In this document: piece after piece, positions 1 through 64,000 of the stretch | How positions within the stretch are numbered: the first letter of the stretch is position 1 | How the letters are laid out: each line of letters starts with the position of its first letter | From: an uncultured Methylococcales bacterium | GTDB lineage: Bacteria > Pseudomonadota > Gammaproteobacteria > Methylococcales > Methylomonadaceae | Length of the DNA stretch: 64,000 nucleotides | NCBI GenBank assembly: GCA_913019935.1 | Contig: CAJVZC010000002.1 | Location: 1-64,000, forward strand | Direction: 5' to 3' | Translations under genes and position numbers: made by a program | Notes under the pieces: generated by a model | The model's input: the letters and a program-made list of their open reading frames with translations, nothing else | Databases searched by the model: none | What the model was told of the DNA's origin: nothing

Positions 1-332
1 ACCACATCCCAAGCACCTTTAATACCGACCCACTCATGCCGGGCAAATTTATACATACAGGTCATCATTAAAGTCATGCGATCAAGCGTTGCCGGATCAT
101 CCTGCATGTCAACATAATTACGATAAAAAGCCTCAGGATCAGCTAAAGGTGTTCTTAATTGAACAGGATTATCTTTAAATGCCTTCAATTTAGCGCGTTT
201 AACGGCTAAATCCTTATCCTCTTCAAACAACTCACCCCCATGACGCTGGGTAAATTCCCAATAACTTTCAAAATTTTCTTTGCGCTCTTGTGCCGTGGAT
301 GGTGAAAAAACAGACCGATACTTTTTACTCAT
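1..332 (-). CDS. partial CDS (C-terminus beyond window), unknown protein MSKKYRSVFSPSTAQERKENFESYWEFTQRHGGELFEEDKDL...MYKFARHEWVGIKGAWDVV
   Basis: open frame read from ATG at 332 on the minus strand with AGGAG upstream; runs off the window start. Confidence 0.7.
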   Translation of the reverse strand, partial: MSKKYRSVFSPSTAQERKENFESYWEFTQRHGGELFEEDKDLAVKRAKLKAFKDNPVQLRTPLADPEAFYRNYVDMQDDPATLDRMTLMMTCMYKFARHEWVGIKGAWDV

Positions 333-489
333 AAAAATAAAACTCCTAATTAAAACTGACCCTTACAGCGATAATTGTTAAGGATAACACGCCCGCTCAC
401 TGCGCATTAAAAAAACACGCCTATGGCTGTTTAGCCCCTCAGCTTAAAAACAATGATTCAATGCTTTGAATAAAAACAACACTAATCGC

Positions 490-1233
490 TTATGCCATCT
501 CTCTTTGACGCAAAGCCTCATACAAAAGAACGCCAGATGCGACCGAAAGATTAAGACTTTCTACTTGCCCAACCATGGGCAATTTTACTAAAACATCACA
601 CTGCTCCCGTGTTAATCGCCGAAGTCCCTTCCCTTCGGCACCCACCACAAAAGCCAAAGGCCCTGTTAATTCAATTTGGTATGCTGTTTGAGTTGCTTCC
701 CCGGCCGCGCCCATAACCCAAATACCTTGCTCTTTCATCCACCGTAAAATCCGCGCAAGGTTGGTCACCTGATAAACAGGAACAGTTTCAGCCGCACCGC
801 TGGCTACTTTACATACTGTAGGCGTTAAGCCAGCCGAATTATCCTTCGGCAAAATAACCCCTTGAATCCCTACAGCATCAGCTGTCCTTAAACACGCCCC
901 TAAATTATGTGGATCCTGGACTTGATCTAACACTAAAAAAAAAGGCGTTTGCGTTGATGTCTTAATTTCCTCCATCAACATTTTTTCCGTTTTAATCTTG
1001 GGTAAATCAACCTCGACCAAAACACCTTGGTGATTACGGCCCTGACTTAATTGTTCCAGTGTTTTCTTATTGGTTTTATGAAAAGGGACCTCAAGACGAG
1101 CCAATTGCTGTACTAGCGCTTGAAATTTACTATCTTGGCGACTTTCATCAATCCAGACACCTTGAATTTTTTCAACTGAATAATCTAATGCTGATTGAAC
1201 GGCATGGATTCCAACGATGACGGTTGACTTCAC
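490..1233 (-). CDS. rlmB: 23S rRNA (guanosine-2'-O-)-methyltransferase RlmB, SpoU/TrmH family
   Basis: SPOUT motifs (DQVQDPHNLGACLRTADAVG, VVGAEGKGLRRLTREQCD, LPMVGQVESLNLSVASGVLLYEALRQR); directly follows rnr. Confidence 0.95.
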   Translation of the reverse strand: MKSTVIVGIHAVQSALDYSVEKIQGVWIDESRQDSKFQALVQQLARLEVPFHKTNKKTLEQLSQGRNHQGVLVEVDLPKIKTEKMLMEEIKTSTQTPFFLVLDQVQDPHNLGACLRTADAVGIQGVILPKDNSAGLTPTVCKVASGAAETVPVYQVTNLARILRWMKEQGIWVMGAAGEATQTAYQIELTGPLAFVVGAEGKGLRRLTREQCDVLVKLPMVGQVESLNLSVASGVLLYEALRQREMA

Positions 1234-3491
1234 TATTTAAGCCTCTTCTTGATTTTTTTATGCTTCTTCTTTTTTTTATTGACCTTCAACTTCTTGGTCT
1301 TATTGCTTGTTCGGGTCAAATCAAAATCTATTTTTTTCTCATCTAAATCAACACGTGCCAGAACCACTTTAATCGCATCGCCAAGACGATAGGTCTTACC
1401 CGTCTGCTCACCGGTCAGTTGATGACTCACCGCATCAAAATGATAAAAGTCTTTGCCTAATGCTGAAATATGCACAAGACCTTCAATATACAAATCATTA
1501 AGCTCAATAAATAATCCGAACGATGTCACAGAAGAAATAATGCCTGAAAATTCTTGGCCAATTTTATCCATCATATATTCACACTTAAGCCAGCTCACCA
1601 CCTCTCGGGTTGCTTCGTCAGCACGTCGTTCTGTTGCCGAACAATGTTCTCCAAAGTTAACCATATCCTGAAAACTATACCTAAAAGCTTCGGGAGACAA
1701 CCCTAGACAAACATGTTTAATGGCCCGGTGTATCAAAAGATCAGGGTAGCGCCTGATCGGTGAAGTAAAATGTCCGTAAGCTTCTAACGCCAAACCGAAA
1801 TGACCTTTATCTTCAGCACTGTATACGGCTTGCGACAACGATCTTAAAATAACCGTCTGAATTAAATGGGCATCGAGGCGGCCTTTAACTTGCCTCATCA
1901 ATGCCATATAGTCTTTGGGTTCGGGCTTAGCACCACCGCCCAAAGACAGCCCTAATTCATTTAAAAACACCCGTAAATCAAGCACCTTCTCAACAGAAGG
2001 CCCTTCATGAACCCGTAATAATTTGGGCATATTATGTTTTTGAAGAAAGCGTGCTGCAGAAATGTTTGCAGCAATCATGAATTCTTCAATCATACGATGC
2101 GCATCATTACGCGTCGTAGGAATGATCTGTTCTATTTTTCTATCCTTAGAGAATATTATTTGTGTATCACGACTCTCAAAGTCCATAGCCCCACGCTGTT
2201 CTCTGACCTGACTCAATGCAATATATAATTGATATAAGTCATCCAGATTCCCAAGGCGATCTTGGTATTTTTCAAGCAACTCAGGCGTTTTCTCATTAAT
2301 GATTTCTGCAACTTCAGTATATGTCATCCGAGCATGAGAACGCATAACTGCTTCATAAAATTCCGTCGCTGTGACCACACCTTGATCACTAATCGTCATC
2401 TCACACACGACACAAAGACGATCAACTGCAGGGTTAATAGAACATAACCCATTAGATAAAATCTCTGGAAGCATCGGTATCACTTGTTCGGGAAAATAGA
2501 CTGAGGTACCACGATTTCTTGCTTCTGTATCTAATGCCGACTCAGGCGTCACATAGGATGAAACATCTGCAATAGCAACCAACAACTTCCACGCCTTCCC
2601 TGAACGCTCACAATAAACCGCATCATCAAAATCACGCGCGTCCTCACCGTCAATGGTAATCAGTGGTACATTGCGGAGATCCTTACGATTAGTCTTGGCA
2701 GATTCTGGCACTTCTGCTTTTAAATCATTGATTTCATCTAACACCGCATCCGGCCAAATAAACGGTAACTCATAAGATCGTAGTGCAACTTCGATCTCCA
2801 TTCCTGGAGCCATATGATCGCCCATAACCTCGACAACCTTACCCATGGGTTTGTTTCTTTTAGTCGGTTGCTCGATTAATTCAGCGACTACAATCTGCTC
2901 ATGTAAAGCCCCATTTATTTCAGCTTGGGGGATGATGATATCTTGATTTATTTTTTTATTATTTGGTATTACAAAAGCAATACCGGCATCAAGAATAATA
3001 CGGCCCACGACTTGAGATGTTAGGCGCTCTAGAATCTCAACGACGCTTCCCTCTCGACGCCCACGCCTGTCAATCGTAACAATTTGTGCAACAACACGAT
3101 CATTATGCATTAAGGCTTTCATTTCTCGGGGCGAAAAATACAAATCTTCCGTTGCATCGTCGGGTCTTAAAAAACCAAAACCGTCTGGATGTCCAATGAC
3201 ACGCCCCACAATCAAGTCCTGACTATTGACCAAACAAAAACACTGTTTACGATTTTTCAATACCTGCCCATCACGTTCCATCGCGCGGAGTCGTCTGCGC
3301 AGCGCTTCAACTTGCTCTTCCTCAACCAAAGCAAATTCTTTCTGAATAGCTTTTTGAGTCAACGGTCTACCCTGATCAGTCAATAGCGCAATAATGAGCT
3401 CTCGACTGGGAATAGGATTCCCGTATTTTTGCGCTTCACGCTGAGCGTAGGGGTCGAGGTTTGGATTAAATGACGGTTTCTTTTTACTCAT
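1233..3491 (-). CDS. rnr: ribonuclease R
   Basis: RNB domain (TIDGEDARDFDDAVYCE), S1 domain and lysine-rich C-terminal tail; synteny with rlmB. Confidence 0.97.
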   Translation of the reverse strand: MSKKKPSFNPNLDPYAQREAQKYGNPIPSRELIIALLTDQGRPLTQKAIQKEFALVEEEQVEALRRRLRAMERDGQVLKNRKQCFCLVNSQDLIVGRVIGHPDGFGFLRPDDATEDLYFSPREMKALMHNDRVVAQIVTIDRRGRREGSVVEILERLTSQVVGRIILDAGIAFVIPNNKKINQDIIIPQAEINGALHEQIVVAELIEQPTKRNKPMGKVVEVMGDHMAPGMEIEVALRSYELPFIWPDAVLDEINDLKAEVPESAKTNRKDLRNVPLITIDGEDARDFDDAVYCERSGKAWKLLVAIADVSSYVTPESALDTEARNRGTSVYFPEQVIPMLPEILSNGLCSINPAVDRLCVVCEMTISDQGVVTATEFYEAVMRSHARMTYTEVAEIINEKTPELLEKYQDRLGNLDDLYQLYIALSQVREQRGAMDFESRDTQIIFSKDRKIEQIIPTTRNDAHRMIEEFMIAANISAARFLQKHNMPKLLRVHEGPSVEKVLDLRVFLNELGLSLGGGAKPEPKDYMALMRQVKGRLDAHLIQTVILRSLSQAVYSAEDKGHFGLALEAYGHFTSPIRRYPDLLIHRAIKHVCLGLSPEAFRYSFQDMVNFGEHCSATERRADEATREVVSWLKCEYMMDKIGQEFSGIISSVTSFGLFIELNDLYIEGLVHISALGKDFYHFDAVSHQLTGEQTGKTYRLGDAIKVVLARVDLDEKKIDFDLTRTSNKTKKLKVNKKKKKHKKIKKRLK

Positions 3492-3636
3492 TTATAAACT
3501 TTTCATATGACTTGAATTATGACTTAATATTTAAATTACCGGTCAACATTGACACAAAAAAAAGAGTCTGTATAGCTTACAATCACTTTTCATAATCTGC
3601 ATTCAATGTCGAGGTGGTGCAATTGACACCCTAGCT

Positions 3637-4563
3637 TTAGGTGCTAATGGAGGATTGAAAATAGGCTTGGGCCATTATCGGATGTTTTTTCACTCGATAC
3701 GCTAAAAATGTTTTCAATTCTGCTAATAGGATTTTATTTTTACTATATTGATCTATTAATTGTGTCAGCTTGTTGTTATCACAAACCGTTAATGATTCTT
3801 TTAGCGCCCTTTGAATATCTAAGCATACGGCTAGATGGCTCTGGGGCGTGGCTAATTGTTGTAAAGACGTCATCAATCTAGAAAAATACTGTTGAGCGAG
3901 ACCATCCAAATTAACGCCTTTCGCATCTTCTAGCAACGACTCTAAACATAAATAATGACCCGGGCTATGCGCCATTAAGCTGTATTTATAACGGGTGTGA
4001 AAATCAATTAATAAGGGCACTGTTAATCCTTTTGACTGTAACTGTTGCCAATCTGAATAAGCGAACACTCGGATCATAAAGCTTTCTCGAATCTGTAGAT
4101 CTTCTAATCGTCTGGCTTCTTCTACCGGTAAAAAGGGTTGAAGACTGGTGATTACTTTTGCATATAACCCTCGTCCATTTTCAAAAACAGGCCCCTTTCC
4201 CTCTGAATATATTTTTACTGTAAACAATCCACAACTGGGCGATTTATCCATAAAAATATAGCCCGACCAATCACCATTTTCGAGCACCTTCTGCCGGCCA
4301 TATGCCGCAAGATTAGTCGTATAATTAATCGTATGATTGGTACTCATAACAGCCTGTACTGTTGAAGAATCACCAACAAGATGAATGGTCGATCGAGGTA
4401 TAGGCAAACCGATACCCACTTCGGGGCAAATCGGAACAAATTCAAAAATATCCGACATCGTTTGCGTACAGAGGGCCGACCGCTTATGACCACCGTCATA
4501 ACGCACTTCATCCCCAAGCAAACAACTACTGATGCCTATTTTTATTTTCATATCTACAGTCAA
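3637..4563 (-). CDS. DUF523 + DUF1722 protein (YbbK/YbgA-like)
   Basis: IGISSCLLGDEVRYDGGHKRS and CPEVGIGLPIPRSTIHL at the N-terminus; YbgA-like C-terminal YKYSLMAHSPGHY. Confidence 0.85.
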   Translation of the reverse strand: MTVDMKIKIGISSCLLGDEVRYDGGHKRSALCTQTMSDIFEFVPICPEVGIGLPIPRSTIHLVGDSSTVQAVMSTNHTINYTTNLAAYGRQKVLENGDWSGYIFMDKSPSCGLFTVKIYSEGKGPVFENGRGLYAKVITSLQPFLPVEEARRLEDLQIRESFMIRVFAYSDWQQLQSKGLTVPLLIDFHTRYKYSLMAHSPGHYLCLESLLEDAKGVNLDGLAQQYFSRLMTSLQQLATPQSHLAVCLDIQRALKESLTVCDNNKLTQLIDQYSKNKILLAELKTFLAYRVKKHPIMAQAYFQSSIST

Positions 4564-4822
4564 GGCTAACCATCACGCCAACACTAACTTATCAGGCTCG
4601 TCGTAGACAACTTAATACCCGTTAAGGTCACTTATGTTCTAACTTACTGCTGAAATAAAGTGCTCTTGCGCTATGGTCAAATACTCTCTGCGACGGACGT
4701 CTAAATATTATGAAAGTAACTTTTATCTATATCACCCAACCATAACTGTTAGGTGAACAATAAACAATGGGGGTCTGTTTTAGCGACAATAATAAATACT
4801 TAGCATCAAACCTCTGCTTAGA

Positions 4823-7325
<2,503 letters not shown>

Positions 7326-7433
7326 TTCTCATGCACGCAAAACGCCCCTAAAGTACGGAGCGTTTCGCTGTTTAAAATAATAGGTCAAGCAAGCCAATAC
7401 TAAAGCAACCCCACCTATATTGTTATCTAGCCT

Positions 7434-8291
7434 TTATTTCTGCTTTTTAAAATATTTAAAAAAGTCAGAATCAGGTTCAACAACTAGCATATCCCCTTGT
7501 CTTCTAAAGGTTTTCTCATAGGCTGACATACTCCGAAGAAACTGGAAAAATTCAATATCTTTTCCGTAAGCCTGAGCGAAAATATCGGCCGACTGAGCAT
7601 CACCTTCACCTCGAGTCTTTTCAGCTTCACGGTAGGCATTCGCCAAAATGACCTCACGCTGCTTATCTGCATTTGCTCGAATACCCTCAGAGGTCTCTTT
7701 CCCTTCTGAACGTAACTCATGCGCTACACGCGTTCTCTCAGCATCCATACGACTGTATACAGACTTACTAACCTGAGGTGGTAAATCAATTCGTTTGACT
7801 CGAATATCAACCAGTTCAATACCCAACTTTAAGGCTTGTGGGGCAGAAGTAATAATCAAAGCATCCCGTATAGTTTCACGCTCAGTTTGTACTAGGTACT
7901 TAATCGTCCGACTACTGAATTCACTACGTGCTGCATCTTTAATAATCTGATCAATACGAAGATTTGCCTGAACAGCATCACCGGCTACCGAAGTATAGAA
8001 TTTCGATACATCAACGATCCGCCACTTAACAAAAGTATCAACAATAACGTTTTTCTTTTCAGAAGTCAGAAACCGTTCTGGTTTTGAATCTAAGGTCAAA
8101 ATACGTGTATCAAATTTCTTAACGTTATTCACAAAAGGAAATTTGAAATATAAGCCCGGCGTATAATCCGCCTTTATAATTTCACCTAATTGAAATTTAA
8201 TCGCTTTTTGGGTCTCATGTACCGTGAAGACACACGACATAAATACAAACATGACTAGCCCTAAGCCCACCAAAATTTTATTTGACATCAT
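7434..8291 (-). CDS. hflC: HflC, FtsH protease modulator (SPFH/band 7)
   Basis: band-7 sequence VFTVHETQKAIKFQLGEI...; directly downstream of hflK. Confidence 0.95.
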   Translation of the reverse strand: MMSNKILVGLGLVMFVFMSCVFTVHETQKAIKFQLGEIIKADYTPGLYFKFPFVNNVKKFDTRILTLDSKPERFLTSEKKNVIVDTFVKWRIVDVSKFYTSVAGDAVQANLRIDQIIKDAARSEFSSRTIKYLVQTERETIRDALIITSAPQALKLGIELVDIRVKRIDLPPQVSKSVYSRMDAERTRVAHELRSEGKETSEGIRANADKQREVILANAYREAEKTRGEGDAQSADIFAQAYGKDIEFFQFLRSMSAYEKTFRRQGDMLVVEPDSDFFKYFKKQK

Positions 8292-9502
8292 TTACGCCCC
8301 CTTAACTCACGGCCACGTGATTTTTCACGGCGATCTGCCGAATCGTGTTGATTACTTGAATGCTGACCATTATTGCCGGCGTTATTCGCTGTACCACTAT
8401 TCTTCTGTCCGCTCTGGCCTCGACCTAACCGGTCTAACGGTAAATACATCACATTATTACCTTTTTTAAGATCAATCATAACCGTGTCTGTATTACTTAA
8501 CACAGATTCCATTGCATCAATATAGAGACGTTTACGCGTAACATCCGGCGCTTTTTTATACTCAGCAAGTAACTTCGTAAAACGTACTGTCTCACCTTCA
8601 GACTCGGCAATTACCCGCAGTTTATACCCCTCTGCTTCTTGAATTTTTCTTGAAGCCGCACCCCGTGCTTTAGGAACAACATCATTTCGATACGCTTCAG
8701 CTTCATTGATATAACGTTCTTTATCCTCTCGCGCTTTAATCGCATCTTCAAAAGCGGCCTGAACTTGCTCTGGTGGTTGAGCATCCTGTAAGTTCACATC
8801 CGTAATAATGATTCCTGAATCATAGCGATCAAGCAACGTTTGTAATTCTTTTTTAATATCAGCAACGATGTCTGCCCGCCCTTCCAACAGAACGAAGTTC
8901 ATATCATTACGCCCAATCACACCCCGCTCAACACTTTCTGTAGCCTGTTTAAGCGTGGCTGTTTGATCTTTAACGTTAAAGATATAATTACCCGCATCTT
9001 TAATTTGATATTGAACCGCTAAACGAACATCAACAATATTCTCATCTTTTGTTAACATTAGTGATTCTCTTGGCACTGAGCCAGAGCCTCGCTCACGTCC
9101 GCCACTACGATAGCCTATCTCAATAAAGCGTTGCTTTTGAACATTAACAATATCAGCCGTTTCAATAGGTGCAGGTAAATGCCAATTTAAACCCGGGGTA
9201 GTTGTCTCAACATACTTTCCGAATCGTGTCACTACACCCTGATTACCTTCATCAACAATATAGAAGCCACTTAGCGACCATAAAATGGCTGCCGCAATAA
9301 CGAGCAAGCCAATGCCTAAACCAGATCCACCAGGCATTTTGACCCCACCACTACCATTACCACCAGCACCACCAGCGCCACCAAAAATATTACTTATCTT
9401 TTCTTGAAATGACCGAATAGCCTCATCAAGATCAGGTGGTTGCTGCCCTTTTTTATCATTCCACGGGTCTTTATCTTTATCCCCAGGTTCATTCCAAGCC
9501 AT
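8288..9502 (-). CDS. hflK: HflK, FtsH protease modulator
   Basis: MAWNEPGDKDKDPWNDKKGQQPPDLDEAIR, Gly-rich linker and SPFH domain. Confidence 0.96.
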   Translation of the reverse strand: MAWNEPGDKDKDPWNDKKGQQPPDLDEAIRSFQEKISNIFGGAGGAGGNGSGGVKMPGGSGLGIGLLVIAAAILWSLSGFYIVDEGNQGVVTRFGKYVETTTPGLNWHLPAPIETADIVNVQKQRFIEIGYRSGGRERGSGSVPRESLMLTKDENIVDVRLAVQYQIKDAGNYIFNVKDQTATLKQATESVERGVIGRNDMNFVLLEGRADIVADIKKELQTLLDRYDSGIIITDVNLQDAQPPEQVQAAFEDAIKAREDKERYINEAEAYRNDVVPKARGAASRKIQEAEGYKLRVIAESEGETVRFTKLLAEYKKAPDVTRKRLYIDAMESVLSNTDTVMIDLKKGNNVMYLPLDRLGRGQSGQKNSGTANNAGNNGQHSSNQHDSADRREKSRGRELRGRK

Positions 9503-9614
9503 AAATGCTCCATTATTAAACTGTCATATTATTTTACTGGGCGACCATCGCGCATCGCGACCAGTCTCCATTTAACCTAGTAATTATCCTTGATAATAAG
9601 AATTTATTCAAACG

Positions 9615-10883
9615 CTAGCCCATTTCTTTTTCCTTAATATCTTTTAATAACCCTAAATGCTTCTTTTCAATCTCTATTATTATCTGCCAGCCACCATTTT
9701 CAAGCGCTTCATCAGAAATTATTTGACTATGCTTATATAAGCTAGCACGCACGCCTCCCTGCAATGGGGATAAATAACATTCTTTGCGTATACGACTCGA
9801 GGCATAAATACCTTCTAGGACCGTTAACAACAAATCGAATCCCAGTTGTTCTTTCGCTGAAACCCAGACCCGAAAAGGGACCCCATCAGCATCATAGTCA
9901 ATTCTCGGTTCTATAGGGTCTGCCAAATCAATCTTGTTAAAAACTTGTAATTGCCTTATTTTACCGGCACCTATTTGTTGTAACACCTGATTGACATCAT
10001 TGATGGTTTCGTCTCTATTCTCAGCATTACAATCAACTATGTGCAACAACAAATCAGCTTCACTGGCCTCTTGTAAAGTGGATCTAAATGCCGCCACTAA
10101 TTCGTGCGGTAATTGCCTAATAAAACCCACCGTATCCGCCAAGATAAGTTCTGAATCATTCGGTAGACGGCAGCGCCGCAAAGTGGGATCTAAGGTAGCA
10201 AACAATTGGTCTGCCGCATAAACATCAGAACCCACCAAAGCATTAAAGAGTGTTGATTTACCGGCATTGGTGTAACCCACCAGCGATACTGAAGGGATCT
10301 CAGCGCGTTTACGTTTAATGCGCCCCTGATGGCGTTGCTTGATTATTTTCTCGAGACGCCCTCTGATTTGCCGCATTCTTACCCGAATTAACCGCCTATC
10401 CGCTTCTAATTGCGTCTCTCCTGGCCCTCCTCTTAATCCGACCCCGCCTTTTTGACGCTCCAAATGAGTCCAGCTTCGAATAAGCCTTGTCGACGAATGT
10501 TCTAATTGTGCCAACTCAACTTGTAACTTTCCTTCGTGTGTTTTCGCTCGCTGCGCAAAAATATCCAAGATCAACCCTTGGCGATCAACAACACGCTTCT
10601 CTAAAGCTTCTTCCAAATTACGCTCTTGCCGTGGTGACAGCGTATGATTAAAAACAACCACATCGGCATTGTGCTGCTGAATGACATGCTTTAATTCTTC
10701 AAGCTTTCCTGTCCCAATAAAATACTTGGGTTCGGGCCGATTACGACGGCCGGTCAGCACCGCAAGTGGCTGAGCACCTGCAGATAAAACCAGTTCTTGA
10801 AGCTCATTTAAGTCATTACTCTCTCTGAACAAGGCCATATGAACTAATACGGCTTGCTTACCGTTCTTCGGGCGATCAAACAA
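9615..10883 (-). CDS. hflX: GTPase HflX
   Basis: GGPGETQLEADRR, GYTNAGKSTLFNAL, LADTVGFIRQLPHELVAAFRSTLQE. Confidence 0.97.
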   Translation of the reverse strand: MFDRPKNGKQAVLVHMALFRESNDLNELQELVLSAGAQPLAVLTGRRNRPEPKYFIGTGKLEELKHVIQQHNADVVVFNHTLSPRQERNLEEALEKRVVDRQGLILDIFAQRAKTHEGKLQVELAQLEHSSTRLIRSWTHLERQKGGVGLRGGPGETQLEADRRLIRVRMRQIRGRLEKIIKQRHQGRIKRKRAEIPSVSLVGYTNAGKSTLFNALVGSDVYAADQLFATLDPTLRRCRLPNDSELILADTVGFIRQLPHELVAAFRSTLQEASEADLLLHIVDCNAENRDETINDVNQVLQQIGAGKIRQLQVFNKIDLADPIEPRIDYDADGVPFRVWVSAKEQLGFDLLLTVLEGIYASSRIRKECYLSPLQGGVRASLYKHSQIISDEALENGGWQIIIEIEKKHLGLLKDIKEKEMG

Positions 10884-10911
10884 GGAAGATTCCTATTTAA
10901 AGTTACACAAA

Positions 10912-11151
10912 CTAACCTTCATGCTCGACAGTATCGGAATGAATTTTAACCTGTTTGGTGGGAACAATCGTGGAAACAGCATGCTTGTAAACCATTTGGC
11001 TTACATTGCTTTTAAGTAAGATAACATATTGATCAAAAGAATCAATTTTACCCTGCAATTTAATCCCATTGACTAGGAATATTGACACCGGCGTATGTTC
11101 TTTTCGAAGTGTATTTAAAAAAATGTCTTGCAAATTATGGGATTTAGACAT
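10912..11151 (-). CDS. hfq: RNA chaperone Hfq
   Basis: [48 protein letters not shown]...[10 protein letters not shown] Sm fold; GGGAGG Shine-Dalgarno. Confidence 0.98.
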
Positions 11152-11190
11152 TCTACCTCCCTTTTTTTATTATTTTTATTATTACCTTAC

Positions 11191-11219
11191 AAGATACCTA
11201 CTTAACCTTATCTTTGCAA
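11191..11219 (-). promoter_or_regulatory. putative sigma70 promoter of hfq (TTGCAA-N17-TATCTT)
   Basis: -35 TTGCAA and -10 TATCTT on the minus strand, 17-nt spacer, about 40 nt before the hfq ATG. Confidence 0.45.
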
Positions 11220-11283
11220 TAACTTTCCCTAAGTAAGATGCAACACCATGATTCCACATCCTTTTTTCTAAAACCGCACCCAC

Positions 11284-12213
11284 TTAATAATATTCCTTTA
11301 ATACCCCATAGAGCTCACCCTTAATATTGTTATCTGTATTAAACCAAAGGGTATCGTCCATTTTTCGCAGCCACGTAAACTGTCTTTTGGCTAACTGGCG
11401 GGTTGCCACAATACTTTTAAACACCATTTCTTCATAATCAAGCTGACCATCGAGATATTGCCAGACCTGCCGGTAACCAACGGCGCGCATAGCTGAATGT
11501 TGCGCCGTCAAATCACCGCGTTGAAACAAAGTTTCAACTTCTTCAATCAACCCACTTGCAAGCATCGCGTGAAACCGTAAAGCAATTTTTTCATGCAACC
11601 CTTGTCTATTTTCCGGTGCTAACACCAACTTCAGGACAGAAAACGGCAATACCTGTTGACTTTGAGCCACTAAATGGTGTGATAAAGGCTGCCCCGTTAA
11701 CTCATAGACTTCTAATGCACGCTGTATCCGCTGCGGGTCATTCAAATGAATACGTAACGCTGAAACCGGGTCAATTTGTTGTAGTTTCCGATGCATAAAG
11801 GCACCACCGAATCGTTCTGTTTGATCCACTAAACGCTGCCTAATAACGGGGTTAGCCGCGGGTAATTCAGCTAACCCATTAAATAAAGCATGAAAATAAA
11901 GCATCGTACCACCGGTCAACAAGGGGATTTTCCCTTGTTGTTGAATGGTTTTAACATGTAATAATGCTTGCGCCCTAAATTCGGCTGCCGAAAAGGATTG
12001 ATGCGGATCTAAAATGTCTACTAAATGATGCGGAATGCCGCACTGTTCCGCTTTTGTCGGCTTGGCGGTGCCAATAGCCATGCCCCGATAAACCAAAGTA
12101 GAATCAACACTGATAATCTCAGCACCGAAGGTTTTTGCAATCTCAACCGAAAGCGTCGTTTTTCCCGCTGCTGTCGGCCCCATCAAGCAAATCACAGGCA
12201 ACGATGATTTCAT
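11284..12213 (-). CDS. miaA: tRNA dimethylallyltransferase
   Basis: LMGPTAAGKTTLSVEIA, IISVDSTLVYRGMAIGTAKPT. Confidence 0.97.
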   Translation of the reverse strand: MKSSLPVICLMGPTAAGKTTLSVEIAKTFGAEIISVDSTLVYRGMAIGTAKPTKAEQCGIPHHLVDILDPHQSFSAAEFRAQALLHVKTIQQQGKIPLLTGGTMLYFHALFNGLAELPAANPVIRQRLVDQTERFGGAFMHRKLQQIDPVSALRIHLNDPQRIQRALEVYELTGQPLSHHLVAQSQQVLPFSVLKLVLAPENRQGLHEKIALRFHAMLASGLIEEVETLFQRGDLTAQHSAMRAVGYRQVWQYLDGQLDYEEMVFKSIVATRQLAKRQFTWLRKMDDTLWFNTDNNIKGELYGVLKEYY

Positions 12214-12215
12214 GC

Positions 12216-14006
12216 CTACTGACCACGCAAGAAAAACTTATCTAATTCCTGAGCACTTATTTCCACCCAGGTAGGTCGTCCGTGATTACATTGTCCCGAG
12301 CGCTCGGTCATCTCCATATCACGTAGTAATGCGTTCATCTCTGTAACAGTTAACCGTCTATGTGCACGTACGGAGGTGTGACACGCAAGCGTCCCTAAAA
12401 GCTCATCTCCGACTTCTTCAATACGTCGCGTAGCCCCGTAGGTCAACAGATCTGCCAGAACATCTCGCAACAATTGCTCTATTTTAGTCTGTATTAATAA
12501 GACTGGAATAGCTCTTATAATTAACGACTCAGGACCTAATCGATTGAGTTCAAACCCTAAGCCTTGAAATAAGTCACTGTGCTCTTCAGCTAATTCTGCT
12601 TCTTCTTGCGTCACTTGAAAACGAACCGGTAATAATAACGGCTGACTTGGAATAACACCCGCGGCTTTTTGTTGTTTTAATCGCTCATAAACAACGCGCT
12701 CATGCGCGGCATGCGTATCCACTAAAATAACTCCAGTGGCGGTCTCTGACAAAATATAAATATCATGAATATGAGCGATAGCAAACCCTAAAGGCGGGAT
12801 ATCACTACCGGGTTGTGGTAAAGGAGAAAAACCACTCCCTCCCTCTTGTCCCGAAATACCCCGTGTCGCATATCTTTCAATATCACTTGAGCCACCTTGA
12901 GGCAAACGGGACTGGACCGTACCGGGTGATAATTCAGCCTGTGCAGACGGCCTAGTAAAGGGTTCATTATTAGCAAACATGAACTCAGGAGAACCATGAG
13001 TTTCCGGTTTAATATCGGCTAACGAGCGATGCAGCGCTTTAAATATAAAGTCATGCACTAAACGACTTTCTCTAAATCGCACCTCCAATTTAGTCGGATG
13101 CGCATTCACATCCACCCCTTTTGGATTTAACGTTAAAAATAAAACAAACACAGGGTGGCGACCATGAAAAAGAACATCGTGATAGGCCCGTTTAATAGCA
13201 TGGGTAACTAATTTATCGCGCACCAAACGACCATTCACATAAAAAAACTGCCGATCGGCTTGACCTCTAGAAAATGTAGGCAGCCCAACCCAGCCTTCCA
13301 GTTGTAATTCCGCTGCATCAAAAAAGACTTTAACCGATTGCTCTATAAAGCCTTCACCGCACACTTTTTCAACGCGTGCTTGTTGCTCTGATTCTGTCTG
13401 GGCAGGTTTTAAAGAGAGCACTTCTTTACTGTTATGCCGCAACATAAAGCCTGTTTCAAATCGACTTAACGCTAAACGCTTAATCAATACTTCTATGTGG
13501 TTAAATTCCGTTTTTTCAGTCTTTAGAAATTTTCGACGAGCCGGCGTATTGTAGAATAAATCTCGCACCTCAACCGTCGTGCCCTCTGGGTTTGAAGCAG
13601 GCTCCAAGGCATTATCAACTGTTGAATTCTCCGCCACTAATCGCCAGGCGCAATCACTATCCGCTATTCTCGATGCCAAGGTTAACCTGGAAATAGAAGC
13701 AATACTGGGCAGGGCTTCTCCGCGAAAGCCCATGGTACGAACCTTTTCAAGGTCACCCAACGACGTTATCTTACTGGTCGCATGACGAGAGACTGCCAAA
13801 GAGATATCTTCTTTGATAATACCCTTACCATCATCTCGGATACGAATCAAACCAATACCGCCTTGCTCTATTTCAATAACGATAGCGCTTGCAGAAGCAT
13901 CAAAACTATTTTCCAATAATTCTTTAACCACCGAAGCGGGTCTCTCAACCACTTCGCCCGCAGCGATTTGATTGATCAGTTGGGTGGGTAAGGGTTGTAT
14001 ACGCAT
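12216..14006 (-). CDS. mutL: DNA mismatch repair protein MutL
   Basis: MRIQPLPTQLINQIAAGEVVERPASVVKELLENSFDA; GHKL ATPase motifs. Confidence 0.98.
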   Translation of the reverse strand: MRIQPLPTQLINQIAAGEVVERPASVVKELLENSFDASASAIVIEIEQGGIGLIRIRDDGKGIIKEDISLAVSRHATSKITSLGDLEKVRTMGFRGEALPSIASISRLTLASRIADSDCAWRLVAENSTVDNALEPASNPEGTTVEVRDLFYNTPARRKFLKTEKTEFNHIEVLIKRLALSRFETGFMLRHNSKEVLSLKPAQTESEQQARVEKVCGEGFIEQSVKVFFDAAELQLEGWVGLPTFSRGQADRQFFYVNGRLVRDKLVTHAIKRAYHDVLFHGRHPVFVLFLTLNPKGVDVNAHPTKLEVRFRESRLVHDFIFKALHRSLADIKPETHGSPEFMFANNEPFTRPSAQAELSPGTVQSRLPQGGSSDIERYATRGISGQEGGSGFSPLPQPGSDIPPLGFAIAHIHDIYILSETATGVILVDTHAAHERVVYERLKQQKAAGVIPSQPLLLPVRFQVTQEEAELAEEHSDLFQGLGFELNRLGPESLIIRAIPVLLIQTKIEQLLRDVLADLLTYGATRRIEEVGDELLGTLACHTSVRAHRRLTVTEMNALLRDMEMTERSGQCNHGRPTWVEISAQELDKFFLRGQ

Positions 14007-14141
14007 TAAAGTATCTTCCTAATTCTTCAGCAGGCGTATTGTGAGCAGTTAATAAGTTAGCCACATTTTAAGAAAAAAACCCACAAAACAGGCTTTAAAA
14101 AATGATCTTATTGCACAGAAAAATGAATCATGAATGTTTTT

Positions 14142-14215
14142 TGGAGGCTGCGACCGGAATCGAACCGGTGTAGATGGCTTTGCAGGCCACTGCATAACCA
14201 CTTTGCTACGCAGCC
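14142..14215 (-). tRNA. tRNA-Cys(GCA)
   Basis: cloverleaf GGCTGCGTAGCAAAGTGGTTATGCAGTGGCCTGCAAAGCC...GGTTCGATTCCGGTCGCAGCCTCCA. Confidence 0.96.
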
Positions 14216-14223
14216 TAAAAAAC

Positions 14224-14250
14224 AAAAGCCGCAGTGACATGCGGCTTTTT
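14224..14250 (-). terminator. intrinsic-terminator-like hairpin between tRNA-Gly and tRNA-Cys
   Basis: AAAGCCGCA-TGTCAC-TGCGGCTTT then T-rich tract (TTTTGTTTTTT) on the minus strand. Confidence 0.6.
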
Positions 14251-14258
14251 AATCTTTT

Positions 14259-14333
14259 TGGAGCGGGAAACGAGACTTGAACTCGCGACCCCAACCTTGG
14301 CAAGGTTGTGCTCTACCACTGAGCTATTCCCGC
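14259..14333 (-). tRNA. tRNA-Gly(GCC)
   Basis: GCGGGAATAGCTCAGTGGTAGAGCACAACCTTGCCAAGGTTGGGGTCGCGAGTTCAAGTCTCGTTTCCCGCTCCA. Confidence 0.97.
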
Positions 14334-14380
14334 TCTAGAACTTGAACCGAGTATTATAAGTGCAAATACTCGATTGTCAA

Positions 14381-14875
14381 TCATCTTTCAGCAATATTAC
14401 TTGCTAATGTCCATCCTTCTTTACTCATGCAATTACCGCTTTCAATAAGCACACGTGCACAGTTATTGGCCACGCCGAAAGCGTCTCTTAATTCCAGAAC
14501 ATTAACCTGAGTTCCATCAACCGCTTGACAAACACTTAAGTCATCATTTTCAGTCCGATCCCAACCGGTTAATACACAAGGCTCTTTAACAATTGCCGTT
14601 TTTGCATTTTCAGCGCCCAGTGTTTGCGCATTAGGACTCTTTAAAAAGTAAGTTGCACCCACTTTTAAGTTATTACCTTCCCCCGCATCAATTATTTCCG
14701 GGTTACGGTCGCTAGAAACAAACATATAGAGCACTAAAAAGGCAACAACCCCACCATAAAACATAGCAGGTTTTTCCGTTCTAAGGTCATTAGCTTTGCC
14801 AATAACATCTTTCAGTACTTTAGTTGCTTGCTCTTTACCTTCGTTAATCTTATTTTTATTTTCTTCAGTGCTCAT
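14381..14875 (-). CDS. hypothetical protein, one predicted TM segment near the N-terminus
   Basis: 164-aa ORF, hydrophobic segment MFYGGVVAFLVLYMFVSS, several Cys in the C-terminal half. Confidence 0.7.
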   Translation of the reverse strand: MSTEENKNKINEGKEQATKVLKDVIGKANDLRTEKPAMFYGGVVAFLVLYMFVSSDRNPEIIDAGEGNNLKVGATYFLKSPNAQTLGAENAKTAIVKEPCVLTGWDRTENDDLSVCQAVDGTQVNVLELRDAFGVANNCARVLIESGNCMSKEGWTLASNIAER

Positions 14876-15026
14876 AAAAAAGTCCCCTCATTAAACTTTA
14901 GTAATTATATTTAGCCATCTAGCTTAGAAAATCAAATGACCTACCGACTCAAAATCAGCAGTATTAAGATCATCTGCCAGATAAAACAGTAATGTAAAAC
15001 AAAAAAACAAAAACTACAATGTTAAA

Positions 15027-15830
15027 TCAACGGCCTTTCTTTTTATTCATCATACCTCTTGAAGGATTATAACCTTGGATGGCTACGAATAAAAACAACA
15101 AAAGTGATGCCACCGTATAATACAAGGCCTCTATGTTCAATTGTCCATATAACGCAAACCGAATCAACTCAACATTCTTGGTGAAAGGATTATATTCCGC
15201 TAACCGCGCTAACCACTCATTCGACTCCTGTAATTTCCACAACGGGTATAACGCACTGGACATGAAAAACATGGGAAAGATAACAAAATTCATAACACCG
15301 GCAAAATTTTCCAATTGCTTAATAAAAGACGACAATAACATCCCTAATGAACCCAGCATTAATCCAGAAACCACTAACGCAGGAAAAAGCCACAGATAAC
15401 CCATCACCGGTGGCTCAATGCCATAGCACCAAGCAATCGCTAGAAAGACATAACATTGCACAATAGACACAGCCGTTCCAGCCAACAATTTGCTTATCAA
15501 TAAAAAACTTCGTGGCAAAGGACTCACCAATAAAATACGCATGCTGCCCATTTCACGATCATAAACCATCGATAATGAACTTTGCATACCATTAAACAAC
15601 TGAATCATCCCTAACAAACCAGGTGTGATATAAACCTCATATAAAATATAGGTTTCATACGGCGGTGCAATAGCAATCCCTAAGGCAGACTTAAAACCTG
15701 CTGCAAAAACAAATAACCATATCATCGGCCTCACTAACGCCGAAAAAAATCGTTCTCGTTGTTGAACAAAACGCCACAATTCCCGGCCAACAATCCCCCT
15801 CATTGCTCTAAGATAATGAAGTAATAACAT
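15027..15830 (-). CDS. ABC-2 type permease of a PQQ-associated ABC transporter
   Basis: polytopic ABC-2 permease directly after the ATPase and propeller genes; resembles the PedC-type permease family. Confidence 0.85.
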   Translation of the reverse strand: MLLLHYLRAMRGIVGRELWRFVQQRERFFSALVRPMIWLFVFAAGFKSALGIAIAPPYETYILYEVYITPGLLGMIQLFNGMQSSLSMVYDREMGSMRILLVSPLPRSFLLISKLLAGTAVSIVQCYVFLAIAWCYGIEPPVMGYLWLFPALVVSGLMLGSLGMLLSSFIKQLENFAGVMNFVIFPMFFMSSALYPLWKLQESNEWLARLAEYNPFTKNVELIRFALYGQLNIEALYYTVASLLLFLFVAIQGYNPSRGMMNKKKGR

Positions 15831-15832
15831 CC

Positions 15833-16594
15833 TTAGCCAACCTCTTTTTGGGTAAAGTGCGCAAAAGCATCCTGAAGGTTTTCTGCATGAACCTTTTCTA
15901 TCACCTCACTCACCGTTCCCGTTACTTTAACTTTTCCATGGTGCAATACAACCAATTGGTCGGTTGAATACACTTCATCAATCAAATGCGTTGCCCAAAG
16001 GACCGCTAACCCTTGTTCTTTTGTTAGGTCATGAATATAGCTAACTATCGCTTGCCGTGAAGGGACATCCAATCCAACTGTCGGCTCATCTAACAACAAC
16101 ACTGATGGCTTATGCAATAACGCTCTTGCTATTTCTACACGGCGCCGATGACCGCCATTTAAATGACGAATTTTCTCATTCAAACGCTCAAACATTTCAA
16201 AGCGTTCTAATTCCTGTTGAATGATGTTATGTGCTTGTTTTCGAGAAATTCCATGCAAAGCAGCATGGTAATGTAAATTTTGCTTAATGGTTAAATCCAG
16301 ATCCAACGTCGATTGTTGAAAAACCACACCCAATTGAGACAGTGCCTTAAAACTCGACTTTTTGATCTCATTACCCCCTAAGGCTATTCGGCCTTCTCTT
16401 GCATGGTAAAGACCTGTAATCAAGGCAAACAAAGTGCTTTTACCGGCACCGTTAGGACCTAATAAAATACAACACTGCCCCCGTTGTACGTCAAAACCAA
16501 CACCCGAAAGCGCCGCTTGAGGCCCATAAGAAAAACTCAATCCTTTGACCGAAAGTGCCACTGAATCTATCATGGCTTTACCACTAGCCCCCAT
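15833..16594 (-). CDS. ABC transporter ATP-binding protein (PQQ-associated type)
   Basis: Walker A GPNGAGKSTLF, signature LNGGHRRRVEIARALLHKP, Walker B VLLLDEPTVGLD. Confidence 0.9.
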   Translation of the reverse strand: MGASGKAMIDSVALSVKGLSFSYGPQAALSGVGFDVQRGQCCILLGPNGAGKSTLFALITGLYHAREGRIALGGNEIKKSSFKALSQLGVVFQQSTLDLDLTIKQNLHYHAALHGISRKQAHNIIQQELERFEMFERLNEKIRHLNGGHRRRVEIARALLHKPSVLLLDEPTVGLDVPSRQAIVSYIHDLTKEQGLAVLWATHLIDEVYSTDQLVVLHHGKVKVTGTVSEVIEKVHAENLQDAFAHFTQKEVG

Positions 16595-17550
16595 GGAAAA
16601 TGGCCTACTTTAATCGACTTAACCACTTTATGACGGGTGAGGTCAATAATAGACATATCATTACTGACCCCATTGGTGCAGTAAAGTCGACTATAGTCCG
16701 GTGAAAAAGATAAATTCCAAACACGCTCTCCCACTAAGAGATAATCTTCTACAACAAACGTTTTGGCGTTAATAACGGCAACACGATTAGCAGGCCCCAT
16801 TGCCACATAAGCCCACTGTGTTTCAGGATCGATAAGCACCCCTACCGGCTGATTACGATCAGCATTTAAGCCAGGAACGGCTAACGTAATGGTTTTAATA
16901 ATTTGACGTGTCTTAACATCTAGAATAGCCACCGTTCCAGCCAACTCAGAAGTCACCCATAAATATTGACTATCTGCCGTAAAAGCAACCCCTCTCGGTC
17001 TAGGGTCAACCAAGGTATTATCAACCACGTTATAATTTTCAGCATCTATCCAGTGAATCATATTAGTCGTTTCTGATGCACTGACGACCCACTGACCATC
17101 CGGACTCACGGCAATACCCTCTGGCTCAACACCCACACCTATGCCATGAATGACTTGCTGCTTATTAACGTCAACAACAGAGACTAAGCTATCATCCTCA
17201 TTAGAAACAAAAAGAATTTCAGCCGCGGTATGCAGTGCAAATGTTTCTGGGTCATCCCCCGATGGCAGAACACCAACTGGCGCTAAAGTTTTAACGTCAA
17301 TAATTTGAATCACATGGTCATCACTGGTAGCAACATACAATTGACTCTGATCGTGACTAAGTGCAATACCTCGCGGCCGTTGACCAATTGGAATGGTGGC
17401 TACCAACGCACCGAGATCTGGATCAACCACGGCTAAGGCATTATCTTTTTCAAGAGTGATATAAATTGTCTCTGCCGCCACTGTCCTCAACACGCACGAT
17501 GGCACCCATAACAAAACCAGATAAATACAACAAACGATTCCTTTACTCAT
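16570..17550 (-). CDS. YVTN beta-propeller protein of the PQQ-associated ABC cluster
   Basis: repeated YVATSDDHVIQIID / LFVSNEDDSLVSVVD blades with signal peptide. Confidence 0.88.
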   Translation of the reverse strand: MSKGIVCCIYLVLLWVPSCVLRTVAAETIYITLEKDNALAVVDPDLGALVATIPIGQRPRGIALSHDQSQLYVATSDDHVIQIIDVKTLAPVGVLPSGDDPETFALHTAAEILFVSNEDDSLVSVVDVNKQQVIHGIGVGVEPEGIAVSPDGQWVVSASETTNMIHWIDAENYNVVDNTLVDPRPRGVAFTADSQYLWVTSELAGTVAILDVKTRQIIKTITLAVPGLNADRNQPVGVLIDPETQWAYVAMGPANRVAVINAKTFVVEDYLLVGERVWNLSFSPDYSRLYCTNGVSNDMSIIDLTRHKVVKSIKVGHFPWGLVVKP

Positions 17551-18739
17551 TACAATCTACTTCCCGCTGGTCATAACCTAATGTATCTAACTCGCTTATG
17601 GGGTGTAAAAAACCCTGTATCGGCGCCGTAGCCACCATGGCACGCGGTGCTGCTAATAAAACAGGCTGTCTTAATTGTCCATTCCAAGAGCGAAATGACA
17701 AAGGCTTCCCTTTGTATCCTTGTAAAGCAAATTGATCACTGAGCAAATAAGCCTTAATCTTTTCTGGCTCATTCGAACCGACTCGAATAATCGCCTCCCC
17801 ATAACTACGGATAGCTAAATAAGCCGCATAGTCTTTTTCTGTCATTCGCCGTCCTGCTTGCGCTTTAAAACGATTTTGAATTTGCACTGCACCCCATTGC
17901 TCATGGGTTTTATGCCATGCGGTAGGTACCAACCCCTGAGTCCCCACAACCGGCCTAGGCTTCCAAGTTCGGTAACTTAAATACTCACCAAAAAGACCTT
18001 GCTCATCAGCCACCACCAAGACATCGTAGTCGACACCTTGTGTAAAAACAGAAACCTCCTCTTGAGCTGTTCTACGGGCATCATAATCATGCAGCCAAGT
18101 TTTCTGAGCGACAAGCGTACTACCAAAACGCTTAGCCGCACGCTTCAAAGCTTGAGAAAAAAGCTTATCTTCATTCGTGGGCCCTTGCACTAGAAACCAT
18201 TTCACCCAACGTTTCTTTAATAAATACTGAGCCAGTGCATCTGCTCGCATGGCTCGACTGGGTGCAATATGAAACAAATGGTCACCACACCCTTGCTGAC
18301 GGAAATGATCTGCACGTGAAACCACATCCATAATAAGCGTAGATTGTGCGGCAGCTAACGGCTTAATACGCGCTAAGGCATTATCATCCAGCGCCACCAC
18401 AAGCAACGATTTATTTGCAATAAAGGTATGAATATCGGCATCACTGACGCTACTTGCAGGCCATTGTTTTTCAAGGAGCTTAAACTGATGACCGGTGAAT
18501 TTCCCGGTGGTATTATTATCTTTGATCGCTAACAAGGCCCCCTGAAGGCCTTCATCTTTAGGAATACTATCAAGATTTGATAATGCTGGTTTTAGCGTTT
18601 GTTTTTGAGAGATATAAACAATCTCAACAGCTACCGTATCGGCACAGAAAACAGTCAGCGGAACAAACCATAACATAACGGACAGACCAAACCACCACTT
18701 AGAAAGAAACTTCACCCCTTGTGGTTTACTTAAATTCAA
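17543..18739 (-). CDS. periplasmic branched-chain amino-acid-type substrate-binding protein (PQQ-associated ABC cluster)
   Basis: signal peptide, type I SBP-like sequence (CGDHLFHIAPSRAMRADALAQYLLKKRWVKWFLVQGP), cluster context. Confidence 0.8.
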   Translation of the reverse strand: MNLSKPQGVKFLSKWWFGLSVMLWFVPLTVFCADTVAVEIVYISQKQTLKPALSNLDSIPKDEGLQGALLAIKDNNTTGKFTGHQFKLLEKQWPASSVSDADIHTFIANKSLLVVALDDNALARIKPLAAAQSTLIMDVVSRADHFRQQGCGDHLFHIAPSRAMRADALAQYLLKKRWVKWFLVQGPTNEDKLFSQALKRAAKRFGSTLVAQKTWLHDYDARRTAQEEVSVFTQGVDYDVLVVADEQGLFGEYLSYRTWKPRPVVGTQGLVPTAWHKTHEQWGAVQIQNRFKAQAGRRMTEKDYAAYLAIRSYGEAIIRVGSNEPEKIKAYLLSDQFALQGYKGKPLSFRSWNGQLRQPVLLAAPRAMVATAPIQGFLHPISELDTLGYDQREVDCNE

Positions 18740-18924
18740 ACTGATTACCTCTGCTTGCCATGATAAATTTCTCGCAACCGCTATAATTCGCGTAGAACTT
18801 AGGCTCGATATTATGCCTTATTCGTTATCAACAATAATATGAAATTATAAATCGATTTTCATTTTTAGCGGTAAAATTAGGCTATTCTTTAAAACTGTCT
18901 TGTTTCATAGTCACTGAAATCACC

Positions 18925-19764
18925 ATGCAATCTTCTTACCTTAGCCAAATCACAATCTATCCGATCAAATCCTTAGCGGGCATCTCGGTTAATCAATGGC
19001 CTGTGACTTCACGTGGCTTAAAATACGACCGCCAATGGATGCTTGTGGATCAACAAGGACAGTTTTTAAGTCAACGTCAACTCCCCAAAATGTCGTTAAT
19101 CAAAACCACCATCACGAAACACCACTTAATCTTATCCGCACACGGTATGGAAGACCTGACTCTGGACTTAACGCCTGATAAAAAAGAAGATTGTTCTGTT
19201 TCAATTTGGAACGATCAATGCATGGCTTGGATGGTCTCAACAATCGCTAATGAATGGCTGAGTGATGTTTTAAATTGTTTTTGTCAACTGGTCTATCAAC
19301 CGGAACAATATACTCGCCTTATTGACCAAACTTTTGGCCTAGCCTCTGATCAAATTTACTTTTCGGATGGTTTTCCTTTTCTTTTAATATCGGAAAATTC
19401 CTTAGCCAGCTTAAATACAGCGATGAATCTATCACTGCCCATGTTACGGTTTAGACCCAATCTGGTCATTGCGAATTGCTCGAGCTATGCCGAAGATTTT
19501 TGGCGTGAAATACAAGTAGGTGAGATAGCGTTCCGACTACCTAAACCCTGTTCACGTTGTGCGATCACCACTATCGACACCACGGCAGGCACAATGGGGA
19601 AAGAACCACTCACAACACTGAACAAACTCAGAAAATGGAACAATCAGGTTTTTTTTGGTCAAAATGCAATTCATAAAAACACCGGCATTCTGCACATTGG
19701 CGACTCGCTCATTGTCAATCAAGAAGGCCCTCAACAACCCCCTCTCGAGAGCAACTCATGTTAA
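18925..19764 (+). CDS. MOSC domain-containing protein (YcbX-like, lacking the ferredoxin domain)
   Basis: ITIYPIKSLAGISVNQWPVTSRGLKYDRQWMLVD ... FRPNLVI ... CSRCAITTID. Confidence 0.9.
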   Translation: MQSSYLSQITIYPIKSLAGISVNQWPVTSRGLKYDRQWMLVDQQGQFLSQRQLPKMSLIKTTITKHHLILSAHGMEDLTLDLTPDKKEDCSVSIWNDQCMAWMVSTIANEWLSDVLNCFCQLVYQPEQYTRLIDQTFGLASDQIYFSDGFPFLLISENSLASLNTAMNLSLPMLRFRPNLVIANCSSYAEDFWREIQVGEIAFRLPKPCSRCAITTIDTTAGTMGKEPLTTLNKLRKWNNQVFFGQNAIHKNTGILHIGDSLIVNQEGPQQPPLESNSC

Positions 19765-19825
19765 AATGCTATTATCAACCCAAAACAAATCTTATTAGCG
19801 CTCTTATTCATACTGCCGACTTGAC

Positions 19826-21622
19826 GTGACTTCCTCTCTTTCTCATCGACCCAATAAAAAAATTTCCTGGGCCGATATTTATCACTTAGCACGAAGACAT
19901 AAACCCAAATTAATTAGCGCTCACTTTATGGCCCTGCTAGCGACCATGGCCAGTGTTCCGATACCACTACTGATGCCTTTATTGGTTGATGAAATCCTGC
20001 TCAACAAGCCTGACATCACCTTAACAACACTAAACCAATTACTTCCCTCTCAATGGCATAACCCACCTGTTTATATTATAACCGTCTTGGTTTTCAGCTT
20101 ACTGCTTCGCTTAACCTCAACCAGTCTGGCTATTTTACAAAGTCGAAGTTTTTTCTTGATCTCAAAAGATATCATCTTTCATTTACGCTGCCGGCTCATC
20201 CAAACACTACAAACCGTCTCAATGAAAGAGTACGAATCATTAGGTTCTGGGCGTGTCATCACGCATTTGGTCACTGACCTAGAAACACTCGATACCTTTA
20301 TTGGCTCTACCATCAGTAAATTACTGATCTCCTTTTTATCCATTATTGGCATAGCCATCATCCTATTATGGATTCATTGGCAGCTCGGCTTATTTATTTT
20401 ATTACTTAACCCGATTGTTATTTATTTCACACGATTAGCAGGAAAGCGAATAAAGACCTTAAAAGCAAATGAGACGACTGCTCTCAGCATCTTTCAACAA
20501 TCGTTAACGGATACCCTGGAGGCCATTCACCAAATTCGTGCCAGTAACCGCGACCCGCATTACTTTAATGAACTGAAGTTAACCGCCGAAACCGTTAAAA
20601 CAACAGCGACCGCTTTTGCATGGAAAAATGAAGCCGCAAACCGCCTCAGTTTTATTATTTTCTTATTTGGTTTTGATATTTTTCGCGCTCTATCCATGCT
20701 AATGGTTTTATATTCAGGTCTTTCTATTGGTCAAATGCTCGCAGTCTTTGGCTACCTTTGGCTCATGATGGGACCTATCCAAGAAATACTCGGCATTCAA
20801 TATGCTTATTTCAGCGCTAAAGCGGCTCTATTACGCCTAAACAACATCAGTGACTTAAAACAAGAACCCGTCATCATAGAAAGCAAAAATCCTTTCTCAA
20901 ACACACACACCTCTAGTCTTACGATTGAAAACCTGCACTTTCATTACAACGCCTCTCAACCTATTTTAAAGGGCGTTAACCTGCATATTCCGGCTGGGCA
21001 TAAGGTGGCCTTAGTCGGTGCTAGTGGGGGTGGAAAATCAACCCTGATCCAAATCCTTATCGGACTATACCCGACCACACAGGGGAATATATATTATGAT
21101 GGTGTGCCCATGAACCAAATCGGGCTTAATACCATACGAGAAAACGTAGTCACCGTATTACAAAATCCTATTTTATTTAATGATACGATTCGAGCCAATC
21201 TCACCTTAGGACGCGACTGTCCCGATGCTGATTTATGGACCGCTTTGGAGATTTCTCAACTCAAAACCACCGTTAAAGGTCTTAACTTAGCGTTAGAAAC
21301 GCCCGTCGGTCGTCAAGGATTAAAATTATCCGGCGGACAACGGCAGCGTCTTGCTATTGCGCGAATGATCCTTTCAAACCCCAATATTGTCATTTTAGAT
21401 GAGGCTACCTCTGCACTGGATAGTCAGATTGAAAATGATTTACACAACGCCTTAAAAGAATTTTTACAGAATCGTACTACGATTATCATTGCTCATCGCC
21501 TAAGCGCTGTAAAACAAGCTGACCACGTTTATGTTTTCGATAATGGTCAAATCTGCCAACAAGGCCACCCCGAAACCCTTATCAAGCAAAAAGGGCTCTA
21601 TGCTCAATTATACGGTGAATAA
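19826..21622 (+). CDS. ABC exporter, fused TM + ATPase (MsbA-like)
   Basis: six-TM ABC domain then GASGGGKSTLIQILIG, LSGGQRQRLAIARMI, IVILDEATSALD. Confidence 0.93.
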   Translation: MTSSLSHRPNKKISWADIYHLARRHKPKLISAHFMALLATMASVPIPLLMPLLVDEILLNKPDITLTTLNQLLPSQWHNPPVYIITVLVFSLLLRLTSTSLAILQSRSFFLISKDIIFHLRCRLIQTLQTVSMKEYESLGSGRVITHLVTDLETLDTFIGSTISKLLISFLSIIGIAIILLWIHWQLGLFILLLNPIVIYFTRLAGKRIKTLKANETTALSIFQQSLTDTLEAIHQIRASNRDPHYFNELKLTAETVKTTATAFAWKNEAANRLSFIIFLFGFDIFRALSMLMVLYSGLSIGQMLAVFGYLWLMMGPIQEILGIQYAYFSAKAALLRLNNISDLKQEPVIIESKNPFSNTHTSSLTIENLHFHYNASQPILKGVNLHIPAGHKVALVGASGGGKSTLIQILIGLYPTTQGNIYYDGVPMNQIGLNTIRENVVTVLQNPILFNDTIRANLTLGRDCPDADLWTALEISQLKTTVKGLNLALETPVGRQGLKLSGGQRQRLAIARMILSNPNIVILDEATSALDSQIENDLHNALKEFLQNRTTIIIAHRLSAVKQADHVYVFDNGQICQQGHPETLIKQKGLYAQLYGE

Positions 21623-21624
21623 CC

Positions 21625-22455
21625 ATGACCTTTAAAATTGACTTACACAGCCACTCGTACTTCTCAGACGGTGCTTTGTCCCCAGAGCAACTCATTATTC
21701 GTGCTGAAACACAGCAAGTGAGTCACTTAGCACTCACCGACCATGACACCGTCGCTGGCCTAGTTGAAGCCAATACCTATTCCCAAGCCAGCCCATTAAC
21801 CCTCATCAATGGCATTGAACTTTCCACAACATGGAATAATCAATGCTTTCACATTGTAGGGCTTAATATCGACCCTAATGATTCCACTTTACAACGTGGA
21901 ACTTTATTATTAGGCCAAACTCGATTCGAACGCGCAGAAAAGATTGCCTATAAACTCTCCAAAAGAGGTATTCCCGGCGCCATGGATTACGTTTTAAAAA
22001 AAGCAGGACAAGGTATGATTACCCGTTCACATTTTGCCCAATACTTGCTCGAAGAAAACCATGTCAGTTCTTTTCAAAATGCATTTGATAAATATTTGGG
22101 GGATGGAAAGTCAGCTTTTGTGAGTACCTCTTGGGTGGAATTAGAAACCGCGGTGAACTGGATTACGGATGCCGGTGGCCAGGCTATTATTGCGCACCCT
22201 TTACGATATAAACTAACAACGAGCAAGTTAAAAAGATTACTGACTGCATTTAAACTGGCTGGTGGTGCAGGGATTGAAGTCGTTACTGGCAATAACAATC
22301 CGGATGATATTCGCAAGGCCAGCCAATTTGCACGCACATTTGATCTTTATGGTTCTGTAGGATCAGATTTCCACTCTGATAAAAACAAATGGGTTGAACT
22401 CGGTCGTTTAGCGCCGCTCCCCCATGATATCAAACCCATTTGGGATTTATTTTAA
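21625..22455 (+). CDS. PHP-domain phosphoesterase (RNase AM/TrpH/YciV-like)
   Basis: IDLHSHSYFSDGALSPEQLI, LTDHDTVAGLVEA, GSDFHSD. Confidence 0.9.
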   Translation: MTFKIDLHSHSYFSDGALSPEQLIIRAETQQVSHLALTDHDTVAGLVEANTYSQASPLTLINGIELSTTWNNQCFHIVGLNIDPNDSTLQRGTLLLGQTRFERAEKIAYKLSKRGIPGAMDYVLKKAGQGMITRSHFAQYLLEENHVSSFQNAFDKYLGDGKSAFVSTSWVELETAVNWITDAGGQAIIAHPLRYKLTTSKLKRLLTAFKLAGGAGIEVVTGNNNPDDIRKASQFARTFDLYGSVGSDFHSDKNKWVELGRLAPLPHDIKPIWDLF

Positions 22456-22476
22456 CCACAGTTACGTTATCGACTT

Positions 22477-22914
22477 ATGACTCAAAAACCCTTCTGGGAA
22501 GAAAAAAAGCTGTCTGAAATGAGCCACAGCGAGTGGGAATCTTTATGTGATTCATGCGGTAAATGCTGTTTGCATAAACTGGAAGACGAAGACACGGAGG
22601 AAATATTTTATACCAGTGTGGTTTGTGATCTCATTGATCTTGACACCTGTACCTGCACACGTTATTCCGAACGAACCCATTTAGTTCCTGATTGTCTAAA
22701 TTTGAAACAACACAATTTCAGTGACTATAACTGGCTTCCCACAACCTGTGCCTATAAATTATTAGCTGACGGCGAAAAGCTCCCAGATTGGCACCCTTTA
22801 ATTGCTAAGAACAAAGAATCCGTTCACGATGCAGGGGTTTCAATACGCAGTTATGCCATGAAAGAATCTCAAGTCGATTCTGTTGAAGAACATATTATCC
22901 ACTGGCTCGATTAA
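22477..22914 (+). CDS. YcgN family cysteine-cluster protein (UPF0260)
   Basis: FWEEKKLSEMSHSEWESLCDSCGKCCLHKLEDEDTEEIFYTSVVCDLID. Confidence 0.93.
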   Translation: MTQKPFWEEKKLSEMSHSEWESLCDSCGKCCLHKLEDEDTEEIFYTSVVCDLIDLDTCTCTRYSERTHLVPDCLNLKQHNFSDYNWLPTTCAYKLLADGEKLPDWHPLIAKNKESVHDAGVSIRSYAMKESQVDSVEEHIIHWLD

Positions 22915-22936
22915 CCTCTGACCCTTGCCGTTTAAA

Positions 22937-23224
22937 TTAAGTTTCCTCTAGCCACTCAGTAAGCGCCCCGATGACTTCTTTGGCCTGTTTCTCACTGGAA
23001 ATATTAAATTTTGACTTCTGTTGATATTCGCCATTTCTCTTTTGGTAACGACGTATCGTATATTTATCAGGGCCATATTCTTCGGCACTACGATTCCAAT
23101 CTTGGTAACGATAGATGATTGTTGACCACGCACCTTTACTGAGTACTTTCTTATCCAGTTCTTTAACTGTTTGAATATCACCATCGGTATAATTAACGGT
23201 GAGTTCATCTATTGTTTCCGCCAT
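22937..23224 (-). CDS. hypothetical protein, 95 aa
   Basis: complete ORF with conserved-looking composition; adjacent to propeller/MxaD-like genes. Confidence 0.65.
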   Translation of the reverse strand: MAETIDELTVNYTDGDIQTVKELDKKVLSKGAWSTIIYRYQDWNRSAEEYGPDKYTIRRYQKRNGEYQQKSKFNISSEKQAKEVIGALTEWLEET

Positions 23225-23243
23225 ATCAGTTCCTTAAAATTTA

Positions 23244-24260
23244 TTATCGTTGTTGAGAAATGAATTGCCCAAAAGCCCGACTTCCATCCCCTGTTTCGAT
23301 GGTCGTCATGATTGTTAAGGTTGTTGCATCAATGACGCTAACTGTACCATCAAACCAATTCGCAACATAGACCCGTTTACCATCAGGATGGGTACTAATA
23401 CCTTCAGGTTTCTCACCGACTTCAATTTGCTTAATTTCGGTTAACGTCTGCGTATCAATCACTGAAACAGTGGTGTCATCTTGGTTAGTAACAAATAATA
23501 AAGTGTCGTGCAATGCTAAGGCACTGGCATAAGGACGACTGCCTACCTTAACTTTACCCACTCTTTTTAAACCCGCTGTTGTGAGAATTGAAACATCATC
23601 ACTCTCAACATTAGACACATAAATTCGCTGCCCGTCTTTATCAATAGTCAGACCAAAAGGATGCGCTCCAACCTTAGTCGTATTCCTTATTTTGAAGGTA
23701 TTCAGATCAATTTGAGAAACACTGTCATCAACACGGTTAGCGACATAAAGCCACCGGTCATCTGGACTGACAACCATCCCCGAAGGGGATTGACCCACGG
23801 CAATCGTGGTTAATAATTTGAAATCGTGCGTATCAAAAACAGCAATATTATTTTCATACCAATCAGCCACAAAGACACGTTCGCCTTGGTTATCACTGAC
23901 AATCCCTAAAGCACCGTTACTGGTCGTTACCTTGCGTTTAAGTTTAAAATTATTAGCATCAAGAACACTAAAACCATTCCCTATCGGCGTACTGATATAC
24001 ACATGTGATTTTTGGCTATTAACGGCGACGCCAACAGGTTTACCTGTCACCGTAACTGTTTCAATCACTTCATTACTCGTGGTGTCAATTATCGAAACAT
24101 TATTATCCAATTGATTGGAAATAAAGGCAAAAGATGCTGCGACAGATAAAGATGGCACCACGGCTAAAACCAGCAAAAAAATGACGCCAAACATTGTCAC
24201 CTTAGAATTTATTGACACTTTAGAATTAGTAAATAAATCTAATTTAAGCACCGTTATCAT
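23244..24260 (-). CDS. YVTN-type beta-propeller protein, secreted
   Basis: repeated IDTTSNEVIETVTVTGKPVGVAVN blades; signal sequence. Confidence 0.9.
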   Translation of the reverse strand: MITVLKLDLFTNSKVSINSKVTMFGVIFLLVLAVVPSLSVAASFAFISNQLDNNVSIIDTTSNEVIETVTVTGKPVGVAVNSQKSHVYISTPIGNGFSVLDANNFKLKRKVTTSNGALGIVSDNQGERVFVADWYENNIAVFDTHDFKLLTTIAVGQSPSGMVVSPDDRWLYVANRVDDSVSQIDLNTFKIRNTTKVGAHPFGLTIDKDGQRIYVSNVESDDVSILTTAGLKRVGKVKVGSRPYASALALHDTLLFVTNQDDTTVSVIDTQTLTEIKQIEVGEKPEGISTHPDGKRVYVANWFDGTVSVIDATTLTIMTTIETGDGSRAFGQFISQQR

Positions 24261-24291
24261 GCCAATAAATCCCTGAGTGAGATGCGAATAA

Positions 24292-24894
24292 TTATCGTTT
24301 TACTTTAAATTTAATCGCTGAATCTTTAGCGCCTGGTTCAAATTTGCCTAATAAATTTGCTAACCCTGCTTTCAGAACAGCCGTGACTGCTTTATCAGCG
24401 GCATCTTCATTTAATTCACTGGGTGGATTATTATTCAAATAACCACGGTAATAAGTCGCAACCCATTTAACGACTGAACTCCCGCCTTTTCCTTTAACAG
24501 AAAGAGTTGCTGCATAATTACTCACAGGAAGTACCAGTACATTCTCATCTTGACCGGAATGGCTGATGGTTTTAACCGTACTCATCTCAGTAATTTTATA
24601 TTTATACGACATTTTATCGGCTTTATAGGCTTTTAACTGTTCAGTAATAGTGCCCCCGCCTTTTAACGTAAGCACCCGAGTCGCTTTTTTCTTATTGCCG
24701 CCTTTTCCTTCAGTGCCCGCAATTGCTGGGTGCCAACTCATATCATCAAAATTCTTGATCACTGCCCAAATTTTATCAGCAGGCGCATTAATTTTAACCG
24801 TGGCTGTTAGTTTTCCACGCACGGGGCCATGAGCCTGTGCTGTAGACATAAAAATAAAAAATAAAATGCTTAATAATACAGAAACTTGTTTCAT
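24292..24894 (-). CDS. SRPBCC family protein, MxaD-like
   Basis: signal peptide, APADKIWAVIKNFDDMSWHPAIAGTEGKGGNKKKATRVLTLKGGGTITEQL. Confidence 0.82.
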   Translation of the reverse strand: MKQVSVLLSILFFIFMSTAQAHGPVRGKLTATVKINAPADKIWAVIKNFDDMSWHPAIAGTEGKGGNKKKATRVLTLKGGGTITEQLKAYKADKMSYKYKITEMSTVKTISHSGQDENVLVLPVSNYAATLSVKGKGGSSVVKWVATYYRGYLNNNPPSELNEDAADKAVTAVLKAGLANLLGKFEPGAKDSAIKFKVKR

Positions 24895-25164
24895 GCAGAT
24901 TTCCTTCCTCAGGCCGTAAAAATAAAAAATAATTATAAAGGATTATAGCGAACGCTAATATGAAATATTACTCTTTGCCCATTAATTAATCACTGGAATT
25001 GCTTAAAATTAACCCTATTCAAGCCCATACTAATGGTAATTATTGTGGTTAACTCAAAAGATCTCGAGCCTACTGGAACAACACTAATTGAGCGGTGGTC
25101 GTCAGACTGACCCACACATTTTACAGCGCCTGTGTAGGTTAACTAACCGACACAGCCATTGTCA

Positions 25165-25557
25165 TTAAAAAGCTGCAATAGCCTTTAATACATCCGTTCG
25201 ACTAATGATCCCAATAAAACCATCGTCATCACAAACAGGAAAACTTCTTATATGGGTATTGTTGAACTGTTGAGCCACCTCAAGAATACTTGATTCTGCC
25301 TGAACAGTAACCACCTCGGGAGTCATAAATTCACCCACAGTACCCCCCATATCCTGATTATAGGTTGCCCCAATGGCGATAGCCATACAATCTTTTTCTG
25401 TAAAAATACCAATAAGTTCATTGGTATCATTAATCACTGGCGCACTGGTTATCTGGGCTTTTACCATGGTTCTAATGGCTTCAAAGATGTTAGTTGACGT
25501 TGAAAAAGTCACAACAGATGCTGTCATATAGTCTGAAACTTTAATTTTAGTAAGCAT
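25165..25557 (-). CDS. CBS-domain protein (two CBS repeats)
   Basis: VSDYMTASVVTFSTSTNIFEAIRTMVKAQITSAPVINDTNELIGIFTEKD and second repeat. Confidence 0.92.
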   Translation of the reverse strand: MLTKIKVSDYMTASVVTFSTSTNIFEAIRTMVKAQITSAPVINDTNELIGIFTEKDCMAIAIGATYNQDMGGTVGEFMTPEVVTVQAESSILEVAQQFNNTHIRSFPVCDDDGFIGIISRTDVLKAIAAF

Positions 25558-25642
25558 TACAACCTCCAGAGCCTAGTGAATGATTTTTTCCTCTATTAGT
25601 AGACGCCTTGAATTCTGTTCAAAACAGCATAAAAATAGATTA

Positions 25643-25819
25643 TTAAGCGCTATCCGCTTCTAATTTCTTTCTTTTGGCACATTTTTTCAAACAAACACAA
25701 CTGCCATTGTTAGCACCACCACACGAACCTTTTATGGCTTGTCGACCAAAAATGACCCCTACGGCCATGATTAATACAATAGTTAACATGAAAAAAAAGG
25801 TAATAATAAAGATATTCAT
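25643..25819 (-). CDS. nqrM: Na+-NQR maturation protein NqrM (DUF539), 58 aa, absent from ORF track
   Basis: MNIFIITFFFMLTIVLIMAVGVIFGRQAIKGSCGGANNGSCVCLKKCAKRKKLEADSA read directly; directly follows apbE. Confidence 0.9.
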   Translation of the reverse strand: MNIFIITFFFMLTIVLIMAVGVIFGRQAIKGSCGGANNGSCVCLKKCAKRKKLEADSA

Positions 25820-26772
25820 TAATGCACCTGCTCAAGTAATTGGTATTGTGGCGTACTACGCTCTACAAACCCATCATCTGTTTTTAAAATAAATAAAACC
25901 GCTAAGTTTTGTTGCTTAGCTAATTCTAACCCTTTTTCTTCTCCGAGCACCATAAAAGTAGTCGCAAAAGCATCTGCTGTCATCGTTGACTCATGTAAAA
26001 CTGTAACTGACACCACAGTATGCGCAATCGGATAACCCGTTCTTGGGTCAATCGTATGAGAATAACGCACGCCGGCTTTTTCAAAATAATTACGATAATC
26101 ACCGGATGACGCAATAGCGACATCGCTAACCGCTAAAATTTGCTGAATTGTCCGCCGATCCACTGTTGGCTTTTCAATCGCAATTCGCCACGAACGCCCC
26201 GCTCCACTGACTCCTTTTAAACGTAATTCGCCGCCAATTTCAATCATAAAATTATTGACCTGATGACTTTCAAGCAATTGGGCTATCTCATCCACAGCAT
26301 AACCCTTTGCCAATGCCGAAAAATCTAAAAACAAATTGTTTTTCAATTTCTTGATCATTAACCGCGAAGTATCCCAGACGATATTTTCAGTTCCGGTTAC
26401 CGCCAAAAGACTCTGGATTTTTTCCTTTGCTGGTATTTCAGCATCAGAAGGGTCAGGACCAAACCCCCACAGATTGACTAAGGGTCCAATGGTTGGATCA
26501 AAAGCACCGTGAGATAATTTATTTATTCTTACGGCTTCGGTCAGTACTTTAGCGAAAGCAGGCGTCACCGTTATCCACTGGCCACTAGGCTGCGCATTGA
26601 CTCTAGAAATTTCAGACTTAGATTTATACGTTGAGAATTGACTATCTAATTCGTTTAACCTTAATTTAATTAAATCCTTTAAGGCCTGTGCTGTAAGCGT
26701 ATCGGGTAGATGAGGAATTTTGACAGTGAACTGCGTGCCCATAGTCAAATCAGTGTATTCAACACCATACAA
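25819..26772 (-). CDS. apbE: FAD:protein FMN transferase ApbE (N-terminal lipoprotein signal likely extends upstream of this start)
   Basis: TDLTMGTQFTVKIP, SALAKGYAVDEIAQLLE, SHTIDPRTGYPIAHTVVSVTV; downstream of nqrF; in-frame upstream sequence encodes KRGKGTAFFLVFLLVGCQQQ. Confidence 0.93.
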   Translation of the reverse strand: MYGVEYTDLTMGTQFTVKIPHLPDTLTAQALKDLIKLRLNELDSQFSTYKSKSEISRVNAQPSGQWITVTPAFAKVLTEAVRINKLSHGAFDPTIGPLVNLWGFGPDPSDAEIPAKEKIQSLLAVTGTENIVWDTSRLMIKKLKNNLFLDFSALAKGYAVDEIAQLLESHQVNNFMIEIGGELRLKGVSGAGRSWRIAIEKPTVDRRTIQQILAVSDVAIASSGDYRNYFEKAGVRYSHTIDPRTGYPIAHTVVSVTVLHESTMTADAFATTFMVLGEEKGLELAKQQNLAVLFILKTDDGFVERSTPQYQLLEQVH

Positions 26773-26810
26773 CGGCTTATCAACGTCTTGCTGCTGACAA
26801 CCTACTAATA

Positions 26811-26848
26811 AAAAAACGAGGAAAAAGGCAGTGCCTTTTCCTCGTTTT
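26811..26848 (-). terminator. intrinsic-terminator-like hairpin after nqrF, overlapping the apbE signal-peptide codons
   Basis: minus strand ACGAGGAAAAGGCACTGCCTTTTTCCTCGTTTTTTT: near-perfect stem with one A/T bulge, followed by T7. Confidence 0.65.
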
Positions 26849-26900
26849 ATGGCCTTAAAAAAATTAAGGTTTGAAAATAACGTGACTTTAAAAAAAATAA

Positions 26901-28124
26901 TTAACCACCAAAGTCATCCAGCATAATGTGGTCACTTTCAACACCTAAATTCTCTAACATGTTGATAACCGCCGTATTCATCATGGGAGGCCCACACATA
27001 TAAAACTCACAATCTTCCGGAGAAGGATGGTCTTTCAAATAGTTCTCTAGCAATACGTTATGAATAAAGCCGGTATAACCGTCCCAATTATCTTCAGGCA
27101 TCGGATCTGATAATGCACAATGCCACTGAAAATTATCATTTTCCTTCGCTAACTCGTCAAAATCATTGACGTAGAACATTTCTTTAACACTTCGTGCCCC
27201 ATACCAAAATGAAATTTTACGTTGTGACTTAACACGTCTTAATTGGTCAAAAATATGTGACCGCATAGGAGCCATACCTGCACCCCCACCCACAAAAATC
27301 ATTTCATTTTCAGTTTCTTTAGCAAAAAACTCACCAAAGGGTCCTGAAATAGTACAAGAGTCACCTTCTTTTAAATTAAAAATATAAGAAGACATAATGC
27401 CAGGAGGCACATCTTCTGCTGCACCCGGTGGTGGTGTTGCTATCCGAACATTGAGCATAATAATCCCTTTCTCATCAGGATAATTTGCCATTGAGTAAGC
27501 GCGTAAAGAAGGTTCTTTCACATCTGAAGTGAATCGCCATAAATTAAACTTATCCCAATCCTCTCGGAATTTTTCACCAATAGCATAATCTTTATAGTGT
27601 GCTAGATACGCAGGTGATTCAATTTGAATGTACCCCCCGGCTCTAAAATCTACATTTTCACCGGTTGGTAACTCCAACACTAATTCTTTAATAAACGTGG
27701 CAACGTTATTATTAGATCTAACTTTACATTCCCATTTTTTAACACCAAATACATCTTCTTCAACATGTATTTTCATATCTTGTTTGACAGTGACCTGACA
27801 AGATAAACGATCACCTTCAGCCGCTTCTCTTTTAGTAATATGAGATGTTTCCGTCGCTAAAATCTCACCACCGCCCTCGTGAATTTTAACTTTACATTGC
27901 GCACACGTTCCACCACCTCCGCAAGCAGAGGGAACAAATAAACCTTGATCAGCTAATGCCGATAACAATTTAGCACCCACAGGCACATGAATGGTTTTTT
28001 CATTATTAATTAATATCTCAACATCACCTGATGAAACAAGTTTACTTTTAGCGCCAACGATAATAAAAACAAGCGCAATTACAATTACTGTAAATAAAAT
28101 AACGCCTAATCCAATTTCCAGCAT
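26901..28124 (-). CDS. nqrF: Na+-NQR subunit F
   Basis: 2Fe-2S motif [18 protein letters not shown] reductase domain. Confidence 0.98.
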
Positions 28125-28135
28125 TTCTATACCTT

Positions 28136-28744
28136 TTAGAGTTGAATTCCAGAGAACGCCATGAAGCCAAGTGACATCAGACCTGCTGTAATAAATGTAA
28201 TTCCAAGACCTCTTAAGCCATCTGGAATATCACTGTATTTAAGTTTTTCACGTACACCTGCCATCACAACGATTGCAAGCGCCCAACCTAAACCACTACC
28301 GACGCCATATACCACACTTTCACCAAAGTCATAATCGCGCTCAAGCATAAATAAGCTACCCCCTAAAATGGCGCAATTTACGGTAATCAGCGGTAAGAAA
28401 ATACCTAAGGCATGAAATAACGCCGGAAAATACTTATCTAGAATCATTTCCAGAATCTGAACCATTGCCGCGATAATGCCAATAAAACTTAATAGTGCTA
28501 AGAAACTTAAATCAACACCCGTAATACCCAGCCACGACAGCGCATCTTCTTTTAACAACGTGTTATAGATAAAGTTATTAGCCGGTACAGTGAGTGTTTG
28601 AACTACCATCACGGCGATACCTAGGCCCATGGCCGTCGATATCTTCTTCGATACGGCTAAGAACGTACACATCCCCAGAAAAAATGACAGTGCTAAATTT
28701 TCTATAAAAACGGCTTTAACAAAAAGACTAATATAAGCTTCCAT
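28136..28744 (-). CDS. nqrE: Na+-NQR subunit E
   Basis: polytopic NqrE sequence [34 protein letters not shown]. Confidence 0.97.
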
Positions 28745-29412
28745 TAGTGATGCCCTCCTTCACCGTGGGCAATAGCTGAAATCTTATAATCGGGTGCTTC
28801 TACCTGAGCAGGTTTCCAAGATCTAAAGGCCCAAATAATCAGGCCAATAATAAAGAAAGCACTGGGTGGTAATAACATTAATCCATTCGGCTCATACCAT
28901 CCGCCATCTTTGGTTAATTTTAAAATTTCTATACCAAATAATTTCCCTGCGCCGAATAATTCCCTGAAAAAAGCAACAATTAGAAGAATTAAACTATACC
29001 CTAAGCCGTTACCAATCCCATCAACGAAACTATCCCAAGGCGGGTTTTTCATGGCATAGGCTTCTGCCCGTCCCATTACAATACAGTTTGTAATAATCAA
29101 CCCAACAAAAACAGACAACTGCTTACTGACATCATAAACAAAAGCCTTCAGAATCTGATCAACAACGATAACCAATGAAGCAATAATCGTCATCTGAACA
29201 ATAATCCGAATACTACTTGGAATATGATTCCGCACCATACTAATCGCCGCACTGGAACAAGCAACAACGGCCGTTAACGCAATAGCCATAATAATAGATG
29301 TTTTCATCTGCGATGTGACCGCCAGCGCAGAACAAATCCCAAGAACCTGTAGTGTAATAGGATTATTGTCGACTAACGGGTCAACAAGTACTTTTTTAGT
29401 TTCAGCCTTCAT
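28744..29412 (-). CDS. nqrD: Na+-NQR subunit D
   Basis: [27 protein letters not shown]. Confidence 0.97.
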
Positions 29413-30284
29413 ACGCCTTCTTCCTTACCCTTAGTTGTCCTAACCTTATTTAAATAAGGTGCAAATCCTTCATCCCCCATCCAATAACGTATTAAATTAG
29501 AAACACCGTTACTGGTTAGAGTCGCTCCTGCTAAACCATCAACTTGATGTTCAGCCCCTGCCCTTGATGCGTCCACAACCCCTTTTACCAGTCGTAAAAC
29601 AGGTACTGAGTCCGCACTATAAACTTTTTTTCCTTTCCATAATGCCCGCCAGGTTGGATTAACGACTTCGCCCCCTAGCCCTGGCGTTTCAGCCTGATCA
29701 TAGAAATTGATACTTTGGACGGTCTGACCATCCGCATCAAGCGCTAAAAACCCATACATAGTAGACCACAATCCGTAACCATGAACAGGTAAAATAATAC
29801 TGCTTATTTGTCCGCCTTTTTTAACCAAATAAACTTTAGCTTTTTTAGATTTAACCTTAATACTGGCTATATCTGATTTACGTGGAATGACTTCATTTTG
29901 CTGCGGGTCTTTAGCCGCCTTGCGCTGGTCAAAGCTGATGACATTAATTGAATCATCATATTCACCTGTTTTTAAGTCTACAATTTTAGCTTCTATTTGG
30001 GTTTCGAAGGCCTGATCAATATCTGTATCTGGATCAAGCAACCCCGCCACATCAAGGATATTCTTTTTCATATCCAATGCTTTATTGTAGATTTGCAATG
30101 GCTTCAAACCCACTGCTGAAAAAGATACAAATACTGCGCACACCAGACATAACGCCAAGGCAACCGCAATGGTTTTCTCTAAGCTATCATTGCCTAATGC
30201 CAATACGCGTTCTTTATAGGCACTCAACCCTGATGCTGTTGGAGAAGTCTCTAGATCATTTTGATCTTTATTATCATTAGACAT
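29409..30284 (-). CDS. nqrC: Na+-NQR subunit C
   Basis: [22 protein letters not shown] (SGAT-type FMN site). Confidence 0.96.
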
Positions 30285-31481
30285 GACGCTTAATCCTTCT
30301 GCTTATATTGGCTTGAATTACAAAGTAATCAATAATTGGAGCAAACATATTAGAAAACAAAATGGCTAACATCATACCCTCACTAAAAGCAGGATTTACA
30401 ACCCTAATCAAAACCACCATGACACCAATGAGCCCCCCATAAAACCAACGTCCCGTATTTGTCATCGAAGCAGAAACAGGATCTGTTGCCATATAAGCCA
30501 TACCAAATGCAAAGCCACCCAATGTTAAGTGCCAATACCATGGCAAAGCGAACATCGGGTTTGTATCACTACCAATAATATTCAACAACAAACTCATCAG
30601 AACCATACCTGAAAAAACACCAACGATAATACGATACGATGCAATTCGTGTGTATAACAAAAATGCGATCCCTACCATACAGGCTAACGTGGATGTTTCA
30701 CCAATAGAACCCGGAATAAAACCAAAGAATGATTGCATCCAAGTGATATTAGCGGCATTAATAGCCTCAACACCTCCGGTTACCGCCAAACTTAAAGGTG
30801 TCGCCGCAGTAAAACCATCTACAGCAACCCACACTGCATCACCTGATAAAGATGCAGGGTATGCAAAAAATAAAAAGGCTCTTCCTGTTAAAGCAGGATT
30901 TAAGAAATTCTTACCGGTTCCACCAAAAACTTCTTTTCCGATAACAACACCAAAAGAAATTCCCAATGCAACCTGCCACAAAGGAATATCGGGCGGCATA
31001 ATGAGTGTAAAGAGCATCGATGAAACTAAAAAGCCCTCATTGACTTCATGTTTTCTTACCGTTGCAAATATAACTTCCCAAATGCCACCTACTGCAAGCG
31101 TTACGATATAAATAGGGAAGAAATAAAGCATCCCGTGAACCATACATGACAATGGATTACTGGAATTATATCCCAATGAATTCATGATCAAATCTCGCCA
31201 CCCATCGGTACTCGCTTTGCCCATAGATTCTAATGCTAAATTAGCCTGATAACCGGTGTTATACCAAGCCATCATTACACAGAGTACCGTTGCCAAAACC
31301 ACATAGGTCATGGTTCTTTTCAGATCATTACCATCTCGTACATGTGTAGCCCCCTGCGTTACATCCGACGGGGTATACAAAAAAGTATCCACCATTTCAT
31401 AGAGGCCATAATATTTCTGTAACTTACCACCCTCTGTGAAATGCGGCTCGACTTTATCTAATAACTTTCTTGTCGCCGCCA

Positions 31482-31482
<1 letters not shown>
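30277..31482 (-). CDS. nqrB: Na+-NQR subunit B
   Basis: NqrB N-terminus and [15 protein letters not shown] site. Confidence 0.97.
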
Positions 31483-32840
<1,358 letters not shown>

Positions 32841-33050
32841 TTAATGTGTTGATAGATAAATTGCTGTTTGTCTCTTTCGTGAATAACCACTAACTTACAG
32901 CAATTATAAAAGAGCCAAGTAAAACCCCTATTACATCATATTATCTCGCTATACTCAATAAAATATAACCACAAAAAATTAGCTGACGCTGCCAGCAAAA
33001 AACTGAATGCGCGACAAGTAGGCCCAGCTATTTACCGCTACTGCGCCCCT

Positions 33051-34157
33051 TCAAACAACCGAAAGCATATTATTTAATGCTTTTCTAGCCAGCGTAGCAT
33101 TAGGCTCTTGTACTGCCACTTGATTTACAACATGGCCCGCAACTAAATTCTCTAGAACCCAGGCTAAATGCTGCGGATCAGTTCTAAACATTGTTGAACA
33201 CATGCTCACTGTTGCAGACATAAAATGTACGTTTTTACCCTGACCTTTACATTCTTCATGCAACCGATTAACTAGATTCAATTCCGTTGCCACTAGCCAA
33301 CGGGTATTAGGTTCAGCATCTCTAATAATTTGGAGAATTGTTTCTGTTGAGCCGATGTAGTCGGCTTTCTGGCATACTTCAAAACTAGCCTCAGGATGGG
33401 CGATAACTTGAGTCTCAGGGTATTGCTGAAGAAAATCGTCAATATGTTCCGGCTGAAACACCTGATGAACCGAGCAAAAACCACTCCACAGAATTATTTT
33501 GGCGTTTTGTATCTGCTCAACAGTGAGTCCACCTTGTGGTTTTCTGAAATCCCACAGAACCATTTCATCTAAAGGGATCCCCATATCAAAGCCTGTATTA
33601 CGACCCAGATGCTGATCTGGGAAAAACAAAACTTTTTCACGCTTATCGAAACTCCATTGCAATATTTTTTTAGCATTCGACGAGGTGCAAACAATTCCAT
33701 CATGCTGCCCACAAAAAGCTTTGAGGTCAGCCGCCGAATTAATATAGGTAATCGGTGTAACCGTTGACTCTACATCAATAATGCCTGCTAACTCTTCCCA
33801 ACATTTTTGAACATTAGATTGATTAGCCATATCAGCCATCGAACAACCTGCCGCTAAATCAGGTAAAATCGCAATTTGTTCGGGCCGAGACAAAATATCT
33901 GCCACTTCTGCCATAAAATGAACACCGCAGAAGACAATATAGTCTGCTTCTGATTTTGCTGCATTCCTAGATAACTTCAGCGAATCTCCAGAAAGATCCG
34001 CAAACTGAAACACCTCATCACGTTGATAATGGTGCCCCAAAACGACACATCGCCGCCCAAGACTCTCTTTGGCCTGAATAATCCGTCGCTCACACTCCAC
34101 ATCATCTAGAAGCGCATAGTCTTGAATAGGATAAGCTACATTGGTCATAACACTCAA
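33051..34157 (-). CDS. nadA: quinolinate synthase
   Basis: [40 protein letters not shown], conserved Cys residues. Confidence 0.97.
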
Positions 34158-35947
34158 CTACCCTTAGTACTCTCTGCTCGAGGCTTAGACCGTAGCTTTA
34201 TACCCAGTTCTTTTAAGTCTTTATCACTCACTGGTGCAGGGGCACTAACCAATGGGCATGCAGCCGTTTGCGTTTTAGGGAAAGCAATAACATCACGAAT
34301 CGACGCTGAATTGGTCATCAACATAACCAATCGATCAACGCCAAATGCAATCCCGCCATGCGGAGGACAACCAAACGTCAAAGCATCAAGTAAGAACCCA
34401 AATTTTTCCCGTGCCTCTTCAGCACCCACACCTAACAAATCAAATACCGTTTGTTGCATCTCACTGTTGTGTATACGAATAGAACCGCCACCCACTTCAC
34501 TACCATTCAAAACAAGGTCATAAGCTTTTGACAACGCGCCGCCCGGGTTCTCTAGCATCGCCTCACGCCCACAACTGGGTGCTGTAAAAGGATGATGGAT
34601 CGCATGCCAATTTTCCTTTTCATCTGAACGCTCAAACATTGGGAAATCAACGACCCAAACTGGCTTCCACTTCCCTTCAATTAAGCCATGATCATTGCCA
34701 AGCTTAACACGCAGTGCACCGAGTGAATCATTAACCACTGTGGTCTTATCAGCCCCAAAGAAAACCAAATCACCGGTCTCAGCACCCACCTTGAGCAACA
34801 CTTTTTCAACCACATCATCGGGTATAAATTTTAAAATAGGTGACTGCAATCCTGCCATGCCGGCAGCACGGTCATTAACCTTAATATAGGCCAACCCTTT
34901 AGCACCATAAATGCCCACAAATTTTGTTAACCCGTCAATTTCTTTGCGCGATAATTTAGCCCCTTGAGGTAATCTCAACGCTGCTACACGTCCTAAAGGG
35001 TTATTTGCAGGCCCAGAAAACACTTTAAATTCAACTGCTTTCATTTCGTCAGCAATATCGACTAATTCTAAAGGTATCCTAAGGTCAGGACGATCCGTCC
35101 CATAGCGCCGCATCGATTCCTCATAAGTCATTTGAGGGAATGACTCCGGCAAAGACTCGTTCAATGTCTCAGCAAACAAATGACGAATCATTTGTTCCAT
35201 AATAGCCATGATCTCGTCTTGATTCATGAAAGACGTTTCAATATCTAACTGGGTAAACTCTGGCTGACGGTCTGCGCGCAAATCCTCATCGCGAAAACAA
35301 CGAACCACTTGATAGTAACGATCCATACCAGAGATCATCAATAACTGCTTATAAAGCTGAGGCGACTGAGGTAAAGCAAAAAAAGCATCCTCATGTGTCC
35401 GACTTGGAACAATATAATCTCTCGCTCCTTCGGGTGTTGCTTTGGTTAAATAAGGGGTCTCAATCTCATAGAATTGATTGGCGTCCAAAAAATTCCTTAA
35501 ACACTTAGTAATATCACGGCGAAAACGCATTTTATTTAGCATTTCGGTTCGCCGTAAATCTAAGTAACGGTAACGCAAACGCATTTCTTCATTAACTTCA
35601 ATATCACTTTCAATAGGAAATGGCGGTGTCTCGGAAGCATTTAATACTTCAGCCTTAGTCACCAAAACCTCGATCTCTCCCGTAACCATATTAGGATTAA
35701 TGGTTCCTTCTGGTCTTGGCCGCACAACACCCTCAATCGAAAGGACATACTCACTGCGCACGCTCTCGCCAAGCATGAAGGTTTCAGGCGAATCCGGATC
35801 AAAAACTATCTGCAACAAGCCTTCTCTATCTCTAAGGTCAATAAAGATAACACCGCCATGATCGCGGCGTCGATGTACCCACCCGTATACGGTTACTTTC
35901 TGCTCTAAATGTTCCTGGTTAACTTCACCACAGTAGTGGGTACGCAT
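34154..35947 (-). CDS. aspS: aspartyl-tRNA synthetase
   Basis: [43 protein letters not shown]; class II motifs. Confidence 0.98.
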
Positions 35948-36096
35948 AATGCTCTCTTACCTAATCAAAAAAAGCGTCGATATTACTTTTTTAGCCTAAC
36001 TATTGCAAGTACAGACCTTAAAAATATTGACGCAAACCAAACAATAAAATAATCACCACTACATTCACTCAACGGTCAAAACAACACGCTGTTAAA

Positions 36097-36369
36097 CTAG
36101 TGCCCACACCCGCCAGATTTTGTCCCGCAACTATCGGAATGTCCTGTAGTAGATTTTTCGGTTTTAGTTTTAGACTTCCCCTTAAAATCAGTTTCATACC
36201 ACCCGGTACCTTTTAACCTAAAACCTGCCGCTGAAATCATTTTTTTCAAGCCCGGTTTTTGACACGCTGGACAGTCCGTTAACGGCTCAGCATTCATTTT
36301 CTGCAATGCATCATGCGCATTGCCACAAAGCTCGCACTTGTACTCATAAATAGGCATTTGTAACTCCAA
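36097..36369 (-). CDS. FmdB-type zinc ribbon protein
   Basis: MPIYEYKCELCGNAHDALQKMNAEPLTDCPACQK; upstream of aspS. Confidence 0.93.
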   Translation of the reverse strand: MELQMPIYEYKCELCGNAHDALQKMNAEPLTDCPACQKPGLKKMISAAGFRLKGTGWYETDFKGKSKTKTEKSTTGHSDSCGTKSGGCGH

Positions 36370-36702
36370 AATTTAAATTAATCGTCTACCCTCTCAACCG
36401 GATAAACAACAAGAAAACTGACAACGCATGTATTAAATCATTCAGGTGGCGGGACTCACTTAGTACTTAAAACACGTCAAAACCTTGAAAAATCATGATG
36501 ATAGCATAGCTCACGCTAAGTTAACACCCATTTGCCCAGTACGTTACTGTAAAAAACACTCACCCAACCACAACAAAAAAATCCATGTTAAGGCATAGCA
36601 TAGTGGTTAAAATCAGTTATATAATTAACAAGTAGCTTCACTGTAGCCTGTAAAATTATATTTTTTCAGCCATACACCGTAAATAAACAAGGAGACTCGA
36701 TC

Positions 36703-37026
36703 ATGATTAATGCCACAATAATGATTTACATTCTTTGCTGGACCTACCAAGGTGGCGCACGCACGGGTAAAACAAACTTATTTAGATGGGTTGTCATCAC
36801 TACGGTCACCTTCTTTGCCATACAATTTGCATGGGCGTGGATTGATAACTTTCTCTTTTTATCAGAGACCAAACCCATATGGGCCCCCCGCATAGCAGGA
36901 TTCTTGGTTGCCGCCGTCATGCGCACTACGCTCGTCATGCATGTAAGCCTCACGCCTAAAAACTTATTCAGCCACCTTAATATTTTCAAAAAGACTATCG
37001 AAAGAAAAGAAGATCATTTGTTTTAA
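36703..37026 (+). CDS. hypothetical membrane protein
   Basis: 107-aa ORF with about 2-3 TM segments and AGGAGA upstream. Confidence 0.6.
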   Translation: MINATIMIYILCWTYQGGARTGKTNLFRWVVITTVTFFAIQFAWAWIDNFLFLSETKPIWAPRIAGFLVAAVMRTTLVMHVSLTPKNLFSHLNIFKKTIERKEDHLF

Positions 37027-37106
37027 TTCGCATAACTAATCCGTTACGTCTAGCCTAAATAATTACCGCTCAGGCACTCAACAATCTACTTAATTAACAA
37101 AGCGTT

Positions 37107-38138
37107 ATGAACAAGATAACCATTACCACCCCGGACGACTGGCACATCCATGTGCGATCAGGACAATTACTAAAAACTGTTATTTCACACACGGCTAAAC
37201 GCTTCAAAAGAGCCATTATTATGCCTAACCTGAATCCGCCGGTAACAACGGTTTCACAAGCACTGCAGTATCGCGATGAAATTCTTCACGCACTGCCTAA
37301 AACAAGTGACTTCAACCCTTTAATGACTCTGTACCTAACTGACACCACCTCAGTAAAAGACATTCATGAGGCCGCTGAATCCGAACACGTCCATGGCTTT
37401 AAATTGTACCCTTCCGGTGCCACCACTAATTCTCAATCAGGCATCTCGCAATTAGAAAAAACATACCCTTTGCTAGAAACCATGCAGAAACTGGCTATTC
37501 CACTGCTAATTCATGGTGAAGTCACCGACAGTGATATCGATATCTTCGACCGTGAAAAGGTTTTTATTGAACGCCACTTAACCACGATCATTCAGAAATT
37601 TCCTGCGTTACGCATCGTGCTCGAACACATCACAACAAAAGAAGCTGTTCATTTCATTCAAACACAACCTCAACACGTTGCAGCCACGATTACACCACAA
37701 CACCTTATGTTTAATCGAAATGCTTTTTTAGTCGGCGGTATTAAACCCCATCATTACTGCCTCCCTATTATCAAACGAGAAATCCATCGACAAGCACTCA
37801 TCGCTGCCGCAACCAGTGGCAACCCTAAGTTCTTTCTCGGTACGGATAGTGCCCCACACCTAAAGCACCATAAAGAATCAAGCTGTGGATGTGCCGGCTG
37901 TTTTTCCGCTCATGCTGCTATTGAATTTTATGCCGAAATTTTTGAACGAGCCGGTGCACTCTCAAAGCTGGAAGGATTTGCTAGCCATTATGGCGCTGAT
38001 TTCTATCAACTCCCGCGGAATACTTCAACACTTTCTCTCGTTAAAGAAAACTGGGACATCCCTAGTGCCTACCCCTCAGATGAGCACGAAATCATACCGC
38101 TAAATGCAGGCCAACACTGCACCTGGAAAATCATATAA
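37107..38138 (+). CDS. pyrC: dihydroorotase
   Basis: TITTPDDWHIHVRSGQLLKTV, IMPNLNPPVTTV, FFLGTDSAPHLKHHKESSCGCAGCFSA. Confidence 0.97.
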   Translation: MNKITITTPDDWHIHVRSGQLLKTVISHTAKRFKRAIIMPNLNPPVTTVSQALQYRDEILHALPKTSDFNPLMTLYLTDTTSVKDIHEAAESEHVHGFKLYPSGATTNSQSGISQLEKTYPLLETMQKLAIPLLIHGEVTDSDIDIFDREKVFIERHLTTIIQKFPALRIVLEHITTKEAVHFIQTQPQHVAATITPQHLMFNRNAFLVGGIKPHHYCLPIIKREIHRQALIAAATSGNPKFFLGTDSAPHLKHHKESSCGCAGCFSAHAAIEFYAEIFERAGALSKLEGFASHYGADFYQLPRNTSTLSLVKENWDIPSAYPSDEHEIIPLNAGQHCTWKII

Positions 38139-38210
38139 ATAAAAAAAGGAGCGTGTTATCTTAAAACACACCCCTTTACAATAAGTCGAAATAAAACGCT
38201 GACGCGTCCC

Positions 38211-38933
38211 TTACTCCAGATCAATCAAAACTTCAAAATCATCTGGAATATCACCGTCTGAAACCAAAAACTGCCGCTTCTGGATATAGGCCTCTTTCAA
38301 AAATGAATAACGATCCAAGGCCGCTTCTTCAGCAATTTTCCGCCCACTTAACATATCTGAACTTTCATCAAGCGTCATCAATGCACCGGCACCAAAACTC
38401 GCAGCCGGAATGCCTATATAAGACAAGGGGTGCATGGCAATATCACCGACCAAGCCAACAATCCCACGTGGCGAGGAGGAGCCTATAAAAGGCACGACCA
38501 TATAAGGTCCCGACGGAATCCCCCAAAAGGCTAGGGTCTGACCAAAGTCCTCTTGGTGTTTAGGTAAATCAATCATCGTTGCTACATCAATAAGGCCGCC
38601 AACCCCAACGGTTGAGTTCACTATCAAGCGACCAAGATCCAAGCCACCCTGCTCAAGTTTCAATTGAAAAATGTCATTAATAAAAACACCGACATCAGAC
38701 AAGTTGCTGAAGAAATTACTGACCCCTGTATCTGCAAAATCAGGCATCACCCACTGATAACCTTCACTGACCGGCTTTAGGAAATAATTATCTATTCCAT
38801 CATTGAATGATAAAACATCGCGATTCCAATCTTCCATGGGGTCATCCGCTAATACATTGCCCGAACCCACCAACATAAAAAAAGCCAACGCCCCAGCAAC
38901 CAACCAACTAGCACCTGTATTATTTATTTTCAT
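38211..38933 (-). CDS. mlaA: MlaA/VacJ family phospholipid-binding protein
   Basis: DPMEDWNRDVLSFNDGIDNYFLKPVSEGYQWVMP. Confidence 0.93.
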   Translation of the reverse strand: MKINNTGASWLVAGALAFFMLVGSGNVLADDPMEDWNRDVLSFNDGIDNYFLKPVSEGYQWVMPDFADTGVSNFFSNLSDVGVFINDIFQLKLEQGGLDLGRLIVNSTVGVGGLIDVATMIDLPKHQEDFGQTLAFWGIPSGPYMVVPFIGSSSPRGIVGLVGDIAMHPLSYIGIPAASFGAGALMTLDESSDMLSGRKIAEEAALDRYSFLKEAYIQKRQFLVSDGDIPDDFEVLIDLE

Positions 38934-39079
38934 TTCCCCAACACCTAAAAGTTTCCATGTAATATCGTGTATAAAACGTTAACATAGCACAAAAGACTTT
39001 TTTTTTCGACCTTATCCAAAACGATCAAGTTTCTATTCAACATTGCTTTAAGCTAACCCGACAACGCCCTAAATACCTT

Positions 39080-39709
39080 ATGAATGCAAAAAAACAGCCC
39101 ATCAATGAACGTTTTCGTGGCTACCTTCCTGTTATTGTTGATATAGAAACTGCCGGCTTCAACCCCAAAAAAAATCCTTTATTAGAAATTGCAGCCGTTG
39201 TCGTTGAATATAATGAAGACATGCAATTAACGATTACAGAAAGCCATTCAAAAGCCATAATTCCTTTTGACAACGCCGAACTCGACCAAGCCGCTCTTGA
39301 TTTTACCGGCATCAAACCGTTCCACCCCTTTCGAATGGCTATAGCAGAAAAAACGGCACTGCAAGAAATATTCAAGCCTATTAAGGAAGCCGTTAAACGC
39401 AATGAGTGTACTCGGGCCATCCTTGTTGGGCACAACCCAGCTTTTGATTTAAGTTTTTTAAATGCCGCCTTACATCGCTCAAAGATCAAACGAAGCCCTT
39501 TTCACCCGTTTAGCTCATTTGATACAGCAACGCTTGGCGGGCTTGCATACGGTCAAACCGTTCTCGCAAAAGCTGCGAAGAAAGCAGGGCTCGAATGGGA
39601 TAATGACAAAGCGCACTCTGCTCTCTATGATGCGCAACAAACTGCTGAATTATTTTGCCGCATTGTGAACCGATGGCAGGCTCTATCCAACCTTGAGGAT
39701 CAAAAGTAA
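39080..39709 (+). CDS. rnt: ribonuclease T
   Basis: DEDD exonuclease: PVIVDIETAGFNPKKNPLLEIAAV ... AHSALYDAQQTAELF. Confidence 0.95.
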   Translation: MNAKKQPINERFRGYLPVIVDIETAGFNPKKNPLLEIAAVVVEYNEDMQLTITESHSKAIIPFDNAELDQAALDFTGIKPFHPFRMAIAEKTALQEIFKPIKEAVKRNECTRAILVGHNPAFDLSFLNAALHRSKIKRSPFHPFSSFDTATLGGLAYGQTVLAKAAKKAGLEWDNDKAHSALYDAQQTAELFCRIVNRWQALSNLEDQK

Positions 39710-39761
39710 CCCAAAAATGCGATTCTATCGCCTAGACACCAGGCGCTTACTCTCTCACAAA

Positions 39762-40082
39762 CTATGTAGACTGACCTGCATTAGCCAACAAAGTCTGCAA
39801 TTCACCTTTTTGATAAAGGTCCATCACAATATCAGCACCACCGACCAAAACACCGTCAACATATAACTGCGGATAAGTTGGCCACTGCGAATATATTTTC
39901 AACCCTTCTCTAATCTCAAGGTCTTCAAAAACATTCGTATGAGAAAACTTTACCTCGCAAGCTTTTAACACTTGAACGGTCTGGCCTGAAAAACCACATT
40001 GTGGGAAATCAGGCGTTCCTTTCATATAAAGCATAATAGGATTGGTCTCTAACTGCTCTTTAATTCTTTCGTTTACACTCAT
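39762..40082 (-). CDS. grxD: monothiol glutaredoxin, Grx4 family
   Basis: YMKGTPDFPQCGFSGQTVQVL (CGFS motif), TYPQLYVDGVLVGGADI. Confidence 0.96.
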   Translation of the reverse strand: MSVNERIKEQLETNPIMLYMKGTPDFPQCGFSGQTVQVLKACEVKFSHTNVFEDLEIREGLKIYSQWPTYPQLYVDGVLVGGADIVMDLYQKGELQTLLANAGQST

Positions 40083-40242
40083 TTTTCACTCCTAAATAGA
40101 GCATTCTATCAAGAAATATTTAAAAAACTAAATATTTCCCGCCAAAACACCGATTTACTTACTGAATTATTAAATCTATACCTATATAATTAAGGGTTTT
40201 TTAAACTTCTTACAAAGAAGAAACCAGATTGGTGAAACACTC

Positions 40243-41418
40243 ATGAGCAACGCTATTATGCCAACCTATGCACGCCTACCTGTCAGTTTTACTCGAGGAC
40301 AAGGCGCTTGGCTATGGGATCAAAATAATGTTCGCTACCTTGACGCGCTCTCTGGCATTGCTGTCTGTAATCTAGGCCATGCCCACCCAGCCATTCACCA
40401 AGCCATTGCGGAACAAAGTCGCCTGCTATTGCATACCTCTAACCTTTATGAAATAACATTACAAAGCGAGCTAGCCAATCAATTAACGCAACTTTCTGGA
40501 ATGAGTAATGCTTTCTTCTGCAACTCAGGTGCTGAAGCGAATGAAGCGGCTATTAAACTGGCGCGTCTTTACGGCCACTCACAAGGCATTGCACAACCAA
40601 CCATTATTGTCATGAACAATAGTTTCCATGGCCGCACATTAGCGACACTGAGCGCCACGGGCAATCCTAAAGTACACCAAGGATTTACGCCATTAGTAGA
40701 CGGGTTCATACACGTACCGTTTAATGATCTATCTGCTATTGAAAAAGTAGTTGCCGACAACCCAGACATTGTTGCCGTTATGGCTGAACCTATCCAAGGC
40801 GAAGGCGGAGTCAACATTCCAGCACCCAACTACCTTAATAAGGTTCGCCAATTATGTGACCAACATAAGCTATTACTTATCCTTGATGAAATCCAAACAG
40901 GAATAGGAAGAACTGGCCGCTTCTTAGCTTACCAGCATAACGACATATTACCTGACATTTGCACTTTAGCTAAGGCATTAGGCAATGGCGTCCCTATTGG
41001 CGCCTGCTTAGCAACCGGAACAGCCGCACAACTGCTCACTGCTGGAAAACATGGCTCTACCTTTGGCGGCAATTTATTAGCTTGTCGCGCGGCATTATCC
41101 GTACTAGATGTCATCCAAAAAGATAATTTAATTCAAGCCGCTGAAACCCAAGGCAATAAAATTGTCGATGAAATCAGCAAACGCCTAAATCATCACCCCC
41201 TTGTGGCTGAAATTCGCCACCAAGGCATGATGATTGCCATTGAACTGACTCAACCCTGCCCGGCTTTAACTCAAGAAGCGCTTGATCAAAAAGTCCTGAT
41301 CAATATTACCGCGGAAAAGATCATTCGACTGCTACCACCACTGATTATTTCTGACGAACAAATCACTATATTAGCCGATACAATTCAAGTACTTGTCGAA
41401 AACACTCGGCCTCTCTAA
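40243..41418 (+). CDS. argD: acetylornithine aminotransferase
   Basis: class III aminotransferase motifs, LILDEIQTGIGRTGRF, KHGSTFGGNLLACRAAL. Confidence 0.94.
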   Translation: MSNAIMPTYARLPVSFTRGQGAWLWDQNNVRYLDALSGIAVCNLGHAHPAIHQAIAEQSRLLLHTSNLYEITLQSELANQLTQLSGMSNAFFCNSGAEANEAAIKLARLYGHSQGIAQPTIIVMNNSFHGRTLATLSATGNPKVHQGFTPLVDGFIHVPFNDLSAIEKVVADNPDIVAVMAEPIQGEGGVNIPAPNYLNKVRQLCDQHKLLLILDEIQTGIGRTGRFLAYQHNDILPDICTLAKALGNGVPIGACLATGTAAQLLTAGKHGSTFGGNLLACRAALSVLDVIQKDNLIQAAETQGNKIVDEISKRLNHHPLVAEIRHQGMMIAIELTQPCPALTQEALDQKVLINITAEKIIRLLPPLIISDEQITILADTIQVLVENTRPL

Positions 41419-41436
41419 TTTTTTACTTCAAAACCC

Positions 41437-42333
41437 ATGACTCCAAGACATTTTATCAGCCTAGCTGACCTAACAACGACAGAACTTAAGCAACTCATCT
41501 ATCGTGCTATCGAACTTAAGCAGCATAGAGACCCTGACTACACACCCTTAAAAAATAAAGTATTAGGCATGGTTTTCGAAAAATCATCGACCCGGACACG
41601 AATTTCTTTTGAAACCGGCATGATTCAATTTGGTGGTAGCGCCATCTTCTTATCTCCCAAAGATACCCAATTAGGCCGTGGCGAACCGTTAGAAGATAGC
41701 GCGCGTGTTATCTCGAGCATGGTTGATGCGATCATGCTCAGAACACATCACCATAAAACTGTCACAACATTTGCACAGTTCTCGAGCGTCCCCGTTATCA
41801 ACGGCTTAACAGACCTACTACACCCGTGCCAACTTCTTGCTGACATGCAAACCTATTTTGAACACCGTGGCGACATTACTGGAAAAACAGTCACCTGGAT
41901 TGGTGATGGGAACAATATGTGCAATTCATATATCAATGCGGCCAAAAAGCTTAACTTTAACCTTAATATTGCTTGCCCCAAGAATTACCAGCCTAATGAC
42001 ACCCTAATCGCATCGGCACAAACAAATATAAAATTATTTCCAGACGCCTTAACTGCCAGCAAAAATGCAGATTTAATTGTGACTGATGTTTGGGCCAGCA
42101 TGGGACAAGAACAAGAACAACAAAAACGTGAACAAGCATTTGCCAATTTTGCTGTAACCCATAAAATAATGGACAATGCTCATCCTGACGCCTTGTTTAT
42201 GCACTGCCTACCCGCACACCGAGGAGAAGAAGTTGATGCTGACGTTATTGACGGACCACAAAGCGTTGTTTTTGATGAAGCAGAAAACAGATTACATGCT
42301 CAAAAAGCGCTTCTGGAATTATTAATGGTCTAA
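41437..42333 (+). CDS. argF: ornithine carbamoyltransferase
   Basis: [40 protein letters not shown]. Confidence 0.97.
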
Positions 42334-42341
42334 AATCTAGT

Positions 42342-43061
42342 ATGATGCAAAACTTGTACTCCTACGCAGACGTCAACCCTAAAACAACCATGATAAAAAA
42401 ATCACTTTTACTCACTCTTTTGTTAAGTAACGCTTATAACGTTTTCGCTGAAACTGTTTACGTCACTGATACATTAAAAATAGAAGTTCGTAGCGGAATG
42501 AGCACACAGCACAAAATCCTCACAATGCTCCCAAGTGGATCACCACTAGAGGTTATTAATCACAACGCAGATACAGGCTATACCGCCGTACAAATCGACG
42601 CAAATCAAACTGGCTACATCCTAACGCGCTACACAAAAAAGCAACCCACTGCGCGCTGGTTACTGAATGACGTAAAGAAAAAAAATGTACAACTACAATC
42701 AGACCTTAAAACCGCACAACAAACATTAACAACACTTTCGGCGTCGAATAAAAAAAACGCCCAATCAAACAACACACTCGGCAAAGAAAAAATACGCCTC
42801 AGTAATGAGCTCGCCGAAATCAAACAAACTGCAGCCAATGCCATTCTCTTAAAAGAACAACGCGACCAATTCCAAGAACGTTTAGTTAATATTGAACGCG
42901 AAAACGAAAAACTTAAAAGAGAAAAGCAAACATTACAGGACAGTGCTAACCAAGATTGGTTCCTTTACGGTGGTATTCTTGCTTTTTTTGGCATATTTTT
43001 TGGCTTGCTTATTCCCAAAATAAGTTGGCATAGACGCACTAATAGCTGGGACAGTTTATAA
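42342..43061 (+). CDS. TIGR04211-type SH3 domain protein (start probably the internal MIKKSLLLTLLLS)
   Basis: signal peptide, SH3b ETVYVTDTLKIEVRSGMSTQHKILTMLPSG, coiled coil, C-terminal TM. Confidence 0.88.
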   Translation: MMQNLYSYADVNPKTTMIKKSLLLTLLLSNAYNVFAETVYVTDTLKIEVRSGMSTQHKILTMLPSGSPLEVINHNADTGYTAVQIDANQTGYILTRYTKKQPTARWLLNDVKKKNVQLQSDLKTAQQTLTTLSASNKKNAQSNNTLGKEKIRLSNELAEIKQTAANAILLKEQRDQFQERLVNIERENEKLKREKQTLQDSANQDWFLYGGILAFFGIFFGLLIPKISWHRRTNSWDSL

Positions 43062-43100
43062 ACCACCCACCTCTCAACAGATTACTTAGGACATCAGGCC

Positions 43101-44798
43101 ATGACAAATTCAGTTGACAAAAATAACAGAACATTCTCTTCCAAAATAGTAGATGGAATGGAGCGCGCCCCAAGTCGCGCCATGCTTCATGCAGTAGGAT
43201 TTACGACCAACGATTTCTCTAAACCACAAATAGGTGTCGCTTCCACGTGGAGCATGGTTACCCCGTGTAACATGCACATTAACAAATTAGCCGATTATGC
43301 TGCCGAGGGTATTAATTCCGTTGATGGCAAAGCCGTTATTTTTAATACCATAACCATTTCAGATGGCATTTCTATGGGTACTGAAGGGATGAAATACTCA
43401 TTAGTCTCCAGGGAAGTTATTGCCGACTCAATTGAAACCGTTGTCGGCTGTCAGGGGTTCGATGGTGTTGTTGCTATTGGTGGCTGTGATAAAAATATGC
43501 CTGGCTGTATGATTGCGCTTGCCCGCCTAAATCGTCCAGCCATTTTTGTCTACGGTGGAACGATCATGCCCGGCTGCCATAACAAAAAGAAACTCGACGT
43601 AGTTTCGGTTTTTGAAGCCGTAGGCCAACGCGCTAACGACAAAATTGATGATGCTGAACTGTCTGCTATTGAAAGTAAAGCCATCCCTGGCGCCGGATCA
43701 TGCGGTGGCATGTATACCGCTAACACGATGGCTTCAGCCATTGAGGCATTAGGCATGAGCCTACCCAATAGCTCTGCCCAAACAGCGATCTCAGACGACA
43801 AAAAAATGGACTGCGAACGCGCAGGAAAAGCCGTACTAAGCCTAGTCAATAATGACATTAAGCCGCGTGATATTATGACTAAACAGGCATTCGAAAATGC
43901 CATTACCGTTATCATAGCGTTGGGAGGATCTACCAATGCGGTATTGCATATTCTAGCCATGGCCAGCGCCACTGACGTTGATATCACTTTAGATGACTTT
44001 ACCCGCATCGGAAAAAAAGTTCCAATGGTTGCTGATTTAAAACCAAGCGGTCGCTATCAGATGGCTGAACTTATTGAAATTGGCGGCATTCAACCACTCA
44101 TGAAGATTTTACTCGACCACGGCTTACTGCACGGTGACTGTTTAACAGTAACTGGCAAAACTTTAGCAGAAAACCTCGCTAATGTAGCCCCCTATCCCCC
44201 AAACCAGGATATGATCCGACCACTAGATAAGCCCATCAAATCCGAGAGCCATTTAGTCATTCTCCGCGGCAATCTTGCTGGGGACGGGGCTGTTGCTAAA
44301 ATAACGGGTAAAGAAGGACTTACTTTCACAGGTTCTGCAAAAGTTTTTGATTGTGAAGAACAGGCTCTGCAAAGTGTTTTAAATGGAGATATTATTAAAG
44401 GCGACGTTATTGTCATTCGCTATGAAGGCCCCAAAGGTGGCCCAGGAATGCGTGAAATGCTTTCACCTACCTCAGCAGTTATGGGTAAAGGTCTGGGACA
44501 AGATGTAGCTTTGATTACTGACGGTCGTTTTTCAGGTGGCACCCATGGTTTTGTGGTTGGGCATATCACCCCTGAGGCTTATGTGGGAGGTCCACTTGCC
44601 ATTGTTGAAGATGGCGACACTATCACGATCGATGCTGAAAAAAATATTCTACATATTGATTTAAACGAACATGAAATAAATCGTCGCCTAGAACGCTGGC
44701 AAGCCCCTGCCCCTCGCTACACGCGTGGTGTTTTAGCCAAATATGCCAAACTGGTTAACTCAGCCTCTGAAGGCGCTGTGACTGATCGCTTTGAATAA
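43101..44798 (+). CDS. ilvD: dihydroxy-acid dehydratase
   Basis: [54 protein letters not shown]. Confidence 0.97.
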
Positions 44799-44827
44799 TG
44801 TCATCTATCGCAAACCCTTAAAAGCCC

Positions 44828-46150
44828 ATGCCTGAACCCTTGACACAACAAGCCTCTTTTATCAATTGGTTTCGCGATTCTTCACCTTATATCCATGCCC
44901 ACCGAAATAAAACCTTTGTCATTTTCTTCGGTGGGGAATCTGTTCAAAGTAAATCTTTTGCAAATCACGTCCATGATTTTGCCCTGTTAAACAGCTTAGG
45001 GATCAGACTTGTCTTGGTTCATGGCATCCGCCCCCAAATAGAACAACGTCTAAAGAAAAATAACCAGCATTCAACTTTTGTCGGCCCTCACCGCATCACG
45101 GACAGCACCACATTGCAATATGTTAAAGAATCAGCCGGTCATGCTCGAGTTGAAATAGAGGCCTTATTATCTATGGGGCTGGCTAACTCCCCTATGTCTG
45201 GCGCTAAAATAAAAGTAACCTCAGGAAATTTTGTTACAGCCAAGCCCATTGGCATTCTCAAGGGTACTGATTTCTGTTTTACAGGGAGGGTTCGACGTAT
45301 CGACAGTACGGCTATTAATGCTCACCTTCAAAATCATAACGTTGTACTCATTTCTCCAATTGGCTACTCACCTACAGGTGAAGTATTCAATCTATCCGCT
45401 GAAGAGGTTGCCACTGACGTTGCCATAGCATTACAAGCCGACAAACTCATTTTAATGACCGAAGAGAACTGCTTGAATGAGACCACTCAACATCTAATCC
45501 CTCAACTCACAGTCTCAGAAGCCAGTGTTTTATTAACTAATGCATCTGACCATAGCCTCAAACCGTCACTGACAGCGGCTATAAAAGCCTGTCAAAAAAA
45601 TGTTGACCGAGTTCACCTCATCAACCGCCATTTAGAAGGTGGATTGCTACTAGAATTATTTTCCAGAAACGGCGTTGGCACCTTAATCAGTGCCAATTCA
45701 TATGAAAAATTGAGAACCGCCACAACCCATGATATTCCTGGAATTCTTGAACTCATCAGACCTTTAGAAGCCGAAAATAAACTAATTGCACGCTCTCGCG
45801 AACACATTGAAATAGATATTGAAAATTATTCAATCCTAGAAAGAGATGGCCTGATTATTGGCTGCATTGCTTTAAATACATTCCCCCACACGACTATAGC
45901 TGAAGTCGCTTGCTTAGCCGTACACCCTGACTATCAGCATGCTGCACGCGGCCAACAATTACTGGCCCACACGCTAACCCAAGCAAAACAAAACAAAATT
46001 CGTCAAGTGATTGCCTTTTCTACGCAATCCTCCCACTGGTTTTTTGAGCAAGGTTTCCTAGAAATAGACCTCGAAGCTATAGCTGAAATCGGTATCAAAC
46101 CACAACAGATTGAAAGAAAAGCTAAAATACTTCACAAACAGATTAGTTAA
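44828..46150 (+). CDS. argA: N-acetylglutamate synthase (AAK + GNAT)
   Basis: FINWFRDSSPYIHAHRNKTFVIFFGGE and C-terminal GNAT domain. Confidence 0.95.
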   Translation: MPEPLTQQASFINWFRDSSPYIHAHRNKTFVIFFGGESVQSKSFANHVHDFALLNSLGIRLVLVHGIRPQIEQRLKKNNQHSTFVGPHRITDSTTLQYVKESAGHARVEIEALLSMGLANSPMSGAKIKVTSGNFVTAKPIGILKGTDFCFTGRVRRIDSTAINAHLQNHNVVLISPIGYSPTGEVFNLSAEEVATDVAIALQADKLILMTEENCLNETTQHLIPQLTVSEASVLLTNASDHSLKPSLTAAIKACQKNVDRVHLINRHLEGGLLLELFSRNGVGTLISANSYEKLRTATTHDIPGILELIRPLEAENKLIARSREHIEIDIENYSILERDGLIIGCIALNTFPHTTIAEVACLAVHPDYQHAARGQQLLAHTLTQAKQNKIRQVIAFSTQSSHWFFEQGFLEIDLEAIAEIGIKPQQIERKAKILHKQIS

Positions 46151-46157
46151 TCTTCTA

Positions 46158-46934
46158 ATGCGGCCAACCATAAAAAATGATGTATTCACGTTGCTACAGT
46201 TTTCCGATTTACATCTTTTTGCACAACCCGAAAAATACGCCCATGATATTTGCCCCGAACAATCCTTCTTAAAAATATTCGAGCAAGCCATCGAAACACA
46301 CCCTGCTATTGATTTAATCCTTCTTACAGGTGATCTAGCAGAAGACCCTGTTGACACCGTTTATAATCGCCTGAAAGAGCGACTCTCGCGGCATCAAATC
46401 CCGATCGTTTGTTTGCCAGGGAATCACGATAACTACCCCATCATGTTGAAAATATTTTCCCAACCACCGATGACGTGTAACAAAATAACACGCCTCGGTA
46501 ACTGGCAAATAATTACTTTGAATAGTCAAATTGTAGGAGAAAAACAAGGTTCGATTGCCGCTCCAGAAATGGCTTTCTTACAGGATACTTTGAGCATTTC
46601 AAAGGACTACTTTTCCGTTATAGCACTCCATCATCATTGCATTCCAACGGGAAGTTCATGGATGGATCATATGCAACTAGAACAAAGTGAGCAATTCTTA
46701 AAAACACTCCAAAACTACAACAACGTCAGACTAATCCTTTCCGGCCACACCCACCAAATACTAGAAACACACACGGCTGGCACCGCTATTCTAGGAACAC
46801 CGTCAACGTGTTATCAATTTAAACCCAACAGTAAACACTTTGCCATTACCCCTGAACCCCCTTGTTATCGTTCGGTAACATTGCTTCCAAACGGTGAAAT
46901 AACGTCAACAATCCATACGCTAATTCCCACGTAA
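46158..46934 (+). CDS. cpdA: 3',5'-cyclic AMP phosphodiesterase CpdA-like calcineurin phosphoesterase
   Basis: LLQFSDLHLF, LLTGDLAEDP, LPGNHDN, SGHTHQ; start trimmed to ATG after the argA stop. Confidence 0.9.
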   Translation: MRPTIKNDVFTLLQFSDLHLFAQPEKYAHDICPEQSFLKIFEQAIETHPAIDLILLTGDLAEDPVDTVYNRLKERLSRHQIPIVCLPGNHDNYPIMLKIFSQPPMTCNKITRLGNWQIITLNSQIVGEKQGSIAAPEMAFLQDTLSISKDYFSVIALHHHCIPTGSSWMDHMQLEQSEQFLKTLQNYNNVRLILSGHTHQILETHTAGTAILGTPSTCYQFKPNSKHFAITPEPPCYRSVTLLPNGEITSTIHTLIPT

Positions 46935-47495
46935 TTAACGCCCCAATGAACTTATTTGACCGTCTATGGATTTAGACAAATAACCCTCAGCACGTACAGG
47001 GTTTTCATTTCCAACTAACAAACTCCCCAGTTCTTGTAATGCCCGCTGATAAGTCCACCGTTTAAAATAAACAACCCCCTCCAACGGCTCCCAATAATCA
47101 GTCCAACACCAATCATCGAATTCAGGATTCTCATGTCCATTCAAAACAATAGCATCCTCAGGACCCAACAACCGTAACAAAAACCAAATTTGTTTCTGTC
47201 CAATACATAAGGGTTTTGATTTCTTGCGAATATAATGTTCTGGTAAATCATAACGTAGCCAATATCTCGTTCGACCCAGTAACTGTACATCTTTAGACGT
47301 TAGCCCAACCTCTTCCTCAAGTTCTCTATACATTGCTGTTTCTGGGTCTTCATAGAATTTAATGCCACCTTGCGGAAACTGCCAAGCATCTGCACCAACC
47401 CGTTTTGCCCAAAACAATTTGCCATCATCATTACAAATAACAATGCCAACATTAGCTCGATATCCATTCGAATCAATCATTTTAATACCATCCAA
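46935..47495 (-). CDS. rppH: RNA pyrophosphohydrolase RppH
   Basis: YRANVGIVICNDDGKLFWAKRVGADAWQFPQGGIKFYEDPETAMYRELEEEVGL nudix box. Confidence 0.96.
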   Translation of the reverse strand: MDGIKMIDSNGYRANVGIVICNDDGKLFWAKRVGADAWQFPQGGIKFYEDPETAMYRELEEEVGLTSKDVQLLGRTRYWLRYDLPEHYIRKKSKPLCIGQKQIWFLLRLLGPEDAIVLNGHENPEFDDWCWTDYWEPLEGVVYFKRWTYQRALQELGSLLVGNENPVRAEGYLSKSIDGQISSLGR

Positions 47496-47627
47496 TCCCT
47501 CTTTTTATCGAACGCTTATTGTTATAATAAGGCATCAAAGAAACCCTTAAATCACTTTACATTGTTTCATAATAAAAGAGATTATGTATAGTGCTAATTT
47601 TTATTCACTACCACAGGACTTGTTTAC

Positions 47628-48302
47628 GTGAGCTTAGCCATTTTTGATTTAGACAATACCTTATTAGCCGATGATAGCGATTTTTTATGGGGACAATTTT
47701 TAGTTTCCCAGGGCATGGTCGACAGCACCTTCTATGAATTAGCTAATCAACGTTTTTATGAGGACTATAAACTCGGAACACTTGATATCAATGAGTTTTT
47801 GGCTTTCGCACTCAAGCCACTGGCCGAAATAAATATTAATCACCTTTTTAGACTTAGAGCGCAATTCATTGAAAAAATCATCAAGCCCATTCTACTAACA
47901 CCTGCAAAAACATTAATAGCACACCACAAATCAAAAGGTGACACACTCATTGTCATCACAGCCACCAATAAATTTGTCACTGAACCTATCGTTAACTTGT
48001 ATGGTATCGACAACCTACTGGCGACTGTCCCTGAAAACAAACAAGGGCGTTTTACCGGACAAGTTTCCGGCATCCCTTGCTTTCAAGATGGAAAAGTAAA
48101 ATTACTCAACGAGTGGCTTAAAACAACAGAAATTAATCTGACCGATAGTTGGTTTTACAGTGATTCCCATAACGACCTACCCTTATTAAACATCGTCGAC
48201 AATCCTGTTGCTGTTGATCCTGATGATAAATTAAGAAGCATTGCAGAAAAACAAAAATGGCCTGTTATCAGCCTCCGTGAGCACGCCCAAGCCAACACTT
48301 AA
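47628..48302 (+). CDS. HAD-IB family phosphatase (SerB-like), GTG start
   Basis: LAIFDLDNTLLADDSDFLWGQFL, FYSDSHNDLPLL. Confidence 0.92.
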   Translation: MSLAIFDLDNTLLADDSDFLWGQFLVSQGMVDSTFYELANQRFYEDYKLGTLDINEFLAFALKPLAEININHLFRLRAQFIEKIIKPILLTPAKTLIAHHKSKGDTLIVITATNKFVTEPIVNLYGIDNLLATVPENKQGRFTGQVSGIPCFQDGKVKLLNEWLKTTEINLTDSWFYSDSHNDLPLLNIVDNPVAVDPDDKLRSIAEKQKWPVISLREHAQANT

Positions 48303-48306
48303 AAAG

Positions 48307-48543
48307 TTATTTTTTCTGGAAATAAAAAACCTGTTGATCTCCAGACTTAGCCACCTCAAGTAAAGTATTACCAGATTGCTCGGCAAAAACGCCAAAGTCC
48401 AAATGTGCGGCAGGGTCAGTAGCGATCACACGTACCACTTCACCAGAGGACATGGCTATCAACGCCTTTTTTAGGCGCAACAATGGGAGCGGGCAATTCA
48501 AACCACTCGCATCAACATCATAATCGTAATCAATAGCAAGCAT
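48307..48543 (-). CDS. TusA/SirA family sulfurtransferase
   Basis: VDASGLNCPLPLLRLKKALIAMSSGEVVRVIATDP. Confidence 0.93.
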   Translation of the reverse strand: MLAIDYDYDVDASGLNCPLPLLRLKKALIAMSSGEVVRVIATDPAAHLDFGVFAEQSGNTLLEVAKSGDQQVFYFQKK

Positions 48544-48617
48544 ATTTTTTTCATGTCACCGTGAATAATGAATTATTATAAACCATAACCATTTATAAAA
48601 TACTTTTAGGTTAACCC

Positions 48618-50012
48618 ATGCAATTTTTTCCTGTCTTTTTACGCCTTAATCAACAAAAATGTCTTATCGTCGGCGCGGGTGAAATAGCCGCCCGTAAAAT
48701 TGAAATCCTGTCAAAGTCAGGTGCTCTGATAACCGTATTAGCCCCATCGTTCTCTACAACCGTTAAATCCCTTGAAAAAAAATTAGCCCTAACACTTATC
48801 CAAAAAGAATTCGACGGTCTCAGTGACGCTCAAGGTTTTCGGCTCATTGTTTCTGCAACGAATAACCCAACCATTAATGCGCTTGTTGCCGATACAGCCA
48901 ACTCACTTAACATTTTAGTGAACGTCGTTGATAACCCTAAATTATGTCAGTTTATTTTTCCTGCTATTATTGATCGCTCCCCAATCATTGCCGCTATTTC
49001 TTCAGGGGGAACAGCACCCGTGCTCGCCCGGCTGTTAAAGACACGCATAGAAACACTCATTCCTTATGGTTATGGTCGCCTTTCTGAACTGGCTGGAAAT
49101 TATCGAGACAAAGTCAAAGCACATATCCAAAACCCTCAACAACGTCGTTTTTTTTGGGAACAGGCCTTCCAAGGTGGCGTTGCTGAGTTGATTTTTGCAG
49201 GACAAGATAAAAAAGCTGAAGACACTCTGAACGAAGAAATCCTTGCATACGCTACAGACGCGAAAACACGTGGAGAAGTTTATCTGGTTGGCGCAGGACC
49301 CGGTGATCCAGACCTCCTTACCCTCAGAGCCTTAAGACTCATCCAACAAGCTGATATTGTTGTTTACGATCGCCTAGTTTCAGAGGATATCCTTAACCTT
49401 ATCCGACGTGATGCTGAAAAAATATATGTTGGGAAACAACGCGATCAACACACCCTTCCACAAGAATCCATTAACCAACTGCTCACAAGACTTGCTCTTG
49501 AAGGTCATCGCGTTGTACGTCTCAAAGGGGGCGACCCATTTATTTTTGGCCGAGGCGGTGAGGAAATTGAGACATTAATGGAAAATAACATTAATTTCCA
49601 AGTCGTTCCCGGCATCACGGCTGCCTCCGGTTGCGCCAGTTATGCGGGTATTCCACTGACCCACCGGCAATATGCACAATCATGTACTTTTGTCACCGGT
49701 CACTATCAAGATAATCAAATAAATTTAAATTGGGAGGGCCTAGTAAATCCTAATCAAACACTGGTGATTTATATGGGATTACTGGGTTTAAAACATATCT
49801 GTGAATCCCTCATTGAACATGGTTGCTCTAAAGATTTACCGGCAGCGCTCATACAACAAGGCACCACCAAACACCAAAAAGTAATTACCGGTACATTAGA
49901 ATCTTTACCTCAACGCATTCTTACCCACCCGGTCAAGGCCCCCACTTTGATTATCGTTGGCAATGTGGTTCGGTTACACGATAAATTAACCTGGTTTAAG
50001 CCGAGCATTTAA
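48618..50012 (+). CDS. cysG: siroheme synthase CysG
   Basis: N-terminal dehydrogenase/ferrochelatase and C-terminal uroporphyrinogen-III methyltransferase (VYLVGAGPGDPDLLTLRALRLI). Confidence 0.96.
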   Translation: MQFFPVFLRLNQQKCLIVGAGEIAARKIEILSKSGALITVLAPSFSTTVKSLEKKLALTLIQKEFDGLSDAQGFRLIVSATNNPTINALVADTANSLNILVNVVDNPKLCQFIFPAIIDRSPIIAAISSGGTAPVLARLLKTRIETLIPYGYGRLSELAGNYRDKVKAHIQNPQQRRFFWEQAFQGGVAELIFAGQDKKAEDTLNEEILAYATDAKTRGEVYLVGAGPGDPDLLTLRALRLIQQADIVVYDRLVSEDILNLIRRDAEKIYVGKQRDQHTLPQESINQLLTRLALEGHRVVRLKGGDPFIFGRGGEEIETLMENNINFQVVPGITAASGCASYAGIPLTHRQYAQSCTFVTGHYQDNQINLNWEGLVNPNQTLVIYMGLLGLKHICESLIEHGCSKDLPAALIQQGTTKHQKVITGTLESLPQRILTHPVKAPTLIIVGNVVRLHDKLTWFKPSI

Positions 50013-50171
50013 GTGAATACTTGATTAAATCATTTTTTACCGTAAATACTGACAAATTTATTTGTCTTTTTGTTGTAAATTATCTATCCTATCCTTGTTA
50101 AAATTTTAATTAATGGCTTAAGTTTTTTTATCTAATTTAAGTCATATTTCTTTAAATCTATTGAGGTTAGT

Positions 50172-50537
50172 ATGAAAAAATCATTAGCAATAATGGCAGG
50201 TGCTGCGACACTTGTATTAAGCAGTCAAACTTTTGCAGCAAGCGACATGGATCTTTGGGTAGGTAGTAAAATTTATGATCGAGCATTTGGACGTGGTTGT
50301 GCAACTTGTCACGACATTGCGACTAACCCAAATTTAATTAAAAACATTAAAGACGGTTCTTTATCTTTTAGTAAATTCAAAGAAACAATTACTAACGGAA
50401 AAAATGCAATGCCTAAAGCTGGCGCGGCAATCGACGCTGTTGGTAAGAAGAAAGGTTACACAGGTGATAAAGCAATCAAAGCTGTTTATGATTACTTAAG
50501 CGCTGGTGGCGGCAAAATCAAAAAGCCTAAGAAATAA
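50172..50537 (+). CDS. small secreted c-type cytochrome (single CxxCH)
   Basis: signal peptide then GRGCATCHDIATNP; C-terminal Lys-rich tail. Confidence 0.85.
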   Translation: MKKSLAIMAGAATLVLSSQTFAASDMDLWVGSKIYDRAFGRGCATCHDIATNPNLIKNIKDGSLSFSKFKETITNGKNAMPKAGAAIDAVGKKKGYTGDKAIKAVYDYLSAGGGKIKKPKK

Positions 50538-50548
50538 AATAAGATTCA

Positions 50549-50591
50549 CAAAAAACCGGGCATGGTTCTTTAACCATGTCCGGTTTTTTTG
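50549..50591 (+). terminator. strong intrinsic terminator after the c-type cytochrome
   Basis: AAAAAACCGGGCATGGTT-CTTT-AACCATGTCCGGTTTTTTT hairpin. Confidence 0.9.
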
Positions 50592-50601
50592 TGCACATCA
50601 T

Positions 50602-51258
50602 CTAATCTTGGCGCGTCAAACTAGGTTGGTATTTATCATAATGTTGTAATACAAACCGAGTTTGTAACCAAACACCCGCCGATGCTACAAACATTAAACC
50701 ACAAGAAACAATCGACAAATAAACCAATAGCTTCAAGTTTGACAATTCTTTTAATAAGATAGCAGGGTCTTGAGGTCCTTTTGACACTAAAACCGATTGA
50801 TCTACCGAACCCACGCCAATACGCGGCCTCGAAACCGCTCTTAACGCATCCAGCTCTTTAGTTAAATCGCTAAGAATAACTAACTCTTTTTTCGTCACCT
50901 TACCGGCATTAATACTCTCTTGCAACTGTGTTAACTTAGCTTTTATGGAGCCACTCATCATCGAAACCATCTGGCCTTTGAGCATATCAATCTCTGCTGA
51001 CAAAGCCGGATTCGCAACTATTTTGTGTACCGAGACAGGATTAGGGCTCTGATAACGACCCAAGCTTGTAAGCGAATTCTGAGAAAAAACGGAATAACCA
51101 AAGAAAACGGTAATGATCAACAGCAAAAAACTACTGGCCATAGTAGCGCGACCCATCCATTGCAAGCGCACAAAGGAAGGATTATTTAAGCCCAATACAG
51201 CCTGCTCAGAATGATTTTGTATATCATATTTTTGCATCAAACAACTCTCTCTCAACAA
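50602..51258 (-). CDS. hypothetical membrane protein with two TM segments
   Basis: 218-aa ORF; N- and C-terminal hydrophobic segments flanking a periplasmic helix. Confidence 0.72.
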   Translation of the reverse strand: MLRESCLMQKYDIQNHSEQAVLGLNNPSFVRLQWMGRATMASSFLLLIITVFFGYSVFSQNSLTSLGRYQSPNPVSVHKIVANPALSAEIDMLKGQMVSMMSGSIKAKLTQLQESINAGKVTKKELVILSDLTKELDALRAVSRPRIGVGSVDQSVLVSKGPQDPAILLKELSNLKLLVYLSIVSCGLMFVASAGVWLQTRFVLQHYDKYQPSLTRQD

Positions 51259-51458
51259 GAGTAACCGTAGCTATTGCCGACAATCAATTTAAATAAGGGC
51301 CGTTCAGTATACAACCTTCACTCTCTAATCAAAGCACTTTTTACGGCGTTTACCCTTAAAATGCTATGGCGTAAAAAAAGTAGCCCTTATCGATTCATAA
51401 CACTGAGATTAAAAAGCGCCTTTATCCACTAAACGCGCCCAAAAATCATTAAAAATGA

Positions 51459-52676
51459 CTAACTTCGCTGTTTTTCTGCAGCAATTCGCAACCTTAGGGC
51501 ATTTAACTTAATAAACCCTTCCGCATCTTTTTGATTATAAGCGCCACCATCATCTTCAAAGGTAGCAATATTTTCATCAAATAAGCTATCTGTGTCTGAC
51601 ATTCGACCGACAACCGAGACACTGCCTTTATACAACTTTACGCGCACTTTACCGTTTACGGTCACTTGTGAGGCATCGATCATGTTCTGCAACATAGCCC
51701 TTTCAGGACTCCACCAATAACCGTTATAAATTAACTTAGCGTAACGCGGCATCAATTCATCTTTTAAATGTGCCACTTCACGATCCAATGTAATAGATTC
51801 AATCGCCCGATGTGCTTTTAACAAAACTGATCCACCTGGCGTTTCATAACACCCCCGCGATTTCATTCCCACATAGCGATTCTCTACAATATCCAGGCGC
51901 CCAACACCGTGAGCACCGGCTATTTTATTCAATAATGCTAATGTTTCTGCTGGCGAATACGGAACATCATCAATACTGACGACATCACCATTTTGAAACG
52001 TTAAATCAAGAAACTGCGCCTGATCAGGTGCATTTTCAGGCGCGACACTCCATCGCCACATATCGTCTTCAGCCTCGGCCCATGGGTCTTCTAACACTCC
52101 GCCCTCATAAGAAATATGCAATAAATTAGCATCCATAGAATAAGGCGAAGCATTGCCACGCTTCATTTCCACTGGAATCCTATGTTTTGCAGCATACGCT
52201 AAAAGCTTTTCACGTGAATTTAGGTCCCATTCACGCCAAGGTGAAATAATTTGAATATCTGGACGTAACGCATAACACCCTAATTCAAAACGAACTTGGT
52301 CATTACCTTTACCTGTCGCCCCATGTGACACCGCATTAGCACCGGTTTCATTAGCAATCTCAATCAACCGTTTAGCAATTAGCGGCCGTGCAATCGATGT
52401 TCCTAATAAGTATTCCCCTTCATAAACGGCATTAGCGCGAAACATAGGGAAAACATAATCACGCACAAAGTCTTCTTTTAAATCATCGATATATATCTCT
52501 TTAATACCCAACGCTTTCGCTTTTTCTCGGGCAGGCTCTACCTCACCACCTTGCCCCAAATCAGCAGTAAACGTGACAACCTCACAATTATAACTGTCTC
52601 TTAACCACTGCAAGATAACGGATGTATCCAGACCACCTGAATACGCTAAAACAACCTTATTTGTTTCTGAACTCAT
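51459..52676 (-). CDS. argG: argininosuccinate synthase
   Basis: [33 protein letters not shown]. Confidence 0.98.
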
Positions 52677-52740
52677 ACAAATATTACCATTGATAATTTA
52701 AATAAATTTCTACCTAATTTTGACCGCTTCTAACCTATGG

Positions 52741-54165
52741 TCAACGTTTTTTAACCAATAAATCCGTTATTGTGCCTTCAATCATTTCCGCAGAGAAACC
52801 GAGTGTCTCTGAGAGAGTCGGATGCGGATGAACCGTTAAGGCTATATCTTCAGCACACGCACCCATTTCCAATGCCAAGACGGCTTCCCCAATCAACTCA
52901 CCGGCATTAGTACCTACAATTCCAGCACCCAGTATTTGTCCTGTTTCCTTATCGGTAATTAATTTTGTCAGCCCCTCTTTACGCCCAATGCTTAACGATC
53001 GACCACTGGCTGCCCATGGAAATGCCCCTTTATTATAAGCAATACCTTGCGCCTTAGCTTCGATTTCAGTTAACCCCATCCACGCAACTTCAGGATCAGT
53101 ATAAGCAACTGACGGTATCGTTAACGCCTGCCACTCAACACGCTCACCGGCAATCACTTCTGCCGCTATTTTAGCCTCGTGGACCGCCTTATGCGCTAAC
53201 ATAGGATTGCCAACAACATCACCAATTGCAAAAATATGGTCTACGTTAGTACGCATTTGCTTATCAACTTCAATAAACCCTCTTTCGGTAACCGTTATCC
53301 CTGCTTTTTCCGCATCAATAACATGACCATTTGGACTACGGCCTACGGCAACCAAGACTTTATCAAAAAGATCCGTTACCACAGTACCTTGCTTGTCAAA
53401 AGTAACCTTTAAGCCATCATCTTGCGCTAGAATCTCTGTGACTTTGGTAGACAGAAAAATATTGTCATACTGCTTTTTAACCTTTTGCGCCAACGGCCTA
53501 ACTAAATCTTTGTCACAACCGGGAATAAGTTGATCCATCATTTCAACGATAGTTATCTCACTCCCTAGCGCATGGTAAACGGTTGCCATCTCAAGACCGA
53601 TAATTCCTCCCCCCACAATCAGTAGCTTAGCGGGGATATCTTTTAGCTCCAAAGCACCCGTTGAATCCATTAAGCGGCTATCTTCATTTGGAAACGAAGG
53701 GATTTTAACCGGCTGAGAACCGACCGCGATAATCACATTTTCAAATTTTACCGCGCTCTCAACTTCTTCATTTTCAACGATAACCTCATGGGTTCCAGAA
53801 AATCGAGCGGTTCCCTGCAATACCGTGACATTCCTTTGTTTAGCAAGGGCTGACAAACCTGTTGTTAACTGCGAAGTGACACTGCTCTTCCATTCAACTA
53901 ACTTCTCTTTATCGATCTCAGGGGGTTGAAAAGTAACCCCAGACACACCAATTTCTTTGCTTTCACTTAAAATATTAGCAACATGCAACAATGCTTTTGA
54001 AGGAATACAACCCACATTCAAACACACCCCGCCTAATACAGGGTAGCGCTCCACTAAGGTGACCTGTTTACCCAAATCAGCCGCCCTAAACGCTGCAGAA
54101 TACCCTCCTGGACCGCCCCCAATAACTAATACTTCCGTGGTGAGTTGCTTTTCCATTACCGTCAT
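52741..54165 (-). CDS. lpd: dihydrolipoyl dehydrogenase
   Basis: GGGPGGYSAAFRAADLGKQVTLVER, GGVCLNVGCIPSKALLH, HPHPTLSE. Confidence 0.96.
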   Translation of the reverse strand: MTVMEKQLTTEVLVIGGGPGGYSAAFRAADLGKQVTLVERYPVLGGVCLNVGCIPSKALLHVANILSESKEIGVSGVTFQPPEIDKEKLVEWKSSVTSQLTTGLSALAKQRNVTVLQGTARFSGTHEVIVENEEVESAVKFENVIIAVGSQPVKIPSFPNEDSRLMDSTGALELKDIPAKLLIVGGGIIGLEMATVYHALGSEITIVEMMDQLIPGCDKDLVRPLAQKVKKQYDNIFLSTKVTEILAQDDGLKVTFDKQGTVVTDLFDKVLVAVGRSPNGHVIDAEKAGITVTERGFIEVDKQMRTNVDHIFAIGDVVGNPMLAHKAVHEAKIAAEVIAGERVEWQALTIPSVAYTDPEVAWMGLTEIEAKAQGIAYNKGAFPWAASGRSLSIGRKEGLTKLITDKETGQILGAGIVGTNAGELIGEAVLALEMGACAEDIALTVHPHPTLSETLGFSAEMIEGTITDLLVKKR

Positions 54166-54278
54166 ATGTTGACCCTCTTCAATTTAATTCGCGCTGATAT
54201 CATAATAGATTTTTACACTTCAAGCACGCGATCAAGTCCTAACAAAACCTAAGAACATACCTGTTAATATTTTACACG

Positions 54279-55517
54279 CTATGGGAGCACGCCTAACGAT
54301 TGATTATACAAGGCGATAGTCTTATTATTAATAATAACTTGCTCCATGACTTTCAACGCGGCTCGTCGCTGAGTCAATTGAATTTTCTTAAACTTATACA
54401 AACTCAACTCCCCGGCTTGATAACTACGCTCAGATATTTTCAAACGATCACTTTCTAAGTTCGCAATTTCTTTAACCATCACTAAAACATCGTCTCCTAA
54501 ACCAATATTCTGTGATAACTCAAAAACATTATTATTAAGCTGATTAATCAAATGCGCTCTATCCGCGACTAATTTAGTTAATTCAATACTTATAACAGAC
54601 AATGCCGGACCATTGTGAGCCTCACTCCCTAGAGGAATATTAAGTGCAATATTAAAGCTCTCGGTATCATTACTGCGACTATCACCTCGGTCACTATTAA
54701 CCCCTAAAGATAACCTTGTTTGTCCTGAACCCCGTAAAAATAAGGCCTGATATTCAGCTTTTTTTCTAGCTATTTTACTGTTAATGAATGCCAATAGCGG
54801 ATGATTAACATTAATTTCATTCGAGTCTGTACGTTTTTCATCAAACCGATAAGGAACAACATTTGAATACGTCATTGTTTGAAAACGTTTAGCCGTCTTA
54901 TTTAAATTTGCTTTAACCTGAGCTAACTGTGTTCTTTGAGTTAACAACTCTCTTTTGATAGGTAATAAATCCAAATGCGACAACTCACCCAACTGAACAG
55001 ATTGCGAAACGGCCACTAAAGCCTGCTCAGAAAACTCAACTGCAAGCATCGCCTCTTTTAATTTAAATTCACTCAATGCATAGTCCCATAAGACCGCACG
55101 AATAATTCCTGCTACCTGCAATTGAAAAGTAGCGGTTTGATCTAAAAACCCCTGTGCAGCCGCATACGCAACTTGTGCTTCAGCATCCTGCTGGCCCCAG
55201 TGCCATATCGGCACACTAACACCACCATCAATAAAATGAAGCGTTCCACTTGATGCTTCTTGATACCCCAAGTCAATGCTTGCAGCACCCGCCGCCCAAC
55301 TATCGCTTCTTTTACGTAACGCCTCAACCTCCGTCGCTAACGCCTCTAACCAGAATTGATCAGGCGATTTAGCTAACGTATTTTCAACCAATGCAGACAA
55401 CGACAAATCACTGTCATATTGCAGGGTAACTGGATGATGGTGATTATTTTCAGCCATGCTCACTGTCGAAACTATCGCCAAAAAAAACAATCGATTCAAA
55501 TAGCCCAAACAATACAT
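54279..55517 (-). CDS. TolC-family outer membrane efflux protein (CusC/CzcC-like)
   Basis: duplicated coiled-coil OEP architecture with signal peptide; LGVNSDRGD...FNIALNIPLGSE. Confidence 0.82.
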   Translation of the reverse strand: MYCLGYLNRLFFLAIVSTVSMAENNHHHPVTLQYDSDLSLSALVENTLAKSPDQFWLEALATEVEALRKRSDSWAAGAASIDLGYQEASSGTLHFIDGGVSVPIWHWGQQDAEAQVAYAAAQGFLDQTATFQLQVAGIIRAVLWDYALSEFKLKEAMLAVEFSEQALVAVSQSVQLGELSHLDLLPIKRELLTQRTQLAQVKANLNKTAKRFQTMTYSNVVPYRFDEKRTDSNEINVNHPLLAFINSKIARKKAEYQALFLRGSGQTRLSLGVNSDRGDSRSNDTESFNIALNIPLGSEAHNGPALSVISIELTKLVADRAHLINQLNNNVFELSQNIGLGDDVLVMVKEIANLESDRLKISERSYQAGELSLYKFKKIQLTQRRAALKVMEQVIINNKTIALYNQSLGVLP

Positions 55518-55614
55518 TGCTTCACCTCATTTAAACACCCAGCTTGGGCTTAATAAGTACACTCAACCCTATTTCCGTTTACTCATCTTATCAATTTACT
55601 GGCGGTACAAAATA

Positions 55615-55647
55615 AAAAAGGTTTGCAAGATAACTTGCAAACCTTTC
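55615..55647 (-). terminator. intrinsic terminator downstream of tRNA-Asn
   Basis: AAAGGTTTGCAAG-TTAT-CTTGCAAACCTTTTTT on the minus strand. Confidence 0.85.
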
Positions 55648-55662
55648 AGTAGTACTTATATA

Positions 55663-55738
55663 TGGCTCCCCCGGACGGGCTCGAACCGCCGACCTAGTGA
55701 TTAACAGTCACCCGCTCTACCAACTGAGCTACAGGGGA
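55663..55738 (-). tRNA. tRNA-Asn(GTT)
   Basis: TCCCCTGTAGCTCAGTTGGTAGAGCGGGTGACTGTTAATCACTAGGTCGGCGGTTCGAGCCCGTCCGGGGGAGCCA. Confidence 0.97.
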
Positions 55739-55749
55739 TTTATTTTTTA

Positions 55750-55826
55750 TGGCGCGCCCGGAGAGATTCGAACTCCCGACCGCTCGGTTCGTAGCCGAGT
55801 ACTCTATCCAGCTGAGCTACGGGCGC
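55750..55826 (-). tRNA. tRNA-Arg(ACG)
   Basis: GCGCCCGTAGCTCAGCTGGATAGAGTACTCGGCTACGAACCGAGCGGTCGGGAGTTCGAATCTCTCCGGGCGCGCCA. Confidence 0.97.
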
Positions 55827-55839
55827 ATAACAACGAGTA

Positions 55840-55868
55840 ATTATCCTTTATAATAACCTTCCAGTCAA
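55840..55868 (-). promoter_or_regulatory. putative sigma70 promoter for tRNA-Arg/tRNA-Asn (TTGACT-N17-GATAAT)
   Basis: near-consensus -35/-10 with 17-nt spacing immediately upstream of tRNA-Arg. Confidence 0.65.
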
Positions 55869-56059
55869 GACTAAAAAGCAAGTTATCAACGGGTGCGCGG
55901 CTAACAAACCAGCCAGCATTAAAATACTAAAAACAAAGGATAATCCATGATAAATCAGTAAGTTACCGCTTATAACCGTTTGAAACAACTGCGGCTACAT
56001 GACTACCGTTTAGCAACCAGCGCCGTATTCAACAACCTACCAAATAACAACGAGGAGAA

Positions 56060-56087
56060 ATTATACCATGGCAATTTATAAACTCAA
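56060..56087 (-). promoter_or_regulatory. second promoter-like site (TTGAGT-N16-TATAAT) pointing toward tRNA-Arg
   Basis: consensus -10 TATAAT; followed by CTCGTTGTTAT, identical to the tRNA-Arg leader. Confidence 0.4.
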
Positions 56088-56409
56088 CCTACGTTTATCA
56101 TCACGCTATTAAATTCTATAATGCTCAGGATTCCTGCGCTGAAAAGCAAAAACCCGCCCAAGAAAAAATTACGCTTTAAGACTTATTAACACCCAAAAAT
56201 ACGATTTTAAAATTCAGTGTTTTTACCGCTCACTAACCAGAAACGACGCCGTCCAAGTTATGTGCACTCAGCCTATTAAAGACTCTATTGCAATCCAGTA
56301 ACGAATTTCCCCACAGGCGTAATATCAAGGGGCGGGGTGATAGAGCGGTACTGGGAAAAGTAACAGCAACGCTAGAGGTAAGAAAAACACCCCTTGTCAC
56401 CCCACTAAT

Positions 56410-57651
56410 TTAGTCGGCTACATTTACTTTCAAGACCGGCGTAAAGCCTATCTCACTTTCAAATGATTCTTTCATAATGCGCCTCACCAAAGGCACATCA
56501 GATCGTTTAACAATAAGACTATCATGAACGGGGTAAGCAGGAATATCATGCTCTTGACTGAGCCTGTGCATTGTCATGATAATAGCATCTGCCTCTCTTC
56601 GTTGCAGGTAACCCCAAGTCACATTAGCAGAACTTAAGGCCTCTAAAAATGGATACTTGCTCACAATAACCTTACCCACATCTTTAACTGGATAGTCTGC
56701 CAGATTAATATGCTTTTCTCTAAGCTTTCCAACTGAGTCTGTAGACCACCGAGTTAATGGTTTTAGTTTGGCCGAATAGGCAACAACCCACTGTTTTACT
56801 ACTGCTCTCGGAAGGCCTTTAATCTGATAAGGGTCTTTATTTAAATTAACAGGAATAACACGACCGTCTAACATACTCGCTACCAGACAAATCAAGGTAA
56901 AATGACTGGCTGTTATATCCACTTCTGCAACGGGTTCATCGTCTATCTTGAGCTGCAACCGTTTGGCCATATTAAGCAGTTGATAACTACCCCCCTCGGC
57001 ATACAAGCGTCCACCATCGGTTAGCACTGGATTTTTATCATCGTAATTAGAGAACGAACGATAAAGCCCAACAAACGAAACATCGGATAACGTATGCTTG
57101 CTCAGGTCATTATTAAGTCCACTGACAATACGGTACTGATCTTGATAGTGCTTAGAGCGACTCATGTTGCTGACCGATTTACCTTGAATCTTCCTACCTT
57201 TCTTATCTCGTTGACTTGGATATCTTGCACGCACTAAATGAGTAAGCGTAAAATCCTTAGCTGTTATTTCAGCGTTTAAACAATAGTCAACAAGCTTTTG
57301 GGTGATGTAATAGGTGGTCGCTATTCGTTCCAATTGCTCCCCTGCTACTTTAACCAAATAACCTTGCTCTACCAAATAACCCGAGACAAAAACAAAGACT
57401 CTATACGGAACGGATGAGTCCGAATAGGCGCCTGTTTTTTGACTTCTATATAACCCCCTATTGAGGTCTAGCTCAGTTAAGGTGATCACCGAAGACAAGA
57501 TGCGAACTAAACAATCGTAACGCTTGTTAATCGTTGCTTCACGCAGCTTATCACCCGCCTCGAATACAGACGGTTCAACTATCTGTTTAAGCAAACTGAT
57601 AGAGTCATCATTTATTGGGTAAAAGGATAGGGAGAAGTAATGTTGTTTCAT
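56410..57651 (-). CDS. compact family-A/T7-RNAP-like polymerase protein (TV-Pol-like), putative
   Basis: motif A-like VAEVDITASHFTLICLVASML, motif B-like LPRAVVKQWVVAY, motif C-like YLQRREADAIIMTMHRLSQEHDIPAYPVHDSLIV. Confidence 0.65.
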   Translation of the reverse strand: MKQHYFSLSFYPINDDSISLLKQIVEPSVFEAGDKLREATINKRYDCLVRILSSVITLTELDLNRGLYRSQKTGAYSDSSVPYRVFVFVSGYLVEQGYLVKVAGEQLERIATTYYITQKLVDYCLNAEITAKDFTLTHLVRARYPSQRDKKGRKIQGKSVSNMSRSKHYQDQYRIVSGLNNDLSKHTLSDVSFVGLYRSFSNYDDKNPVLTDGGRLYAEGGSYQLLNMAKRLQLKIDDEPVAEVDITASHFTLICLVASMLDGRVIPVNLNKDPYQIKGLPRAVVKQWVVAYSAKLKPLTRWSTDSVGKLREKHINLADYPVKDVGKVIVSKYPFLEALSSANVTWGYLQRREADAIIMTMHRLSQEHDIPAYPVHDSLIVKRSDVPLVRRIMKESFESEIGFTPVLKVNVAD

Positions 57652-57775
57652 GGGATCTATTAAACCTAACGACAGTGGAAGCTTGTATTCAAGTAACCAA
57701 CACCATAGCTTAAATTACACCCAATATGGCGCACTTATGGTAATAACTCTTTTCTAGCTAAACTTGTAGTGGTAC

Positions 57776-57973
57776 ATGATGACTACAAAACAGGACAAGA
57801 AACATACGCATCTATTTCCAAGAATGAAATTGGGAACACAGGAACGAGCAACGGAACTGAACAATGGCGGTGCAACACAGATTGTGTTGGATAGATACAC
57901 TAGGGAATCAGACAGAATTAATCCGATTGATTATTCAGATGTGACAACTAATATTACCCAAGAGGAGGAATAA
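57776..57973 (+). CDS. small hypothetical protein, 65 aa, NNGGATQIVLDR core
   Basis: ORF divergent from the polymerase-like gene; core repeated in an adjacent decayed copy. Confidence 0.55.
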   Translation: MMTTKQDKKHTHLFPRMKLGTQERATELNNGGATQIVLDRYTRESDRINPIDYSDVTTNITQEEE

Positions 57974-57975
57974 TA

Positions 57976-58155
57976 ATGGATTCCAAGAAGGTTAAACAGT
58001 ATGTTCCGAAATTGCGAGAAGTTCTGGTGCCTTAAGAAGATTGCAATTAAATTAACAACGGTGGTTCAACGCAGATTGTGTTGAACAGGCATGTGGGAAG
58101 CTCAACATTTAACAAGTCTAAACCAAAGAGTAGCAAGGTTAATAAGGATGGTTGA
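57976..58155 (+). pseudogene. decayed paralogue of the 65-aa ORF (MDSKKVKQYVPKLREVLVP* ... INNGGSTQIVLNRHVGSSTFNKSKPKSSKVNKDG*)
   Basis: near-identical core aacaacggtggttcaacgcagattgtgttgaacagg; internal stops/frameshift. Confidence 0.5.
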
Positions 58156-58293
58156 GTTAGCTTCAATAATTTCCCTAGAATTAGGCGGTAGTTTAAGGAG
58201 TGTACTCGCAAACGTTTTGGTCATCGATAGGAAAAAATGATAGCCAAGTTGCTATTTCAACAAAACATCATACCAAACGAATAGAAGATTATT

Positions 58294-59010
58294 ATGAAGA
58301 CGATTCTATTAATACTTACAGCGGCTCTATTATTACAAGGTTGTACCAACCCTATGTCTCGTAAGTTTCGAGAGACATCCGATGCGGTAAAGGTTAGCTT
58401 CGAGAATATGGCTAGACAAATTAAAAAAGAGGGAGAAGATATTCATAAAGCAAACCATATCAAGTACGTCAAAGGAGGTAAGAAAGAAATACTACAAGCT
58501 GCAATGGCGGCCCTTCTGGAACTAGGGTTTCATATCAATAACCAAGACTACTCTCTAGGTGTATTGTCCGCAACAGCGAATAGAGATAGTACGTTCTTAG
58601 ATGAAGCAGTCTATGCTGCAGAACGTAGACACAGACAGAAGATTGTTAACGTGTTGAAAGATGAGTATCGAGAACTTATGACGTTTGAATCTGACGCAGA
58701 TACGATGGTCAACGCGATACTTAGTCAGAAGAAAGAAGAACTGAATACTATATCTATCAATGTGATAGTTATGGAACGCAAGTTGGACCATCAAGTGTCT
58801 TTGAGGATTACTTATACAGTCTCTCCCTATGTTGGTCCCGAATCAGCTGCAGGAGAATGGTTAAAAATAATTATTAATGCTGGACAACTTCAAGGAAATG
58901 AGTACCCGAAATACACATTACCAGCAAGCACCCTGGCTCTTATTTACAAGAGATTCTGGGATACAACTGAAAAAGAACTATTCCAACAGAACATTATTTT
59001 AAATAGGTGA
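58294..59010 (+). CDS. hypothetical lipoprotein, 238 aa
   Basis: lipobox ILTAALLLQGC; no recognised enzymatic motif. Confidence 0.8.
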   Translation: MKTILLILTAALLLQGCTNPMSRKFRETSDAVKVSFENMARQIKKEGEDIHKANHIKYVKGGKKEILQAAMAALLELGFHINNQDYSLGVLSATANRDSTFLDEAVYAAERRHRQKIVNVLKDEYRELMTFESDADTMVNAILSQKKEELNTISINVIVMERKLDHQVSLRITYTVSPYVGPESAAGEWLKIIINAGQLQGNEYPKYTLPASTLALIYKRFWDTTEKELFQQNIILNR

Positions 59011-59021
59011 GGAGAGCCATT

Positions 59022-59426
59022 ATGAGAAAAATCATACTAGCAGTTACATTAATGATGATGGCTGTAGCGGCACATTCAGAGACTGACATTAGTTATGGCG
59101 CATTGAAAATGCATCTAGAGGAAGGGGTGTCAACTCAACGAGATGTAATTAAGTTGTTTGGTTCACCCGACAATATGATGATGGATCGCCAAGGAGAACT
59201 TTGGACATACGACCGAGTGACCAGAACTTCAACCACTACTGATAATAGTGCAAATGAATCTAACACGGTAGGTGGAAGTATTATCATCTTGGCTGGTAGT
59301 ACATCTGACTCTAATCGTAAAGCTCAATCAACAACATCAAGCTCAACTAAAACTATCACTGCTATATTAGAGTTCAATAAGGGTGGTGTATTAATCAAGT
59401 CCTCAATAAGAACTAGTAAGTACTAG
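59022..59426 (+). CDS. BamE/SmpA-like small secreted protein
   Basis: signal peptide MRKIILAVTLMMMAVAAHSE; LEEGVSTQRDVIKLFGSPDNMMMDRQGELWTYDR resembles SmpA/OmlA; GGAGAG upstream of the trimmed ATG. Confidence 0.7.
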   Translation: MRKIILAVTLMMMAVAAHSETDISYGALKMHLEEGVSTQRDVIKLFGSPDNMMMDRQGELWTYDRVTRTSTTTDNSANESNTVGGSIIILAGSTSDSNRKAQSTTSSSTKTITAILEFNKGGVLIKSSIRTSKY

Positions 59427-59524
59427 AGCAACTTAATAGGAGCTAGCTGTGTCCTGAAATATGGATCCTATTTTAACCTACGCTGGACTAGTACTAAGTT
59501 TTAACCACCACTCAACAAGATAAA

Positions 59525-60201
59525 ATGATGGCTATAGCTATTACTTATCCCCTACTGCTCCTAATAGCCCCCATTACCGCCCAAGCACACTCTGGTAGAA
59601 CTGATGCTAACGGTGGGCATATGAACCGTAAGACTGGTCAGTATCATTGTCATAAGTCGTATTGTTCAGCACCGTCAGTCCCATCAGCAACACCAATTTA
59701 CATTTCCAATAACCAGAGCGCGCCCTCTACTCGTTACAATCGCAAGGATTGGCCTCATTGGATTGATGAAGACAACGACTGTCAGAACACTCGTGCAGAG
59801 GTTCTAATTGAGTCATCTCAAATTCCAGTAAAGTTCAAACGTAACAGAGGTTGTAGTGTATCTCACGGCTTATGGGTTGGTCCCTATACAGGGATGACCT
59901 TCACACAAGCATCAGACCTAGACATTGACCATATTGTGCCTTTGGCTCATGCGCATAGAACAGGCGGTGCTAATTGGTCTAGGGAGCAGAAAAGAAGCTT
60001 TGCTAATGACCCCGACAACCTCATTGCTATCGATGACAGGACTAATCAAGAAAAAGCGACAAGGGACCGGTTAGGTGGAAACCGCCCATAGAGTCTTGTT
60101 GGTGTGAGTATGCCAAGAAATGGCAATGGGTTAAGCAGAAGTATGGGCTTGCATGTAGTGAGAGCACGACAAGCATTACCTGTTATGAAAGATACTTGTG
60201 A
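59525..60201 (+). pseudogene. secreted YHYH + HNH/GmrSD-like (DUF1524-type) nuclease with an apparent -1 frameshift near 60083-60090
   Basis: AHSGRTDANGGHMNRKTGQYHCHK; DLDIDHIVPLAHAHRTGGANWSREQKRSFANDPDNLIAIDDRTNQEK; C-terminus WCEYAKKWQWVKQKYGL continues in the -1 frame. Confidence 0.7.
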
Positions 60202-60415
60202 CTAGCGCTAACACTTTAAATTAACCCCATTCAAAAACAACATAAAAATGTCTTAGGGTATTATATCGTTGGTTGCACGCTAATTCCCCCATAGCCTACA
60301 ATCTAGCTCAGACCGTTGAAGGGTATAAAAAAATCGGGGTGATTGTTACTTATGACTGTTAACTTTATAGAAGCATAATCCGCGTAGGTTATGTGTTTAA
60401 AAGATAACTGCAATA

Positions 60416-60507
60416 TGGCGGAGAGAGAGGGATTCGAACCCTCGATGGGCTTTAAAACCCATACTCCCTTAGCAGGGGAGCGCCTTCAGCCGCTCGGCCA
60501 TCTCTCC
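60416..60507 (-). tRNA. tRNA-Ser(GCT)
   Basis: GGAGAGATGGCCGAGCGGCTGAAGGCGCTCCCCTGCTAAGGGAG...GGGTTCGAATCCCTCTCTCTCCGCCA, long variable arm. Confidence 0.97.
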
Positions 60508-60521
60508 AATTTAAATGATAT

Positions 60522-60713
60522 TTATTCTGGTTTTTTTTGTTCTTTTTCTTCTTTAATGCGGTCATAGATCTCTTCTCTATGGACCGATACATCTCTTGGT
60601 GCATCCACACCAATTCTAACTTGATTACCCTTCACACCTAAGACAGTAACCTTGACTTCATCACCTATCATCAATGTCTCTCCAATACGGCGAGTCAATA
60701 TTAACACGGCCAC
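60522..60713 (-). CDS. csrA: carbon storage regulator CsrA
   Basis: [53 protein letters not shown]. Confidence 0.98.
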
Positions 60714-60778
60714 CCTCCTAAAGTTACACCCACATTAAGGCAAAGAATTCTACCATCTTTTAAACAGAAAAGAAATCA

Positions 60779-62005
60779 TCAAAGTACCGGTTGCCCTGCT
60801 AATTCAAAAGATTTATGTAGCGCACGTACCGCAGCCTCAAGGTGCTTCTCATCCATAACAACCGAAATCTTGATTTCTGATGTTGAGATCATTTTGATAT
60901 TAATACCTTCTGAGGCCAAAACATCAAACATTTTACTCGCTATACCCGAATGAGATCGCATACCGACACCGACTAACGAAACCTTTACAATGGTATCATC
61001 ACCTGAAACCTTCTTTGCGGACAACGATGTTTTAATCTCCTCCAGAAGAGCCACTGCCTTATGATAATCATTTCGGTGAACTGTAAAAGTGAAATCAGTG
61101 GTTTCATCATCCGCTATATTCTGAATGATCATATCAATTTCAATATTATTGGCCGCTATCGGACCCACTATTTTTGACGCAACACCGGGTAAATCTGGCA
61201 CTCCGTTGATGGTCAACTTAGCCTCATCACGATTAAATGCAATACCGGAAATTAATGCCCGTTCCATGCCATCATCCTCATAAGTTATTAACGTTCCATT
61301 ACCCTCAGAAAAAGTAGACAACACTCTCAAAGGTACATTATATTTTCCTGCAAACTCAACCGCTCTAATTTGCAAAACTTTTGAGCCTAAACTAGCCATT
61401 TCAAGCATTTCCTCAAAAGTAATCGAATCCATTTTTCGTGCTGTCGGTTCAACACGAGGGTCTGTGGTATACACACCATCTACATCGGTATAAATATAAC
61501 ATTCACACGCCTCCAGTTTCGCAGCTAAAGCAACAGCTGTCGTATCTGAACCGCCACGCCCTAAGGTGGTGATATGCCCCTGTTCATTAACACCCTGAAA
61601 ACCAGCAACAACAGCAACCTTCCCACTCTCCAGACATTTTTGTATGGCCGTTACACCAATATCTTTTATTCTTGCTTTACTGTGAACCGAGTCCGTTAAT
61701 ATTTCGACCTGAGCACCGGTAAAAGATTCTGCGGGGCATCCTAAAGCACCCAACGCCATACTCAGCAGTGCAATAGTCACTTGCTCACCTGTCGATAACA
61801 ACACGTCCATTTCACGAGGATTGGGTTTGACTAACACATCACCCGCCAAGGCAGTGAGCCGATTTGTTTCACCACTCATAGCTGAAACCACAACTATAAT
61901 CTCGTGACCTTCAGAATGCGCCTGTTTTACTTTTTCAGCAACACTCTTAATCCGCTCAGCGTCCCCTACCGAGGTGCCACCAAATTTAAAAACATATCTT
62001 GCCAT
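60779..62005 (-). CDS. lysC: aspartate kinase (with ACT domains)
   Basis: KFGGTSVGDAERI, GRGGSDTTAVALAAKLEA; two ACT repeats. Confidence 0.96.
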   Translation of the reverse strand: MARYVFKFGGTSVGDAERIKSVAEKVKQAHSEGHEIIVVVSAMSGETNRLTALAGDVLVKPNPREMDVLLSTGEQVTIALLSMALGALGCPAESFTGAQVEILTDSVHSKARIKDIGVTAIQKCLESGKVAVVAGFQGVNEQGHITTLGRGGSDTTAVALAAKLEACECYIYTDVDGVYTTDPRVEPTARKMDSITFEEMLEMASLGSKVLQIRAVEFAGKYNVPLRVLSTFSEGNGTLITYEDDGMERALISGIAFNRDEAKLTINGVPDLPGVASKIVGPIAANNIEIDMIIQNIADDETTDFTFTVHRNDYHKAVALLEEIKTSLSAKKVSGDDTIVKVSLVGVGMRSHSGIASKMFDVLASEGINIKMISTSEIKISVVMDEKHLEAAVRALHKSFELAGQPVL

Positions 62006-62023
62006 ACTTGTTTTAACTCACTT

Positions 62024-64000
62024 TTAACTACTGATTTGACTACGAACCCATTCAGGAACATTCGCTAATGCTTGTGTTAGACCTTTAGGATCATTACCCC
62101 CCGCTTGCGCCATTTCAGGCCTGCCCCCGCCTTTTCCACCCACTTGCGCTGCGACATGATTCACAAGGTCACCGGCTTTAATACGGCCAATCTGATCTTT
62201 ACTCACACCGGCTATCAAACTAACTTTCTCAGCATTTACAACCGCTAAAATAATGGCGGAACTGCCTAACTTATTTTTTAGTTGATCCAAAACATCACGC
62301 ATCCCTTTCGCATCCACATTATCTAACTGAACAGCTAAAACCTTTAAACCCTCTATTTCAACTGCCTGCGCACTCAACTCACCCTGTGAGGCTTGTGCTA
62401 ATTTCAACTTTACCTTTTCTAATTCTTTCTCAAATTGACGGTTTTTCTCAATTAATTGACAAACTTTGTCGAATGATTTTTCGGGGGTACTCTTGACGAC
62501 TTCAGCAATACTACTTAATGCTTTATTCCTGATTTCAGACCAATTTAGCGCCGCCTCACCCGTCATTGCTTCAATACGCCGAACGCCGGCAGCAACCCCT
62601 GTTTCGCCCACAATCTTAAAAGAACCAATGTCTCCTGAGCGATCCACATGGGTACCACCACATAATTCTGTAGAAAAACCACCTATCTTCAACACACGAA
62701 CTTCAGCGCCATATTTCTCACCAAACAGAGCCATCGCCCCCGCTTTAACAGCCTGATCTTTAGTCATTAAATCAACCGTCACGGGATTATTTTCTCTAAT
62801 CTGCAGGTTCACTAACTGTTCAATTTGTACCAATTGCTCCAATCCAATCGGCTCAAAATGTGAAAAATCAAAGCGTAATCGTGACGCATTAACCAGTGAG
62901 CCTTTTTGTATGACATGCTCACCTAATATTTCTCTTAAAGCAGCGTGCAACAAATGAGTTGCTGAATGATTTAAAGCAATCAACTGCCGACTGATTGGGT
63001 CAACTGTCGCCTCATACCTCTGGCCTTGCTGTAGAGCACCAGAAATCACCCTGCCTTTATGTAAAAAAGTATGACTACCTTGTTTTTGTGTATCAACAAC
63101 TTCAAACTGATTACCTTCAAGAGTAATTACGCCGGTGTCTCCAACCTGTCCTCCGGATTCGGCATAAAAAGGCGTTGAATCCAAGACCAAAATACCTTCA
63201 TCACCTTCGTTTAAACAATCAACCGCATGACCGTCTAAAAATAATCCCTTCAAAACAACTTGGCACTTTAAATCCTGATAGCCGACAAATTCCGTTTCAA
63301 CATTACTCGCTATATTTTTATCATGACTCGAGCCAAAATTACTGGCTGCACGCGCTCTTTCACGTTGACTTTGCATTTCTGTCTCAAAGCCCTCATGATC
63401 AATTTGCAAATTACTTTCACGGGCAAAATCCGCTGTTAAATCAACGGGAAAGCCATAGGTATCGTAAAGCAAAAAGACAATATCGCCGGGAATCACTTGT
63501 CCTTCTAAATCACCCACACACCCCTCTAAAATCGCCATCCCTTTTTGTAATGTTTCAGAAAAACGCTGTTCTTCTTTCTCCAATACACGTTCAACTTGTT
63601 TTTGATTGGCAACCAGTTCCGGGTAAACCGAGCCCATCTGCTCTACCAACCCCTGAACTAATTGGTAGAAAAATACATCATGAACCCCTAATCGATAACC
63701 GTGTCGAATAGCTCGGCGAATTATTCGCCGCAACACATACCCTCGCCCTTCATTCGAAGGCATTACACCGTCAACAATAAGAAATGCACAAGAACGAATA
63801 TGATCAACAATAACGCGCAATGAACTGTGCGTGGTATCTGTGACTCCTGTTACCGTCGCGGCAGACTGTAACAAATTCTGGAACAGATCAATTTCATAAT
63901 TATTGTGAACACCTTGCAGAACAGCAGCAATTCTTTCTAAGCCCATACCGGTATCAACTGAAGGACTCGGTAAATCCGTTAAAACCCCATCCGCAGAGCG
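62024..64000 (-). CDS. alaS: alanyl-tRNA synthetase, partial (N-terminus beyond window)
   Basis: GLERIAAVLQGVHNNYEIDLF; HSATHLLHAALREILG; C-terminal GGKGGGRPEMAQAGG; frame open past the ORF-track start to the window end. Confidence 0.97.
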   Translation of the reverse strand, partial: RSADGVLTDLPSPSVDTGMGLERIAAVLQGVHNNYEIDLFQNLLQSAATVTGVTDTTHSSLRVIVDHIRSCAFLIVDGVMPSNEGRGYVLRRIIRRAIRHGYRLGVHDVFFYQLVQGLVEQMGSVYPELVANQKQVERVLEKEEQRFSETLQKGMAILEGCVGDLEGQVIPGDIVFLLYDTYGFPVDLTADFARESNLQIDHEGFETEMQSQRERARAASNFGSSHDKNIASNVETEFVGYQDLKCQVVLKGLFLDGHAVDCLNEGDEGILVLDSTPFYAESGGQVGDTGVITLEGNQFEVVDTQKQGSHTFLHKGRVISGALQQGQRYEATVDPISRQLIALNHSATHLLHAALREILGEHVIQKGSLVNASRLRFDFSHFEPIGLEQLVQIEQLVNLQIRENNPVTVDLMTKDQAVKAGAMALFGEKYGAEVRVLKIGGFSTELCGGTHVDRSGDIGSFKIVGETGVAAGVRRIEAMTGEAALNWSEIRNKALSSIAEVVKSTPEKSFDKVCQLIEKNRQFEKELEKVKLKLAQASQGELSAQAVEIEGLKVLAVQLDNVDAKGMRDVLDQLKNKLGSSAIILAVVNAEKVSLIAGVSKDQIGRIKAGDLVNHVAAQVGGKGGGRPEMAQAGGNDPKGLTQALANVPEWVRSQISS

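Follow-up and report, generated by a model that had tools for sequence, protein, structure and literature searches.

A small DNA polymerase I-like protein in a tRNA-linked variable region of a Methylococcales genome, with bacterial homologues mostly encoded near recombinases

Results

The gene lies in a variable region that ends at a tRNA gene

The window analyzed here is a 64,000-nucleotide stretch from an uncultured Methylococcales bacterium (contig CAJVZC010000002.1). On its minus strand, positions 57651 to 56410 form an intact open reading frame of 413 amino acids, and the opposite (plus) frame contains 18 stops. An earlier reading made from the letters alone (the sequence-only reading) had proposed this frame as a compact polymerase-like protein; the frame was confirmed, and the peptides VAEVDITASHFTLICL, LPRAVVKQWVVAY, LQRREADAIIMTMHRL, and PVHDSLIV that it had picked out were all found in the protein, in the same order.

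The gene is located between tRNA-Arg and tRNA-Ser, with tRNA-Asn and tRNA-Arg at 55663 to 55826 and tRNA-Ser(GCT) at 60416 to 60507 on the minus strand. As had been suggested, this is a tRNA-linked accessory region (56100 to 60415), and its interior differs between congeners. Its right boundary is the 3' end of the tRNA-Ser gene: homology to the sister genomes G371 and G372 ends there or within a few bases of it (~60412), and the contigs of G369 and G370 break at the same point. The left limit is uncertain (56100 to 56340): the left flank is conserved among relatives to about 56097, and homology to the sister genomes ends on this side at about 56097 to 56255. The region also carries a gene for an HNH nuclease (GmrSD_C-like; PF07510, E = 1.3e-7) on the plus strand at 59525 to 60091, which is probably exported and appears to be cargo. 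A related HNH nuclease gene, about 82% identical at the DNA level across 146 bp, was found near the G371 polymerase at a tmRNA site (L054, 1 to 219). Upstream of the polymerase gene are two near-duplicate short coding stretches, at 57866 to 57910 (NNGGATQIVL) and 58056 to 58100 (NNGGSTQIVL).

No integrase, helicase, or capsid gene was found near the polymerase gene within the window, in agreement with the sequence-only reading. A search for an attachment-site repeat gave nothing convincing; the only direct match, the 10-bp CAATATGGCG at 57722 to 57731, just upstream of the polymerase start, and at 60411 to 60420, at the tRNA-Ser 3' end (E = 0.64), could be an attachment-site relic or due to chance.

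Related copies were present in the sister genomes. G371 has an intact polymerase gene, 61% identical, behind a tmRNA gene and adjoining a gene for a cI-like repressor. In G372, all that is left at the corresponding site is a C-terminal remnant, with the HD of motif C changed to YG, and G369 has a remnant at another location, with HD changed to PD. Comparison of the window gene with the near-identical C-terminal 111 codons of a sister genome (UWMA-0325) gave a dN/dS of 0.127; in the comparison with G371, synonymous sites were saturated. The window polymerase is intact and, judged from these codons, under purifying selection. The tRNA-Ser boundary, the variable interior, and the remnants in sister genomes make the island look mobile in origin and partly decayed, with its polymerase gene intact.

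The protein belongs to the phrog_4756/divPolA2 family

Single-sequence searches of the 413-aa protein against Pfam, NCBIfam, and PDB sequences gave no match. In PHROGs, however, phrog_4756, annotated as "unknown function," matched residues 49 to 403 with an E value of 1.2e-26, so the open reading frame is not a chance one. The phage branch of this family was published in 2024 as divPolA2 (Yutin et al., PMC11348598). Since a published divPolA2 representative, AUR84708, matches phrog_4756 at E = 1.8e-91, the two names denote one family, and sequence comparison establishes the window protein (56410 to 57651, minus strand) as a member. The earlier statement that no recognized domain is apparent thus held for Pfam and failed for phage protein families. 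According to its authors, divPolA2 has an active palm, lacks an exonuclease, and has an N-terminal domain unlike known ones; the phages that encode it also encode another DNA polymerase, and a role in repair or as an RNA polymerase was proposed (PMC11348598). No study assigning a function to divPolA2 was found in the literature searched.

AUR84708 itself (L099, 25472 to 26761) is atypical of the family: its motif C reads FDE, and its steric-gate residue is Glu. Two divergent polymerase paralogues occur within single phage genomes, namely, IMGVR_UViG_3300016478_000063 (L031 and L034) and Aeromonas phage 2L372X, as has also been reported for divPolA2 (PMC11348598). Neither the window protein nor alignment A3 or A4 retrieved a relative when scanned against IMG/VR.

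The catalytic residues of A-family polymerases are conserved

Conservation was examined in an alignment of 54 homologues from phages, plasmids, gammaproteobacterial genomes, IMG/VR, and Pseudomonadota genomes. The sequence-only reading depended on the motif A Asp and the motif C His-Asp pair, and both were conserved: D245 (motif A; 56917 to 56919, minus strand, as are all residue positions below), aligned to the DYSQIELR of Pol I, and D377 (motif C) were present in 54/54 sequences, and H376, adjacent to D377 (56521 to 56526), was present in 53/54. Also invariant were G214, R231, Y275, K286 of motif B, and R215 (57007 to 57009), which lies in a GGR(L/F)Y hairpin and corresponds in the hhalign alignment to the arginine in the TGR of Pol I. 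The motif B pair R282-x3-K286 on the O-helix (56794 to 56808) has its Arg in 52/54 homologues. The profile-profile comparison with Pol I, which aligned GGR with TGR and D245 with D705, was weak (P = 0.009), and that with a T7 RNA polymerase (RNAP) set was weaker still (P = 0.022). The T7 RNAP query was a 100% match to FJ881694, and later comparisons used record DNA.

At the E710 steric-gate position of Pol I, five residues after the motif A Asp, the window protein has H250 (56902 to 56904); His is found there in 37/54 homologues and Glu in only 1/54, and two IMG/VR members read DYSQIH where Pol I has DYSQIE. Most homologues have N, L, V, or M at the F762 position; the residue of the window protein is V290.

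The predicted fold is that of an A-family polymerase palm

An AF2 model built from 23 sequences had a mean pLDDT of 76, exceeding 90 across most of the palm. When it was compared with the PDB using Foldseek, 62 matches had an E value of ≤1e-3, and the best 50 of these 62 were all A-family DNA polymerases (best E = 9e-6; probability, 0.99 to 1.00). Global TM-scores against Pol I were low, about 0.33, as expected from a common core combined with a different N-terminal half. In the BFVD, the family itself came out on top, including a member from Rheinheimera phage Barba31A named DNA polymerase. Pol I-like proteins of phages ranked next, and after them came TV-Pol-type replication proteins of virophages, namely, one of Zamilon virus (E = 4e-4) and a helicase/primase/polymerase of Qinghai Lake virophage (E = 8e-3). 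The proposed palm of the family A/T7 RNAP type was therefore recovered, with the conserved catalytic set, so that the proposal withstood both of the refuting checks named with it (no palm fold; motif A Asp and HD pair variable among homologues); the similarity to TV-Pol, also proposed before, was borne out by the shared motifs and by these weaker virophage matches. That the window protein is an A-family polymerase is, in our judgment, close to certain, and the gene encodes a small relative of DNA polymerase I that, to judge by the motifs and the model, is probably active. The earlier observation that a 3'-5' exonuclease is missing agrees with the lack of a Pfam match and with the length of 413 aa.

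The model also contains an N-terminal globular domain at residues ~38 to 116 (57304 to 57540, minus strand) with an H-E-H-E-E order of elements, a possible winged helix-turn-helix. HMM matches of this domain were weak (E of about 0.2 to 0.8), and Foldseek likewise gave weak matches to the winged helices of PadR, MarR, and RTP (E of 0.01 at best). When profiles were searched against PDB sequences, no polymerase was returned, only weak winged helix-turn-helix and TRF2 matches. We infer from the model that residues 38 to 116 may form a winged helix.

Bacterial homologues are mostly encoded near recombinases

A profile search found a homologue in 25/399 Pseudomonadota genomes, most of them outside the class of the window genome. 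We then scanned 20 loci, over about 8 kb, with HMMs for tyrosine integrases and serine recombinases, each made from proteins identified at the loci themselves, using as controls 20 regions at fixed offsets in the same genomes. A tyrosine integrase or serine recombinase was found near the polymerase in 18/20 loci (in one of the 18, the integrase is a fragment truncated by the end of the locus), compared with 1/20 controls (Fisher's exact test, P of about 3e-8). An integrase adjoined a tRNA gene in about nine to ten loci. Among the Pfam families of 109 neighbors, Phage_integrase (9) and Resolvase (7) led, followed by restriction-modification methylases; no helicase was among the 25 commonest of the 78 neighbor families. 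The neighborhood survey suggested by the sequence-only reading therefore placed the homologues mostly beside recombinases on islands. Given these 18/20 related loci, the missing integrase seems to be a local peculiarity of the window copy.

Several elements were checked by hand. A Sphingomonas plasmid element comprises tRNA-Leu, an integrase, an HTH protein, the polymerase, and vsr with a C5 methylase; a second one (G102) comprises a tRNA, an integrase, AlpA, and the polymerase; and two further loci (G112 and G119) have an integrase. In IMG/VR contig G426 (L028/L100/L101, 9705 to 21444), three identical copies of a 3,347-bp unit are present, with phage-like genes beside them; the unit encodes a polymerase of the divPolA2 type together with a tyrosine recombinase. 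The identity runs 24 bp longer than the unit, which suggests a short repeat at the joins; the unit may represent a minimal mobile element, or it may have arisen as an artifact of assembly.

A small protein with the pattern CxxC...CxxxxCxLYxxR is encoded between integrase and polymerase in two gammaproteobacterial elements (L058, 2288 to 2641; L060, about 16090 to 16200) but the alphaproteobacterial loci lack it. Since the pattern occurred in 2/16 hand-picked loci and 0/20 survey loci, the idea of a conserved Cys-rich partner was abandoned.

Discussion

Because its bacterial relatives are mostly found beside integrase or recombinase genes, the protein probably serves small mobile elements as the enzyme that copies or primes their DNA. 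The reading that we favor, with a probability of roughly two in three, is that of a compact exonuclease-less A-family polymerase belonging to a TV-Pol-like integrative mobile element, priming and/or copying the excised element; a replicative or priming role as such is given about the same weight. "Primase-polymerase of a small mobile element," one of the functions named by the sequence-only reading, thus stands as the best functional reading. Nothing was found in favor of a template-independent polymerase, and a defense role of the gene itself was not retained, restriction-modification genes appearing near homologues only as apparent cargo.

A-family enzymes catalyze two-metal nucleotidyl transfer, with the motif B Arg and Lys contacting the triphosphate and the hairpin Arg contacting the template. 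By analogy, D245 and D377 would carry out two-metal catalysis, R282 and K286 would hold the incoming triphosphate, and R215 would hold the template, while the winged-helix-like N-terminal domain, in place of the thumb and exonuclease of Pol I, may hold the element DNA. The enzyme would then prime and/or copy the excised element with host factors. Since the Glu of the sugar gate is replaced, here by His, sugar selection may be relaxed, so that ribonucleotides could be accepted and RNA or mixed primers made; a relaxed gate would suit a primase. In a bolder and rather unlikely version, the integrative-element branch would be a self-contained primase-polymerase, and a minimal mobile replicon would need no more than a recombinase and this polymerase. 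The winged helix would recognize the element DNA, and the relaxed-gate palm would start chains without a separate primase; the 3.35-kb unit of G426 is a possible example.

Proximity to recombinases demonstrates that the genes reside on mobile elements but not that they act in replication, and a cargo gene would look similar. Against a replicative role, neither an SSB partner nor a D5 helicase lies beside the gene in the window, and homologues in large phages have variable neighborhoods and coexist with another DNA polymerase, which led the divPolA2 authors to suggest repair or transcription (PMC11348598). We consider it improbable that the protein is accessory cargo with a function in gap filling or repair. 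The location of the phage members outside the replication module (PMC11348598) would fit such a role, as would the frequent restriction-modification and other defense genes nearby. However, the polymerase is repeatedly accompanied by a recombinase, and in one case a 3.35-kb unit seems to contain hardly anything besides these two, as would be expected of a core gene more than of cargo.

Slightly less probable still is a single-subunit RNA polymerase with a T7-like function, transcribing element or phage genes. Motif C is mostly HDS, HDA, or HDG, resembling HDS in T7 RNAP rather than HDE in Pol I, and the steric-gate Glu is absent. One member of alignment A5 weakly matches PF00940 (RNA_pol; E = 0.11), two match the RNA polymerase family phrog_414 (best E, 0.0046), and structural matches to mitochondrial RNAP led the divPolA2 authors to leave this function possible (PMC11348598). 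On the other side are the best 50 of 62 Foldseek matches, all to A-family DNA polymerases, the weaker hhalign result with T7-type RNAPs than with Pol I, and the loss of the conserved fingers Tyr (Y639), the residue eight positions after the motif B Lys being mostly N or F. Finally, the island without an integrase and the decayed remnants in sister genomes (HD to YG in G372 and HD to PD in G369) would fit a nonfunctional relic in the window genome, which is very unlikely given a frame intact over 413 codons, a full set of catalytic residues, and a dN/dS of 0.127.

To our knowledge, few types of primase are known besides DnaG and AEP. Bacterial divPolA2 members that accompany recombinases and mostly lack the sugar-gate residue of Pol I connect this family with the TV-Pol proposal and bear on the question of whether one A-family protein is enough to prime DNA synthesis. 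The protein family was already known; what is added, according to the literature searched, is a bacterial integrative-element branch with a quantified linkage to recombinases.

The window protein shares its motif set and palm fold with bacterial Pol I and T7 RNAP. It differs from them in its length of 413 aa and in lacking exonuclease domains and a Pol I-type thumb, and from T7 RNAP also in lacking the fingers Tyr and a T7-type N-terminal domain. With divPolA2, it shares the family profile, palm motifs A, B, and C, an unusual N-terminal domain, and the lack of an exonuclease. The published members are phage borne, whereas the window copy is bacterial and island borne, as are its closest relatives (G371 and Sphingomonas); in the tree, they form a separate branch (support, 86/85) with long branches.

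The 2008 definition of TV-Pol drew on mobile elements and described integrase, resolvase, and restriction-modification genes as neighbors (Iyer, Abhiman, and Aravind, PMC2579912). Its members are standalone proteins of 400 to 600 aa, like the window protein (413 aa), and have the same minimal A-family core with the hairpin Arg, the motif A Asp, RxxxK, and the motif C Asp. The context is also alike in the bacterial homologues, although the window locus itself has no recombinase. In contrast to TV-Pol, the window has no D5 helicase, and the modeled N terminus is alpha/beta and winged-helix-like rather than all-helical as in TV-PolN; since D5 helicase and TV-PolN mark only subsets of TV-Pol, their absence is no bar to membership. 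Profiles A1 and A5 located no recognizable TV-Pol in Microcystis phage Ma-LMM01 (best E, 0.007). We therefore do not formally file the window protein as TV-Pol, the likeness being drawn from the published description and the virophage structural matches.

The PolA-SSB primases (CcPol-MP) are likewise A-family polymerases of mobile elements without a canonical primase, and CCPol-MP is able to prime DNA (PMC7581432, PMC10061031); unlike them, the window protein has no recognized OB-fold SSB or helicase gene among its neighbors. The SCCmec enzyme CCPol keeps both E710 and F762 of Pol I and favors dNTPs (PMC7581432), whereas the window protein has H250 and V290 at these positions.

Follow-up and report, generated by a model that had tools for sequence, protein, structure and literature searches.

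The two small open reading frames (mini-ORFs) that lie in tandem between tRNA genes in the window, by which we mean the whole 64,000-nt stretch of Methylococcales DNA that was analyzed, are best explained as copies of a small gene that was overprinted inside a phage gene, that also occurs as a free-standing tandem pair, and that is decaying in the window. We favor this explanation with modest confidence. The assembly from which the window comes is 1.02 Mb long and 65% complete, and the island that carries the pair is bounded by tRNA-Arg (55750-55826, minus strand) and tRNA-Ser (60416-60507, minus strand). Mini-ORF A (57776..57973, plus strand) is intact, with a homologue-supported start at 57779 that gives 64 codons. 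Mini-ORF B (57976..58155, plus strand) is decayed; it has kept its start and a strong Shine-Dalgarno sequence, GAGGAGGA (57962..57969, plus strand; pairing with the anti-Shine-Dalgarno sequence at -12.0 kcal/mol), and has two in-frame TAA codons ahead of its core. A preliminary description of the window had reported two tandem copies with a shared core, the second of them broken, and this was borne out. Both cores were located where they had been placed, NNGGATQIVLD in copy A (57855..57894, plus strand) and NNGGSTQIVLN in copy B (58049..58088, plus strand), with 80% identity across 40 nt. A degenerate core pattern found exactly two matches in the window and none in 100 dinucleotide shuffles. 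Counted directly, the two cores differ at 8 positions, 5 of them third codon positions. The wider family showed the same bias, and the earlier claim that the copies had evolved as protein-coding sequence was supported. The reported resemblance between the N-termini proved real as well, and MDSKKVKQYVPKLRE of copy B is similar to MDTKQDKKYTRKLRA of a copy on a viral contig. The core of window copy A contains an imperfect palindrome, which was rejected as a candidate feature because the phage copies, as judged by eye, lack it.

The mini-ORF had no match in Pfam, PHROGs, NCBIfam or PADLOC, nor in the phage and plasmid collections. Scanning with an alignment of the mini-ORFs gave 0 matches on viral contigs and, among genomes, matched only one other genome of the genus, G003; degenerate DNA patterns then revealed the viral copies, with L046 and L070 found first and L076-L080 next. 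On six phage contigs the homologous segment lies inside the gene for a large protein, which is read in another frame. In L070, the segment sits within an uninterrupted 2872-codon ORF, one base out of register, and the same DNA reads FDGYKSGQEVYAEIARLGKIGNAGRGDQTQQWWGYADSVAQKLQEI in the large protein and MATNQDKKYTQKLPDWAKLGTQEGATRLNNGGATLIPLRRSSKKS in the mini frame. The same nesting was found in the 932-943-codon ORFs of L076-L080, where the mini frame is open for 75 codons, so that in L070 and L076-L080 alike the mini-ORF occupies an alternative frame of a longer, intact gene. The large proteins of L070 and L077 are 52% identical over 628 aa. L076 is a tailed phage with the gene order GP3_package, Terminase_3 and then the large gene, which follows the terminase directly and has no Pfam domain. 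The large protein of L070 has a borderline ART-PolyVal domain (E=8.4e-7; 30.3 bits vs a cutoff of 31.2), and its contig also carries an integrase and SSB. On L046, a short contig, the mini copy is free-standing and the large frame is closed. A few hundred bases from this mini-ORF there is an RRXRR/HNH (IscB-like) gene (L046 904-2226, minus strand) with a repeated TTTTCAGGGCACGAACAAC upstream of it. In the G459 genome and in the Limnohabitans and Manatee Spring phages, the large protein was matched only downstream of the nested segment.

A profile built from the large frame alone matched the window at 57763..57918 (plus strand, E=4.1e-11), where a relic of the phage frame overlaps mini-ORF A, reading DDYKTGQETYASISKNEIGNTGTSNGTEQWRCNTDCVG up to a stop and containing two TAG stops. 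The same profile matched both copies in G003, stops included. On this match, the DNA of the mini-ORFs derives from the phage large gene, and what the preliminary description had read was the second frame of that gene. L070 and L046 had first been found by mini-frame patterns, and both were recovered by a phage-frame pattern as well. The set of sequences is small, few of them are independent, and L077, L078 and L079 are near-identical.

Within the genus, the same tandem pair was found with both members intact on contig C147 of G003 (L013 2003-2197 for A, 2197-2379 for B). The stop codon of A overlaps the start codon of B (TGATG), and an AGGAGG-type site stands ahead of each. Identity between the window (G000) and G003 is 83-86% inside A, at chance level in the upstream flank, and again at chance level beyond about 60 nt downstream of B; the homology between the two genomes ends at the ORF borders. 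The C-terminal half of window copy B aligns with the C-terminal half of G003 copy B, and thus the tandem pair, to judge from this alignment, is ancestral and predates the split of the two lineages. In the mini frame, dN/dS was 0.13/0.32 for window A vs G003 A, 0.21/0.78 for G003 A vs G003 B, and 0.15/0.72 for window A vs G003 B. Two further genomes, G002 and G004, hold truncated scraps of the mini gene. Among 271 genomes of the order, the mini family turned up in this genus only, and no convincing match in other genera was obtained among 237 genomes of the family and 369 of the class; weak matches in other genera had scores near noise and were dropped. The G002 scrap (L010 889-985, minus strand) is joined to a frameshifted fragment resembling an rpoE-type sigma factor on a 1.8-kb contig, which may be an assembly chimera. 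Tens of bases separate the G004 scrap (L015 5586-5724, minus strand) from a fragment of a tmRNA 3' end, which resembles the remnant of an attachment site of an integrated element. In G003, the intact pair is preceded by a gene for a 205-aa Tat-signal protein (L013 1301-1918). It belongs to a multicopy family (also L041, L042, L043, L044 and L045), of which G003 has several decayed copies and G004 one. The family had no relatives in the rest of the bacterial family, in phages or in plasmids, and a region of roughly 250 bp upstream of the gene has been duplicated along with it. By eye, a tRNA-Lys-like remnant was seen immediately 3' of the G003 pair; Rfam did not confirm it, and it was set aside.

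The origin in a phage gene also allows the main rival reading, that the copies are pseudogenized pieces of the large-protein gene, remnants of decayed prophages or satellites, and that the mini-ORFs are accidental out-of-frame readings with no product. The match of the phage-frame profile to the window and to both G003 copies agrees with this, as do the stops in the phage frame that are common to the copies, the good alignment of window copy B in the phage frame (with VCSEIARSSG and ADCVEQA), the truncated scraps in G002 and G004, and the state of the window pair itself, with no ribosome-binding site before A and a disrupted frame in B. Against it, the mini frame is the sole frame of six that is open in all 8 tested copies, whereas stops close the large frame in L046 and in the bacterial copies. 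No antisense frame was open in all 8 copies, so antisense coding found no support. When parsimony changes were counted on a frame-neutral nucleotide alignment, 50, 53 and 82 changes fell at mini-frame positions 1, 2 and 3 (P=0.0012), and outside the cores used as search patterns the counts were 43, 38 and 61 (P=0.0105). The third positions of the large frame showed no enrichment. Restricted to the three genus copies, the phase test gave P=0.05; restricted to the nested phage copies, it did not reach significance. The match in extent between the homology block and the ORFs also speaks against accidental frames, as does the retention each time of the same short segment out of a conserved region of roughly 630 aa.

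With a permutation that preserves clustering, the mini frame was conserved in nearly all pairs, the exception being window A vs G003 A, for which the constraint was not significant. Among the phages, it was conserved in V70-L077 (P=0.008) and L076-L077 (P=0.008), and in the same pairs the large frame was conserved too (P=0.01-0.04); the third frame was conserved in no pair. As far as these permutations and the open frames indicate, phage pairs keep both frames and bacterial copies keep the mini frame only. When the amino acids of the large frame were held fixed in the L070-L077 comparison, similarity in the mini frame reached z=6.2, above all 123 other windows. The other alternative frame scored high as well (z=4.7), which means that nucleotide conservation in general accounts for part of the signal. 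Synonymous divergence across L076, L077 and L080 dips to a pS of 0.12 vs 0.24 gene-wide, a dip that is unspecific, with 149 of 899 windows equally low. In L076, L077 and L080, no +1-frame stretch of the large gene is longer than the nested ORF; in L070 there are longer out-of-frame ORFs elsewhere in the gene. AlphaFold gave no confident fold for the mini protein (pLDDT 54), and the model was too poor for a structure search.

Shine-Dalgarno-like sites were found ahead of every copy but window A, each within the top 0-8% of nearby ATG/GTG codons. Pairing with the anti-Shine-Dalgarno sequence was -12 to -13.5 kcal/mol ahead of G003 A, G003 B and window B, and -7.4 to -8.5 kcal/mol ahead of the nested copies and the L046 copy. 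Window A had no such site (-2.9 kcal/mol), a point that the preliminary description had missed. Since window A has lost this signal and the frame of B is interrupted, the window pair is probably a relic in decay. The strongest sites stand exactly at the free-standing G003 copies, where stop and start are coupled, which counts against pseudogene fragments. However, because the sequence set is small and redundant, the synonymous dip unspecific, the phase test not significant in phages alone and the fold lacking, we hold the pseudogene reading to be unlikely and yet a serious contender.

The segment could also be a DNA or RNA element, for example a pac-like packaging site next to a terminase gene that integrative elements borrowed in tandem, with the coding appearance being secondary. 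The position of the large gene directly after the terminase genes in L076 would suit such a site, as would the excess nucleotide conservation in both alternative frames of L070-L077 and the closeness of the G004 scrap to the tmRNA 3'-end fragment. Set against this, no RNA fold was supported (consensus energy -2.2 kcal/mol, with an unfavorable covariation term), the mini region had no Rfam match, and the changes follow a three-base period in the mini frame, which together leave this alternative improbable.

The DNA homology, the difference in frame, the openness of the mini frame, its frame-specific conservation, the Shine-Dalgarno sites, the tandem coupling in G003 and the decay of the window pair are what the computation showed. 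An overprinted small gene could connect them as follows. In tailed phages, the mini gene is nested one base out of frame in the large gene, adjacent to the terminase where the neighborhood was seen, and its translation would start internally on the phage message, at a ribosome-binding site of its own. The segment would then have been copied into genomic islands of the methanotroph genus, where it stands as a separate, tandem and coupled pair, with the large-protein frame dead and the mini frame alone retained. In the window, this pair appears to be decaying, A having lost its ribosome-binding site and B its frame. We infer that the peptide is made and that it may act in conflicts between phage and host or between elements, for example as an interference or regulatory peptide on integrative elements, though a functional role in any specific form is doubtful. 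It is possible, and close to an even call, that the overprinted gene escaped its overlap, having been copied into chromosomes as an independent, duplicated and translationally coupled gene with better ribosome-binding sites while the original frame died.

Overprinting is a known origin of overlapping genes (PMC8227390, PMC4683798). Like the overprinted genes of viruses and bacteria described there, the mini family is a short second-frame ORF in a longer, older gene, is lineage-restricted and has no known fold. Unlike them, the mini frame is also found apart from its host frame, in free-standing tandem copies on bacterial islands, and its translation is predicted. The difference from known overprinting is, on the copies compared here, that nested and free-standing forms of one family coexist. 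The host gene resembles the phage polyvalent proteins, which are known from late-gene and virion neighborhoods (PMC5512222), in the 2872-aa length and borderline ART-PolyVal domain of L070 and in a homologue that adjoins the terminase; the mini-ORF differs in being another frame of the same DNA and not a domain. A word search of the main text of that paper found neither "overlapping" nor "alternative frame". Phage satellites such as SaPIs and PLE (PMC5052747, PMC10945586) offer a further parallel, as phage-derived pieces lie in chromosomal islands and, in some genomes, near tRNA or tmRNA ends. In contrast to satellites, no complete element was found around the window pair, no integrase was recognized among the island ORFs read and searched, and the 3' ends of the flanking tRNAs were not repeated inside the island. 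If the overprinting explanation is true, the two states of an overlapping gene would be present in one family, doubly constrained while nested and free-standing once released, and both the nested protein's own action and the change in selection after loss of the overlap would become testable. It would also mean that real genes can lie in short phage fragments read out of frame, where annotation discards them, and that conserved bacterial mini-ORFs can be another frame of a phage gene.

The preliminary description had further seen in the mini-ORFs a small partner, whether antitoxin, effector or cofactor, to the polymerase-like gene that lies divergently beside them (phrog_4756; 56410..57651, minus strand). 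That gene is a neighbor of the pair and lies outside the mini-gene unit. The two adjoin each other in this one window, and the linkage is not conserved in other genomes of the genus. In G003, the mini pair is on contig C147 and the polymerase-like gene, 61% identical to that of the window, is on C83. Remnants of the polymerase-like gene occur in G001, which lacks the mini gene; a mini remnant occurs in G002, which lacks the polymerase-like gene; and G004 has remnants of both on different contigs. The polymerase remnants of G001 and G004 occupy the same chromosomal place as in the window, and the mini pair is absent there. The two are thus unlinked in all other genus genomes that hold either gene, and no polymerase-like gene was seen beside the phage copies. 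With its homologues unlinked, the proposed co-occurrence was contradicted and the partner reading fails; we consider it very improbable.

As for the polymerase-like gene itself, phrog_4756 is an uncharacterized phage and plasmid family with relatives in Vibrio and Aeromonas phages and, beside an integrase, on a Sphingomonas plasmid. A profile search of the family against the PDB gave no match, and the AlphaFold model of the protein (pLDDT 36) was too poor for a structure search. In the family alignment, read by eye, the family-A-like landmarks D245, R282/K286 and HDS 376-378 are kept. The G003 gene is divergent from an XRE regulator and has, besides this regulator, a tmRNA gene alongside. At 59525-60200 (plus strand), the window encodes a YHYH-domain protein with a GmrSD_C/HNH nuclease end; its frame is apparently interrupted near 60091 and it may be a pseudogene. 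A homologue of this YHYH-domain protein sits near the polymerase-like gene in G003.
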